From: a virus
Length of the DNA: 43,383 nt
Reading direction: 5' to 3' (one strand)
IMG/VR virus record: IMGVR_UViG_3300036900_000048
Location: 1-43,383 of that record
In this document: one piece after another, positions 1-43,383 of the stretch
How positions within the stretch are numbered: the first letter of the stretch is position 1
Layout of the letters: every line of letters starts with the position of its first letter
The notes under the pieces: generated by a model
What the model was told of the DNA's origin: nothing
The model's database searches: none
Seen by the model: only the letters and a program-made list of their open reading frames with translations
Program-made: the position numbers and the translations under genes

Positions 1-88
1 CCTGGAGCTTGGAACCCATCTGCTGCAGCAAAAGCTGCACGTTCGTCGTGTATTGATTGACGAACGCAGTCGTAATCTGAAACGACAT
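1..88 (-). CDS. Major capsid protein, 5' end only (duplicate of the gene at 42397-43344)
   Basis: This is the first 29 codons of the major capsid gene, repeated because the contig ends overlap. The start codon is the ATG whose complement lies at 86-88, preceded on the minus strand by GGAGAA with good spacing. On the closed circle it is the same gene as the full copy at the right end and should not be counted twice. Confidence 0.9.
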   Translation of the reverse strand, partial: MSFQITTAFVNQYTTNVQLLLQQMGSKLQ

Positions 89-127
89 GGTGCGTTCTCC
101 GAGAGAGATGGAAGGATTGATTTATCC
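1..127. repeat. Left copy of 127-bp terminal direct repeat (contig overlap)
   Basis: These bases are identical to 43257-43383. Exactly 127 bp is the overlap left when a de Bruijn assembler with k=127 closes a circular contig, so this is best read as an assembly overlap, not a biological terminal repeat. The true molecule is then circular or circularly permuted, or has longer terminal repeats collapsed by assembly. One copy should be removed when circularising. Confidence 0.95.
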
Positions 128-217
128 CTCGCCTTCTCGGGGCGCCTGATCGCTCAGACCCGATACGTGCGGGTGTTACAGTGTTACCGACGTGTCGCCT
201 CTCGGCGGGTCGTGTTG

Positions 218-245
218 CGCGCCGAGCATACTCTTGCCCGGCGCG
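218..245 (-). other. Hairpin in the scaffold-to-capsid upstream gap
   Basis: The arms CGCGCCG (218-224) and CGGCGCG (239-245) pair perfectly around a 14-nt loop. It sits in the 171-bp gap (89-259) between the scaffold stop and the capsid start, about 130 bp upstream of the capsid ATG. No T-run follows on either strand, so it is not a standard terminator. It could be an RNA processing or stability element for the capsid message. A second small hairpin (ACCCG/CGGGT, about 159-175) lies in the same gap. I see no clear promoter here. Confidence 0.4.
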
Positions 246-259
246 GTATTGCAAGTGGC

Positions 260-1159
260 CTACTTTCGTTCCGGCGGCGAGGCGAAGTTGTGCAGTTTCG
301 TCATCTCGTCCAGAGCCGCCTGATGGCCGGGATGGTTGCGGTCCATGTAGGCCGCCATGAAATTCGTGTCGAGTTGCTTCTGGCTGATCTGGTACTTGGC
401 CTGTGCCGGCGTCATCGGACCAAATCCGCCGCCGTCGCCGTCGACCCGCTTGGCCTCGCGCAATTCGTTGCCGAGCTTGTTGAAGAATTTCAGCGTTTCG
501 GCAGGGCCGAGTGCGGCTTTCAACTTCTCCAACTGACCCTCGCCACAGAAGGCATCAATGCCCTGTTGCGCCACGCTGACTTCCTTTTCGGTGGCCGCGC
601 CCCACTGGACCTTGAGCGAGTCGAGTTCGCGCGTGTGCTGCGCTTGCTGCTCGGCTTGCTGGCGTGTGGCCTGCTCGCCACCGAACGCCATGTACTCTTT
701 CGCCAAACTCGCCGCGGCCTTTTGGCTGACGCCGTTGGCATGCATCATCTTGGCCATGCGGTCGACGAATGACTTGTCGGTGCCGTCCGGCAATTCCAGT
801 TTGTAATCCTCCGGCTTGTCGGGCATGCCGAGCCGCTTGTACACGCGGTTCCAGCCTTCGGTATCGGCCGGGTCTTTCGGCAGCGGTAGTTTTTCGAGGC
901 CGATCAGTTGTTCGCTGGAACGTGCGGCTTTGATAAGGTCCTGCGGACCCTTGTAGCCCTTGGTCTGAATCCAGCCCAGGTCCTCGTCCTTGGCGTACTT
1001 GTCCCACGTCCACGGCTGTTCGCCCGGAGGCGGTGCGTCAGCCGGCGGCTGCAACGGGGCGTTCGGTGAACTGTGTGTGTCGGTTGGCGGTGCAGCGGCA
1101 GGCGGGGTTGTCGTGTCCGTTGGTGCCGTTCCCAGCAAACTGGAGGCTGTGTCACTCAT
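260..1159 (-). CDS. Capsid scaffolding protein
   Basis: This is a 299-residue protein whose first 50 residues are rich in Pro, Thr and Ala and look disordered. Next comes a charged helical middle (roughly residues 130-230, with many Gln, Lys, Glu and Arg). The C-terminal helical tail is positively charged and ends near PPERK. This plan and the position directly upstream of the major capsid gene match podovirus scaffolding proteins, which guide procapsid assembly and leave before DNA packaging. No protease domain is visible, so the scaffold is probably released or cleaved by another route. The start has only a weak ribosome site, and coupling to the upstream gene (6 bp away) is likely. The role rests on position and composition, not on a strong sequence motif. 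Confidence 0.8.
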   Translation of the reverse strand: MSDTASSLLGTAPTDTTTPPAAAPPTDTHSSPNAPLQPPADAPPPGEQPWTWDKYAKDEDLGWIQTKGYKGPQDLIKAARSSEQLIGLEKLPLPKDPADTEGWNRVYKRLGMPDKPEDYKLELPDGTDKSFVDRMAKMMHANGVSQKAAASLAKEYMAFGGEQATRQQAEQQAQHTRELDSLKVQWGAATEKEVSVAQQGIDAFCGEGQLEKLKAALGPAETLKFFNKLGNELREAKRVDGDGGGFGPMTPAQAKYQISQKQLDTNFMAAYMDRNHPGHQAALDEMTKLHNFASPPERK

Positions 1160-1165
1160 GGTGGG

Positions 1166-1495
1166 TTACTCGTTGGAGGATTGGGAAACCTGACGCTCTT
1201 GGCGTTCGTAGTTGTACAGGTCGGAATCGTCGATATTCAGGTGCAGCACGATCATCGCGCAGAAGTCTTTGAGTCCTTGAGCATAGGCCATCGCCACAGG
1301 ATCGCTCCGTCCGACGTTATCTCGCAGCAGACCGGATTCATTAGTACGGGCAAATCGCCGCATGTGCGCCAGTACGATCTGCCCAGCAGCGTGAGCCTTG
1401 CCGTCTCGTCCGTAGAAGCAATCCCGGTATGCCTGTCGTAGCCGGCGCTTGCGGAAAATCCACTGCTTGAGTCCTTCGGCATTGATACGATTCAT
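1166..1495 (-). CDS. Bbp19-like small structural-module protein
   Basis: This 109-residue basic protein sits between portal and scaffold, the same place as Bbp19 in Bordetella phage BPP-1. The central stretch (residues about 30-95) has the Bbp19 pattern: a YRDCFYGRDGK element, a helix ending in MRRFAR, an arginine-containing GRSDP turn, and a C-terminal helix ending LNIDDSDLYNY. The function of this family is not established; a role in head assembly is suggested only by location. The gene lies 7 bp downstream of the portal stop and 6 bp upstream of the scaffold start, so it belongs to the structural operon. Confidence 0.7.
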   Translation of the reverse strand: MNRINAEGLKQWIFRKRRLRQAYRDCFYGRDGKAHAAGQIVLAHMRRFARTNESGLLRDNVGRSDPVAMAYAQGLKDFCAMIVLHLNIDDSDLYNYERQERQVSQSSNE

Positions 1496-1502
1496 CCGCT
1501 AC

Positions 1503-3197
1503 TTACGCGCCCTGCGTCGTCCCGGCCAGCGCCGACAAGTTCGGCAGTCCGCCGCCGCCAGACGCCTGCTGCAGCTTGGCGATGTTCGCCGCGGCGGAAC
1601 TGGCCGCCGGCGCCGCGGCGATCAACTGCTGCATGTCCTGCTGCTGCTTGCGGCCGGCGCGGATCGCGGCCAGCACCTTGTCGTCGTTGAGCCACGTCGC
1701 CGGCATGCCGTTGATGTCCAGCGCAATGTCCTTGGTGATCTCATCGAAATTGAAGCGGTCCATGACCGTCGGGTCGATCTGCGCAACCGGGGTCAGGATA
1801 TTGAGCGTGTTCGTCAGGCCTATCGCCTGCTCCGCTCGCTGCGCTCTTGCCAGCGGGCCTTCGTACTGGATATCGAATTCGCCGCCGGCCTCGACGAGTT
1901 GCTGCGGCATGGGCGGCAGGATTCCTGATCTTGCCAAGATGCTGATCTCGCGCTGGATCGTGATGCCGAGCAGTTCGTCCTGCAGGCGTCCGACCGTTGG
2001 GCCGAACAGCGCGCCTTGCGTCTGGCTGCGCAGCATCCACTCGTACGCCGTCAATTCCTTCTCCGGCGCCTCGGTCAGCATGCGGAACAGCGTGACAAGG
2101 AAGGCTTCGTTGATGACGCCGCGCGTGTCCTGCAGGACCTCGACACCCATCTCCAGGTTCGCGCCGGTGACAAACGGGATCGCCAGCGGCTTGCCGTCGT
2201 TGTTGACCATGCCGAAGTTGTTGCTGCCCGGCCGGCTGTCGAACACCGGCAGCAGGCCATCGTCCTGCAGCAAGGTGGGAGGGTCGACCGCGAGCTGCCC
2301 GGCACGCAGCAAAGTTTCCTTCTGCGCGTTGGCCATCTTGATGTCGGGCAACACGTCGATCGCCGGGCTGCGGCCGTAGACTTCGCGGCTGGATGTGACG
2401 TAGCGGCTGACCGCGTACGGTTGCGTCGTGTAGCCGCCTTCCTCGACGATGTTGCGGCCGTCGTAGGAGATGTGGAAGGACGAAAACGGCATGCCGCGGA
2501 ACGTTTTCTTTCGCGGGTCGCGGTCGGGGTTCGGGCATGCAATGTGCAGGAACTCGAACTTCATCTCCGGATGGCTGTCGGCCTTCTGGCGGATGATTTC
2601 CGGCACCTTGTCCTTGTCGAACTTCTGCATGACCTGCCGCGCGCTGAGCTTGTACCGGCGATGCACGTGGTCGATCGCGCCGACCGCGTTCTCCATGATG
2701 TACAACTCGCCGAGGAAAATCGACTTGTAGCGCAAGCCAACGCCGTGCGAGTTCATGTCGTTGCGTGCGTCGTCGGTAAACAGGCATCCGGTGCCGTATG
2801 CGCCCAGACTGCGATAGACCTCGTTGATCTGGCTTTGGAAGTTCGCGCCCGGAGCGTATCTTGATTGGAACAAGATGCGGTTGACGATATCCAGGTAGCT
2901 ACGGACTTCCAGGTCGGCCTTCAGGTCGTCGCGGATCGGGACCAAGCGATGCCACAACTGGATGCGCGGCGTAGCCATCTGCTCCAGCGCCGCGGCGAAC
3001 TTCGGCAGCGCGAGCATGGCGGTGGAGTCGAACACGTGGAACTGGCGCTTGCTGCCGGCCGCCCATTCCTTCATGAAGTCGTCGTCTTTCGTGCTGATGC
3101 GCTCAGCGATTTCCGTCCACTGTATTTCCCAGTTGCCGCGATCGGTCTTTAGGCGATCCTGAAGTTGCAGATAAAAATCGGCGCGTTCGTCAGACAT
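1503..3197 (-). CDS. Portal protein (head-tail connector)
   Basis: The 564-residue product has the length and features of the podovirus head-to-tail connecting family (Bcep/BPP-1 type). They include an N-terminal DRLKTDRGNWEIQWTEIAERI helix region, the DSTAMLALPKFAAALEQM segment, the YGRSPAIDVLPDIKMANAQ motif near residue 270-290, and a Gln/Ala-rich C-terminus (residues about 515-564). Twelve copies would form the ring at one capsid vertex through which DNA enters and leaves. Its ATG overlaps the stop of the upstream small gene as TGATG. The disordered Ala/Gly-rich tail is typical of a crown/barrel extension. Confidence 0.93.
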   Translation of the reverse strand: MSDERADFYLQLQDRLKTDRGNWEIQWTEIAERISTKDDDFMKEWAAGSKRQFHVFDSTAMLALPKFAAALEQMATPRIQLWHRLVPIRDDLKADLEVRSYLDIVNRILFQSRYAPGANFQSQINEVYRSLGAYGTGCLFTDDARNDMNSHGVGLRYKSIFLGELYIMENAVGAIDHVHRRYKLSARQVMQKFDKDKVPEIIRQKADSHPEMKFEFLHIACPNPDRDPRKKTFRGMPFSSFHISYDGRNIVEEGGYTTQPYAVSRYVTSSREVYGRSPAIDVLPDIKMANAQKETLLRAGQLAVDPPTLLQDDGLLPVFDSRPGSNNFGMVNNDGKPLAIPFVTGANLEMGVEVLQDTRGVINEAFLVTLFRMLTEAPEKELTAYEWMLRSQTQGALFGPTVGRLQDELLGITIQREISILARSGILPPMPQQLVEAGGEFDIQYEGPLARAQRAEQAIGLTNTLNILTPVAQIDPTVMDRFNFDEITKDIALDINGMPATWLNDDKVLAAIRAGRKQQQDMQQLIAAAPAASSAAANIAKLQQASGGGGLPNLSALAGTTQGA

Positions 3198-3388
3198 CAG
3201 CCGAGCAACGCCTTGGCCCCGTTCGGCGCCGTGTCCGACTCGACCGGCGCCAGCAGGTCGGCGGCTCGGCCTCTGGCCTTGCGCTTGCGGTTGGCTTCGT
3301 CGACCGCCAGTTGCGCGTTGTCGAGTGTCGGCGGTGCCGGGGGCGGTGGCGGGAGTGCGGGGCTGGCCGGCATCTTAGGGCTGTGCAT
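3197..3388 (-). CDS. Small proline-rich protein upstream of portal
   Basis: The 63-residue product starts with a Pro-rich stretch (six consecutive Pro around residues 13-19) and has a basic middle (NRKRKARGRAADLL). It ends in AKALLG. Small proteins with a Pro-rich start, an RGRA-x-x-L centre and an AK-x-LLG end are common just upstream of portal genes in this phage group; their role is unknown. It starts directly after the stop of the upstream gene (TAG then ATG) and overlaps the portal start by TGATG. The arrangement suggests a structural or head-assembly accessory. Confidence 0.65.
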   Translation of the reverse strand: MHSPKMPASPALPPPPPAPPTLDNAQLAVDEANRKRKARGRAADLLAPVESDTAPNGAKALLG

Positions 3389-3763
3389 CTACTTGTCCTC
3401 CGTCGCAATCAGCGCCTTGTGTCCGTCGCCGTACAGCACCTTGCCGTCAGTCAGCGCCTCGCGCTTTTCGTGCGGCTTGAACTCGCGCAGGAACGCGTAC
3501 TTGTAGCCACGTGTTTCGGCAACCTGATACGGGATGCCGGCGATGTCCTGCGGCATCGGCGTGTTGGCCGGCGCCATCTCCAGCCAGCAGCATTGCAGGT
3601 CCGCCATCGCCTCGCCGGACAATGCAATCAGGTCCGGCATGAAGTGCGGACCCTTGTCATGGCACGCCTGCACGTTGTCGCGAATGCGGCGCATCAGGTC
3701 GAACCCGCGCATGGCCTGCAGCGTTCGCGGCCGCGCACTTTGCATGTACTCGATGTCAGGCAT
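3389..3763 (-). CDS. Unknown protein between large terminase and portal
   Basis: This 124-residue soluble protein has no domain I recognise. It has a helical N-terminal half (MRRIRDNVQACHDKG), then two Cys in a LQCCWLEM context. The C-terminal half is rich in charged residues (EFKPHEKREALTDGK). The ATG follows the terminase stop with no gap. The junction sequence TAGATGCCTGACATC is identical to that at the start of the large terminase gene, so both proteins begin MPDI. Co-transcription with terminase and portal suggests a packaging or head-assembly accessory, but the sequence does not show it. Confidence 0.7.
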   Translation of the reverse strand: MPDIEYMQSARPRTLQAMRGFDLMRRIRDNVQACHDKGPHFMPDLIALSGEAMADLQCCWLEMAPANTPMPQDIAGIPYQVAETRGYKYAFLREFKPHEKREALTDGKVLYGDGHKALIATEDK

Positions 3764-5131
3764 CTATCGGCTCGGCAGTGCCCACGGATCGCGGATAGGG
3801 CGCGACTGTAGAGCCTGCCGCCGCCATTGTCCAGTTTGCTGCGTCGCCATCGGGTTGACGGCCGGCGTGTAGCCCACCCCAGCATACCGCCAACAGTCCG
3901 CCCCGTGACTCGACCAGTCGTGCAACGGCTTCTCCGAATACGCCTTGCGTCCTTCGTCATAGACGCGATGATAGTTTCTTAGGCATTCGATCAGCCGCTT
4001 GCATCGCGTGCGGTCGATGTAGGCCATCCGCAGCAGGTTTCGTCCGGCGCGAATGCCTGGGTCAATGTCGGTCTTCGGCAGAATCTTGACGTGATAGCCG
4101 AAGCGCTGGAACTGCTTGGCCACGGACATGGACTGCCCCAGTCGTTCGTGGCCGGCGTCGTGCGGCAGGATCAGGGCCTGCTGGGCGTACCTGTAGTTTT
4201 TCTTTCGCAGGATTTCGGCGTACTCGGCCAGGTCCGTGATGCCGCTGCGTTCCTCGTAGTCGAAGCAGCGGTTCTGCAGGCCGATCGTCTGCCAGAACCC
4301 GATCGCCGTAGCGTCCGCGGCTCCTAAGTCGAATATCGCCGTCACAGGAAACCGCGGGTCGTACGGCACGTCGGTAATGCGTCCCTCTGCATCGGCTTCC
4401 ATCATCAGGTCGCCGTAGTAACTACCCGGCACGCCGGCGTCGAAGTTGCAGTACCACTCCTGCAACCACAGCGCTTTGCCTTCGGCCTCGCCGAACAGGC
4501 GCTGCTTGTCCCGCAGGTCGTTCTGAAGTTGTTCGTTCGTGATGACCTTGGTTTGGTCGACCGTCAGAACTTCGCCAAACCAACTTTTGTCGGTCTTGCT
4601 GATGTCCAGCATCTGTTCCAGGTGATTGTGCCCGCGAGGCGTACTGGGGAATACGGCCCAGCCGTTGTTCTCGATCAGGATCGGCGAGATGTACGCCCAC
4701 GCCATTGCGTCGGCTTGGCTGAATTCGCTGAACACCACCCCGGCCGGCGGGGAGCCGATGCCGGCGCCGTAGTTGTCACTGCCCTTAAGTTGCCACGTGC
4801 TGGCGTTCGCCTTGCAGTGGATCATCATGTCCGTTTCGCGCTTTTGGAACAGCGGGTCCGGGAAGAACTCATCCACCCTGCGCTTCCCCGTCTTCGGGTT
4901 GACCGCCTCCCAGATCGCCGTGCGCGCTTGGTTGGCCATCGGGAGCATGTACCAGTACGTGGCCGGGCGTTCGAGCATGGAGAGGGAGCAGTGTGCAAGG
5001 CAGACCTCATCCTTGCCGGCGCGACGATTCCACACCGGGACGGCCCTGAGTCCACCGCCGCGCAGGTAATCCCACAGCGGCAACTGATAATCGCGCAGCA
5101 GCCAGTCGCCGAGCAGGGTGATGTCAGGCAT
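3764..5131 (-). CDS. terL: Terminase large subunit (ATPase and nuclease)
   Basis: The 455-residue packaging motor protein has the expected motifs. An adenine-binding type start (RDYQLPLWDYL) leads to a Walker A variant WNRRAGKDE (residues 34-42), a Walker B with catalytic Glu VVFSE (131-135) and a coupling motif FPSTPRG (160-166). The RNase H-like nuclease half has a first Asp in IFDLGAADAT (about residue 267), a middle HDAGHERL and a late Asp in HGADCWRY. It cuts concatemeric DNA and pumps it through the portal. At 455 residues it is compact but within the family range. Its start abuts the TAG of the preceding gene. Confidence 0.93.
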   Translation of the reverse strand: MPDITLLGDWLLRDYQLPLWDYLRGGGLRAVPVWNRRAGKDEVCLAHCSLSMLERPATYWYMLPMANQARTAIWEAVNPKTGKRRVDEFFPDPLFQKRETDMMIHCKANASTWQLKGSDNYGAGIGSPPAGVVFSEFSQADAMAWAYISPILIENNGWAVFPSTPRGHNHLEQMLDISKTDKSWFGEVLTVDQTKVITNEQLQNDLRDKQRLFGEAEGKALWLQEWYCNFDAGVPGSYYGDLMMEADAEGRITDVPYDPRFPVTAIFDLGAADATAIGFWQTIGLQNRCFDYEERSGITDLAEYAEILRKKNYRYAQQALILPHDAGHERLGQSMSVAKQFQRFGYHVKILPKTDIDPGIRAGRNLLRMAYIDRTRCKRLIECLRNYHRVYDEGRKAYSEKPLHDWSSHGADCWRYAGVGYTPAVNPMATQQTGQWRRQALQSRPIRDPWALPSR

Positions 5132-5353
5132 CTAGGCGATACCGTCAGGGTTAGTCAACTTCTCGCTGGTGCGAATCTCACTTTCCTCGAACCACTCGGA
5201 GCGCATAACCTTGTCGTCGTCGAAGTAGTTCACCAGGAATTCCACCGACCCGGCGCAGATGATGATTTTCTTGACACGACCGCAGACCTCGGCGTCACGA
5301 ATCCACACCTTTTCGCCAAGAGTGAAGCGTGTGGCGTGGATAGCGCCGCTCAC
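5132..5353 (-). CDS. Small SH3-like beta protein in the terminase operon
   Basis: The 73-residue product starts at a GTG that overlaps the upstream stop (GTGA). Its composition fits a small beta-barrel: TLGEKVWIRDAEVCGRVKKIII, then alternating strands and an acidic C-terminal part. Small phage proteins of this plan, with a FxLGEKVWIRDA-like start, occur widely, and their role is unknown. It sits between the terminase subunits, which suggests a packaging or regulatory accessory. Confidence 0.65.
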   Translation of the reverse strand: MSGAIHATRFTLGEKVWIRDAEVCGRVKKIIICAGSVEFLVNYFDDDKVMRSEWFEESEIRTSEKLTNPDGIA

Positions 5354-5595
5354 TTGCGGGTCCTCTTGGCGGGCGTCAGGGTCCTCTCGATATCCAGCAA
5401 CTTGTCGTAGATGACAACGAGCGCGAGTCGGTCGAAGGCGTGGGCGGGAATTTCATGCAGGGACTTGGTGATAAGCGCGGACACGGCAGCGGCAAGCGGG
5501 GATGTGTCCAGGGGTGTGGGAATCACGGGTGGGTCCTCTCTGGAAGATTCTGCACGCGCGCACGCGCGACCCCACCCTGGCTCTGCGCCGACCAT
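5350..5595 (-). CDS. Unknown small protein between terminase subunits
   Basis: This frame encodes up to 81 residues. The first 25 or so (GWGRACARAESSREDPP) look poorly conserved, while residues 28-81 form two convincing amphipathic helices (SPLAAAVSALITKSLHEIP and RLALVVIYDKLLDIERTL) with a basic tail PAKRTRK. A GTG further in (about position 5526), preceded by GAGAGGA, would give a shorter protein of about 58 residues and may be the true start. The gene contains three of the four GGGTCCTCT repeats noted below. Function unknown. Confidence 0.55.
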   Translation of the reverse strand: MVGAEPGWGRACARAESSREDPPVIPTPLDTSPLAAAVSALITKSLHEIPAHAFDRLALVVIYDKLLDIERTLTPAKRTRK

Positions 5596-5620
5596 CCCTG
5601 CTACGCCGATGGGTCCTCTC
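5358..5620. repeat. Four GGGTCCTCT repeats in the terminase region
   Basis: The 9-mer GGGTCCTCT occurs at 5358, 5379, 5531 and 5611 on the plus strand, so all copies have the same orientation. Three copies extend to GGGTCCTCTC. The copies lie in different reading frames of the two overlapped genes (giving KRT, ERT, REDP and GEDP), so the conservation is at the DNA level. Clustered short direct repeats at the end of a small-terminase gene recall R-type terminase-binding sites, but that role is an inference. Confidence 0.55.
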
Positions 5621-6119
5621 CCCGATTCGGCTGCACCAGCGCGCCTACAGCAAGAGCCGACACTGGGCCGCTGTGTTCCAGCGCTGGCACCGTGCGCGCC
5701 TCACCTGCGAGCGCTGGTTGCGTCGTAGCAGCATTGCGTAGCTGACGCGTAGGGTCGGCGATGGCGACGCGGACGGTTAGGTCGACGTCTTGCTGTACCT
5801 TGGCGCCGTAACGTTTGCTGTCCCAACATGCCAACAGCTTCAGATCGGTCTCAACGATCAGCCGGTCACGCTGCGTGTCACCCGTTGCGCCAGCATCCGC
5901 CACATTGCGCGCCACGTCACGTAATCGCCATGCAATCGCATCGTAGCCAATTTCGCGCGCGTGCGCGACCACGGACGAAACGGTAGGGTTTTCAGCGATC
6001 CAACGGCGAATCGTTCGCGTTGTTGGCGTCCCTGGCAACTCCCGACAGATTTTCTCAAGCGGTATGCCTTCTGCAAGCCTATCAGCGATTTGCGGCAGGA
6101 TTTGTTCTTGATCGAACAT
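5601..6119 (-). CDS. terS: Terminase small subunit
   Basis: The product is 172 residues from the ATG at 6119; a GTG nine bases further upstream is less likely. The N-terminal 60 residues form a helix-turn-helix DNA-recognition domain (ADRLAEGIPLEKICRELPG, then TTRTIRRWIAENP). It is followed by an oligomerisation helix region (ARNVADAGA, then LIVETDLKLLACWDSKRYG) and the short beta element DVDLTVRVAIADPTRQLR, typical of the small terminase family seen in P22/Sf6-like and Burkholderia podophages. It recognises phage DNA and brings the large subunit. It is the second gene of the leftward structural transcript. Confidence 0.85.
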   Translation of the reverse strand: MFDQEQILPQIADRLAEGIPLEKICRELPGTPTTRTIRRWIAENPTVSSVVAHAREIGYDAIAWRLRDVARNVADAGATGDTQRDRLIVETDLKLLACWDSKRYGAKVQQDVDLTVRVAIADPTRQLRNAATTQPALAGEARTVPALEHSGPVSALAVGALVQPNRGEDPSA

Positions 6120-6152
6120 GCCGCGCACAATGCCCGCGCTTACCCGGCGTTG

Positions 6153-6416
6153 TCAAGCCCTCACGATGCGCTCAACGCATGTCACGCTGCGCTCTTGCCT
6201 GTTGTTGTGGACCACATAGTTTGCGCTTTGGTCTTTCCGCGCTATCAGTGAACAGGTGCTTTTCACTGTCGCCATGCTGATGTAAGCCGGCACAAACCAC
6301 TTTTGCCCGATCCGCATAGCTCGCAGGGTTTTAGTAATTATCCCACAAGTTCCGCGACCCGCTGTGGCGTTGAGTTCAGCTTGGTACGCATCAGTATCTA
6401 ACTGCACGATTTCCAT
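6153..6416 (-). CDS. Unknown small protein, first gene of the leftward structural operon
   Basis: The 87-residue product begins at an ATG preceded by a good ribosome site (GGAGAAACATC then ATG). The middle (residues about 28-50) reads RAMRIGQKWFVPAYISMATVKST, and the C-terminal half is basic with Cys residues. Its pattern (short beta start, then a helix with basic face) could be a DNA-binding or regulatory protein, but I recognise no family. As the first gene opposite the operator-bearing rightward promoter it is a candidate regulator of the divergent region. A promoter with -10 TATGAT lies about 40 bp upstream. Confidence 0.65.
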   Translation of the reverse strand: MEIVQLDTDAYQAELNATAGRGTCGIITKTLRAMRIGQKWFVPAYISMATVKSTCSLIARKDQSANYVVHNNRQERSVTCVERIVRA

Positions 6417-6454
6417 GATGTTTCTCCAAAGAGTTCGCCAGGATTGGCGCTTGG

Positions 6455-6484
6455 ATCATAACATGCAACCAACTAACACGTAAA
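6455..6484 (-). promoter_or_regulatory. Leftward sigma70-like promoter of the structural operon
   Basis: On the minus strand TTTACG (6484-6479), an 18-bp spacer and TATGAT (6460-6455) form a plausible promoter. The -10 is extended by an upstream TG. Transcription would start near 6448 and give a leader of about 30 nt to the ATG at 6416. Confidence 0.5.
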
Positions 6485-6503
6485 CAACTTAACTACGCTA
6501 CCC

Positions 6504-6519
6504 AATCAAGTAATTGATT
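6504..6519. promoter_or_regulatory. Inverted repeat upstream of the leftward promoter
   Basis: AATCAA and TTGATT (6-bp arms) flank GTAA. The site is 20 bp upstream of the -35 element at 6479-6484, a position suited to an activator or repressor. No binding protein is identified. Confidence 0.35.
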
Positions 6520-6594
6520 CTACTAGTGGATGCCTTGTGGACGCAGGGTCCTATAGTGACGCGTGTACAGGCGGTCATAGGTTCCCTTATAGAT

Positions 6595-6701
6595 ATACAT
6601 CCACCTTTTTATTATTAATAACTTTTCTAAAGTAGACAAGGTAGATATAGTAGATATATAGCCTAGACAGGGTAGCCCTCCAGAGTAGACCCAGAGTAGC
6701 C
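6595..6701. other. AT-rich stretch with GTAGAY repeat array, candidate replication origin
   Basis: An AT-rich tract (about 6599-6632, runs of T and TTATTATTAATAA) is followed by hexamers of the GTAGAY/GTAGCC/CTAGAC type at 6632, 6641, 6650, 6663, 6672, 6685 and 6696. Spacings are 9, 9, 13, 9, 13 and 11 bp. An unwinding-prone tract beside short tandem binding sites in a divergent intergenic region is the usual look of an iteron origin. The rest of the 416-bp gap (6417-6832) holds the promoters and operators listed separately; I see no gene in it. Confidence 0.45.
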
Positions 6702-6749
6702 CTATTTACCGTTCATCCGCCTTTCCATACCGTTCGTCGGCAACGCGCA

Positions 6750-6787
6750 CTTAACCTCTTGCACTTAACGCATGTTAAGCGCATAGT
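6750..6787 (+). promoter_or_regulatory. Rightward early promoter with overlapping operator half-sites
   Basis: TTGCAC (6759-6764), a 17-bp spacer and CATAGT (6782-6787) make a moderate sigma70-like promoter. CTTAAC (6764-6769) and GTTAAG (6774-6779) form a perfect inverted repeat with a 4-bp centre lying in the spacer. A further direct CTTAAC half-site is at 6750-6755 inside a repeated GCACTTAAC (6747 and 6761). The layout is that of a repressed promoter for the rightward gene cluster starting at 6833. Confidence 0.5.
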
Positions 6788-6832
6788 CTGCCTCACGGTC
6801 GATACGGACCGGGACATTTGAGGGGATTTGCG

Positions 6833-7018
6833 ATGAACCTGAACGAACAATGTAACGAACTGGCAGTGTCGGCGATGACGATTTGCACGCTGTCGACCAA
6901 GTTTCAGCCGACAGATGCGTATCAGGACCACGTTGCCGTGCGCAAGCTGGCGGACAAGATCATTGCCCTGCGCGCGAACGAAGTGCGCGAACAGGCGGGG
7001 CAGGAGGTGCGGTCATGA
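6833..7018 (+). CDS. Unknown small protein, first gene of the rightward early cluster
   Basis: The ATG at 6833 is preferred over a TTG at 6818 because GAGGGGA stands 6 bp upstream. The 61-residue product is helical and charged (CNELAVSAMTICTLSTKF, then KLADKIIALRANEVREQAGQ) and has no known domain by eye. Its stop overlaps the next start (ATGA). As the leader of a coupled cluster behind an operator-bearing promoter it is probably an early protein acting on the host or on regulation; the sequence does not show which. Confidence 0.6.
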   Translation: MNLNEQCNELAVSAMTICTLSTKFQPTDAYQDHVAVRKLADKIIALRANEVREQAGQEVRS

Positions 7019-7131
7019 TGGGCTATATCCGCATATCCAAGGCCGAGTTCTACCGCAACGGTGGATTTTCCAATACACGGCAGGTGCGCAAGATGCGTAG
7101 TGGTTCATGGACTTATTGGTTCCGCGCATAG
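7015..7131 (+). CDS. 38-residue protein with RKMRSGSW motif
   Basis: Translation starts at ATGATG overlapping the previous stop. The protein reads through SKAEFYRNGGFSNTRQVRKM and ends SGSWTYWFRA. The combination of an EFYxxGGFSNxRQxRKxRxGSWxY pattern and tiny size resembles small proteins found in other phages of proteobacteria, so I call it real despite its length. It is basic and aromatic-rich and could bind nucleic acid. Function unknown. Confidence 0.55.
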   Translation: MMGYIRISKAEFYRNGGFSNTRQVRKMRSGSWTYWFRA

Positions 7132-7240
7132 CCACGCCTGCTCCTGCGCCTTCTGACTGAGGGCGCAGCATCGGGCGAACTAAGACACCTAATCGTTAGG
7201 GCTTATATCGCTTGTATCGCATGTAAAGGGAGAATTGGAA
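7132..7240 (+). promoter_or_regulatory. Intergenic region with two inverted repeats and TATCGC repeats
   Basis: CTGCGCC (7144-7150) pairs with GGCGCAG (7162-7168). CCTAA/TTAGG (7188-7200) is a perfect inverted repeat with a 3-bp centre. Just after it, TATCGC is repeated about 9 bp apart (about 7206 and 7215). This is the only sizeable gap inside the otherwise coupled small-gene cluster, so it may hold a second regulated promoter or an RNA element for the genes from 7241. There is no T-run, so it is not a clear terminator. Confidence 0.35.
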
Positions 7241-7486
7241 ATGTCACGCATAACTGTTACAAATCTGCGAAACACAATGGAACATGTGGCGCGCGAGACT
7301 GGCAAGCCGGGAGACCGTTTCGCTATCGAGTCGGGCTATGGCGGATACATGCTGTCGCGCAACGATTCGGACCTGTTGAGTGTTGGCTATCAATCGGCCA
7401 ACCTGACATACGAATTGATGCACGCTTATCTGAGGGGCTGGCGCGATTGTGAAGACCGCGCCAAGCGTTCGCAGGTGGCGGCATGA
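7241..7486 (+). CDS. Unknown 81-residue early protein
   Basis: The ATG at 7241 has AAGGGAGA 7 bp upstream and is chosen over the TTG at 7235. The product has an N-terminal helix (VTNLRNTMEHVARETG), a glycine/tyrosine-rich middle (ESGYGGYMLSRND) and a C-terminal helix (LTYELMHAYLRGWRDCEDRAKR). Proteins with a YxLMxAYLRGWRDC-like helix near the end are seen as small phage hypotheticals. It is coupled to the next gene by ATGA. Function unknown. Confidence 0.65.
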   Translation: MSRITVTNLRNTMEHVARETGKPGDRFAIESGYGGYMLSRNDSDLLSVGYQSANLTYELMHAYLRGWRDCEDRAKRSQVAA

Positions 7487-7695
7487 ATATCGCCGGCCGC
7501 TTAATGGCAGACGCACGAATCATTCCGGTGCGCACGCCGAACAAAGCCAAGACTTTCACGCGCAATTCAGATGGCAGCGCCACGGTAGTCACTGGCGCGG
7601 GAGAATCGTTCGCATTGCCGGCAGATGCCGAAACTCTGCAAGCCTTCGTTGTGTGGACGATGCTTAACAGTGAATTGACGGAGCGCACGCCATGA
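7483..7695 (+). CDS. Unknown 70-residue early protein
   Basis: It starts at the ATG overlapping the previous stop. Residues 10-45 look like beta strands (ARIIPVRTPNKAKTFTRNSDG, then ATVVTGAGESFALPAD), followed by a helix (AETLQAFVVWTMLNSEL). No family is recognised. The ATGA overlaps at both ends place it firmly in the coupled cluster. Confidence 0.6.
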   Translation: MNIAGRLMADARIIPVRTPNKAKTFTRNSDGSATVVTGAGESFALPADAETLQAFVVWTMLNSELTERTP

Positions 7696-7820
7696 CCGCG
7701 CCTCGCTCTTACTTGCTCTCCGTCCGCCGCTACGCGCTCTTGTCTGGCGATGTTGTCTTTGTGATCGAGCGCACGTCGGGAACCGATTATGTGTACTGCA
7801 AATCCAATGGGAGAACGTGA
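7692..7820 (+). CDS. 42-residue early protein
   Basis: This short gene starts at ATG overlapping the previous stop (ATGA) and ends in TGA overlapping the next ATG (TGATG). The protein is basic and beta-prone (SYLLSVRRYALLSGDVVFVIERT, then DYVYCKSNGRT). It fills the space between two overlapping genes exactly, which is the main evidence that it is translated. Function unknown. Confidence 0.5.
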   Translation: MTAPRSYLLSVRRYALLSGDVVFVIERTSGTDYVYCKSNGRT

Positions 7821-8017
7821 TGTTGAATCCAACTCAAATCCTCGCTGCTGCTGAACTGTTGAAGTCGCGCCCGCCTGTCCTTGAAGGGACGCGTATTATC
7901 CCTGGAAGTTCCGATCGGAACCGCTACTACGCGCAAGTGACTGCCGTCATGCGCAGCACGAAAGTTTCCGACAAAGACGTGAACGATTTCTGCGACCGCG
8001 CGGGAGTGCCTGACTAA
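7820..8017 (+). CDS. Unknown 65-residue early protein
   Basis: The ATG overlaps the preceding TGA, and its TAA overlaps the next ATG (TAATG). The protein has an N-terminal helix (NPTQILAAAELLKSR) and a C-terminal helix (TKVSDKDVNDFCDRAGVPD), with a polar loop containing SSDRNRYYAQV between them. GGGAGAACG upstream can act as ribosome site. No family recognised. Confidence 0.55.
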   Translation: MLNPTQILAAAELLKSRPPVLEGTRIIPGSSDRNRYYAQVTAVMRSTKVSDKDVNDFCDRAGVPD

Positions 8018-8193
8018 TGAAAATCCAGGTGATGTGCGTAGATGCCCGCGATAAGATCGCGGCCGACGAAGATAGTAGCGGCCTGTACGAATGCGAGGGC
8101 GACACCCTGTATGACTGCCTTTCTGATTTGGCCTTGCAAGATTTTCCGGCCTGCACGGTGCGCATAGAGATAGACATCATGGAGGAAGATTGA
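8017..8193 (+). CDS. Acidic 58-residue early protein
   Basis: The protein starts MKIQVMCVDARDKI and is strongly acidic with four Cys (positions about 7, 26, 34 and 46). It ends EIDIMEED. Start and stop overlap the flanking genes by TAATG and TGATG. Small acidic phage early proteins are often inhibitors or DNA mimics, but there is no direct evidence for that here. Function unknown. Confidence 0.55.
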   Translation: MKIQVMCVDARDKIAADEDSSGLYECEGDTLYDCLSDLALQDFPACTVRIEIDIMEED

Positions 8194-8429
8194 TGAACAC
8201 CTTCCGCCGCTCCTACGACGACCCCGAATCCTATTTCGGCCCGATCGACGATCAGCCGACGGCTGCAGAATATGAAACAGCGCGCCGTACTTTAGGCCCG
8301 TGGGCTTCCGATGAGCAAATAACGGAACTGGCGTTTAGCCTGATGGCCGAAAGCCTGGCGCTGCTCGATGCGAACGCAGATGACCATGCGGCAGACAACT
8401 TTGCAGACAGAATGGAGGATTGGACATGA
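8193..8429 (+). CDS. Acidic 78-residue early protein
   Basis: The ATG at 8193 has GGAGGAAGA just upstream, at the end of the previous gene. The product is rich in Asp and Glu (for example DDPESYFGPIDDQ and the tail DDHAADNFADRMEDW), with a predicted helix EQITELAFSLMAESLALLDA. No family recognised. It is coupled to the next gene by ATGA. Confidence 0.6.
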   Translation: MNTFRRSYDDPESYFGPIDDQPTAAEYETARRTLGPWASDEQITELAFSLMAESLALLDANADDHAADNFADRMEDWT

Positions 8430-8701
8430 TGACAGCGAGCGAAATTGAGTTTGCATTGGAATACGCCGATCAGGCGCGTAGCGAGGCCAATTTAGAGTTC
8501 GCTACTGTCAGTTTGCCGCGCGGCAAGTACGACACAATACGTGCGCACATTACTGCACTCACTGCCCAACGCGACGCCCTTGCGCAGGCGTTGCGCAACA
8601 TATTGCCATACGTTCATGGGCATATCGACGGCGATACGGCTGGCCGTCCGTGGCTGCGTAACGCCCAAGCCGCCCTCGCCCAACTGGACTTGCCGAAATG
8701 A
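8426..8701 (+). CDS. 91-residue coiled-coil early protein
   Basis: GGAGGA 6 bp upstream supports the ATG at 8426 over the adjacent ATG at 8429. A coiled coil is visible at residues about 36-60 (YDTIRAHITALTAQRDALAQ). The C-terminus resembles a motif common in small phage proteins that end in a short Ala/Leu helix. Function unknown. Confidence 0.6.
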   Translation: MMTASEIEFALEYADQARSEANLEFATVSLPRGKYDTIRAHITALTAQRDALAQALRNILPYVHGHIDGDTAGRPWLRNAQAALAQLDLPK

Positions 8702-8934
8702 CCGCGCCAGCTATTGACTCCAACGTCACTCGCCAACTCCGCTACCAGCGCAACCGCCGCGGACAAGGGCAGGTCCGGCGATGGTTCTGGCTCGACGCTG
8801 CTACTCTTGCGCTGTACGACCGCCTGCTGCGTGCTTACGGCTACGGCGGCAAGGAAAAGATGATGGCCGATGCGTTACGGGCGCTTGAGGTGGAACGAAA
8901 CTTCGATGTCGCAACTATGGCGGACGAAGCATGA
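8698..8934 (+). CDS. Basic 78-residue protein, possible ribbon-helix-helix DNA binder
   Basis: A basic N-terminus (TRQLRYQRNRRGQGQVRRWF) leads to WLDAATLALYDRLLRAYGYG and a final helix KEKMMADALRALEVER. A short beta strand followed by two helices is the ribbon-helix-helix plan, in which the strand contacts DNA as a dimer. That makes it a candidate regulator for the operators in this genome, but the match is by pattern only. It overlaps neighbours by ATGA on both sides. Confidence 0.55.
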   Translation: MTAPAIDSNVTRQLRYQRNRRGQGQVRRWFWLDAATLALYDRLLRAYGYGGKEKMMADALRALEVERNFDVATMADEA

Positions 8935-9122
8935 CCCGCCGCAACCACACCCCGCGCCCCAAGCGCTGCATGACCGGCGTGCGCCAGATACGCAAGCGCG
9001 GGTTCAAGCTGCGCCTACTGACGTTCCCGTCGATCAGCGCAGCCAGGATGCCGACGGCCACGCGCATCGCAGAACTGGCGCGGCTGGCGCTAAAACACAG
9101 CCGGCATAGCCGGCATATTTAG
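8931..9122 (+). CDS. Very basic 63-residue protein, last gene of the rightward cluster
   Basis: The product is rich in Arg, Lys and His (TRRNHTPRPKRCMTGVRQIRKRG and the tail ALKHSRHSRHI). The start overlaps the previous stop by ATGA, and the last 4 bp overlap the end of the convergent helicase gene. The composition suits a nucleic-acid-binding protein, but part of the bias could reflect GC-rich shadow coding. I support it mainly by its coupling. Confidence 0.45.
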   Translation: MTRRNHTPRPKRCMTGVRQIRKRGFKLRLLTFPSISAARMPTATRIAELARLALKHSRHSRHI

Positions 9123-10789
9123 AAGTCCGGCGTCGGCGGCTCGGGCAAATCCAGCGTAAGGGGGTTGACCCATACCTTGCGCTGGATGCCGTTCTCCTTC
9201 ACGTTGCGCTTGATCCACCCCATTTTCTTCATCACGCGCCCCATGCGCTGCTGGTCCGAAAGCGTCTGGTGCGCCGCATCCAGGTCGACTGCGCCGGACA
9301 TGACTTCGGCCAGCGTGCAGCGGTTGCGACCGATCAGCCATGCCGTGACCGCATCGTCCCAGGTATCCGCCGCGCGCCGTTCATCTTGCTGCGCCTGCGC
9401 ATCGCCCCACGGCACCTCCCAATACGATCCGCCTGAGCGAATGACGTGCACAGCCTCGGCGAACAATTGATCGCGGTTCGACCTAACCCATTCGTGGTCG
9501 AGCGTGCCGCACAGCACCGGCCAGAACCGGCGTGCGCCCGTATCGTCCCGGTTCCAATCGTCCCTGTTGGTAGTCCCTGCGAATACGCCCTGCCGCGGGA
9601 AGTCCTTGGTATGCCGGCCGAACGGCTCGCGGTAGCGATCGACCGCACACGATACAATGCCCTTGATCTTGTCGACGTCGGTCTGCTTGAACGCATGCAA
9701 CTCGCCAATCTCCAACAGCATCTTGCCCTGTAGCGCGCAGTAAAAATCCTTGTTGTTCCAGTCCATGTGCAACTCGGCGAACCACTCACCGCCCAGGATG
9801 TTCAAGAGCTTGGATTTGCCCACGCCCTGCGAACCTTCAAACACCGGCATGTAGTCCGACTTGCACCCCGGCTCGAAAACCCGCTTGACCATCGCCAGGA
9901 TCAGGTTGCGGCACACGGCCGCCGTGTAGTCGTTCGACTCGGCCCCAAACCCTAGCGTGGCCAGCAGGCACAGTCGCTCCTTGCCATCCCATTGCAGCGA
10001 GTCGAGCCAGTCGTACGCACAGTTGCGCACCTCGCGCATGGCGTAACACACGACCGCATCGGATACCAGCGTCGGCGACACGCGCGGAATGCCGATGTCG
10101 CGCTGCATGTACAGGGCCAGACGGATGTCGTCGTAGTCGGTCCACTCGCGCGGCACGTCCACGCCCCACGTGTGCAGGATTTTCGACAGGAACGAGTCGT
10201 ACCACACGTGCCCGGCCAGGTCCGGATGCTGTTCGATCACATGCACGCAGTTGTCCAGCGTCGTTATCGGGATGCCGTCGTCGTTCAGGACGAGGCCAAA
10301 GTCCGCCCACGACGTGCCTTCGGTGCGCTGCCGGGTCGCCTTGCGGGCCAGTTTGGTCGCCGATGCCGCTTTGGCAGCCTTCTGGGCGCCGGTATCTGCT
10401 GGCTTGGATGCCTCTACAACCGCCTGTACGCTCTCAGGCGCGGCGATGTTGTCCGGGGTAGCCCAAGGATCGGATTTGGACGTGGGCGGCCTGTAGCGCC
10501 GCACGTTCGTCCGTAGGTACGTCAGTGCCGCCCCCGGCTGGCTTTGAAACGACATCGGCGTCTTGTCGCCGTTGACGATGCCTAAGTCCGGCACGGCGGG
10601 CGCTAGTTCCTTGGCCAGCAGGGCAGCGTAGTGGCACCACAGGTAGACGGTCTTGCCCGATAGGGCGCCAGCGTCGAAGCTCAGCGTGGCATCGTCGGTC
10701 GGCTTGTTGCCCAGTACCAGCAGGCTGGGGAACTGTGCAGCCGCTATCGCTTGGTGCGCGGCATCGACGATCAGGATGCGGTCGGACAT
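9119..10789 (-). CDS. VirE/VapE-type replication helicase (superfamily 3-like ATPase)
   Basis: The 556-residue protein has a C-terminal ATPase of the virulence-associated protein E family. It carries Walker A EGSQGVGKS (318-326), Walker B LLEIGEL (358-364), a sensor FAGTTNRDDW (403-412) and an arginine finger in ARRFWP (419-424). A spacer rich in Ala, Lys and Thr (about 105-160) joins it to an N-terminal region (1-100). That region looks like a TOPRIM fold (LLVLGNKPTDDATLSF, then KTVYLWCHYAALLAKELAP) but lacks the usual acidic D-x-D pair. It probably unwinds the origin and loads host replication factors, because no phage DNA polymerase is present. It is the last gene of the leftward block. 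Confidence 0.85.
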   Translation of the reverse strand: MSDRILIVDAAHQAIAAAQFPSLLVLGNKPTDDATLSFDAGALSGKTVYLWCHYAALLAKELAPAVPDLGIVNGDKTPMSFQSQPGAALTYLRTNVRRYRPPTSKSDPWATPDNIAAPESVQAVVEASKPADTGAQKAAKAASATKLARKATRQRTEGTSWADFGLVLNDDGIPITTLDNCVHVIEQHPDLAGHVWYDSFLSKILHTWGVDVPREWTDYDDIRLALYMQRDIGIPRVSPTLVSDAVVCYAMREVRNCAYDWLDSLQWDGKERLCLLATLGFGAESNDYTAAVCRNLILAMVKRVFEPGCKSDYMPVFEGSQGVGKSKLLNILGGEWFAELHMDWNNKDFYCALQGKMLLEIGELHAFKQTDVDKIKGIVSCAVDRYREPFGRHTKDFPRQGVFAGTTNRDDWNRDDTGARRFWPVLCGTLDHEWVRSNRDQLFAEAVHVIRSGGSYWEVPWGDAQAQQDERRAADTWDDAVTAWLIGRNRCTLAEVMSGAVDLDAAHQTLSDQQRMGRVMKKMGWIKRNVKENGIQRKVWVNPLTLDLPEPPTPDF

Positions 10790-11070
10790 GAGCCATCCCC
10801 TAGATAGTCGTCAATTGTGACCTTCGGAACCTCAGGGAACTTGATAGGCCCGTAAGGCCCCCACGCTTCAACATCCACTCTGATTATAGCTGCGTGCGGG
10901 AATTTCCCGTACCTGTCCCAGTAGAGTGCCTTTACCTGATAGATCAATTCGTCCCTGTTGGCGGCGGATATTTCGCCGGCAGGTAGCCAGAACGTTCTGA
11001 CAACAGATCGGCCACCACTGCCGCGAACCGAAATCGTAATTTCCCCATCGCCGTCGCGGATGCTTTTCAT
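10771..11070 (-). CDS. Unknown 99-residue protein upstream of the helicase
   Basis: The ATG at 11070 overlaps the stop of the upstream gene (ATGA), so the longer open frame is not used. The protein is a mix of beta strands (GDGEITISVRGSGGRSVVRTF) and helices (ISAANRDELIYQVKALYWDRYG), ending in a tail that overlaps the helicase start by 19 bp. The overlap argues for coupled expression with the helicase, so it could be a loader or accessory. No family recognised. Confidence 0.6.
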   Translation of the reverse strand: MKSIRDGDGEITISVRGSGGRSVVRTFWLPAGEISAANRDELIYQVKALYWDRYGKFPHAAIIRVDVEAWGPYGPIKFPEVPKVTIDDYLGDGSCPTAS

Positions 11071-11294
11071 GTCTCCAGCCCCGCCAGTTCCGCGCACAGG
11101 CAGCGCAGTTCGGCGGCCTTGATGGCGACGGCTTCCCACACGACCTGCAGGCGCGCGTCTTCGGTTTCCGGCAGCGCGGGGATGAGGTCAAGTAAAGCAG
11201 CATGGTCGGCGCGGATGGTGCCGCGCAGGGCGGCAATGCGCCCTTGGCGGAATCCCGGCTGAACGGGATAGGGTTGCTGTAACAGGTTTGGCAT
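11067..11294 (-). CDS. Unknown 75-residue helical protein
   Basis: The ATG at 11294 is preferred because GGAG stands 8 bp upstream; a GTG at 11330 would add 12 residues. The protein reads PNLLQQPYPVQPGFRQGRI, then two helices (DHAALLDLIPAL and ARLQVVWEAVAIKAAELRCLCAELAG). It is the first gene after the 305-bp gap and is coupled to the next by ATGA. Function unknown. Confidence 0.55.
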   Translation of the reverse strand: MPNLLQQPYPVQPGFRQGRIAALRGTIRADHAALLDLIPALPETEDARLQVVWEAVAIKAAELRCLCAELAGLET

Positions 11295-11599
11295 TGACGT
11301 GACTCCGTTGTTGACGGAGAATCGCGCCACAACCTGACGAGGTAGTTGACGCTATCTCCCTTGACGCCGGCCTACACAGCCGGCGTTTCTTTTTGTATCT
11401 GTACGCTTCCGTACAGAGAGTGCACCATCACGCCCGCTAGGATCGCCGGTATGGATCAATCGGCGGCCACATCGTGGCTAGTGCTAGACGCTGGTGCTGC
11501 AGGCGCATATGGCGGTGTGATGAAGTGTACGCTCGCATTGTAGGGGACCGCCCGGTTGCCGATTCCTGCTGCTCCGTGAACTGACTGCCTCCCGGCGGT
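11295..11599. other. 305-bp gap in the leftward block
   Basis: No convincing gene is present on either strand. The gap holds a CTCCG/CGGAG hairpin (11303-11319), four TTGACG hexamers on the plus strand (11294, 11311, 11346, 11361), a strong rightward terminator (11364-11394) and a second perfect hairpin TGTACG-CTTC-CGTACA (11400-11415). It may contain a promoter for the helicase genes, but I cannot place one with confidence. Confidence 0.5.
11364..11394 (+). terminator. Rho-independent terminator, rightward
   Basis: ACGCCGGC (11364-11371) and GCCGGCGT (11379-11386) form an 8-bp GC-rich stem with a 7-nt loop, followed by TTCTTTTT. The T-run is only on the plus-strand side, so it stops rightward transcripts, for example read-through from the 6833-9122 cluster that would be antisense to the helicase. 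Confidence 0.8.
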
Positions 11600-11737
11600 C
11601 TAACGCTTTTTCTTGCGCTTGTCAGCTGCGACGAACTCCTTGGCGACCTTCTGCGGTACGCCGGCTTGCTTGGCAAACTTCGGATTGTGTGCGGCAGCGC
11701 GCATCAGGCGTGCTTGCGCTGGTGATTTGCTAGGCAT
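11600..11737 (-). CDS. Basic 45-residue conserved phage protein (MPSKSPAQARLM type)
   Basis: The protein begins MPSKSPAQARLMRAAAHNPK and ends in a Lys/Arg-rich tail. This opening pattern, with AHNPKFAK and a KEFVAADK end, is shared by small proteins in many phages and prophages; the function is not known. AGAGG stands 5 bp before the ATG. The frame is open upstream to a GTG at 11857 that overlaps the previous stop, which would add 40 residues (MNRKEANIAIRRLVGPKDF and on); that longer form is possible. Confidence 0.65.
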   Translation of the reverse strand: MPSKSPAQARLMRAAAHNPKFAKQAGVPQKVAKEFVAADKRKKKR

Positions 11738-11853
11738 AGAAACCTCTACCGTTTCGGTTTGCTCGATGATGTCGCCACGGCGATACGGCAGCGGCATCAT
11801 GAAGTCCTTTGGCCCGACAAGGCGCCGTATTGCGATATTTGCCTCTTTGCGGT

Positions 11854-12138
11854 TCACGCCAGCGTCAACACGCCGGTAAAGTCGTCCGACTGCGCGATCG
11901 TCACGGTGCCCGAGTCGCTGTGCGTGAACGCGCCGCGTGTGCCGGTTCCTGTGATCGTGCAGCTACCGACGGCGACCAGCGTCAGCGCGCCGGACGTCGG
12001 ATCGACGGCGCAGACCGTGGGGTTGTCCGATGCGTAGCCGATCGTCACGCCCTCTGCCGGCGTGCCGTCCAGGTTCGATACGGCGTAGACGGCTTTGTGT
12101 TCGCTCGTGTCGCCCAGTTTTACGTCGAGTGTGGACAT
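11854..12138 (-). CDS. Small Ig-like (Big2-type) domain protein
   Basis: The 94-residue protein is almost entirely one bacterial Ig-like domain. It has KAVYAVSNLDGTPAEGVTI, then YASDNPTVCAVDPTSGALT and VAVGSCTITGTGT, with the turn pattern S-x-N-P-x-V-x-x-V-D-x-x-x-G typical of Big2 domains. GGAG 7 bp upstream supports the ATG at 12138. The same frame stays open to an ATG at 12282 that overlaps an upstream tiny gene, so an N-terminally extended form of 142 residues is possible. Such domains usually decorate capsids or tails and bind surfaces, but here it lies outside the structural operon. Confidence 0.7.
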   Translation of the reverse strand: MSTLDVKLGDTSEHKAVYAVSNLDGTPAEGVTIGYASDNPTVCAVDPTSGALTLVAVGSCTITGTGTRGAFTHSDSGTVTIAQSDDFTGVLTLA

Positions 12139-12278
12139 GAACTGTCTCCAATAATAAATGCGTGATGGCCATCCGCCGAGAAGTTCAGCAGACCAAAAAT
12201 ACAGTGTCCCGCGAAAGTCGTTTTTACGCCGGATTCCTAGCAAGCGCAACAGGTACTGCAGCAGGGCGCGTAGCAGGC

Positions 12279-12365
12279 TCATTCCCGCCCATCCCACTGA
12301 CGCACATTGCGCTGGATGATCCAGAACTCGGCGCAGCACAGGACGAGCAGGAGAGCGGGGAGCAT
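12279..12365 (-). CDS. Tiny 28-residue hydrophobic protein
   Basis: The ATG overlaps the previous stop as TAATG. The product reads MLPALLLVLCCAEFWIIQRN and ends VRQWDGRE, so it is a single short membrane-spanning segment with a charged tail. The overlap with upstream coding sequence is the main support. It could be a lysis accessory, an anchor, or a non-functional frame. Confidence 0.4.
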   Translation of the reverse strand: MLPALLLVLCCAEFWIIQRNVRQWDGRE

Positions 12366-12541
12366 TACAGTTGCGCCTCGATGTAGATGATGGCATCCAT
12401 CAATTCTTCCTGCAGGTGGACCAGCCAGTCGCGTTGGGTCAGGTCCGCGCGCTTGGTAGTGACGCCATATTTTTCGATACCGCGCGCGTAACGTCGCAGC
12501 AGCTTGTCCAGCACACGCTCGACATTGGCATCAAGGGTCAC
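12365..12541 (-). CDS. 58-residue phage protein (KYGVTTxRxDLTxRDWLxHLQEE type)
   Basis: It starts at a GTG overlapping the previous stop (GTGA). The protein reads RVLDKLLRRYARGIEKYG, then TTKRADLTQRDWLVHLQEEL and MDAIIYIEAQL. A YGxTTxRxDLTxxDWLxHxxEExxDxxxYxE pattern is widespread in small proteins of dsDNA phages. Its helical, acidic second half recalls MazG-like or dUTPase-like helical folds, but its role is unproved. Confidence 0.7.
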   Translation of the reverse strand: MTLDANVERVLDKLLRRYARGIEKYGVTTKRADLTQRDWLVHLQEELMDAIIYIEAQL

Positions 12542-12732
12542 TGCCCGTCCTCGTCCTGATCGCCGTCCGACAGGAACGCATCGATCTGCATGCAGATGTC
12601 ACGCTCCAGTGCGACGGCCGCCGCCTTGCGATCGTGGTCCATGTGCGGGTAGGCGTCGGCAAGACGCTGGATGGCTGCGCGGCCACCGTTTCCGATGATG
12701 ATCGTTGAAATGACACATTCTCCTTCAGTCAA
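12538..12732 (-). CDS. Acidic 64-residue unknown protein
   Basis: The frame from a TTG at 12732 reads STIIIGNGGRAAIQRLADAY, then a helix rich in Ala/Arg (DRKAAAVALERDICMQIDAF) and an acidic end SDGDQDEDGQ. The TTG overlaps the upstream stop; AAGGAG lies just inside the gene but no ATG or GTG follows it in frame, so the exact start is uncertain. No family recognised. Confidence 0.5.
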   Translation of the reverse strand: MTEGECVISTIIIGNGGRAAIQRLADAYPHMDHDRKAAAVALERDICMQIDAFLSDGDQDEDGQ

Positions 12733-12874
12733 GGTTGGCTAGGTATTCGCTGATAACGTCAAGTCTTCCAGCGATCCATCCGCATGCCGCCGATAATGCG
12801 GCAAATGGCCATGCAATAATGGCTACCAACAGCCCTAGCAGTGGACCGTAAATTCCGACGATTGCTTCAATCAC
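12725..12874 (-). CDS. Small membrane protein with two hydrophobic segments
   Basis: A GTG at 12874 overlaps the previous stop (GTGA) and follows AGGAGAAGGGCAG, so it is a better start than the GTG at 12943. The 49-residue product is mostly hydrophobic (IVGIYGPLLGLLVAIIAWPF, then AALSAACGWIAG) with a polar tail. It fits a small holin-like or antiholin-like protein in the lysis-linked cluster, though size alone does not prove function. Confidence 0.55.
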   Translation of the reverse strand: MIEAIVGIYGPLLGLLVAIIAWPFAALSAACGWIAGRLDVISEYLANLD

Positions 12875-13218
12875 CTGCCCTTCTCCTGTTGCTGCTGTAC
12901 TGCCTTGATGGCGGCCAAGTCTCTGCCGAACGTACTTTGCCACGCGCGTAAATCATGGATGTCAGGAACGAAAATGATTGCCCCCAGTATCAGGATCACG
13001 ACACACATCACGCAAACCGTTGCACAAATAACGCCAACTGTTCCCATGCCCTGCGTCTTGTGAATGACCGTCTGAGTGTTGCCCGCCGGTATGTTGTCGA
13101 TAACCTCGCGCACCAACTTGGTCAGGTCGATCATCTGGTCCGTCAGGTAGTCCAGGCGCCGTACCGTCGGCGTCCGGTGGTCTACGCCGGCGTCAGGGAC
13201 TCCGGGGATGTCGTCCAC
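12871..13218 (-). CDS. 115-residue membrane protein with one transmembrane helix
   Basis: A long N-terminal part (residues 1-57, with LTDQMIDLTKLVREVIDNIP) precedes a single transmembrane segment (GVICATVCVMCVVILILGAIIF). The C-terminal region is charged and helical (RDLAAIKAVQQQQEKGR). The GTG start overlaps the end of the upstream gene by 26 bp. Its place among other small membrane proteins near the endolysin suggests a lysis or envelope role, not shown by sequence. Confidence 0.55.
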   Translation of the reverse strand: MDDIPGVPDAGVDHRTPTVRRLDYLTDQMIDLTKLVREVIDNIPAGNTQTVIHKTQGMGTVGVICATVCVMCVVILILGAIIFVPDIHDLRAWQSTFGRDLAAIKAVQQQQEKGR

Positions 13219-13471
13219 TGATCCGCGCCCCGTTCAGTTGTTGAAGGTTTTGATTGAGCCTGCCGACGCTTTCGGCAAGATGCCGTACCTCCACCGCCAG
13301 TGCCGATACCGCCTTGTCCAGCTTGTGATGTTCGTCCTCCAGGTCGTCCAGCCGCTTGGACTGCTCGACTGAAATCTCCTTCGGCGTGCGGAATATCAGC
13401 ACGAACGCCAGCCCGATGATGGATATCGCCACCGCCCACAACGCCGCATTGCCCCCTGTCAGCGGGTCCAT
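13193..13471 (-). CDS. N-terminal transmembrane plus coiled-coil protein, i-spanin or DUF2730-like
   Basis: The 92-residue product has a transmembrane segment at residues about 9-27 (AALWAVAISIIGLAFVLIF). A long amphipathic coiled coil follows (SKRLDDLEDEHHKLDKAVSA, VRHLAESVGRLNQNLQQLNG). The plan matches both inner-membrane spanins (Rz-like) and DUF2730 proteins of Mu-like phages. GAGGAAAG lies just before the ATG. With the lipoprotein at 14210-14575 it could make a spanin pair, but the two are separated by four genes, which is unusual. Confidence 0.55.
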   Translation of the reverse strand: MDPLTGGNAALWAVAISIIGLAFVLIFRTPKEISVEQSKRLDDLEDEHHKLDKAVSALAVEVRHLAESVGRLNQNLQQLNGARISGRHPRSP

Positions 13472-13480
13472 GTGCTTTCC

Positions 13481-13738
13481 TCAGGTGTCCGCGATGCGAT
13501 CGTCGACAGGCGCAGGCACTAGCGCGGGATCGCGCCGTGGCTCTGCCAGTGCCACTAGCGCATTGACGACAGCGCCCACGTTAGGAGTGATTTCCACGCC
13601 ACTGTTCTGTAGCGCGCCAACGACAAATCCGCGCACCATGCTTTCCGTCAGCATATTGACTGCCTGCGCAATCGACGGTAGTTGCGTACCGATGACCTGC
13701 AGCACTTGTTGCGTGCGTTGCAATCCTTGTGCGGACAT
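13481..13738 (-). CDS. 85-residue unknown protein of the lysis-linked cluster
   Basis: GGGAGG 7 bp upstream supports this ATG. The product is Ala/Val/Gln-rich and helical (GLQRTQQVLQVIGTQLPSIA, then AVNMLTESMVRGFVVGALQN), with a disordered Pro/Asp end. It has mild hydrophobic character but no clear transmembrane segment. Function unknown. Confidence 0.55.
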   Translation of the reverse strand: MSAQGLQRTQQVLQVIGTQLPSIAQAVNMLTESMVRGFVVGALQNSGVEITPNVGAVVNALVALAEPRRDPALVPAPVDDRIADT

Positions 13739-13739
13739 C

Positions 13740-13895
13740 CTACAGCCTCCCTAGCACTAGCAAAATTATGACAATCAGCAGCACCAACCCCAGTCCGCCG
13801 CCGGCGTACAATCCGCCGCCGTAGAACCCAGTGGGGATGCCGCCGGCCAGCAGCAGGATCAGGAGGATCAACAGGACTACGCCGACGGGACTCAT
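13740..13895 (-). CDS. DUF3309-like small membrane protein
   Basis: The 51-residue protein has two transmembrane helices (VGVVLLILLILLLAGGIP and GGLGLVLLIVIILLVLG) joined by a Gly/Tyr-rich loop FYGGGLYAGG. This is the DUF3309 plan, a family found in proteobacterial genomes and of unknown function. Its ATG overlaps the previous stop (ATGA) and has CGGAG upstream. Its presence in a phage lysis-linked cluster is of interest, since two-helix proteins of this size can act as holins or pinholins. Confidence 0.7.
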   Translation of the reverse strand: MSPVGVVLLILLILLLAGGIPTGFYGGGLYAGGGLGLVLLIVIILLVLGRL

Positions 13896-13990
13896 ACGGT
13901 TCTCCGATTGGCAATCAACTTGCCGTCTTCGTAGTGCCAGCCCTTGCGCGGCGCCGGGATGTATTTCGTTTGCCGGTATTTCAGGCTCAC
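13892..13990 (-). CDS. 32-residue basic protein
   Basis: A GTG overlapping the upstream stop (GTGA) starts a short basic product with SLKYRQTKYIPAPRKGWHYE and an end ANRRTV. It fills the gap between two coupled genes exactly. The G-W-x-Y pattern recalls small phage proteins of unknown role. Too short for a family call. Confidence 0.45.
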   Translation of the reverse strand: MSLKYRQTKYIPAPRKGWHYEDGKLIANRRTV

Positions 13991-14199
13991 GACTGCGCCG
14001 CCTGGTCGATCTGCGCTTCGAGTGCGCGGACCTGCGCGTCCAGCGCATCCCACTCGGCGTCGGTCGGCACATGGCCGTCGGCGGCCCACTGTTCGGCCTG
14101 CGCCTTCTGCGCGGCGTATTGGTTGTACAGCGCGGTGCCGGCGGGCACGAGGGACAGCAGTTGGGTCAAGAGGCTGGTGATGATGGTCAAAGCACCCAT
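13987..14199 (-). CDS. 70-residue protein with hydrophobic N-terminus and helical tail
   Basis: AGGAG lies 7-8 bp before the ATG. The first 24 residues are hydrophobic (ALTIITSLLTQLLSLVPAGT) and may anchor it in the membrane. The remainder is an acidic helix (AEWDALDAQVRALEAQIDQA). It may be a lysis accessory (holin or spanin part), but no family is recognised. Confidence 0.55.
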   Translation of the reverse strand: MGALTIITSLLTQLLSLVPAGTALYNQYAAQKAQAEQWAADGHVPTDAEWDALDAQVRALEAQIDQAAQS

Positions 14200-14209
14200 G
14201 AGGGTTCTC

Positions 14210-14575
14210 CTAGTGTGAGACTGCGAGCGCTGCGGTGATTGCCGTCAGCGCGATAACGGCTTGGTTAGCCGCCGAAACAACGGCCTGCGACGCTGACGCA
14301 CTGAAGGTCGGATCGCGCACGGCATTCTCGGCCGCCTGTATGGCCGGCGACGCGACATCCTTCGCAGTCTTGAGTTTTACCTTGACGGCATGCTCGCTGC
14401 ACACGGCCTTGACGCCTGCCACGCACGGCGGCAAGTTGTCGTAGGCCACGGCGACCTGCAGGGCCAGTTCGTAGTTCTGCTTGATCTGGAATACCGACGC
14501 CTGCGGGTTGCTGGTCGGTGTCGTGGCGCACGAGGTCAAAAGGCCGCACAGCGCGAGGGTGGCGAAAATACGCAT
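14210..14575 (-). CDS. Lipoprotein, possible o-spanin or lysis accessory
   Basis: A lipoprotein signal (ATLALCGLLTSC, lipobox LTSC, Cys16) is followed by a Thr/Pro/Ser linker and a helical mature part (about residues 27-121) rich in Ala and Val. AGGAG precedes the ATG, which overlaps the holin-candidate stop (TGATG). At 121 residues it is larger than most Rz1-type outer-membrane spanins, but the lipobox, the position next to the holin candidate and the Pro-containing linker fit an envelope-disruption role. An unrelated surface lipoprotein is the alternative. Confidence 0.6.
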   Translation of the reverse strand: MRIFATLALCGLLTSCATTPTSNPQASVFQIKQNYELALQVAVAYDNLPPCVAGVKAVCSEHAVKVKLKTAKDVASPAIQAAENAVRDPTFSASASQAVVSAANQAVIALTAITAALAVSH

Positions 14576-14955
14576 CAGGTTTCTCCTGTGGGTGGGTCGG
14601 CTTTGACTGCTACCGTTTCGCCGGCCGCCAGCGGTACGGTCTGCGTGGCGCCGGGCACAGGCGGCAATGCGCCCTGCGCCGCGGCGATCGTGTTGGCTTG
14701 CGTCACGATGGTGTCGTCTTTCTTACGTGTGCCCACGGACGCTCCGATAAGGAATGACACACAGGAGATGAACACATTCTGCATGATCGTCTGTTGCTGC
14801 GACAGCGCAGATGTCTCGCCGGTCGGATGCAGCCCGAAGTACGGGGCGATCGTGACGAAGATTTCCGTGCCGGATACCAGCAGGATGACGATGACGGCGG
14901 TCCACTCCAGCTTGGCCCAACTGGCGGTCGAGAACTCGATAGCCGGCATTGTCAT
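14575..14955 (-). CDS. Candidate holin with two transmembrane segments
   Basis: The 126-residue product has two hydrophobic stretches, at about 17-41 (LEWTAVIVILLVSGTEIFVT) and 60-73 (MQNVFISCVSFLIGASVG). A long polar Ala/Thr/Pro-rich C-terminal tail follows. It lies 16 bp downstream of the endolysin stop. The pattern (two segments, charged end, endolysin neighbour) suits a class II holin, but it is not proved. No strong ribosome site is seen, and coupling to the endolysin may drive translation. Confidence 0.6.
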   Translation of the reverse strand: MTMPAIEFSTASWAKLEWTAVIVILLVSGTEIFVTIAPYFGLHPTGETSALSQQQTIMQNVFISCVSFLIGASVGTRKKDDTIVTQANTIAAAQGALPPVPGATQTVPLAAGETVAVKADPPTGET

Positions 14956-14970
14956 TTGGCAAAGTGTACA

Positions 14971-15585
14971 TCACACCAGGAACTCCGCACAGCGCGCCAT
15001 CCACCCCGCCGCAAACCGTGCCTGCGAGTGGTCGTTCGTGATGATCCGCCCGTAGAACAGGATACGCGAGCGCAGGACGCGATTGCGCACGACCTGCCAG
15101 TTAGGCACGATCGCTAGTTGCGCGAGCGTTGCGGCCCCAATCACGCCATCTATGGCGATCCCGCCACCAATCGCTGCCTGCAGCCACTTGATCCCGACGC
15201 CCTCGCCGTGGTTGACGCAGCAGTCGGCCACCAGCGAAAACGTGTTCAGGTCGCTGATCTGGTCGATGTGCCATGCCTTGAAGGCGCGACGGTAGGTTTG
15301 TGCGGCTGCAGCACGCGTCAAGTCGCGCACGGTCATCGCCGTGCCGTCGCCGTACTCGGCGAGGAAGGGCCGTGTGATGCCAAAGCTCGTTTCGCCGCCG
15401 TGGTCGTCCGGGTCATCGACATAGCCACCCTCGCGCGCGAGGATCAGTTCGATCGTGTTGAGGACGTCGGTTTCCGAAAGCATCGTTCGCTTACTCCACT
15501 GATAGGGACGTTTGCGCCCCGGCTTCGTCGGCTTCGGCGGCGATCCGCTGCGGTTGGTGCGGTACTGGCCGGGCTGGAGGATCAT
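14971..15585 (-). CDS. Endolysin, GH108-type N-acetylmuramidase
   Basis: The catalytic domain begins near residue 37 (SETDVLNTIELILAREGGY) and shows the glycosyl hydrolase 108 signature EGGYVDDPDDHGG (Glu52 is the likely catalytic residue) then TSFGITR. The C-terminal half (residues about 100-204) matches the usual peptidoglycan-binding extension of this family. The start at 15585 overlaps the previous stop (ATGA) and adds a 34-residue basic segment (NRSGSPPKPTKPGRKRPYQW). An internal ATG at 15483 with GGAG upstream would give a standard 170-residue enzyme. No signal peptide is visible, so release needs a holin. Confidence 0.88.
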   Translation of the reverse strand: MILQPGQYRTNRSGSPPKPTKPGRKRPYQWSKRTMLSETDVLNTIELILAREGGYVDDPDDHGGETSFGITRPFLAEYGDGTAMTVRDLTRAAAAQTYRRAFKAWHIDQISDLNTFSLVADCCVNHGEGVGIKWLQAAIGGGIAIDGVIGAATLAQLAIVPNWQVVRNRVLRSRILFYGRIITNDHSQARFAAGWMARCAEFLV

Positions 15586-15785
15586 GGATCGATCATCTGC
15601 AGCAATTTGTTGCGCAAGTCCCATCGGGCGCGATGTTCCGCTGCCAACGAATGCGCGTCAGCAACTTGGCCTTGCACGGTCAGAACGCCGCGCAACATGC
15701 GGATGGCGTCGATCAGACACTTGGCATCGTCTGTACGAATATCGTGCTCTAGCACTACGGTCAACGTGTCGTATCGATCAGTCAT
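15582..15785 (-). CDS. Conserved 67-residue phage protein (TLTVVLEHDIRTDDA type)
   Basis: The ATG overlaps the resolvase stop (ATGA). The protein opens with DRYDTLTVVLEHDIRTDDAK and carries LIDAIRMLRGVLTVQGQVAD. Its C-terminal helix is rich in Ala, Arg and Leu. This pattern, with a beta-alpha-beta start like an ACT or ferredoxin-like fold, is common in small phage proteins, with unknown function. It lies directly upstream of the endolysin. Confidence 0.7.
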   Translation of the reverse strand: MTDRYDTLTVVLEHDIRTDDAKCLIDAIRMLRGVLTVQGQVADAHSLAAEHRARWDLRNKLLQMIDP

Positions 15786-16318
15786 GCCTGCGCCCTCTGC
15801 GCCCTCGCGTGCTGCTCGGTGTCGTGGTGCCACGCTGCGATCAGAATCGCATCGGCACGCCCGTCATCCTTCTTGCGCGTGACCCACTTGGCGGCTTCGG
15901 GCCAGCGGCGCATGACCACGCCACGGCTGGCGTCCTTGTCGGCGCCGACCAGGCCGTGGTGACGCTTCCACACGACTGGCGTCACTTCGACCAGCGGGAT
16001 GCCTTTGCCGACGATTACCCCCTCGATACGCCCGCAAGACTTGCCGAAGTTGAACATGGATGTCGTACCCTGCTTACGACCACCAATCGGATTGCCGCCG
16101 ACCAATTCGATCACGGCATGTTGCGAGGTTCCGACAGAGCCGGGGTAGTTGTTCACTTCCCAGATGGCGTGAGCAATACCGGCACACGAAACCTCTTGCT
16201 TGCCGGACTTGCGGGCCATCGTAGGCATGTCATAGACCAAAAATGGCACGCCGTCGAATAGCGCGGCGATGGCGCCAGATAATCCGGGGTCGATGCCGTA
16301 CGTGATGCGAAAGGTCAT
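15782..16318 (-). CDS. RuvC-like Holliday-junction resolvase
   Basis: The 178-residue product has an RNase H-fold resolvase pattern. A first Asp is in ITYGIDPGLSGAI (Asp9), a Glu in HAVIELVGGN, and a late acidic pair in TRKKDDGRADAILIAAWH. GKSCGRIEGVIVGKGIPLVE between them is typical of RuvC-like proteins. It would cut four-way junctions formed during replication or recombination so that DNA can be packaged. GGAGGA lies before the ATG, which overlaps the previous stop (ATGA). Confidence 0.82.
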   Translation of the reverse strand: MTFRITYGIDPGLSGAIAALFDGVPFLVYDMPTMARKSGKQEVSCAGIAHAIWEVNNYPGSVGTSQHAVIELVGGNPIGGRKQGTTSMFNFGKSCGRIEGVIVGKGIPLVEVTPVVWKRHHGLVGADKDASRGVVMRRWPEAAKWVTRKKDDGRADAILIAAWHHDTEQHARAQRAQA

Positions 16319-16614
16319 TTGTCCTCCGACAGCACTTCGCGGACGTTGATGTATTCGCATTCCGGCGTGCGACAGAATCGCTTGTCCTCTGCATCGCGCA
16401 CCATCAGCGTACCGTTGAGCTTGCAGCGGATGACAACGAACTCCCGCGTCTTACGCGGCTCCGGCGCGATGCGGTAGTCGATCCCGTTAGGGCCGTATCC
16501 CCAATTCCACGCAGGCTCGTCAGTACCTTCCCATCCCCTGCCGACGTTTACTTCGATCTTCTTGCCATCCCGCGCCGCCGTCATCACGTCGATCATGTAC
16601 TGCAAATCGCGCAT
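16315..16614 (-). CDS. Unknown 99-residue protein upstream of the resolvase
   Basis: The ATG at 16614 overlaps the stop of the upstream gene (TGATG), so the longer upstream frame is not used. The product reads LQYMIDVMTAARDGKKIEVN and GTDEPAWNWGYGPNGIDYRI. Residues about 55-90 carry two Cys (IRCKLNG and RFCRTPECEY) that could bind zinc. Phage proteins with this WNWxxxxYRI element, often called DUF-type hypotheticals, are common and have no assigned role. Confidence 0.6.
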   Translation of the reverse strand: MRDLQYMIDVMTAARDGKKIEVNVGRGWEGTDEPAWNWGYGPNGIDYRIAPEPRKTREFVVIRCKLNGTLMVRDAEDKRFCRTPECEYINVREVLSEDK

Positions 16615-16826
16615 CACTTCTCTCCTTCCCGTATCCGCTTCTGCATCCGCGCAAAGTCGCGGTCCTCGTCCGCCCACCCGGCAATCAGTGCATCCATCCG
16701 CGCCTTGTGTTCGCGGCGCAATGTGCGCTCGACGGCGCGGCGCACACACCAGTCGACAATCTCCAGCAGCAGCCAGCCGAATAGCGCGACGATAGCCAGG
16801 TCGAGGATGGCGTTGAGGTAGGTCAC
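16614..16826 (-). CDS. 70-residue membrane-anchored helical protein
   Basis: GTG start at 16826. The N-terminus is a transmembrane segment (ILDLAIVALFGWLLLEIVDW) followed by a highly charged helix (RRAVERTLRREHKARMDALI, then RDFARMQKRIREGEK). It is coupled by TGATG to the next gene. The anchored charged-helix plan suggests a membrane scaffold or envelope factor; no family recognised. Confidence 0.55.
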   Translation of the reverse strand: MTYLNAILDLAIVALFGWLLLEIVDWCVRRAVERTLRREHKARMDALIAGWADEDRDFARMQKRIREGEK

Positions 16827-16827
16827 T

Positions 16828-17205
16828 TCACAGCCACCCGTTTGCGTGACCGGCTTCGTGCCACTTGGCGATTACTTCGGCGTGGGTGTGGGTGGCGTTG
16901 AAGTGAATGATGCTATCGCCGTCCAAATGGCGCTGCAATGCCGCCCTAGCCACCACAAAGGAATGCCCGCTTCCTTTGGCGTCATTAAGGGCGATTAGGC
17001 TGCATCGCGATCCTTTTGGCGCGTCGCCAATCGCGCCATCAACCAGCCCGCAAAACCAATCCCGCTCATCCGCAATCAGCGCCAGCGCCTTGCGGAACAA
17101 CACGCCTTCCGGCGAGTCATAGGCGGCAGGCTTGGCAGGCAGCGTTCGCCGGCCAATCTCCGCGATGCGGTCCACGACTTCGTTTGTAACAGCGATATCA
17201 AACAT
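16828..17205 (-). CDS. Unknown 125-residue soluble protein
   Basis: The ATG at 17205 has GGGAGA 6 bp upstream and is chosen over an adjacent ATG at 17211. The protein has a mixed fold: LALIADERDWFCGLVDGAIG, SRCSLIALNDAKGSGHSFVV and HFNATHTHAEVIAKWHEAGH. The last segment is rich in His. I recognise no family. Confidence 0.55.
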   Translation of the reverse strand: MFDIAVTNEVVDRIAEIGRRTLPAKPAAYDSPEGVLFRKALALIADERDWFCGLVDGAIGDAPKGSRCSLIALNDAKGSGHSFVVARAALQRHLDGDSIIHFNATHTHAEVIAKWHEAGHANGWL

Positions 17206-17402
17206 CAGCATTCTCCCGTCAAAATAAACTTCCGCCGCGACTTTGCCGTATGCATGGCGCGGTTCCACACGTCGATCCGCGCCGCCATCGTCCACAAATG
17301 CAGGTCCAGCACGCCGATACGCACGCAATGGCAGCCCGGCTGCGTGCACACGTATTGGCCGGTTGCTTTGTTCGGTGCCCAGGTGTGGGTGTGGGGTTTC
17401 AA
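17205..17402 (-). CDS. 65-residue protein with Cys/His cluster
   Basis: A TTG at 17402 overlaps the preceding stop (TTGA); an ATG at 17453 would extend it into the upstream gene by 51 bp. The protein has HTHTWAPNKATGQYVCTQPG followed by CHC, so one Cys/His pair may bind a metal, then a helical basic end (RAMHTAKSRRKFILTGEC). It lies between the regulator and an unknown gene. Function unknown. Confidence 0.45.
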   Translation of the reverse strand: MKPHTHTWAPNKATGQYVCTQPGCHCVRIGVLDLHLWTMAARIDVWNRAMHTAKSRRKFILTGEC

Positions 17403-17566
17403 TGAACTGGCCCGCGTGCACGAAGCAATTGGTGCGCTCGCTGCTTTGTGCATCCGAGCTTTGCGCCAATTTCTGCCAGCGATAACCCTTCGGCCTGTAG
17501 CGCCTGCGCGCGCTCGCGTCGCTTGCGCCAGACGTCCAATTGTTTTGCGTAGGATGTTTTTTTCAT
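17399..17566 (-). CDS. Small helix-turn-helix regulator, first gene of the leftward lysis/replication block
   Basis: This 55-residue protein has a basic N-terminus (MKKTSYAKQLDVWRKRRERA). A helix-turn-helix follows: EGLSLAEIGAKLGCTKQRAH, with a final helix QLLRARG. The pattern resembles sigma70 region 4-type or small phage repressor folds. No ribosome site is seen upstream, and the predicted transcription start is only a few bp before the ATG, so the message may be leaderless, as in lambda cI. It lies divergent from the gene at 17665 across a palindrome it may bind. Confidence 0.7.
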   Translation of the reverse strand: MKKTSYAKQLDVWRKRRERAQALQAEGLSLAEIGAKLGCTKQRAHQLLRARGPVH

Positions 17567-17576
17567 AGTGGGACGA

Positions 17577-17624
17577 ACGCTACAGCATAAAGTGCTTGAC
17601 GTCAAGCCTTGACGCTGGTAAGGT
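17577..17624. promoter_or_regulatory. Divergent promoter pair with shared palindromic operator
   Basis: The palindrome CTTGACGTCAAG (17595-17606) contains TTGACG on both strands. On the plus strand TTGACG (17596-17601), a 17-bp spacer and TAAGGT (17619-17624) form a sigma70-like promoter for the gene at 17665. On the minus strand TTGACG (17605-17600), a 17-bp spacer and TAGCGT (17582-17577) form a weaker one for 17566. A further TTGACG at 17609-17614 is a possible extra site. A protein bound at the palindrome would block both. Confidence 0.6.
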
Positions 17625-17664
17625 CGCATCTCACTCGACAGGCTTCACTCACATGAGGTTCCAC

Positions 17665-17925
17665 ATGACCGACAAGAAAACTCCCTCGCGCATCTACATC
17701 GTCACGGACAAGCGCGATGCCACCGTTACGAACGTGCGCGCCACGAATCCGTCGCAGGCGATCAATTACGCTACGCGTGACCGTTTCAGTATCCGCGTGG
17801 CGACAGTCGACGACTTCATCGCCAAGGAAAGCGTGCTGGACGCAACGGTGGCGGGCGTGCATCCGGATCAGCAACCGCTTGATCTGGACGACAAGGGCGG
17901 AACTTTTGGCGGCGCAGCCGCATAA
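17665..17925 (+). CDS. Unknown 86-residue protein, first gene of the second rightward block
   Basis: GAGG 6 bp before the ATG at 17665 supports this start. The product has beta-like opening strands (RIYIVTDKRDATVTNVRATN), then PSQAINYATRDRFSIRVATV with a helix, and ends in an acidic/Gly tail (DLDDKGGTFGGAAA). Proteins with a xSQAINYxTRDxFxIRVATxDD pattern occur as small phage hypotheticals. It is the first gene behind the palindrome-controlled promoter. Confidence 0.6.
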   Translation: MTDKKTPSRIYIVTDKRDATVTNVRATNPSQAINYATRDRFSIRVATVDDFIAKESVLDATVAGVHPDQQPLDLDDKGGTFGGAAA

Positions 17926-17934
17926 GGAACTGAC

Positions 17935-18129
17935 ATGGGACCTCTGCCGTACACCGAACACGACCAGAGTGGCTGCATCTACGTAGCCGCGCTGGGCACG
18001 ATGCTGACGTTCGTTACGTACATCGAAAGCACGCACGCCCTCTGGCGCGGCTGTGTGGCCGGCGCGATTGGCGGCGGGATACTGTGCGCGATATGGTGGC
18101 TGGTGCGGACACGTCGAGGATTTGAATAG
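17935..18129 (+). CDS. 64-residue membrane protein with two hydrophobic segments
   Basis: AAGGA lies 7 bp before the ATG. The product has IYVAALGTMLTFVTYIEST and CVAGAIGGGILCAIWWLV as two likely transmembrane helices with a basic end (RTRRGFE). It may be another holin-like or superinfection-exclusion-type protein; nothing identifies which. Confidence 0.55.
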   Translation: MGPLPYTEHDQSGCIYVAALGTMLTFVTYIESTHALWRGCVAGAIGGGILCAIWWLVRTRRGFE

Positions 18130-18187
18130 CATGCTCGGCTACCAGCTACGCAATACACCCAATATCATCTCGGATGGAGGATGGACC

Positions 18188-18412
18188 ATGTATCAGCCGC
18201 CGAAACGAAAGTCCTACAACGATTGCTACGCCGAATGGCAGCGCAACATGCGCGCACTCAGCGGCGCTACGGACCTGACGCTACAAGGTGTGGATGCGCA
18301 GGTACAGGAAGCGTTCGCCAGCGATCCGAAGTACGCCGACAGTTATGCGGCGGCAGAGTGCGCCGAAGGGCTGCATCGTGAGTTGCATCCGAACGATCCG
18401 ACGGAGACGTGA
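18188..18412 (+). CDS. Unknown 74-residue protein
   Basis: GGAGGA 6 bp upstream supports the ATG at 18188. An in-frame ATG at 18131 would add 19 residues. The product is hydrophilic (YQPPKRKSYNDCYAEWQRNM, then VDAQVQEAFASDPKYADSYA), ending in an acidic helix. No family recognised; probably a small early gene. Confidence 0.5.
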   Translation: MYQPPKRKSYNDCYAEWQRNMRALSGATDLTLQGVDAQVQEAFASDPKYADSYAAAECAEGLHRELHPNDPTET

Positions 18413-18415
18413 GAT

Positions 18416-18718
18416 ATGCAATACACAATGCGCGAACCATGCGACGCATGTCCTTTCCTTCGTGGCACTCCTTTGCAGCGCAGCACAAGCATGCGCAGAC
18501 TGATGGAATTCGCCAGTGGTCAGTTCCCATGTCACAAGGCTTGCAAGGTCGACGAGGAGCAATCGGCATATGTGCCGCGTAATGACAAAACTCCGCACTG
18601 TGCCGGGGCGCTAATTTTCTTGGAGAAGCGCGGCAAGCCGCATCAGATGATGCGTATTTGCGAGCGCATCGGAATGTACGACAGGTCCAAACTGAACATG
18701 GGCGCAGACGTAGTTTAA
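18416..18718 (+). CDS. Cys-rich 100-residue protein (PCDACPF type)
   Basis: The protein has PCDACPFLRGT near the start, FPCHKACKVDEEQ at about residues 37-50, and PHCAGALIFLEKRG in the middle. The spacing of Cys and His (CxxC, C-x-x-x-C, C) suggests a zinc-binding fold. The CxxCPF start with a CHKxC-like second half is a pattern I recognise from phage and plasmid hypothetical proteins. Function unknown. It is the last gene before the two-hairpin element. Confidence 0.65.
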   Translation: MQYTMREPCDACPFLRGTPLQRSTSMRRLMEFASGQFPCHKACKVDEEQSAYVPRNDKTPHCAGALIFLEKRGKPHQMMRICERIGMYDRSKLNMGADVV

Positions 18719-18725
18719 TCGAATT

Positions 18726-18811
18726 CCGCATAGCGCCTCCCCTCGCTGTGCGGCGCAGTCAGCTACGGCGGAACACACGCCTCCCTCGTGTCCGCAATGC
18801 CGCCGTAGCTG
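18726..18811 (+). ncRNA. Two-hairpin RNA element with anti-Shine-Dalgarno CCUCCC loops
   Basis: Hairpin 1: arms 18726-18735 and 18744-18753 (10 bp with one T-G wobble) close the 8-nt loop CCTCCCCT. Hairpin 2: an outer 12-bp stem CAGCTACGGCGG / CCGCCGTAGCTG (18760-18771, 18800-18811) encloses an inner 5-bp stem ACACG/CGTGT with a 7-nt loop CCTCCCT. Both loops are complementary to the core GGAGG of ribosome binding sites. The element lies 37 bp upstream of the next ATG. No T-run follows, so it is not a simple terminator. It may regulate translation in cis or act as a small RNA. Confidence 0.6.
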
Positions 18812-18848
18812 GCGATTTCTAACTAACCAAACTAACCGGAGAAAAGTA

Positions 18849-19577
18849 ATGAGATTCCCAGCAAGTGGTGGTACGGATTTCGAGCCGCTGGCAGAAGGCG
18901 TACACGTCGGTGTGTGTGACATGATCGTCGACTTGGGTGTGCAGCCAGCCCGTGGCATCTACGGCCCTAAGCGTGAAGTGTATTTTCGCTGGCAGGTTCC
19001 CGCCGAGCGCATCACGTACACGAAAGACGGCAAGGAACTGGAAGGCCCGCGTGTCGTCGGTCAGTCCTACACGGCGTCGATGTCGCCCAAGGCCAACCTG
19101 CGCAAGATGATCGAAGCCTGGCGCGGCAAGAAGTTCGCCAGCGACGGCGAGGCTGAGGCGTACGAAATCGAAGTCCTGCTCGGCAAAGCCTGCCAAGTAC
19201 AGGTCGCGCACAGCAAGGACGGCAAGTACGCCAACGTCAGCACGGTCGTCAGCATGCCCAAAGGCATGAAGGCGCCACCCGTAGAGAACGGCACGGTGTT
19301 CTACTCGCAGGAGAACGATTCAACCTACGAACAACTGCCGCCATGGTTGAAGAAAAAGATCGACGAGCAATTGGACCCGATGGCGATCAGTCCGCCAGCA
19401 ACCGGAGTCGGTGCCCGCCCTACATCAAGCGGCTCCGGTGGCCGCGGCGCGAGCACGGCGACTACGAGCCATGGGACGACCCGAATGACTTCCGCTGACG
19501 AGCAGGAAGCGTCGCGGGCGGCCGCGAAAGCTGCGGAGCGTGACGACTTTGAGGATTCGGAAATCCCTTTTAATTAG
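18849..19577 (+). CDS. ssDNA-binding-like protein
   Basis: GGAGAAAAG stands before the ATG. The 242-residue product has an OB-type beta-rich core (residues about 1-150: VYFRWQVPAERITYTKDGKE, then ASMSPKANLRKMIEAWRGKK and CQVQVAHSKDGKYANVSTVV). A Ser/Gly/Thr-rich linker (about 185-212) and a final acidic tail DDFEDSEIPFN follow. That tail resembles the C-terminal acidic tip of bacterial SSB that recruits partners. It probably coats ssDNA in phage replication or recombination and lies upstream of nuclease genes. The OB fold is not certain by eye. Confidence 0.75.
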   Translation: MRFPASGGTDFEPLAEGVHVGVCDMIVDLGVQPARGIYGPKREVYFRWQVPAERITYTKDGKELEGPRVVGQSYTASMSPKANLRKMIEAWRGKKFASDGEAEAYEIEVLLGKACQVQVAHSKDGKYANVSTVVSMPKGMKAPPVENGTVFYSQENDSTYEQLPPWLKKKIDEQLDPMAISPPATGVGARPTSSGSGGRGASTATTSHGTTRMTSADEQEASRAAAKAAERDDFEDSEIPFN

Positions 19578-19582
19578 AACTG

Positions 19583-19591
19583 TGCTATAAT
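19583..19591 (+). promoter_or_regulatory. Extended -10 promoter for the HNH endonuclease
   Basis: TGCTATAAT (TG at 19583-19584, TATAAT at 19586-19591) is an extended -10 box between the stop of the previous gene and the strong ribosome site (AGGAGGT) of the HNH gene. No good -35 is seen, as expected for extended -10 promoters. It would start transcription near 19598, with a leader of about 14 nt. Confidence 0.55.
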
Positions 19592-19611
19592 GGGCGCACA
19601 GGAGGTACGCC

Positions 19612-20055
19612 ATGCACAGTTCCAAAGTCTGTTTCAAGTGCGGGAAACGTAAACCGCTAGAGAAGTTCTACCGTCATTCGAGAATGGGTGACGGTAGACT
19701 TGGCAAGTGCAAGGAATGCACAAAGAATGATGTCAGCGAAAACCGTGGTAAGAAACTCGATTACTACAGGGCATACGATCGTGAACGAGCCAAGATTCCG
19801 GAACGCCGCAAAGCTGCGGCAATTGTTAGTGCGGCATGGCGTCGTGCTGACGCTCGACGATCGGCAGCCCACAACGCTGTCACTCGGGCTGTACGATCCG
19901 GCAAGCTCGTGCGACTTCCTTGCGTCCGGTGCGGACGGAGTGATGCGTTTGCTCATCACGAATGCTACGACCGGAAACTCGATGTCACATGGCTCTGCCA
20001 GCCTTGTCATAAATTACGCCACAAAGAAATGGTGCTAGAGGGAGTCGAACCATAA
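19612..20055 (+). CDS. HNH endonuclease (recombination endonuclease VII-like)
   Basis: The 147-residue protein has two zinc-ribbon-like parts. The N-terminal one has CFKCGKRKPLEKFY and CKECTKND; the C-terminal HNH domain has CVRCGRSDAFAHHECYDRKL and TWLCQPCHKLRHKE (His-His at about residues 115-116, Cys pairs binding zinc). A Lys/Arg-rich helix (about 40-90) joins them. It has its own promoter and a very strong ribosome site, and its codons are AT-richer than its neighbours, which suits a mobile homing endonuclease. It could instead be a junction or packaging nuclease. Confidence 0.85.
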   Translation: MHSSKVCFKCGKRKPLEKFYRHSRMGDGRLGKCKECTKNDVSENRGKKLDYYRAYDRERAKIPERRKAAAIVSAAWRRADARRSAAHNAVTRAVRSGKLVRLPCVRCGRSDAFAHHECYDRKLDVTWLCQPCHKLRHKEMVLEGVEP

Positions 20056-20282
20056 TGTGCCACGCACTCATACAGACCAGCTTCCGCGGCGACAAGGGTG
20101 AGCCGCAGTTGACGCGCGCCGATACCGCCGAGCAGTTGCCGCTCAAGATCAAGGAGGCGCAGGCCAAACCAGAGTCGATCAAGGTCAACGTGTTCCTGTA
20201 CGCCGAACATCTGAGTACGCAGCGCGTCGAGGAATGGCGCAGCAAGGCGTTGCTGGATAAGCCGGCGGGAGATTCAACATGA
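20055..20282 (+). CDS. Unknown 75-residue protein after the HNH gene
   Basis: The ATG overlaps the HNH stop (TAATG) and its stop overlaps the nuclease start (ATGA). The protein has HALIQTSFRGDKGEPQLTRA, then EQLPLKIKEAQAKPESIKVN and VFLYAEHLSTQRVEEWRSKA. It looks like a compact alpha/beta protein, possibly a partner of the exonuclease. No family recognised. Confidence 0.55.
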   Translation: MCHALIQTSFRGDKGEPQLTRADTAEQLPLKIKEAQAKPESIKVNVFLYAEHLSTQRVEEWRSKALLDKPAGDST

Positions 20283-21064
20283 GCGAAGAAAGCGGCCACT
20301 ACTACCTGCGTGATGGCACGCCATGCCACGAAGTTCCGGCGAAGTCGAAAGGTCCCGGCGGCATGCGCGCATTCAACCTACGATGGGATCGTCATCTTGG
20401 CGCGTCCGCCAGCGTCACGACGCAGCTTAAGATCATCGCTGCGCCGCCGCTAGAGAAGTGGAAGCGCAAGCAGGTCGTGCTGTCCGCGTTGACCATCCCG
20501 CGCATCGACGGCGAAACCGACGACGAGTTGTTTGAGCGCATCGAAAGGGATGGTGCCGCGCAGGCCAAGGCTGCGGCCGACGAAGGGTCGCGTGTGCATC
20601 ACGCCTCGCACATGAATCGGCTTGGCAAACCATTCGATGCAAAGTACATCCCGCACGTCAATGCACTGGCCGCCGAAGTCAAGCGGCTATTCCCTGATGT
20701 AAACGACTGGGTACCGGAGAAGTCGTTTTGTCACCGATCAGGGTTTGGTGGATCAGTCGATCTGCACAGCCCATCCATCGGGATCATCATCGACTACAAG
20801 GGCAAGGACGGAGATTTTACCGAAGTTGACATTTACGGCGAGCCTAAAAAGCTCAACTGGGACCAGCACTGGCAACTGGGTGGGTACCGCAAAGGACTGG
20901 AACTGCCGCGCGCACCGTGCGCCAACATCTTTTTCTCCAGAACGCATCCGGGCCTTGTGAAGTCTCATGTGTGGATGCCGGAAGAAATCGACGAAGGCCA
21001 AGAGATATTTGAGTGCGCGGTGGCGCTGTACAAGCGACTCAAAAAATACGACCCTTCCTGGTAG
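20279..21064 (+). CDS. PD-(D/E)XK nuclease (RecB/Cas4-like exonuclease)
   Basis: This 261-residue nuclease has the PD-(D/E)XK core. DEGSRVHHA (about residues 101-109) gives the RecB-like motif with E102 and H107. GFGGSVD carries Asp161, then IGIIIDYKGK has Asp172 and Lys174, and LNWDQHWQLGGY (about 192-203) gives a Q-x-x-x-Y motif. Together these match phage RecB-type nucleases that degrade or process DNA ends. Its position after the ssDNA-binding gene suggests a recombination module without an annealing protein. GGGAG precedes the ATG, which overlaps the previous stop. Confidence 0.82.
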   Translation: MSEESGHYYLRDGTPCHEVPAKSKGPGGMRAFNLRWDRHLGASASVTTQLKIIAAPPLEKWKRKQVVLSALTIPRIDGETDDELFERIERDGAAQAKAAADEGSRVHHASHMNRLGKPFDAKYIPHVNALAAEVKRLFPDVNDWVPEKSFCHRSGFGGSVDLHSPSIGIIIDYKGKDGDFTEVDIYGEPKKLNWDQHWQLGGYRKGLELPRAPCANIFFSRTHPGLVKSHVWMPEEIDEGQEIFECAVALYKRLKKYDPSW

Positions 21065-21076
21065 GAGCGTTCTGAC

Positions 21077-21373
21077 ATGACCCCCATCCTCCCCTTCCTC
21101 CTCGGCTTCCAAGTCGGCGCGTCGCTAATCGCCGTGCTGCCGTACCGCTGGGGCAATCGCCTGCTGTGCGCCGTACTGGCGTCGCTAGTCGCGTTCGCAT
21201 TCGTCGGGCGCGTGTTCGGCGCTTCACTTGGCGCCCCGATCCCTGCGCGTCCTGGCGGCTACTATCCGCCGCCGGCCGCACGCAACAACTGCCTTGAAAC
21301 GTACAAGCGCAGCAAGCAGCTTCGATGTGACAGGCCATTTTCTTCCGGCTTCGAGCCGCAAGGAGCGAACTGA
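21077..21373 (+). CDS. 98-residue membrane protein
   Basis: AGGAG lies about 9 bp upstream. Two hydrophobic segments (ILPFLLGFQVGASLIAVLPY and LLCAVLASLVAFAFVGRVFG) precede a polar C-terminal part with a Pro/Tyr-rich patch (GGYYPPPAARN) and Cys residues. It could be a membrane anchor or exclusion protein. No family recognised. Confidence 0.5.
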   Translation: MTPILPFLLGFQVGASLIAVLPYRWGNRLLCAVLASLVAFAFVGRVFGASLGAPIPARPGGYYPPPAARNNCLETYKRSKQLRCDRPFSSGFEPQGAN

Positions 21374-21438
21374 TGACGGCTGCGGTGCTGACGCGCTCGC
21401 ATCCTACGCTGCAAGGTGACGGTAACTGGTATGGGTGA
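21373..21438 (+). CDS. 21-residue coupled ORF
   Basis: ATG overlapping the previous stop (TGATG). The product MTAAVLTRSHPTLQGDGNWYG is very short and unrecognised. Its coupling to the upstream gene is the only support; it may be a translated bridge to the next gene. Confidence 0.25.
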   Translation: MTAAVLTRSHPTLQGDGNWYG

Positions 21439-21461
21439 TAACGGATTGGGAGGAAGGTGCG

Positions 21462-21710
21462 ATGAGTGAATTTCTAGAATTGATCGAGTTCGCTGAACAG
21501 ACGGTGGTTGTCGCCAAGGATCAGCCGCAGTACCGGCCATTCCCAGCGCACCGCGCAGCCGATGGCACGTTGACATGTTGCTGGAAACTTGGATGGCGTG
21601 ACCGCTTGCGTGTGTTGTGGAACGGGTTGCTGTGGCATCAGATCATGACATTCAATCAGCCGTTGCAGCCGCAACTACTGCTGACTCAGAAACCGGACCT
21701 ATCGCCATGA
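21462..21710 (+). CDS. Conserved 82-residue phage protein (EFAKDQPxYxPxPA type)
   Basis: GGGAGGAAGG stands just before the ATG. The product has LIEFAEQTVVVAKDQPQYRP, then GTLTCCWKLGWRDRLRVLWN and FNQPLQPQLLLTQKPD. The KDQPxYxPLPA, CWKLxWRxRLRxLxxGxLW and LQPQL motifs recur in small proteins of many dsDNA phages, with unknown function. Confidence 0.65.
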   Translation: MSEFLELIEFAEQTVVVAKDQPQYRPFPAHRAADGTLTCCWKLGWRDRLRVLWNGLLWHQIMTFNQPLQPQLLLTQKPDLSP

Positions 21711-21772
21711 CCCACACATCCCCCGACATCCAGTACAGGGCGCTGCTGCAAGCGGTTGAGGAATCACGCTAG
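21707..21772 (+). CDS. 21-residue coupled ORF before the radical SAM gene
   Basis: ATG overlaps the previous stop (ATGA) and its TAG is followed immediately by the ATG of the radical SAM gene. The product has HTSPDIQYRALLQAVEESR, an amphipathic helix. It may be a short leader that couples translation of the enzyme. Too small to identify. Confidence 0.35.
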   Translation: MTHTSPDIQYRALLQAVEESR

Positions 21773-22750
21773 ATGCAGTCCGTGCGAATCACGCAGCTAG
21801 ACGGCGCATTGCCGAATATCGCCATCATGAAGCTGGCGCATTGGCATCGCTCGCGTGGCGATCGGGTGACTGTTTCGCGGACCATTGAGCGCGACCTTTT
21901 CGAGCCTGACTATGACAGGGTTTATGGTAGCTCGATTTTCAAGTTCAGCAACGAACGCATTGACCGCTTCAAGACCGTTTGGCCGGGTTCCATCATCGGT
22001 GGGACCGGCACCTTTGAACCGCGAACGGTTGAGAACATCATCGGCGTCGAATCCTACGAACACTACGACTACACAGGGTTCGACTGCGATTATTCGATCG
22101 GCTTCACTCAGCGCGGTTGCCGCCTCAAGTGCAAGTTCTGCGTGGTCCCGATGAAGGAAGGCAAGAACCGCAGCGTCAACACGATAGCCGACATTTGGCG
22201 CGGGTCTCCGCATCCGAAGAAATTACATCTTTTGGACAATGACTTTTTCGGCCAGCCGGAAGATCAGTGGCAGGCTCGCGTTGAGGAAATCGTAAACGGC
22301 GGCTTTCGCATTTGCCTATCGCAAGGGATTAACGTTCGCCTGCTGAACGAGAAGGCAGCCGCAGCATTGGCGCGCATGGAGTACCGCAGTGCGGACTTCC
22401 AGCGCCGCCGCCTCTACACGGCATGGGACAACCTGGGCGACGAGAAGGTTTTCTTCAATGGCATGGACTTGCTTGAGGCCGCAGGCATTCCCGCCGACCG
22501 TGTGATGGCCTACATGCTGATCGGCTTCGACAAGCGCGAAACGTGGGAAGCGATCTGGCACCGATTCAACCGCATGGTCGAGCGCGGCATCAAGCCGTTT
22601 CCGATGGTGTTCGACCGCACCCGCAAAGACCTGACCGCGTTCCAGCGATGGGTAAACCTCGGCCTTTACCGAATCATTCCGTGGGCCGACTACACAGGGA
22701 AGCCGCATGAAAACCTTTCTGATTTGCCCGGTTCGCGGCGAAGCCGCTGA
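21773..22750 (+). CDS. Radical SAM protein with B12-binding-like N-terminus
   Basis: The 325-residue protein carries the radical SAM cluster motif in QRGCRLKCKFCVVP (Cys116, Cys120, Cys123). The N-terminal 100 residues (IAIMKLAHWHRSRGDRVTV, then YDRVYGSSIFKFSNERIDRF) resemble the Rossmann-like domain of B12-dependent radical SAM enzymes, which often methylate substrates. The C-terminal half includes LHLLDNDFFGQP, the LSQGINVRLLNEKAA segment and MAYMLIGFDKRETWE. Close relatives by pattern occur in phages and prophages of beta- and gammaproteobacteria with no known substrate. The start abuts the TAG before it. It overlaps the deoxyribosyltransferase-like gene by 44 bp. Confidence 0.8.
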   Translation: MQSVRITQLDGALPNIAIMKLAHWHRSRGDRVTVSRTIERDLFEPDYDRVYGSSIFKFSNERIDRFKTVWPGSIIGGTGTFEPRTVENIIGVESYEHYDYTGFDCDYSIGFTQRGCRLKCKFCVVPMKEGKNRSVNTIADIWRGSPHPKKLHLLDNDFFGQPEDQWQARVEEIVNGGFRICLSQGINVRLLNEKAAAALARMEYRSADFQRRRLYTAWDNLGDEKVFFNGMDLLEAAGIPADRVMAYMLIGFDKRETWEAIWHRFNRMVERGIKPFPMVFDRTRKDLTAFQRWVNLGLYRIIPWADYTGKPHENLSDLPGSRRSR

Positions 22751-23891
22751 TACCTATGCCAAGACCGTCGAGGCATTGGAGGCTGAAGGCTACACGGTCC
22801 ACTGGCCACCTCGCGATACCGACCAGAACGACGAGACCGGCCTGCGTATCTGTCAGGACAACACAGCGGCGATCGCCAGAGCGGATTGCGTGCACATCAT
22901 CTGGAACGGCACGAGTCAGGGCTGTTTGTTCGACCTCGGCGTCGCCTTCGCGCTCGGAAAGAAAATCATCCCGCTTGAGCTTCCGCCGCCCACTGCAGGC
23001 AAGTCGTTCCAGAACATGATACGCGCCGCCGAGATTGCCGCCACCCTCTCTCCATCGGTGGCCTCACCGCAGGCGGTGCAGGTTACGGATGAGATGATTC
23101 GCGCTGGCTGTCGTGGGTTCTACGGCGATCGGTGGAATAACATCTCCGATCTGTCGAAGGAATCAGCCCTTACGTGGATGCGCGATGCACTCACATACGC
23201 CCTCGCCGCACAACCGCAGGCACAGCCGCCGCAGGATTATGTACTGGTGCCGCGTGAGCCGACAGAGGCGATGCTGGTCGCCGCACTGAGAGAATTCGAC
23301 CCGATTGGCGAACTCGTCGGTTGGGATCACGATGAACACCCATCCCGCACTGACATTCGTGGTGCATGGAAGGCAATTCTAGCTGCCGCACCTATTCCGC
23401 TACAGGAGTCCCCTGCACAGTCGCAGGCATGCGAGCCGGTGGCGAAGCCGCTTACGTGGCTACGCACGCTGCACGGTAAGCCTGATTGGGCGGAAGATTG
23501 CATTGGTGACGATCCGTGCGCCGACTACGATGCAGAGGACGGGTACGCGGCAGTGCCCCTCTACACCCACCCACCCGCACCCTCGCCTGCAAGCGCGCAG
23601 CTACCAGCTACGGGGCCGTTCGTGGATCGCATCGTCCGCATATTCCGCGGCAAGCCAACAGACGACACTAGCGCATTGGTATTGCGTGACTACGCACTAG
23701 CCGCAAGTGGCGGCGATTCGGCGGCTTCAAGCCAGCGTGCGCTGGTGGAAGTGTTCCGTAATTTTATTAGCTGCCACGAGAAACTTGGCGTTGACACGGT
23801 TGGGTGCAGCACTGTTGCGATGAGTAAAGCCATGCGTTCACTCGCCGCCTACACCGCCGCGCTCGATGCAGCCGGGAGAGGAGAGGAATGA
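22707..23891 (+). CDS. Nucleoside 2-deoxyribosyltransferase-like fusion protein
   Basis: Residues 1-95 form a Toll/TIR-like fold of the nucleoside deoxyribosyltransferase group (MKTFLICPVRG, then IARADCVHIIWNG, SQGCLFDLGVAFALGKKIIP). The motif FDLG replaces the more usual catalytic Glu context. Residues about 115-160 and 180-235 are two copies of a small phage domain (VTDEMIRAG, then MRDALTYAL; PTEAMLVAAL, then AWKAILAAAP). A VPLYTHPP motif follows at about 285. This is a fusion of a nucleoside- or NAD-related enzyme with domains common in phage hypotheticals. With the radical SAM gene it suggests nucleoside chemistry or host counter-defence, but neither is proved. Confidence 0.7.
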   Translation: MKTFLICPVRGEAADTYAKTVEALEAEGYTVHWPPRDTDQNDETGLRICQDNTAAIARADCVHIIWNGTSQGCLFDLGVAFALGKKIIPLELPPPTAGKSFQNMIRAAEIAATLSPSVASPQAVQVTDEMIRAGCRGFYGDRWNNISDLSKESALTWMRDALTYALAAQPQAQPPQDYVLVPREPTEAMLVAALREFDPIGELVGWDHDEHPSRTDIRGAWKAILAAAPIPLQESPAQSQACEPVAKPLTWLRTLHGKPDWAEDCIGDDPCADYDAEDGYAAVPLYTHPPAPSPASAQLPATGPFVDRIVRIFRGKPTDDTSALVLRDYALAASGGDSAASSQRALVEVFRNFISCHEKLGVDTVGCSTVAMSKAMRSLAAYTAALDAAGRGEE

Positions 23892-24136
23892 TGGATATGA
23901 TCGACGTTGTGTGTATTTGCCTGCCAAACGGAACCAACCTTTGGTGCGAAGCTGGCGACATGGATTACGTTCGCAGGGTCATGGACAAGTGGAAGGACGA
24001 ACACCCGGAGTACGTTGGCGGCGAATGTACCTGCGGCTTCGTGATAGTCCGAATGCCCCGAAAGGATTACATCGCCATCGGCACGAACAACAGTTTCGAG
24101 TGGCCAGCCGCTAGTGCGGATCGGAGGGAGGAATGA
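23888..24136 (+). CDS. Unknown 82-residue Cys-containing protein
   Basis: GGAGAGGAGAGGA precedes the ATG. The product has DMIDVVCICLPNGTNLWCEA, then YVRRVMDKWKDEHPEYVGGE and CTCGFVIVRMPRK. The Cys spacing (CIC, C, CTC) suggests metal binding. It is coupled to its neighbours by ATGA overlaps on both sides. No family recognised. Confidence 0.55.
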   Translation: MMDMIDVVCICLPNGTNLWCEAGDMDYVRRVMDKWKDEHPEYVGGECTCGFVIVRMPRKDYIAIGTNNSFEWPAASADRREE

Positions 24137-24441
24137 GGCTTGTTGATTTGAACCCTGAGTTTCTAGGGATTGGTGGAGAAGGTGTAACTGTGTCTGCCAC
24201 TGGTGAGTCAGTTCCGCGCCGTGAGGGCGTCGCGCTTTCGTTCGATTGCCCGTGTGGCTGCGGATCACAACCTGTCCTATCTCTCAAACCGCCAATGGAT
24301 GGCGGGCCGCCACTACAAGAGCACCCGGCATGGGATCGCACTGGCGATACGTTCGACACGCTGACACTACGGCCTTCAATCCTTCATCATCCATGCGAAT
24401 GGCATGGCTTTATTACCAATGGCGAGGTTACGCGAGCATGA
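24133..24441 (+). CDS. DUF6527-like protein
   Basis: The protein reads RLVDLNPEFLGIGGEGVTVS, then FDCPCGCGSQPVL. It ends in the family-typical TFDTLTLRPSI, then CEWHGFITNGEV. Zinc-like Cys pairs and the LTLxPSI...CxWHGFITNGEV end are what I know as DUF6527, a family found in phages and near ubiquitin-like modification genes in some bacteria. Its function is unknown. It is coupled to both neighbours. Confidence 0.7.
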   Translation: MRLVDLNPEFLGIGGEGVTVSATGESVPRREGVALSFDCPCGCGSQPVLSLKPPMDGGPPLQEHPAWDRTGDTFDTLTLRPSILHHPCEWHGFITNGEVTRA

Positions 24442-24962
24442 CCACACAACCGCCGTCGCACGAGGAAGTGCAGCAACTGCAATCAAGGATCGCTGATACG
24501 GCTATGCTGACCTCATTGCCGGAATGGTTGCGGAAAGAATTAACGGCAACTGCCGCCATGCTCGAATCCCTCCTCGCCGACAATGTGCGGCTGAGCAAAC
24601 GTGAGGAGTATTTGGACAGCAAGTGTGACGAGTTGCTGAGGGAACGTGACCGGCTTGCATTGCTGGTAGATCAACTTCGCGCACGCATCGGAGAGCTTGA
24701 GGCGCAGGTTGAGCGCGTCCACAACAACTACGCCAATATGTCGCTGACTTCCGACACAACGAAGGGCGAACGGATTGCGGCGCTGGAGAAGGATGCGGCA
24801 AAGTGGCGCGAGTTTATCGACGGCGTGCCATTGAAGTATTGCGCTGGCATCTGGAACAAACAGACTTACGTAATGACCCCATCGGTCGAATTTGCAGAAC
24901 GAATCGACGCCGCCCTCAACCCGCAATGTAGCGGTACGGCGACGGGGCGGGAGGGGCAGTGA
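24438..24962 (+). CDS. 174-residue coiled-coil protein, last gene of the rightward block
   Basis: The ATG at 24438 overlaps the previous stop. Long coiled coils run from residue about 20 to 115 (TAMLTSLPEWLRKELTATAA, then DRLALLVDQLRARIGELEAQ and ERIAALEKDAAKWREFIDGV). A short C-terminal globular part follows (YCAGIWNKQTYVMTPSVEFA, ERIDAAL). Similar coiled-coil phage proteins with WREF...VxFAERIDAA tails are common hypotheticals. It ends at the convergent boundary with the tail-fibre genes. Confidence 0.55.
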   Translation: MTTQPPSHEEVQQLQSRIADTAMLTSLPEWLRKELTATAAMLESLLADNVRLSKREEYLDSKCDELLRERDRLALLVDQLRARIGELEAQVERVHNNYANMSLTSDTTKGERIAALEKDAAKWREFIDGVPLKYCAGIWNKQTYVMTPSVEFAERIDAALNPQCSGTATGREGQ

Positions 24963-25033
24963 TGCTTGTATTGCACCGAAATTGCACAGGGGAGGCGATT
25001 GTGGGATGGCGGTGTCTCAGGAGGGGCGACGGG

Positions 25034-26788
25034 TCAGTAGTTGACGAACGCCAGACCCGATCCGAACCCGAGTATGTTCGAAGTTCCATCAGCATTTATG
25101 GCTGACCCCCAAACCCGTTGCGCGCTTCCCCATGTTGGTAGCCACGACGACCAAGCATAGGACGGAGCCGTTGAAATAGATCCTGGGAAATAGTTTCCTG
25201 GCGTTGAAGTGAGCGTCTGTTTGTCGCCAGTTGACAATGCGGATGCGTAGCCGTAGAGGTAGCTGATCGTGCCAAAGTTCATTGCGAAGCCGGTTCCGAT
25301 ATAGCGCCCGATGGTTACTTGAGCAGCCGACGATGGCACCGTGTACGTGCCGCTAACCGAAACAGTTACCGCGCTGCCGCCATCAAGCACGAGAATCAAC
25401 TGCGTGCCGTTGTATGTGATCGCCACCGAATGAGCGCCTGTCGTCAGCGCCGTCATGCTCGCGAACTCAATCTCCGCGTCGCTGTTGATCCCCTTCATGT
25501 AGACGACGAGTTTGTTGGAGTTGGTCGTGCTGGTCCCGAGATACCAACCAGTCGTTGCTGACCCTGTGAGATAGCCGATAAGTATCTTGTGCGTCGTCGT
25601 CGGGAGTGAATTTACTGTGAACCCCAGAAGCACTGTGTAGGGGTTGGACATGATCGGCCCGACGTTCGCGCCAGCGAACTGCGAGAACATATAGCTGGAA
25701 TCGGTGAAAGGCCCAACCCCCGATTTCTGTCTATTTCCATTGACGTACCAGACTGAATTATCGGATAGGTAGGTAATCTGCGAATCAGTCGCTTGGTAGA
25801 TACTGCCGGCACTGGCGGCGGGGCGATCCTTGTCCAGTCCGACCGTGATTCCTGCTGCCCCCGGTCCAGCCGCCCAAACCGGGTTCGCGCCAGCCCCGAG
25901 AGTCTTAAGGACGTAGCCCGACGTGCTCGGCCCGAGTGCTGACCAGACGCTTGCGCCACGGTAGATAACGCTGCCCTGCGTGCTCGACAATTCCGCATCC
26001 AGAATCGCGCTCAGCGAGCTATCAACCGCATTGGCCGTGCTGCCGGTAATGTTCGCCTTGACCGTGTGCGCTGCCATCTGCGCGAGTTGCGAGTTGGCAA
26101 CCTTGTTCGTGCCGATTGCCGTGACGCCCGTCGAGTTGATCGTCACGTCACCCGACACGGCGTTCGTTACCCACGCGCTGCCGCTGCCGATCAGCAGGTT
26201 TCCCGCCGTCGCCGTTGTCGATCCCAGCGCCACGGTGTTGATCTTGGCAACCGTCGGGTTCGGGTACGTGCCGGACAGGTCGCCGCCGGCTGCGCCACCC
26301 GGAGCCGTGCCAGTTATCAGTACACTACTGGCTGCAGTCAGACGTCCCTTGGAATCGACTGTAAACGCGCCTACGTGTGTCGCGTCGCCATAGCTGGCAG
26401 GAGTAACTGCGGTGTTGGCGAGCGTCGCAGCGACGCTCCCAGGCCCCGTAGCGGTCACATCGCCGGTCAGGGCAGTGATGGCGTTCGGGGTGAATCCGGT
26501 GATGGCAACATTCGCTGCCAACGTTACATGCCCATCGGCATCGACCGTGAACTGCCCAACGTGCGTGGAATCGCCGTACAAGGCCGCAGCGACGCCGCTG
26601 GCCAGGTGGGTGATGTTCGGGGTCGTGCCACCGCTGGACGCCAGTGGCGGGCTTGCCGTGACGGCTACGACGCTTCCGCCGCCACCGCCTGTGGCGTTCG
26701 CCAGCAGCGTGCCACCGGGCGGGTACGTCGCCGCCGTCAGGTCAAGCGTGTTCTGCCACAGCGGCGGGGTGGTGGGCTTGATCGGCAT
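25034..26788 (-). CDS. Tail fibre protein, distal, lectin-like C-terminus
   Basis: The 584-residue protein has two repeats of the same element (YGDSTHVGQFTVDADGHVTL at 71-90 and YGDATHVGAFTVDSKGRLTA at 133-152). It also has the GGDLSGTYPNPTVA motif (168-181) typical of trimeric fibre shafts. The C-terminal half (about 330-584) is beta-rich (YLSDNSVWYVNGNRQKSG, HSVAITYNGTQLILVLDGGS) like a concanavalin/laminin-G lectin, so it probably binds host surface glycans. It is the last gene of the structural transcript, 12 bp after the larger fibre gene. Confidence 0.8.
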   Translation of the reverse strand: MPIKPTTPPLWQNTLDLTAATYPPGGTLLANATGGGGGSVVAVTASPPLASSGGTTPNITHLASGVAAALYGDSTHVGQFTVDADGHVTLAANVAITGFTPNAITALTGDVTATGPGSVAATLANTAVTPASYGDATHVGAFTVDSKGRLTAASSVLITGTAPGGAAGGDLSGTYPNPTVAKINTVALGSTTATAGNLLIGSGSAWVTNAVSGDVTINSTGVTAIGTNKVANSQLAQMAAHTVKANITGSTANAVDSSLSAILDAELSSTQGSVIYRGASVWSALGPSTSGYVLKTLGAGANPVWAAGPGAAGITVGLDKDRPAASAGSIYQATDSQITYLSDNSVWYVNGNRQKSGVGPFTDSSYMFSQFAGANVGPIMSNPYTVLLGFTVNSLPTTTHKILIGYLTGSATTGWYLGTSTTNSNKLVVYMKGINSDAEIEFASMTALTTGAHSVAITYNGTQLILVLDGGSAVTVSVSGTYTVPSSAAQVTIGRYIGTGFAMNFGTISYLYGYASALSTGDKQTLTSTPGNYFPGSISTAPSYAWSSWLPTWGSAQRVWGSAINADGTSNILGFGSGLAFVNY

Positions 26789-26800
26789 AAGGTCAGGCGG

Positions 26801-29800
26801 TCAGACGATCGTCGTCCAGGTATTACCTCCGTCCTTGGTCGCGCGCAGGTTCGTGCCGTTGAAGGCGATGTAGACGCCTGTGTTCGCGCCGGTCGGCGCG
26901 TGGAAGCAGATTGCTTGATTTGTTGCCAGCCGGATCGCCGCGGTGTTGCTGTGGCCGGACGTGCCTTCTGCGGTGAAGGTGGCTGCGCTGGTGTCCAGCC
27001 CCAGATCGAAATAGTCCGCAACCCGCACTGCCACTGCCGGCGCTACTGTCGTGCCGGAGCCGCCGTGGATGTTCAGCCCGTAGCCGCCAGTTCCGTAGTT
27101 GGCCGGCGTGCCGGTCGAATCGACGCCGACGATGCTGTTGGTGTTGAACAGTATGCCCGTCCAATTCTTCGACCCGGCAATCGACCCGGCGAACACCATG
27201 CCGAAGGTTGCATGGAATTGCGATGCTGCACCGGGATAGTCGGGGACCATCCACGGGCCGCTGACGACCCGGGCGCCGCCGGTCGTGTCCTGTCGCCCGA
27301 AGTCCAGCCACGCATTGCCGTAGTTGATTTCGCCTGCGCGAACGATGCCCGTAGTGAACTGATGCGTTACGCCGGCCGGATCGGGTGAAGCGCTATAAGC
27401 GATGTCAGGTCCGTACGAACAAATCCACACAGAGTCCGCCGTACCACCGTTGACCCGCTTGGATCGCGTGATGGGGTTAAGCGCGATGCTGAACCCTGCG
27501 GTGATCGACTGGTTCAACGTCAGGTCGTGGCGTACCGATGTCTTGCCGTTGGCGCCGGCCGAGCAGGTCTGCTGGGTAGACATCGCCCCAAGGCCGGCGT
27601 CGCCCAGTCCGACAAAATCATTGTTGTAGGCGTCGGTGATCGTGATGTCGAGCGCGTTGGCATCCTGGATCATGCCGCCCGTTTCGTTGTACAGCGGGCA
27701 TAGCCATGCCGTCGCAACGCTGCTGCTGAGCGTGGCGAATGTGCGCGTGAACTTGTTGGGGGCGCCGGTGAAGATATTGGCACCGTAGAACGTCTGCAGC
27801 CCGCTGGTGCTGTTCCACGAGTAGCTGCCGGTCGTCGGACTGAACGACCCGCCGCTGCCCGGTGGCGTCGTCCAGTTGCCGGCGCCGTTCAAGTACACCG
27901 CTGCACTACCCGGATAGCCTTGCAGCTTGCTCGGCTGGATGCCGCTGGCCAACTGCGTATTGCCGATGCTGCCGGCGATGACGGCTGGCGTTGCTGACGT
28001 TCCCGCCACGACGTTCATGGCGATCGTGCTGCTGTCGATCAGATACGTCGGGTCGATGACGGCGCTGCGTGCCTGCGCATCGGTGTACGTGCCACCCGTG
28101 CTGGACGTGTCCACGCTGCCAATCCAGCCGCTGACGCCTTGGCGCCGCGCAAAGCGAATGATGTTCGTTCCCGCCGTACTCAAGGTGGGCGCACTGCCGC
28201 CGCCGACCCACGTGATCGAGCCGCTGGACGCCGCCCAAGTGATCGTATTCGCTCCGGGGGCGACTATCTCGACTACCATCTCGCCGGCATAGCGGTAGCT
28301 GCTGTTGGACGGTACAGGCGTCGTGTCCGTGATCGTCACCGTACAGTTCGTCGCCATGCCGGTGATGCGATGGTAAGCGCTGGTGTTGACGTCAATCGTC
28401 AGCGTCGACCCCGGCGCGTTGTGTGTGGACGCATTGGCCCATATGCCTGCCGCGGAACGATAGCCCGTCGTCGAGCGCGCCCATCCTTGGATGGCGGCAC
28501 CCTCTGTCGGCCACGTCGATCCGTGGCTCGGGATCGTATCAATCGGCGCCACCCCGGATACTCCCGCGCGCAGGGGCATCTGCACTTCGTAGGACATGGT
28601 GTAGTCCTGCGCGCCGACCCCGGTGTAGAACTGGCGCAGCACCGTATTGCCACCGCTACCGGCCTGTGCTTCCAGGAACGTCCCGCTGCCGCCGAATGCG
28701 AAGGTCGTGGCGCCATCGGCAGGAGCCTTGATGGAGGTCCCGAACGTATTGTCTCCACGCAGGAACTGTCCGACATTGCCACCGCCGGGGACTCCGCTGA
28801 CTGGCGCGAACATCTTGAAGTGCCCGCTGCCGCTGTCGTAGCCGAACAGATATGTATCAGTCAGGCTGTTCGTGACATTGAGCAGGGCCGGGGTCAGGGA
28901 CGCGGCAGTGATATTGGATGGGCCGATAAATGACCATCCAAGCGTGCCGCCAGTTCCGGCAAGCATCGCTTGATGGTCTGCGCCGGGCTGGATAAGGGTG
29001 CTATCAACTCCGGTGCTATCGGCAAAACCAATCAGACCTCGCGTAGAAGCCTCGTCACCGGAAAACGAAGCGGCGCTCAGCGAGCCGTGGTTGACGTAGG
29101 CGCCGATCACGCCATGCCCGGCAGATACGGAGTCAATGAAGATAGCAACCTCATTGAATCCACCCAGACTGGTGAATGTCGTTTTGGAGCCGAAGAATTG
29201 CAGCAGTGACGCCGTGGATGGCGTGACGATCGTATCTTCGATCTGGATCGTGTTGGTGCCCGGAACGGCACCCAGTTGCACGGCAGCACCACTGGCCATC
29301 GTGTTGCCAGCCGTACCAGTAATGATCGACACCGTGCTGACCGTCAGATTCAGTGAGGCGATCACCGTCACGATGCCGACCATTGTGTGCGTGCCATCAC
29401 TGATCAGCAGGTAGTTGCCGACATTGATGCCCGTAACTGACGTGACCGGCACCGTCTGCGTGAAACCAACCGCAGCGATGGTGAACGTGCCGGTCGTCGT
29501 CGTATTGACGCCACCACCGCCGCCAGCGGGGATCGCCCACTGCCCCAGTCCGTTGACAAACGTATTGGCCGCTGCTGCGCCCGTGGCCAGTCGCGCCGGA
29601 TCGAATGTGCCGGTCGTAATCAGGCTCGCATCAGCCGCGCCGGTGTACAGCGTCGAATTCGTCGTGCCGGTGACGTCCAGATCGCCGGTGAAGGCGACAT
29701 TGCCGGTGTTATCGAACGTGGCGAAGATCGAGCCGCCATACGCCTGCGCACCGATCGCACCAATGTTGGGGTCGTACACCCACTGCATCGCCCACGCATT

Positions 29801-30382
29801 CGTATCGCCGTCGATGCCGTAGCGGAATGCACCCTGCGAGGTCGCACCGGAGTTGACCTTGATCGCCGCCGCGCCGTTGTTCGCTCCGATGATGATGCTT
29901 TGCGTATCGACCGGCACCGTGACGGCGCCCAGGCTACCGATCAGCGTGTTCGACAGACTACCGTCGCCGCGGACGAAGGTCGACGTGTCGCCGCCAGGAT
30001 CGAGCGGCTGCGTGGCGACGTCCTGGATCGCCATCGTCAGTTTGTCGAGCGCGTTTTCCATACGATAGAAGTTCGCCGGATACGCATCGTTCGCCTGCCA
30101 CGTGGTTTCCTGCGTCAGCGGCACGGAACGGCGGATCGTGATGATGCTGCCGGAAGCAACGGGGAGCGTGGCCAGCACGCTGCCGTTCGTCGCCGGACTG
30201 TTGTCGTCCGGGTTGACCGTGTAGTCCGAATCCAGCACCCATGTCGTTGTGACGGACGTAGCCACGACCGTTACCGTGACAACGAGGTCAGTGTCCTTTT
30301 GGTACTCGAACGGGATGCCGAATGTCGTCGTGACGTCGTTGCCGGCATACGAAACTGTAGAATCAGTTGTTGAGACGGTCAT
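26801..30382 (-). CDS. Large tail fibre/tailspike protein with virion-anchor N-terminus
   Basis: This is a 1193-residue protein. Its first 130 residues (YAGNDVTTTFGIPFEYQKDT, VLDSDYTVNPDDN, TIRRSVPLTQETTWQANDAY, NFYRMENALDKLTMAIQD) form the N-terminal adaptor of T7-type tail fibres that ties them to the tail. The rest is Gly/Ser/Thr/Ala-rich shaft and beta structure with no catalytic motif that I can spot. Two fibre genes in tandem suggest a branched receptor-binding apparatus. GGAGG precedes the ATG, which overlaps the upstream stop (ATGA). Confidence 0.85.
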   Translation of the reverse strand: MTVSTTDSTVSYAGNDVTTTFGIPFEYQKDTDLVVTVTVVATSVTTTWVLDSDYTVNPDDNSPATNGSVLATLPVASGSIITIRRSVPLTQETTWQANDAYPANFYRMENALDKLTMAIQDVATQPLDPGGDTSTFVRGDGSLSNTLIGSLGAVTVPVDTQSIIIGANNGAAAIKVNSGATSQGAFRYGIDGDTNAWAMQWVYDPNIGAIGAQAYGGSIFATFDNTGNVAFTGDLDVTGTTNSTLYTGAADASLITTGTFDPARLATGAAAANTFVNGLGQWAIPAGGGGGVNTTTTGTFTIAAVGFTQTVPVTSVTGINVGNYLLISDGTHTMVGIVTVIASLNLTVSTVSIITGTAGNTMASGAAVQLGAVPGTNTIQIEDTIVTPSTASLLQFFGSKTTFTSLGGFNEVAIFIDSVSAGHGVIGAYVNHGSLSAASFSGDEASTRGLIGFADSTGVDSTLIQPGADHQAMLAGTGGTLGWSFIGPSNITAASLTPALLNVTNSLTDTYLFGYDSGSGHFKMFAPVSGVPGGGNVGQFLRGDNTFGTSIKAPADGATTFAFGGSGTFLEAQAGSGGNTVLRQFYTGVGAQDYTMSYEVQMPLRAGVSGVAPIDTIPSHGSTWPTEGAAIQGWARSTTGYRSAAGIWANASTHNAPGSTLTIDVNTSAYHRITGMATNCTVTITDTTPVPSNSSYRYAGEMVVEIVAPGANTITWAASSGSITWVGGGSAPTLSTAGTNIIRFARRQGVSGWIGSVDTSSTGGTYTDAQARSAVIDPTYLIDSSTIAMNVVAGTSATPAVIAGSIGNTQLASGIQPSKLQGYPGSAAVYLNGAGNWTTPPGSGGSFSPTTGSYSWNSTSGLQTFYGANIFTGAPNKFTRTFATLSSSVATAWLCPLYNETGGMIQDANALDITITDAYNNDFVGLGDAGLGAMSTQQTCSAGANGKTSVRHDLTLNQSITAGFSIALNPITRSKRVNGGTADSVWICSYGPDIAYSASPDPAGVTHQFTTGIVRAGEINYGNAWLDFGRQDTTGGARVVSGPWMVPDYPGAASQFHATFGMVFAGSIAGSKNWTGILFNTNSIVGVDSTGTPANYGTGGYGLNIHGGSGTTVAPAVAVRVADYFDLGLDTSAATFTAEGTSGHSNTAAIRLATNQAICFHAPTGANTGVYIAFNGTNLRATKDGGNTWTTIV

Positions 30383-32916
30383 TTCTGGCCTCCGACTAAA
30401 GCGTACGGGTCAGGCGCATTCGGCGCCGTAATGCCACGGGATGATAACAGTTGCGTGGGCGATGCCGCGGTCGACGGCGCCCAGTACGGGGCCGACCCGT
30501 AATCCTTCTGCGTACGCGCGCGCATACGGTTGGCATAGCCGGGGCTGTAGTAGTCCTGCAGCCGCTGGAACACCAGATGCCGGAATGCCGCCTGCGTCCA
30601 CCATAGGTTGGCGAACGGCGTATTGGCTTCGATCAGGTGGACGACGTTTCCACCCAGGTTGATCTTGGCATCCGGCTTGGTGCTGCGGCTGAGCGTGGCC
30701 TGGTACAACTCGTAGGCGCTCGACAGCGTGTCGGCGACTGGCCCCATCTGGTCGGTCAGGTTCTGCTTGTACGGCATGACCAGCGGATTGATGAGCAGGT
30801 CGCCGACCAGTCCCGTGACGCCGCTCTGAACGAATGCGCGGCCCCAGAACTTCGGGCTGGTGGCATCCTGCAGATTGTTGCCCGACGCCAGTGACTTCAA
30901 CTGCTGGCTGATCGCGCCCATGATGAGGCCCGTCGCGGTCAGTTCGGCGATGTACAGCGCCTTGCCGCCGGGACTGGGCTGCGCAATCAGCCGCTGCCAG
31001 TGGTTGGACATCATGGCAATGGCGAACGACTTGAACTGCAGCGGCGTTCGCGCCAGTTCGCCGCCGACCGTGCCGCGCAGGTTGCGCAACTGGTACTCGA
31101 CGGTGCCACGCGCCTTGAGGGTCGGCATCGGAACGATCGTGTCAATCTCGCGCGCCGTCGCGCCCACCAGCGCCTGCATCGCATCGCGGCGCACGTTCTC
31201 ACTGCGGTTGGTCAGCCGGCCGATATCGTTGGGCGTGAGCATCTTGTTTTTGCCGACTTTCAGCGCCGCCTCGCGCCAAACCTCCCACGTCTTGGCGCTG
31301 ATGCCGGCCTCGCGGATGCGCGCCATGCCGGCGTGATCTTTCGGCGCACTGTCGATCGTGTCGAACTGCCGCGCCAGTTCGCCGTAGCGATGGAACGCCA
31401 CCGCGCCACCCGTCTCGCGGCGCAGCGCGTCGATGAAGTTCAGGCCGGTCAGCCGGAATACGAGGTTGGCAAAATTGCCCGAGATGCCGTGGCCGAACAC
31501 GTCTTCGCCGTAGCGCGACATACCATGCGTGATCGCATCGACCGCGATGCCATTTTCGCGCATCTCGCGGCGCAGCGCCGGCGATGCCAGCATTTTCAGC
31601 TCCTGCCCGAACCAGTGCAGGATCGGGAACGGCACGCCCATCGAGCGCGCCATCGCCACGCCGTTGACATCATCGGTGATCGCCGACAGTGCCGCCTTGC
31701 CCAGCCGCAGCCCGGCCAGCGTGCTGCGAATCTGCTGAAAGCGATGTGCGACACGCGGATTTCCCATCGGCCCCATCTTGCCGGACGCCAAGTTGAAATT
31801 GATCTCGGCCTTGTCGCGGCCCTTCTGCACCTTGTCCTTGTCCAGCCCGCGAATCGTCGTGTCGCGTTTCTGCGCGTCGTCGAGCAGCGCCTTCAACCCG
31901 GCTTCGGCGTTGGGACCGAACACCTTGAGCGCCGAGATGGTGTTGGCCATGCGATCGATGTGCGCATTCATCTGCTCCAGCAACGATTTCTCGCCGTACA
32001 GCGCCTGGTACTCGCGGTAGGCTTGCCCATCCTTGAAATGCAGGATGCGCGGGTCCTGTCCGCGATTTTTGATTGCGCCGCTGCCGTGTTCGTTGCCGTC
32101 GAGCGACGAGGCGCCGTCGGTCGTGATCGAATCGTAGGACTTGACCAGCACGTCGCGCCGAATTTCGGCATCCGACATCTGCGTGCCGTCTTCGTGGACG
32201 TACTGCGTCTTATCCAGTCGCGGTAGGACAAAATCAATCCAGTCACCAACCTTCGCCTTGGCCACCTTCCACATCGAATGGCTCTGCGGCACATAGTGCG
32301 CGCGCAGCTTGCCGATGTCCGCGCCCAGTTCGTTGGCCTGCTTGCGCAACGGCTCGGCGATGTCGTCGGTCCACGTCTTGACGATGTACCGCGCCTTGGC
32401 GTTGCCGGTGTCCTTGCCGTAGAACTCGTCCCACACGTCGCGGATCATCGCCTTGTCGGCGAAAAATCCCAAGTACTTCGACGTGATGCCGGCGAACTTC
32501 TCCATATTGCTCTTGGCCGTGCGCAATACGCCCTCACGCACCGACGACATCGTTTGGAACCCGGCCTTGTTGTCCAGGTAGTCCACGACCATGCGCTGGA
32601 TCGCCTCGACCCGGCCCATGCCCTTGAGCGCCATCGCGTCGATGAACGTGGTGTTCGTGTCGTGCGCGATGATCTGGCGCGCGACGTTCGCCGCCGCCTT
32701 GGCCTTCTCAGCCATCAGCATCTTGGCCGCCGCCTCGCCGGCTTCCGCCGCGCGCTCGCCGGGGCTTAGGTTGCGCCAGCGGTCGGCGTCGGCGCGGGCC
32801 AGTTGCTTGCCGGCCTCGCGCACGCGCTTTTCAATGCCGTTGAAGTCGGCTTGCGTCAGCGTCTTGCCGACCTTCGCGGCTGCTTCGGTGACGGAACGAA
32901 TACAGTCCTCACGCAT
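30379..32916 (-). CDS. Large internal virion/ejection protein
   Basis: The 845-residue protein starts at the ATG that overlaps the previous stop (TGATG) and has GGAGAGG upstream. It is largely helical (IRSVTEAAAKVGKTLTQAD, AAEAGEAAAKMLMAEKAKAA), with hydrophobic helices near the end (LYIAELTATGLIMGAISQQL and FVQSGVTGLVGDLLINPLVM). Its length and place between the other internal virion genes and the fibres fit an ejection protein that leaves with DNA and helps cross the envelope. Recognised by position and composition. Confidence 0.75.
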   Translation of the reverse strand: MREDCIRSVTEAAAKVGKTLTQADFNGIEKRVREAGKQLARADADRWRNLSPGERAAEAGEAAAKMLMAEKAKAAANVARQIIAHDTNTTFIDAMALKGMGRVEAIQRMVVDYLDNKAGFQTMSSVREGVLRTAKSNMEKFAGITSKYLGFFADKAMIRDVWDEFYGKDTGNAKARYIVKTWTDDIAEPLRKQANELGADIGKLRAHYVPQSHSMWKVAKAKVGDWIDFVLPRLDKTQYVHEDGTQMSDAEIRRDVLVKSYDSITTDGASSLDGNEHGSGAIKNRGQDPRILHFKDGQAYREYQALYGEKSLLEQMNAHIDRMANTISALKVFGPNAEAGLKALLDDAQKRDTTIRGLDKDKVQKGRDKAEINFNLASGKMGPMGNPRVAHRFQQIRSTLAGLRLGKAALSAITDDVNGVAMARSMGVPFPILHWFGQELKMLASPALRREMRENGIAVDAITHGMSRYGEDVFGHGISGNFANLVFRLTGLNFIDALRRETGGAVAFHRYGELARQFDTIDSAPKDHAGMARIREAGISAKTWEVWREAALKVGKNKMLTPNDIGRLTNRSENVRRDAMQALVGATAREIDTIVPMPTLKARGTVEYQLRNLRGTVGGELARTPLQFKSFAIAMMSNHWQRLIAQPSPGGKALYIAELTATGLIMGAISQQLKSLASGNNLQDATSPKFWGRAFVQSGVTGLVGDLLINPLVMPYKQNLTDQMGPVADTLSSAYELYQATLSRSTKPDAKINLGGNVVHLIEANTPFANLWWTQAAFRHLVFQRLQDYYSPGYANRMRARTQKDYGSAPYWAPSTAASPTQLLSSRGITAPNAPDPYALVGGQK

Positions 32917-34430
32917 CAGCCTCTCCACCCACACGCCGCGGCGATGCGGTGCAATTCCTCGCCGATACCGGACGACTGCCGGATGTCGTCGATGACGGCG
33001 CGCAACTGCTCGCTGAACGTGCCGTTGGGCTTGTCGCGCAATACCGTTTCCGCGTGCGCGAGGATTTCCCGGTCGCTAGGATCGATTGCTGCCAGCGGGT
33101 CGGTTTCGGCTTTGGCCGGCTTTGGCTTAATGGATTGCGCGGGTTCGATCGCGGCCAATTCCGGCTGATGGAAATAAGTAACACGCTCAGGCGCTTGACC
33201 ACGGCCAAAATCTACTCTTAGCGAAGCATCATATGGTTGATTACCTTGCTTCCCAGAGGGGCGATGTTCTACCACTATCCCACTTTTCCTAACTATCCCC
33301 TCTCCAGGTTGCAGATAAGTGATTCTAGAACCGACAGGAAACTGCTGATGCAACAATTCCAGTTCAGGTGCAACCAACGGCGCCACAGGCGCTTCTACGC
33401 GCTCCGCGCCGATCTCGCCTGCCGCATCCTGCACCGCCGTCGCGCTCGCCTCTCTGGCAGCGTCCTGCGCGGGATTTGGCACCGTGCGCACGTCGGCGCT
33501 CGGCGCCGGTGTCTCGTCGCCGCGGATCAGCGCAGCCTTGGCCGCCTCGACGCTATCGATCGCCCCTTGGCGACTGGCGCCATCGACTGGCACACCGGGC
33601 GCCGAATGCTCGGCATTGACCGAATCGCGCACGACGCGCGCGGCGTCCTGCACATCGGGAGCAAAAATGTGATGCACTGCACCAAACCCGGCGCCGAGTA
33701 CGGCGTCCGACAGCATCGCCATGCCGTCCAGGGCGACGTATGCCTTGGCCTGTTCGGGATAACCCGCTTGGTCTAGTACTTTCGACATCATCCCGCGGTT
33801 GACGACGCCCAGCGTTTCCTGCGCGGCGGCGCCGGACGCAATGCGCATCGCCAGCGTTTCGCCAAGTCCGCCCGGCAGTAGCGCGCCGGCGCCGGCGAAC
33901 AGCGCCGTTCCGGCAGCGAGCGCGCGGCGCGTGTTCTTGTCAATCTCCGGATGCTCGACTCGCATCTCCTGATTCAGCGCATAACCCTCGCCCGCGCCGA
34001 CCGCAACGGCACCACCCAGCGGGTTGCCGCCGGTCGCCATCGTTCCCAGCGCCATCTGCGTCAGCGGCGAGGTCACGCTGTGGATCAGGTTCGCCGCGCC
34101 GCCGGTCAGGCGCGGATTGGTCTTGAACGCATCGATGACGCGCTGCTGCTCCGTCGCCTGATGCAAGGCCAACTCCTCCGGATCAACCTGCACGACGTCC
34201 GGCGGCGTGAAGAAGTCCGGATTCGGTGACATCGTGGACAGCAGGTCCGCACTGCCGGCGCCACTGACCTGTGCGGCTTTCAGCGCGCCCTCGCCGATCG
34301 CCGAACTAAACGGCGACTGGCTCCACAGACCCGTGAAAATGCCCGGTTGCGGTGGCGGCGACGTACCGAACTCGCCGACGCCCGGCGCCTGCGCCATATC
34401 CAAATCACGCGGGAATAGGCCCAGCGGCAT
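32916..34430 (-). CDS. Internal virion protein with inserted AT-rich segment
   Basis: The 504-residue product has glycine-rich, membrane-prone helices (MALGTMATGGNPLGGAVAV, ALAAGTALFAGAGALLPGG), a low-complexity Ala/Glu-rich region (about 285-350), and a beta segment at about 360-420. That segment (QFPVGSRITYLQPGEGIVRK, GIVVEHRPSGKQGNQPYDAS) is encoded by a distinctly AT-richer stretch (about 33170-33370). The C-terminus is helical (ILAHAETVLRDKPN). It is probably an ejected internal protein. The unusual base composition suggests the beta segment was acquired separately. Confidence 0.7.
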   Translation of the reverse strand: MPLGLFPRDLDMAQAPGVGEFGTSPPPQPGIFTGLWSQSPFSSAIGEGALKAAQVSGAGSADLLSTMSPNPDFFTPPDVVQVDPEELALHQATEQQRVIDAFKTNPRLTGGAANLIHSVTSPLTQMALGTMATGGNPLGGAVAVGAGEGYALNQEMRVEHPEIDKNTRRALAAGTALFAGAGALLPGGLGETLAMRIASGAAAQETLGVVNRGMMSKVLDQAGYPEQAKAYVALDGMAMLSDAVLGAGFGAVHHIFAPDVQDAARVVRDSVNAEHSAPGVPVDGASRQGAIDSVEAAKAALIRGDETPAPSADVRTVPNPAQDAAREASATAVQDAAGEIGAERVEAPVAPLVAPELELLHQQFPVGSRITYLQPGEGIVRKSGIVVEHRPSGKQGNQPYDASLRVDFGRGQAPERVTYFHQPELAAIEPAQSIKPKPAKAETDPLAAIDPSDREILAHAETVLRDKPNGTFSEQLRAVIDDIRQSSGIGEELHRIAAACGWRG

Positions 34431-37060
34431 CAGGGCATCATCCGCATGGGATTGATCTTGCCGCGCTTGCTCAGCGGTGGCGGGAGCGTGATGCCCGTGT
34501 ACGACTGCAACGGCTGGTCCGTCAGATTCAGCACGACACGCTGGCCGCCGGCCATCAACGGAACGCCGGACCCGTCGTACGGCACGTAGACACCATCCTG
34601 CCCGGCCGACAGCAACGAGTACGCTTCTGCCGGATAGTCCTTGGCGTCCAGCCCGAACGCCTGCAGCGCCTGAGGCCAGTGCTCCGTGACGGCATTCTGG
34701 AACAAGCTTGCCGGAAACCCGGACGGGATCAGCACGTCACGCCCGGTCAGGTCTTGTGCCACCGGCGCCACGGCTTTCATCGCCGCTTGCCATGTCGTGT
34801 CGTCGACATTCTTCGCATCGCGCTTGCCGGGCGGCAGTGCGCCCACGTAGTAGGCGATCGCGGCATTCAAGTGCGCACGCGCATCGTCGTCGATACCGGT
34901 GAACGCCGCGCCGCGATTCTGGTCCCACGACACCGCGAATTGTTTTGTGTCCGGCAGCAACAGGTTCGGCGTCTTGCCTTCGGCGCCCTTTTCGTCCTTG
35001 CTGGGATTGAGCGCCCGGTCGCCGGCCAGGATGAACTGCGCGGCCTGCGGGTTGGAATCAGCCAGCATGCCGGCGATCGCTACCGACGGATGCGACGGCG
35101 CGATCTTCTGCAGCAATGTGGCGTATTTGGTCGTGTCGCCACCGGCCGCCGCGCGCATGATCGACAGCTTGTCCAGCACGGCTTTCGGCGGCAACTGCTC
35201 CAGCGTGGCGGTCAACTCAGCCGCGTCCTGCTTGGTCGTGGGTGTGTACGCCGTGCCGTAGTCACTGGCAACTTGCTGCGATTGCGCGTAACGCTTGCGC
35301 AACTGGCTAAACAGCGTGCTGTCATTCTGCCAGTCCACCTTGTCGGTCAGGTGCGCGCCGATGGTCTGGTCCGCCATCAGCGGATCGTCGCGGCGCTGCG
35401 TGTCGATCTTCTGCGCCGTCTCGACGAGCTTGTTGAACGCCACAGCCTTGTCCGCATAACCTTCGCCCGGCGACGGACGCTGGTTGAGCAACGTCGAGGC
35501 AATCTGCGCCGTTGGCATCGTGGCAAACGCTGCGCCTGTGTGCGCATAGCCCTGCAGGTCCTGCAGACGTGCGTACTGCTGCGCGCCGCGCACGGCGCCG
35601 TAGGTGTCGACGAGTTCCGGTAGGCTGGGCGGATTGGGCGCATCCTGCAGGTTCGTGTACGCCGCCGCGGTGTCCTGAATCCGACCCTCCATCGCCGCCT
35701 TCTGCTGGCTGTCGTCCCTGCGCGCCATCGACTCGGCATGCGTCAGGTACGCCATCTGCTGCGGAATCGGCGTGTTGTCGATCGCCTTGCGGGCGTTGTC
35801 GTCCAGAGGGGCCGCCGGTTCCTGTCCGGCTTCCGGCGCGTTGGCGTATGCGGCCGTGCGGTTCATCGCCTTGGCCATCTGCTGATTGAACGCCGCACGC
35901 AACTGCCCGGCCGTCATGCTGTCGGGTAATTTGTTCTGCGACATTCCGGCATCGGGCGGAATCTTTACCTTCGCAAAAATGTCGCGTACGGGCTGACTGT
36001 CCGGGGCATTGGCCAATGCGCCGGCAAAACCCAGTCCCCATTGCGTCGAGTAGATTTCACCCGGCGTAGGTTGCCGATGCAACGTGTCCTGCAAAGCGCG
36101 CGTGTTCTGCGCCACGTTCTTGACGCCAAACTTCGCCTGCGATGGCATGTCCAAACGATTTTCATCCGTGCCCCCAAGTGCGTTCCACGTGGAACCGATA
36201 ACTTGGAATAATCCCTTCGCATCCTTGTTTCCCGATTCGTTGCCGCGACTCGGATCGAACGTATCGTTCTCCATGCTGGCGACAGCCAAGGCAATACGCG
36301 GATCGACACCCTGAGCCTTAGCCTCGCTGCGAATCGCATCCTGCGGGCTAACCGTGCCCGGCACCGATAGTGGCTGCCGGCCGCGCAGCAGCGATGCCGC
36401 GCCCTGCGGGTCGTCGCGGATGTAGGCATTCCAGTAGGCGTCGGTCAACGTTTTCTTCGCGTGATCGAACAGTTTGTCCTTGACGTCCGGCGGCAGACTC
36501 AACGCCTTGATGCTCGCCAACTGCGTGGCCAGTTCCGGCCCGAGTCGACTACGGTCACCGCCGGGCGCTCCAATCAACTGCGCCGACGAGTTGACGGCAT
36601 CCTGCGTGCTCGATACGAGGTACTGTTTGCCAAGGTTGTATTCTTCGTGGACCGCCTGGTTGCCCATGACCGTGCGGTACGAGTTCAGGTGGACGTCGAG
36701 GTACTTCTTCGCCCGCGCCGTGGGTGCCTGCGCCATCAACGCCTGCGCATCCGTGTCGTATCCGCCCAAGTACTTCTTCGTCAGGCCGCTACCGCCGACC
36801 GGCGCATTGTCCTTGGCGTCCATCAGTTTCTGGTCTTGGTCAACCTTGAACTTGCTGGCTGCATTCGTCGACCATGCCAGCGCCTGGTTCTCATCCAGCC
36901 GTTCGGCGATCGAGCCAACATGCGCGAACGCATCGCCCAGCCCTTGGTCTGCCTGCGCGGCGTAGTCGCCCAGCCGGCCGCCCTGCGCGTTGGCGGACAG
37001 GTCCGGACCGGACGCCGCGGTCTGCCGCTCGGTGTACAGCGGAATCGGGATGCGGGCCAT
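34430..37060 (-). CDS. Internal virion protein with lytic transglycosylase domain
   Basis: The 876-residue protein has an SLT-type lytic transglycosylase domain at about 238-355. The catalytic Glu is Glu264 in AVASMENDTFDPSRGNESG, with GLFQVIGSTWNALGG and the Q-rich ALQDTLHRQPTPGEIYSTQW that follow. The rest is helical, with LAWSTNAASKFKVDQDQKLM at the start and many Ala/Asp helices. Such virion-borne muramidases open the peptidoglycan during DNA entry. It overlaps the next gene's stop by TGATG. Confidence 0.85.
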   Translation of the reverse strand: MARIPIPLYTERQTAASGPDLSANAQGGRLGDYAAQADQGLGDAFAHVGSIAERLDENQALAWSTNAASKFKVDQDQKLMDAKDNAPVGGSGLTKKYLGGYDTDAQALMAQAPTARAKKYLDVHLNSYRTVMGNQAVHEEYNLGKQYLVSSTQDAVNSSAQLIGAPGGDRSRLGPELATQLASIKALSLPPDVKDKLFDHAKKTLTDAYWNAYIRDDPQGAASLLRGRQPLSVPGTVSPQDAIRSEAKAQGVDPRIALAVASMENDTFDPSRGNESGNKDAKGLFQVIGSTWNALGGTDENRLDMPSQAKFGVKNVAQNTRALQDTLHRQPTPGEIYSTQWGLGFAGALANAPDSQPVRDIFAKVKIPPDAGMSQNKLPDSMTAGQLRAAFNQQMAKAMNRTAAYANAPEAGQEPAAPLDDNARKAIDNTPIPQQMAYLTHAESMARRDDSQQKAAMEGRIQDTAAAYTNLQDAPNPPSLPELVDTYGAVRGAQQYARLQDLQGYAHTGAAFATMPTAQIASTLLNQRPSPGEGYADKAVAFNKLVETAQKIDTQRRDDPLMADQTIGAHLTDKVDWQNDSTLFSQLRKRYAQSQQVASDYGTAYTPTTKQDAAELTATLEQLPPKAVLDKLSIMRAAAGGDTTKYATLLQKIAPSHPSVAIAGMLADSNPQAAQFILAGDRALNPSKDEKGAEGKTPNLLLPDTKQFAVSWDQNRGAAFTGIDDDARAHLNAAIAYYVGALPPGKRDAKNVDDTTWQAAMKAVAPVAQDLTGRDVLIPSGFPASLFQNAVTEHWPQALQAFGLDAKDYPAEAYSLLSAGQDGVYVPYDGSGVPLMAGGQRVVLNLTDQPLQSYTGITLPPPLSKRGKINPMRMMP

Positions 37061-37587
37061 CAGCCGTATCCGCTCTTGGATGCACCCCAGTACCCGGCGG
37101 AAGCGCCGGCGCTATAGGCGCTCGCGGCTCCCGCCATCAGGTTCGACGCCGCACCCCAGTAGCCGGCCTTCTTCGCGGCGCCTGCATTGACGCGCGCGAC
37201 CTTACCTTGATAGATGTCCAGCCCGGCCTGCGCGTTGTACGTGCGCGCGCCCAGTACACCCTGGTAGCGGGTCGTCAACGCATCGAGTTCCATGTTCGTT
37301 TCGCTCTGGTTGAGCACGCCGGCATTCGTGCCGGACTCGCCGCCGCCACTTTCGGCCAGCCCGGCGCGGATATTGCCCAGTTGCTGTGCCTGGTTGGCGC
37401 GCTGCTGCAACTCGCGGCTGGACGCCACCATGCCGGCCTGCTGCGCGTTCTGCGTGTTGACGGCCGCGTTGTAATCCATCGCGTTGGCCTGCGCCTTGGC
37501 GTTGGCCGACTCGACGTTGCCCTGCTGGATGCTGCCGTAGGCTTTCATCGCCGCCGATGCCACCGCCATTGCGACCGGAATCCACAT
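37060..37587 (-). CDS. Internal virion protein (T7 gp14-like role)
   Basis: The ATG at 37587 overlaps the upstream stop (TAATG). The 175-residue product is Ala/Gln/Asn-rich with an N-terminal hydrophobic helix (WIPVAMAVASAAMKAYGSIQ), then long helices (AMDYNAAVNTQNAQQAGMVA and ELQQRANQAQQLGNIRAGLA). The C-terminus is glycine-rich (AAKKAGYWGAASNLMAGAAS). Small Ala-rich proteins in this place, such as gp14 of T7 or Gp7-like proteins, form part of the ejection channel. Identification is by position and composition. Confidence 0.7.
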   Translation of the reverse strand: MWIPVAMAVASAAMKAYGSIQQGNVESANAKAQANAMDYNAAVNTQNAQQAGMVASSRELQQRANQAQQLGNIRAGLAESGGGESGTNAGVLNQSETNMELDALTTRYQGVLGARTYNAQAGLDIYQGKVARVNAGAAKKAGYWGAASNLMAGAASAYSAGASAGYWGASKSGYG

Positions 37588-38009
37588 TACAGAACCCTCG
37601 CGTACAGCAATGCGTCGTGATCGTTCCAATACTTGCGCATCCAGCCTTCGGGCCTGAACCCCAGTATGCGCGCCCAGCGGTGGCCCTCAAGGAAATCGTC
37701 CTGCACTGCCGCTTCGATGCGACGGATCGTCGTCGTCTGCAGGTGTGTCTTGACCTTGCGCGTGATGTGCAGCATACGCCGGCTGGCATTCTCGCCAAGG
37801 AACGCATACGCACGCGCGCAGCCGTCCCACTGCGTGATGAGGCCGATCACCGCCAGTATTCCGCTGTCGTCGGCAACCGTAAACGCCTCACCATGCTTGG
37901 CCAGTTCGGCGGCGTACTCGGGCGTGGCGACTTCGGCCGTCAGGCTGCGCTGGTGCGGCTGCAAGGCGATCACCATGAGGTCGGAGGGGGCGAACTGACG
38001 GACGATCAC
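37587..38009 (-). CDS. DUF2833-like protein (T7 gp13-related), GNAT-like
   Basis: It starts at a GTG at 38009, two bases after the preceding stop codon, with GAGGG upstream. The 140-residue product has IVRQFAPSDLMVIALQPHQR, AELAKHGEAFTVADDSGILA, the central AVIGLITQWDGCARAYAFLG and RRIEAAVQDDFLEGHRWARI, which match GNAT acetyltransferase-like proteins of the gp13 family. In T7-like phages this protein is needed for virion assembly rather than acetylation. It is encoded between nozzle and ejection proteins. Confidence 0.65.
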   Translation of the reverse strand: MIVRQFAPSDLMVIALQPHQRSLTAEVATPEYAAELAKHGEAFTVADDSGILAVIGLITQWDGCARAYAFLGENASRRMLHITRKVKTHLQTTTIRRIEAAVQDDFLEGHRWARILGFRPEGWMRKYWNDHDALLYARVL

Positions 38010-38010
38010 G

Positions 38011-40353
38011 TTACTGCCAGCCCTCGTAGGTGACTTCGGCCAGCATGATGCCACAAATCGTCACCGGCAGAGGCTGGCTGTTGATGTAACCGACGTAGCC
38101 TTCCTGATCGTACTGTCCGGGGAACGGCATACGCGGCGTGTCGCCCGTGTAAAACGGCGTGTCGGCGCTGATCGGGTTCGGGGCGTCCGAATAACTTAGC
38201 GTGTCGAGCGGTGAACCGTCGAACACGTCGCGGCCGAACTGCCCGCCCAAGGAGTTCAAGAAGCGGAACACGACCTTGTTGATGCGCTTGATCTTGCCCT
38301 GCGCCGGGCCGTCGGTGCCGCCGGCTTCGATGCGCATCGGCTGCAATACTGCGGTCGACGGCAAGCCGACCTGCACAACGCTAGCCTCGCCATCCAGCGT
38401 AATCGCACCCCCTGAGACAACTCGGTTGTTCTGCGGCTGACCGTCGGCCAGTACCGCAACCGTTTCGCCCTCCAGATAGTCCAGTCCGGACACCGTAACA
38501 GTCGGCACCCCGTCGTACGTGCCACCGCAGTCGACATAAAAGGCATCTTCGGCGTCGTCACCGTCGCGCCATGAGCGCTCCAGCCGTTCGATGAACGAGT
38601 TCGTGGCGCCGTTGATCGTGCGCATGACGCACAGGTGCAATTCGTCGAAGTCGCCCGTCGTGCTGGGCACTACCGCGATCGACTTGACCACGCCGTCGCC
38701 GCCCAACGGATGCGAGTGCCACGCGCGCACCTTGTCCTCTAGGTTGACCGTGTACCCGATCAGCGTCGCGCCGGCGCCATTGGGCGACGACAGGACCATC
38801 CACACGACCGTATCGGTGTTCTGCGCATAGGCCATCGCGCACACACCGCCGAGCGTGATGTGTTCGCTGGGCAGCGTGACATCGCGCGAATTGAAGCTAT
38901 CAGTCGCCACGTCGTACTGGAATTCGCGGATGAAGCGCCCGGTGCGCGTGACATAAAAGGTCGCGCCACCCAACTGCGTGGCCTGCACCGCGCGGCCACC
39001 GTAGGCCGACTGTTTCTTGACCGCATAGTTCTGCGGGCCGAATGGCAGGTTGGTCGTGTTCTGCGCGATGACGTACTCGTTGCCGGCCGTGCCGACCATC
39101 AGGCTGTCGCTCGGCGCAAACCACTTGATCGTGTTCACGCTGTCCGACAGGACCTGCACCGTGATCGCATTGTCTTGCGCGATCACGCCGAATGTCTGGT
39201 CGGCGAAGTTCTCGAAATCGCCGGCCACCGACATCCACGTGTAAATGCCTCCGCCGAACGTCAGGCGCTCGCGGAAGATGCAGCAGGTTGACGGATAGCC
39301 CAAGTACGGCGCCCACGCACCCAACTGCCAGCGCGTGGACGGCAGCGATCCTGTCAGCGACGCCGGGAACTGGCGCAGCACCGTAGCGATGACGTTGTTG
39401 CTGTCGGTGTACTGCGTAATGACCGCCACGCCGTAGCCGGAATCCTGGTATGTCCACTGCACGCCGCGGCCATAGAAGTGATTGGCCACCGCCGGGTTCG
39501 GCACGATGTCCTGCGGGCCATCCCACTGGTCGCCGTCGGTCGCAATGAGCGTGTCGCTGCCGGTCTCGACCCAATCGACATTTGACGACGTGCCGTGCGC
39601 CACCGATTTGCACAAGTAGGTGTTGGGACCGCTGCGGCGCAACTGGCCGACCGCCAGGTTGCCGCCAGTCGTGCGCTGGCCGGGATACCATGCCTTGAGC
39701 AACGACAGGTCGTTTTGGTAGATGCGGACCAACTGGCCGACGCAGTTCGGATCGAACGTGCCGATCAACGACGTGATCACGATGCTGCCGGTCGTGGCTG
39801 AAACCGTCATCGTGTTGCCGTTGTCCGGGTTCTCCGGCAACCACGGGCCATCGGCGAATGTCGGCTGCGTCAGCGTCCAGTTGGTGGACGAAAAGTGCGA
39901 CAATTTTTGCTGCGGGAAGCGCGGATGCGTCAGGTACATCACGTCCGCCGACTGCACATACTGCACGGCCGGCGTACCGTCGGCGTTGAACAGGTCCGTG
40001 TACTCATACGGCGCGACAATCGACAATGGCTGTCCACCGAATCCTTCGATCAACGCACCGCCGTACCAGAACCGAATGACCGGGCCGGACAGTTCCAGCA
40101 CATAGCTTTCCGTCTGCGAGCGCACAAACGGGATCAGCAGTGACGGGTTGTTGTTCGGGCCGGGACCGGCCATGTTGCTGTTGCCGAGGAAGCGCGTACC
40201 GCCGCGGCGCTTGGCCGGCCCTTGTGGCATCGGGATGAAGTTGCGCAGCGTGCGGCAGCCCTTGGCGTAATACTCCGTGTCCGTGCGCGCCGCCATCAGT
40301 GGAGATAGCTCGCCCGCATTGAACTGGGTCAGGAACGGGCTTGCATTGGCCAC
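38011..40353 (-). CDS. Tail nozzle/stabilisation protein (T7 gp12-type)
   Basis: The 780-residue product starts at a GTG and opens FLTQFNAGELSPLMAARTDT, then YYAKGCRTLRNFIPMPQGPA and KRRGGTRFLG, the hallmark of the large podovirus tail tube/nozzle protein. Later are a beta-propeller-like repeat region (PFVRSQTESYVLELSGPVIR; CCIFRERLTFGGGIYTWMSV) and a C-terminal region with SYSDAPNPISADTPFYTGDT. It forms the distal tail tube. It is the next gene after the adaptor, as usual. Confidence 0.85.
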   Translation of the reverse strand: MANASPFLTQFNAGELSPLMAARTDTEYYAKGCRTLRNFIPMPQGPAKRRGGTRFLGNSNMAGPGPNNNPSLLIPFVRSQTESYVLELSGPVIRFWYGGALIEGFGGQPLSIVAPYEYTDLFNADGTPAVQYVQSADVMYLTHPRFPQQKLSHFSSTNWTLTQPTFADGPWLPENPDNGNTMTVSATTGSIVITSLIGTFDPNCVGQLVRIYQNDLSLLKAWYPGQRTTGGNLAVGQLRRSGPNTYLCKSVAHGTSSNVDWVETGSDTLIATDGDQWDGPQDIVPNPAVANHFYGRGVQWTYQDSGYGVAVITQYTDSNNVIATVLRQFPASLTGSLPSTRWQLGAWAPYLGYPSTCCIFRERLTFGGGIYTWMSVAGDFENFADQTFGVIAQDNAITVQVLSDSVNTIKWFAPSDSLMVGTAGNEYVIAQNTTNLPFGPQNYAVKKQSAYGGRAVQATQLGGATFYVTRTGRFIREFQYDVATDSFNSRDVTLPSEHITLGGVCAMAYAQNTDTVVWMVLSSPNGAGATLIGYTVNLEDKVRAWHSHPLGGDGVVKSIAVVPSTTGDFDELHLCVMRTINGATNSFIERLERSWRDGDDAEDAFYVDCGGTYDGVPTVTVSGLDYLEGETVAVLADGQPQNNRVVSGGAITLDGEASVVQVGLPSTAVLQPMRIEAGGTDGPAQGKIKRINKVVFRFLNSLGGQFGRDVFDGSPLDTLSYSDAPNPISADTPFYTGDTPRMPFPGQYDQEGYVGYINSQPLPVTICGIMLAEVTYEGWQ

Positions 40354-40356
40354 GGG

Positions 40357-41034
40357 TTAACTCACTCGGCTGAGAATCCAGGTGTTGTCGGGGCGCGACT
40401 GCGGCGGGTTCTGCACGGCGTTGACGAAGCGCGCGCGCCGCACCGTGGTCGCATACTGCTGCGCCATGCTCGACAACTTCGTCGTCGATTGCGTCAGGCG
40501 CTCGCACATCTCCATCGCCATCTTGCACGCCAACGCCTCGACGAACAACGGATGAAACAGTGTAGTGTCCGTCACGTCCGACACGTACAGGATCGGTAAC
40601 GGAACCGGCGTCGGAATCACACCGCCAACCGGCTGCACGTTGCTCGACAAATCGTTGCCGGTCATGTCCGTGATGAGCTTGTCGCCCTCGATCACATACT
40701 CGCGGTCATCCGAATTGCGGTACTCGGCCAGGTCGACGCCATTGAAGATGCCGGACACCTGAATCACGCGCAGGCATCCGGTCGGCAACTGATAGGTCAG
40801 GCCGTAGTTCCACGCCGGCACGATCGGATCACCGGCGCCGTCGACTTCGTAGGTGATCGACGTTCTGACGATCGCAAAATTCCACACCATGTCGGATAGT
40901 TCGGCACGACGCACGATGTCGTAGGTGTTTAGCGCCAGTCGCGACGCCGTGGAATTGTCGTCGAGCGAACGAATCGTGTCCGTGCCGAGCTTGCTCAGCG
41001 CCCGGTTGACGATATCGACAACGGAGACGGCCAC
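40357..41034 (-). CDS. Tail adaptor protein (T7 gp11-type)
   Basis: The 225-residue protein starts at a GTG. It has VVDIVNRALSKLGTDTIRSL, ASRLALNTYDIVRRAELSDM and CLRVIQVSGIFNGVDLAEYR. A typical C-terminal helix follows (ALACKMAMEMCERLTQSTTK). This pattern marks the dodecameric ring that joins portal to nozzle. It is separated from the nozzle gene by 3 bp. Confidence 0.82.
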   Translation of the reverse strand: MAVSVVDIVNRALSKLGTDTIRSLDDNSTASRLALNTYDIVRRAELSDMVWNFAIVRTSITYEVDGAGDPIVPAWNYGLTYQLPTGCLRVIQVSGIFNGVDLAEYRNSDDREYVIEGDKLITDMTGNDLSSNVQPVGGVIPTPVPLPILYVSDVTDTTLFHPLFVEALACKMAMEMCERLTQSTTKLSSMAQQYATTVRRARFVNAVQNPPQSRPDNTWILSRVS

Positions 41035-41040
41035 GATGGC

Positions 41041-41532
41041 TTACGTGATGGCATCGTAGATGGGCACGAACCCCAGGCTCACGCCGGCGGCGTCGAACAC
41101 TTCCATCTTTTTGACGACTGTGCCCAGCGTGGTTGCTGCTGCCGAGTTGCCCACGCCCAAGCCAGCGGTCGTCAGCGCCTTGCCGGTGACAGCGATCGTA
41201 GTCGGGAAGGTCGGCGCCGTGGCCAGCACGATGCTGCCGGTGCCGGTCTTGGCTGTCGACAGATCGGCAACCGCCAACTGGCCAACCGTAATCGCCGCGC
41301 CTGCGCTGGCTTGCTGCAAAACTTGACTGGTGCCACCGGTTCCCGACAGGTCAGCATTCGTGCCACCGTAGAGAAGTCCGATCTTGGTGCCATGCCACGT
41401 ACCGGCCGTGATCGTGCCGACCGTGACGATGGCGGTCGATCCGACCGCCGACCCGAGTGTGATGTCAGCGTCGGGGAACGTGTAGGTTCGATCCGCCGTG
41501 AGTACCGAGAAGTCGAATGTGCTGTTGGCCAT
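41041..41532 (-). CDS. Small fibre-like structural protein
   Basis: The 163-residue product has an N-terminal beta part (NSTFDFSVLTADRTYTFPDA) and the shaft-type motif GTITAGTWHGTKIGLLYGGT then ADLSGTGGTSQVLQQASAG, as found in trimeric fibres. The end is KMEVFDAAGVSLGFVPIYDA. It is out of place among capsid and tail-tube genes, so it may be a head or collar fibre. Start has a weak ribosome site. Confidence 0.6.
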   Translation of the reverse strand: MANSTFDFSVLTADRTYTFPDADITLGSAVGSTAIVTVGTITAGTWHGTKIGLLYGGTNADLSGTGGTSQVLQQASAGAAITVGQLAVADLSTAKTGTGSIVLATAPTFPTTIAVTGKALTTAGLGVGNSAAATTLGTVVKKMEVFDAAGVSLGFVPIYDAIT

Positions 41533-41533
41533 A

Positions 41534-41710
41534 TCAGAAGCTCAGGATGACATTGAGTGCCGGCGAGAAGATCAGGCTGCCGGATAGGCCGGAGATGATA
41601 AGACCGGGCCGCGTCGATTTGAAGATCAGCAAGCCGGGCTTGCCGATGCACAAGCCGGTCGGCGTTCCGATCGGCTTACCCAGGAAGATGCCGCGACCTT
41701 TCTGCGTCAC
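41534..41710 (-). CDS. 58-residue hydrophobic Gly/Pro-rich protein
   Basis: A GTG overlapping the previous stop (GTGA) starts a protein with GRGIFLGKPIGTPTGL, then CIGKPGLLIFKSTRPGLIIS and LSGSLIFSPALNVILSF. It is glycine- and isoleucine-rich, with regular GKPG/RPG turns. It fills the gap between two structural genes, which supports it. It may be a small capsid cofactor; no family recognised. Confidence 0.55.
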   Translation of the reverse strand: MTQKGRGIFLGKPIGTPTGLCIGKPGLLIFKSTRPGLIISGLSGSLIFSPALNVILSF

Positions 41711-41901
41711 GACGGCTTCCAGCGTGCCACGATCTGGTCCGTCATCAGTTCCAGATACGAACGCAGGTCGCCGGTATTTGTGAACTTCGTCAGGTCGACG
41801 TTGATTTCCAATTGCCGCGAGGTCGTCGCCGGACCCGGATTGGTCGTGAGCATCGCCGACTGCTTGTCGCCGAGATTGATGCCGTAAAGAACCGTTGCCA
41901 T
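41707..41901 (-). CDS. 64-residue unknown structural-module protein
   Basis: GGAG about 8 bp upstream supports the ATG. The product has LYGINLGDKQSAMLTTNPGP, then TSRQLEINVDLTKFTNTGDL and YLELMTDQIVARWKP. It is acidic with a central beta-prone part. It follows the cement protein gene and precedes the hydrophobic small gene (GTGA overlap). Role unknown, likely virion-related. Confidence 0.6.
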   Translation of the reverse strand: MATVLYGINLGDKQSAMLTTNPGPATTSRQLEINVDLTKFTNTGDLRSYLELMTDQIVARWKPS

Positions 41902-41921
41902 GCGTTTACTCCAAGGAAGGA

Positions 41922-41945
41922 GCGCCGCCGATGGACTGGCGGCGC
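41922..41945 (-). terminator. Strong hairpin after the cement gene, possible attenuator
   Basis: GCGCCGCC (41922-41929) and GGCGGCGC (41938-41945) form an 8-bp GC stem with an 8-nt loop, just downstream of the cement gene stop in the leftward direction. In that direction TCCTTCCTT follows, so it could be an imperfect terminator that lowers expression of the tail genes relative to capsid genes, or an RNA stabiliser for the capsid message. Confidence 0.5.
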
Positions 41946-41952
41946 ATGGATG

Positions 41953-42393
41953 TTACGGACGCGACCAGAAGGTGTCGATGACGATCGTGCCCGAGGACGG
42001 TAGCGTTGCCGTCGCGATACGCAGGACCACGATATCGCCGCCAACGCCCAGCGGATCGGCCGCCAGTACCGCGGCCGTGACCGGCAGCGTGACCGGGGTC
42101 GTCACCGTCTGCGTTTGACCCGTGGCTACGTACGTGGTGCCGGACGTCAATCCGATGATGCCGAAGGTCGTGCTGCCGAGCGTGGCCGAGTTGGTCATGC
42201 GTGCGCCCGTGAAGGACATGCCAGCCTGCGGGAAGCACAGCACGATGTCGCCGGCTCCGACCGTTTGCGAGGCCATCGTGATGGTCGAGCGCGTGCGGTA
42301 GTGCTTGGCGTTCTGGACATCACCCTTGGACTCGTAGCCCGCGGAGAAGGTGGTCGAGCCACCCAGTTCAGTGCAGTATGTGCCGATGGTCAT
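41953..42393 (-). CDS. Capsid cement/decoration protein (Bbp16-like position)
   Basis: The 146-residue protein has a beta-rich profile (GDIVLCFPQAGMSFTGARMT, STTFGIIGLTSGTTYVATGQ, TVTTPVTLPVTAAVLAADPL, IATATLPSSGTIVIDTFWSR). Size and place right after the major capsid gene match the cement protein of BPP-1 (about 140 residues). It probably trimerises on the capsid to stabilise it. Three bases separate it from the capsid gene. Confidence 0.75.
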   Translation of the reverse strand: MTIGTYCTELGGSTTFSAGYESKGDVQNAKHYRTRSTITMASQTVGAGDIVLCFPQAGMSFTGARMTNSATLGSTTFGIIGLTSGTTYVATGQTQTVTTPVTLPVTAAVLAADPLGVGGDIVVLRIATATLPSSGTIVIDTFWSRP

Positions 42394-42396
42394 GGC

Positions 42397-43344
42397 TCAG
42401 GTCTCCGTCGTGTCAATGAGGACGACCTTCTTTTCCTCCAAGCGCGTGCCGCCGAACATGCCGGACACGTAGACTTGGGTGGCGTACCGCTTGTCGATAC
42501 GCAGGTCGATCTTGGTCTGGATGTCCATCCACTTGCCCAAGTGGACGCCGGACTTGGCCCAATACGGCATGTAGAAGCCGGCGGACGATGCCAGCAATGC
42601 CTGCGCCTGCACCTTGCCCGGATCGACGACGCCAGCGGACGTACCGTTGACTTCCATCGCGCAGAACTCAAAGCCCATGAACGACAGGACCTTGCCGTTG
42701 ACCAGCACGGGCTTGTCGTTGTAGTCCAGGCTGATGGCCTGCGCTTCGTTGAGCAGCGCCTGGTGGCCTTGGGCCGTCAGGATGCCGTACAGTGGGTCCA
42801 TGTCGACGTCGACTTCGCCCTGCCGGAAAATCTGGTTTGCGGCCTTGAGCTTGTCGACGTTCATGCCGGTGTTGGAGCCGCCGCCGCCGGTGTTGGCATT
42901 GACGAGCTGGCTGCCAGAGCCGTAGGTGATGATGGACACCGCGGTCGTGCCGGTGTGGCCGGTGTTGTTGCTGCCGGCGATGCCCTTGATGATCTCGTAG
43001 TCCATCGCGCGGCCCATCGCCATCGCGCCGTTGCGGGCGTAGGGCGACTGCGGGTCGATCAACATGCGAACCCGATCTTCCTGGTCAATGAGGTCGCCCC
43101 AGCCATACGGTTGCGGGTAGACCCAGCGACGGTCCTGCGGGGTCGAAACGAGCGGCGTATCGCCGTGGCGGGTCGTGATGGCAACGGCCTGGACCGCGCC
43201 AACCTGCTCGACTGGGACTGCGGCCTCGCCCTGATGCGTCTGGACGTCGACCTTGGCCTGGAGCTTGGAACCCATCTGCTGCAGCAAAAGCTGCACGTTC
43301 GTCGTGTATTGATTGACGAACGCAGTCGTAATCTGAAACGACAT
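42397..43344 (-). CDS. Major capsid protein
   Basis: The 315-residue product has a helical N-terminus (FVNQYTTNVQLLLQQMGSKL), PVEQVGAVQAVAITTRHGDT, then RRWVYPQPYGWGDLIDQEDR and a C-terminal half with IFRQGEVDVDMDPLYGILTA. The pattern is that of the BPP-1/Bcep-type HK97-fold major capsid protein. GGAGAA precedes the ATG. Its first 88 bases are duplicated at the left end of the window by the contig overlap. Downstream are the cement and tail genes. Confidence 0.9.
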   Translation of the reverse strand: MSFQITTAFVNQYTTNVQLLLQQMGSKLQAKVDVQTHQGEAAVPVEQVGAVQAVAITTRHGDTPLVSTPQDRRWVYPQPYGWGDLIDQEDRVRMLIDPQSPYARNGAMAMGRAMDYEIIKGIAGSNNTGHTGTTAVSIITYGSGSQLVNANTGGGGSNTGMNVDKLKAANQIFRQGEVDVDMDPLYGILTAQGHQALLNEAQAISLDYNDKPVLVNGKVLSFMGFEFCAMEVNGTSAGVVDPGKVQAQALLASSAGFYMPYWAKSGVHLGKWMDIQTKIDLRIDKRYATQVYVSGMFGGTRLEEKKVVLIDTTET

Positions 43345-43383
43345 GGTGCGTTCTCCGAGAGAGATGGAAGGATTGATTTATCC
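43257..43383. repeat. Right copy of 127-bp terminal direct repeat (contig overlap)
   Basis: Identical to bases 1-127. It includes the capsid gene start and the sequence just upstream of it. Together with the left copy this shows the contig closes into a 43,256-bp circle. Confidence 0.95.

Follow-up and report, generated by a model that had tools for sequence, protein, structure and literature searches.

The window, meaning the whole stretch of viral DNA that was analysed, comprises 43,383 bases. A direct repeat of 127 bases was found at its two ends (1-127 and 43257-43383), and the record therefore probably represents a complete genome, either circularised or terminally repeated. The structural genes matched podovirus families, among them a head-tail adaptor family (phrog_332) and a tail family (phrog_376), and by these genes the nearest annotated phages were an unclassified environmental phage, the Stenotrophomonas phages BUCT708 and BUCT709, and Burkholderia phage BcepC6B. 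In the sampled bacterial genomes the best helicase matches were higher in the class of Paraburkholderia (38-42% identity) than in that of Bradyrhizobium (33-37%); the closest relatives of the helicase and portal sequences point to gammaproteobacterial or betaproteobacterial hosts rather than to alphaproteobacterial ones.

A block of plus-strand genes extends from approximately 17.6 to 25 kb and includes genes for a single-stranded DNA-binding protein (SSB), an endonuclease VII-like protein and an exonuclease-like protein. The element studied here lies within this block, between a gene of unassigned function (18416..18718, plus strand; 100 amino acids, phrog_5443, without a Pfam match) and the SSB-like gene (18849..19577, plus strand). 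It consists of two hairpins, HP1 (18726-18753) and HP2 (18758-18813), both on the plus strand. HP1 begins right after the upstream stop codon, which ends 7 nt before it, and 35 nt separate the end of HP2 from the SSB start. The earlier note, in which the second hairpin ended at 18811, had placed the element 37 bp before the SSB gene and a GGAG in that gene's own site; both statements were right, with the ATG at 18849 and the GGAG at 18838-18841.

No sigma70-type promoter was predicted adjoining the element inside the operon; a TTTAAT sequence, read at 18714-18719 and located 6 nt before HP1, is without a convincing -35 region. There was no U-tract after either stem, and the terminator scan listed no terminator-like site at the element. 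An intrinsic terminator was ruled out, HP2 being followed by GAUUUCUAAC instead of a U-tract.

The element is a strongly structured intercistronic RNA

HP1 is formed by arms at 18726-18735 and 18744-18753, which give 10 pairs including one G-U pair, and has an 8-nt loop, CCUCCCCU, at 18736-18743. The outer arms of HP2 (18758-18771 and 18800-18813) give 14 pairs, 12 of which make up a perfect inverted repeat (18760-18771/18800-18811). Within this stem, an asymmetric internal loop of 3/8 nt leads to inner arms of 5 bp (18775-18779/18787-18791) and to a 7-nt loop, CCUCCCU, at 18780-18786. Two consecutive hairpins on the coding strand, as the earlier note had described, were therefore present both by sequence and by fold. 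The outer stems of 10 and 12 bp that it proposed correspond to HP1 and to the perfect repeat of HP2, although the outer stem of HP2 has 14 bp; similarly, each hairpin does carry a C-rich loop, but that of HP2 caps the inner 5-bp stem and not the 12-bp stem.

The tips of the hairpins are CG-CCUCCCCU-CG in HP1 and CG-CCUCCCU-CG in HP2. A common loop motif, CCUCCC(C)U, is thus carried on two unrelated stems, and in both loops it contains the anti-Shine-Dalgarno (SD) core CCUCC, which bears out the suggested complementarity to the ribosome-binding core. The loops were mostly unpaired in the fold ensemble (0.75 and 0.67), and no obvious pseudoknot was seen in the element when it was judged by eye.

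The folding energy of the element was -47.1 kcal/mol (z = -5.8), and none of 200 shuffled sequences was equally stable. Among 5,774 stretches of 90 nt taken from both strands, with 40 shuffles each, the stretch 18721-18810 on the plus strand ranked first by z (-6.6); other strongly structured stretches were 23056-23145 (z = -5.4) and 11311-11400 (z = -5.0), both on the plus strand. In the minimum free energy fold of a longer region, 18700-18870, HP1 was kept, and the end of the upstream gene competed with the outer stem of HP2. Pairs of hairpins that share a loop 6-mer are frequent by chance, at about 1.8 per shuffled genome. Twin hairpins comparable to the element, defined by a shared loop 6-mer, a first stem of 10 bp or more and a second hairpin enclosed by an outer stem of 10 bp or more, occurred in 5 of 2,000 shuffled genomes (0.003 per genome) as against one on the real plus strand. 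These thresholds were set after the element had been seen, which makes the p-value somewhat flattering; the z rank is free of that choice. Chance pairing was ruled out by the z rank, the shuffle stability and the twin-hairpin counts.

The minus strand of the element folded less well than the plus strand (z = -2.7 compared to -5.8). Plus-strand RNA is favoured by these scores and because the imperfect pairs are G-U pairs on the plus RNA and mismatches on the minus strand. A minus-strand RNA with CsrA-like GGA loops was set aside, since folding of that strand was far weaker. The element is a real, unusual, single-copy structured intercistronic RNA of the phage operon.

Two other features of the plus-strand block were recorded. 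At 24988-24997 on the plus strand, directly past the last gene of the block, AGGGGAGGCG is an exact 10-nt complement of the HP1 tip, CGCCTCCCCT; this match could be due to chance. At 19577-19622 on the plus strand, a hairpin with the arms GAACTGTGC and GCACAGTTC encloses a -10-like TATAAT (19586-19591; extended form TGTGCTATAAT) together with the SD sequence AGGAGG (19600-19605) and the ATG (19612) of the endonuclease VII-like gene. In the T4 genes e, soc and 49, the ribosome-binding site is hidden by a hairpin in read-through messages. By analogy with this layout, a promoter inside the hairpin at 19577-19622 would yield a message without the 5' arm.

The SSB gene is preceded by an open leader

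The product of the gene at 18849..19577 (242 amino acids) is predicted by structural modelling to be an OB-fold SSB. An AlphaFold2 model built with 48 relatives gave a usable SSB core (mean pLDDT of 74), for which the best solved structures were the ssDNA-binding protein PrgE (E = 6e-4) and then many bacterial SSBs with weak E-values. The protein has a typical acidic SSB tail, EDSEIPFN, and its relatives end in DIPF or a similar sequence.

From HP2 to the start codon runs an open leader (18814..18848, plus strand) that contains repeats and then the SD sequence. An 8-nt direct repeat, AACTAACC, is present at 18821-18828 and 18830-18837 on the plus strand and nowhere else in the genome, and the leader holds a doubled AACUAACC around the SSB ribosome-binding site. 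The 37 nt before the SSB ATG had a mean unpaired probability of 0.59, which exceeded that of every other start among the 32 checked and placed the region within the top 0.9% of genome positions.

This arrangement resembles the gene 32 operator of T4 and RB69, in which a folded 5' part gives way to a less structured region of over 40 nt with UUAAA repeats and the ribosome-binding site (PMC535899). Here too a folded element is followed by an open, repeat-bearing leader with a ribosome-binding site, and the gene directly downstream encodes a protein with an OB-fold model and an acidic tail. In contrast to the 28-nt pseudoknot and UUAAA sequences of T4, there are two large hairpins and AACUAACC repeats. 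The likeness is one of anatomy, by which autoregulation by the SSB of this phage is suggested.

Related SSB genes carry a different two-hairpin leader

A strict DNA pattern for the element with its two C-rich loops found no homologue in viral and genome collections. Looser patterns gave scattered matches, and among the matches listed and checked none had comparable stems; four that were viewed in detail were coding or repeat sequence. In three relatives of the upstream gene (L146-L148) other sequence lay downstream, with no match to the SSB gene, and no prophage with the same SSB gene was found in the genome collection searched. The SSB relatives in two annotated phages (L143, L144) were without the element.

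A viral scan with four members of the SSB family yielded 80 loci, of which approximately 25 shared a conserved leader, designated R1, made up of a promoter-like TATAGT, a hairpin CGGUC..GACCG, a hairpin GUCC..GGAC and a ribosome-binding site. In a structure-fitted alignment of 26 sequences there were 19 double-sided pair-keeping cells compared to a shuffle mean of 4.6, and the covariation score fell when the partners were slid by up to three columns. Hairpin 1 accounted for most of these cells, with compensatory changes in four of its five pairs; hairpin 2 was weaker on the alignment columns, though local hairpins were present in nearly all loci. The R1 model recovered the leader in a record outside the alignment (L150/MW202545.1, 74.7 bits), and Rfam gave no match in 18 R1 loci. 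The loci at which the model placed the leader, before SSB genes of environmental phages, were L150:1407-1479, L205:530-603, L227:529-603 and about 24 others. On this comparative evidence the R1 leader is a candidate new RNA family.

One-hairpin versions of R1, consisting of hairpin 1, precede several non-SSB genes in those phages; hairpin 1 may therefore serve as a 5' module of general use. In the same phages (L236, L237, L239, L240 and L242) the promoter-like site lies within a dyad, TCTAAC..GTTAGA, before several genes, and this dyad looks like a repressor operator.

The R1 leaders and the element are alike in that two consecutive hairpins stand directly before a gene of the same SSB family. 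In contrast to the element, R1 has small stems, unrelated loops and a promoter-like TATAGT ahead of it; with its filters off, the R1 covariance model gave no match at 18726-18813. R1 supports a cis-acting role of the element by analogy rather than by homology, and the occurrence of such leaders with unrelated loops leans towards that role.

Possible functions of the element

We tentatively favour the reading, held at somewhat less than even confidence, that the element, as an intercistronic structure in the replication-operon mRNA, acts mainly in cis to control the SSB gene. The hairpins would shield the leader from the cistron upstream of it and provide a docking site. SSB present in excess over single-stranded DNA would then bind the open leader, through the AACUAACC repeats and the C/U-rich loops, and the bound protein would block translation of its own message, as T4 gp32 does. 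In favour of cis control, the strongest folding signal in the genome lies directly 5' of the SSB start on the coding strand. Against it, the same CCUCCC(C)U tip on two unrelated stems is not explained by cis control alone, the R1 leader is a different motif, and the annotated SSB relatives mentioned above do without the element. The matching pyrimidine loops are left unexplained by the cis model unless SSB docks on them, and such docking is a guess.

The loops are the starting point of the regulator reading advanced in the earlier note. On this account an RNA of approximately 95 nt, either cut from the operon transcript or part of it, would use its two C-rich loops to kiss GGAGG/GGGAG ribosome-binding sites of the host or the phage and block translation, a possibility that we take seriously while thinking it doubtful. 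Its wider form, in which a phage anti-SD RNA is released from a replication operon, silences host or phage messages and is convergent with the C-loop small RNAs of alphaproteobacteria and Xanthomonas, seems to us rather unlikely. Should the loops act as anti-SD decoys, the targets of this phage RNA would be ribosome-binding sites at large.

The design has precedents. The alpha-r14 RNAs are described as presenting identical loops on stems that differ (PMC10746234), and the element, in which two different stems end in the same tip with CCUCC, shares this design with the alpha-r14/cuckoo RNAs and CcsR1. Pairing of C-rich loops with G-rich start regions has been shown for the Xanthomonas RNA sX13 (PMC3771888), whose C-rich loops repress; as in sX13, RNAIII and HPnc5490, stable stems here expose C-rich loops that are able to pair with such regions, and the loops of the element are mostly open in the ensemble. 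GGGAG or GGAGG sites occur at several plus-strand genes and allow up to 7 pairs with the loops. Neither a promoter nor a terminator was predicted beside the element, which counts against a separate regulator; however, the missing promoter is not fatal, since RNase E releases the CcsR RNAs from a longer transcript that has a small-protein gene at its head.

Other comparisons were less favourable. The top Rfam match of the element was CcsR1 (RF02791), over the full model length, but it scored 16.6 bits against a gathering threshold of 65.3 (E = 0.07-0.11). Since another structured region of this phage, taken as a control, matched sroD at an equal value (E = 0.11), the CcsR1 match is a lead and not a passed test. 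CcsR1 is named for the motif CCUCCUCCC, whereas the loops here are CCUCCCCU and CCUCCCU; it is cotranscribed with a DUF1127 gene, whereas the upstream gene here belongs to phrog_5443. The alpha-r14/cuckoo RNAs have three hairpins, each with CCUCCUCCC, compared to two hairpins with a related but different motif in the element, and sX13 has three stem-loops with 4C/5C loops, in contrast to this intercistronic phage element. The nearest relatives of the helicase and portal are not alphaproteobacterial, and no homologue was found among the matches listed in the viral and genome collections. Targeting of the phage's own SD sequences by the loops was rejected, since the 16S tail was at least as complementary to them; the SD of the SSB gene itself offers 4 pairs only. 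Overall, the regulator reading of the earlier note receives partial support.

Hairpins occupy such intercistronic positions in many operons, and the element may be ordinary punctuation of this kind, which would stabilise or end the upstream message, or form a site of RNase processing or pausing by which the proportion of the upstream genes to SSB is fixed, the loops being incidental. The position of the hairpins, which start just past the upstream stop and finish before the SSB leader, is as such a role would have it, and the recurrence of R1 hairpin 1 before several different genes fits a generic 5'-end module. Nevertheless, we consider punctuation unlikely: there is no U-tract after either stem, and identical tips on different stems, comparable to those found in so few of the shuffled genomes, would be unexpected if the loops were incidental.

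It is highly improbable that the element acts as single-stranded DNA, as an origin or primase site, and not as RNA: as DNA the strand likewise gives a good fold (z = -5.2) and stands beside an SSB gene, and a local low of the cumulative GC skew near 17-18 kb makes an origin nearby possible, but the imperfect pairs and the weaker minus strand argue for RNA, and no known origin features were recognised beside the element. For STAXI (RF01728), a tandem motif that lies near SSB genes, a role as DNA has been considered (PMC2864571). The element resembles STAXI in having tandem structured repeats near such a gene; STAXI differs in that a pseudoknot with UUCG loops is repeated in it and that it belongs to Enterobacteriales, and no Rfam match to it was found here up to an E-value of 10.

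With cis control of the SSB gene preferred, the element is best regarded as a further form of post-transcriptional control of kinds already known, and not as a new kind. A description from 2010 stated that T4 gene 32 might still be the sole viral example of a pseudoknot used to autoregulate translation (PMC3014915). Structured leaders in a second SSB family would point to repeated use of RNA control on the SSB gene among phages.
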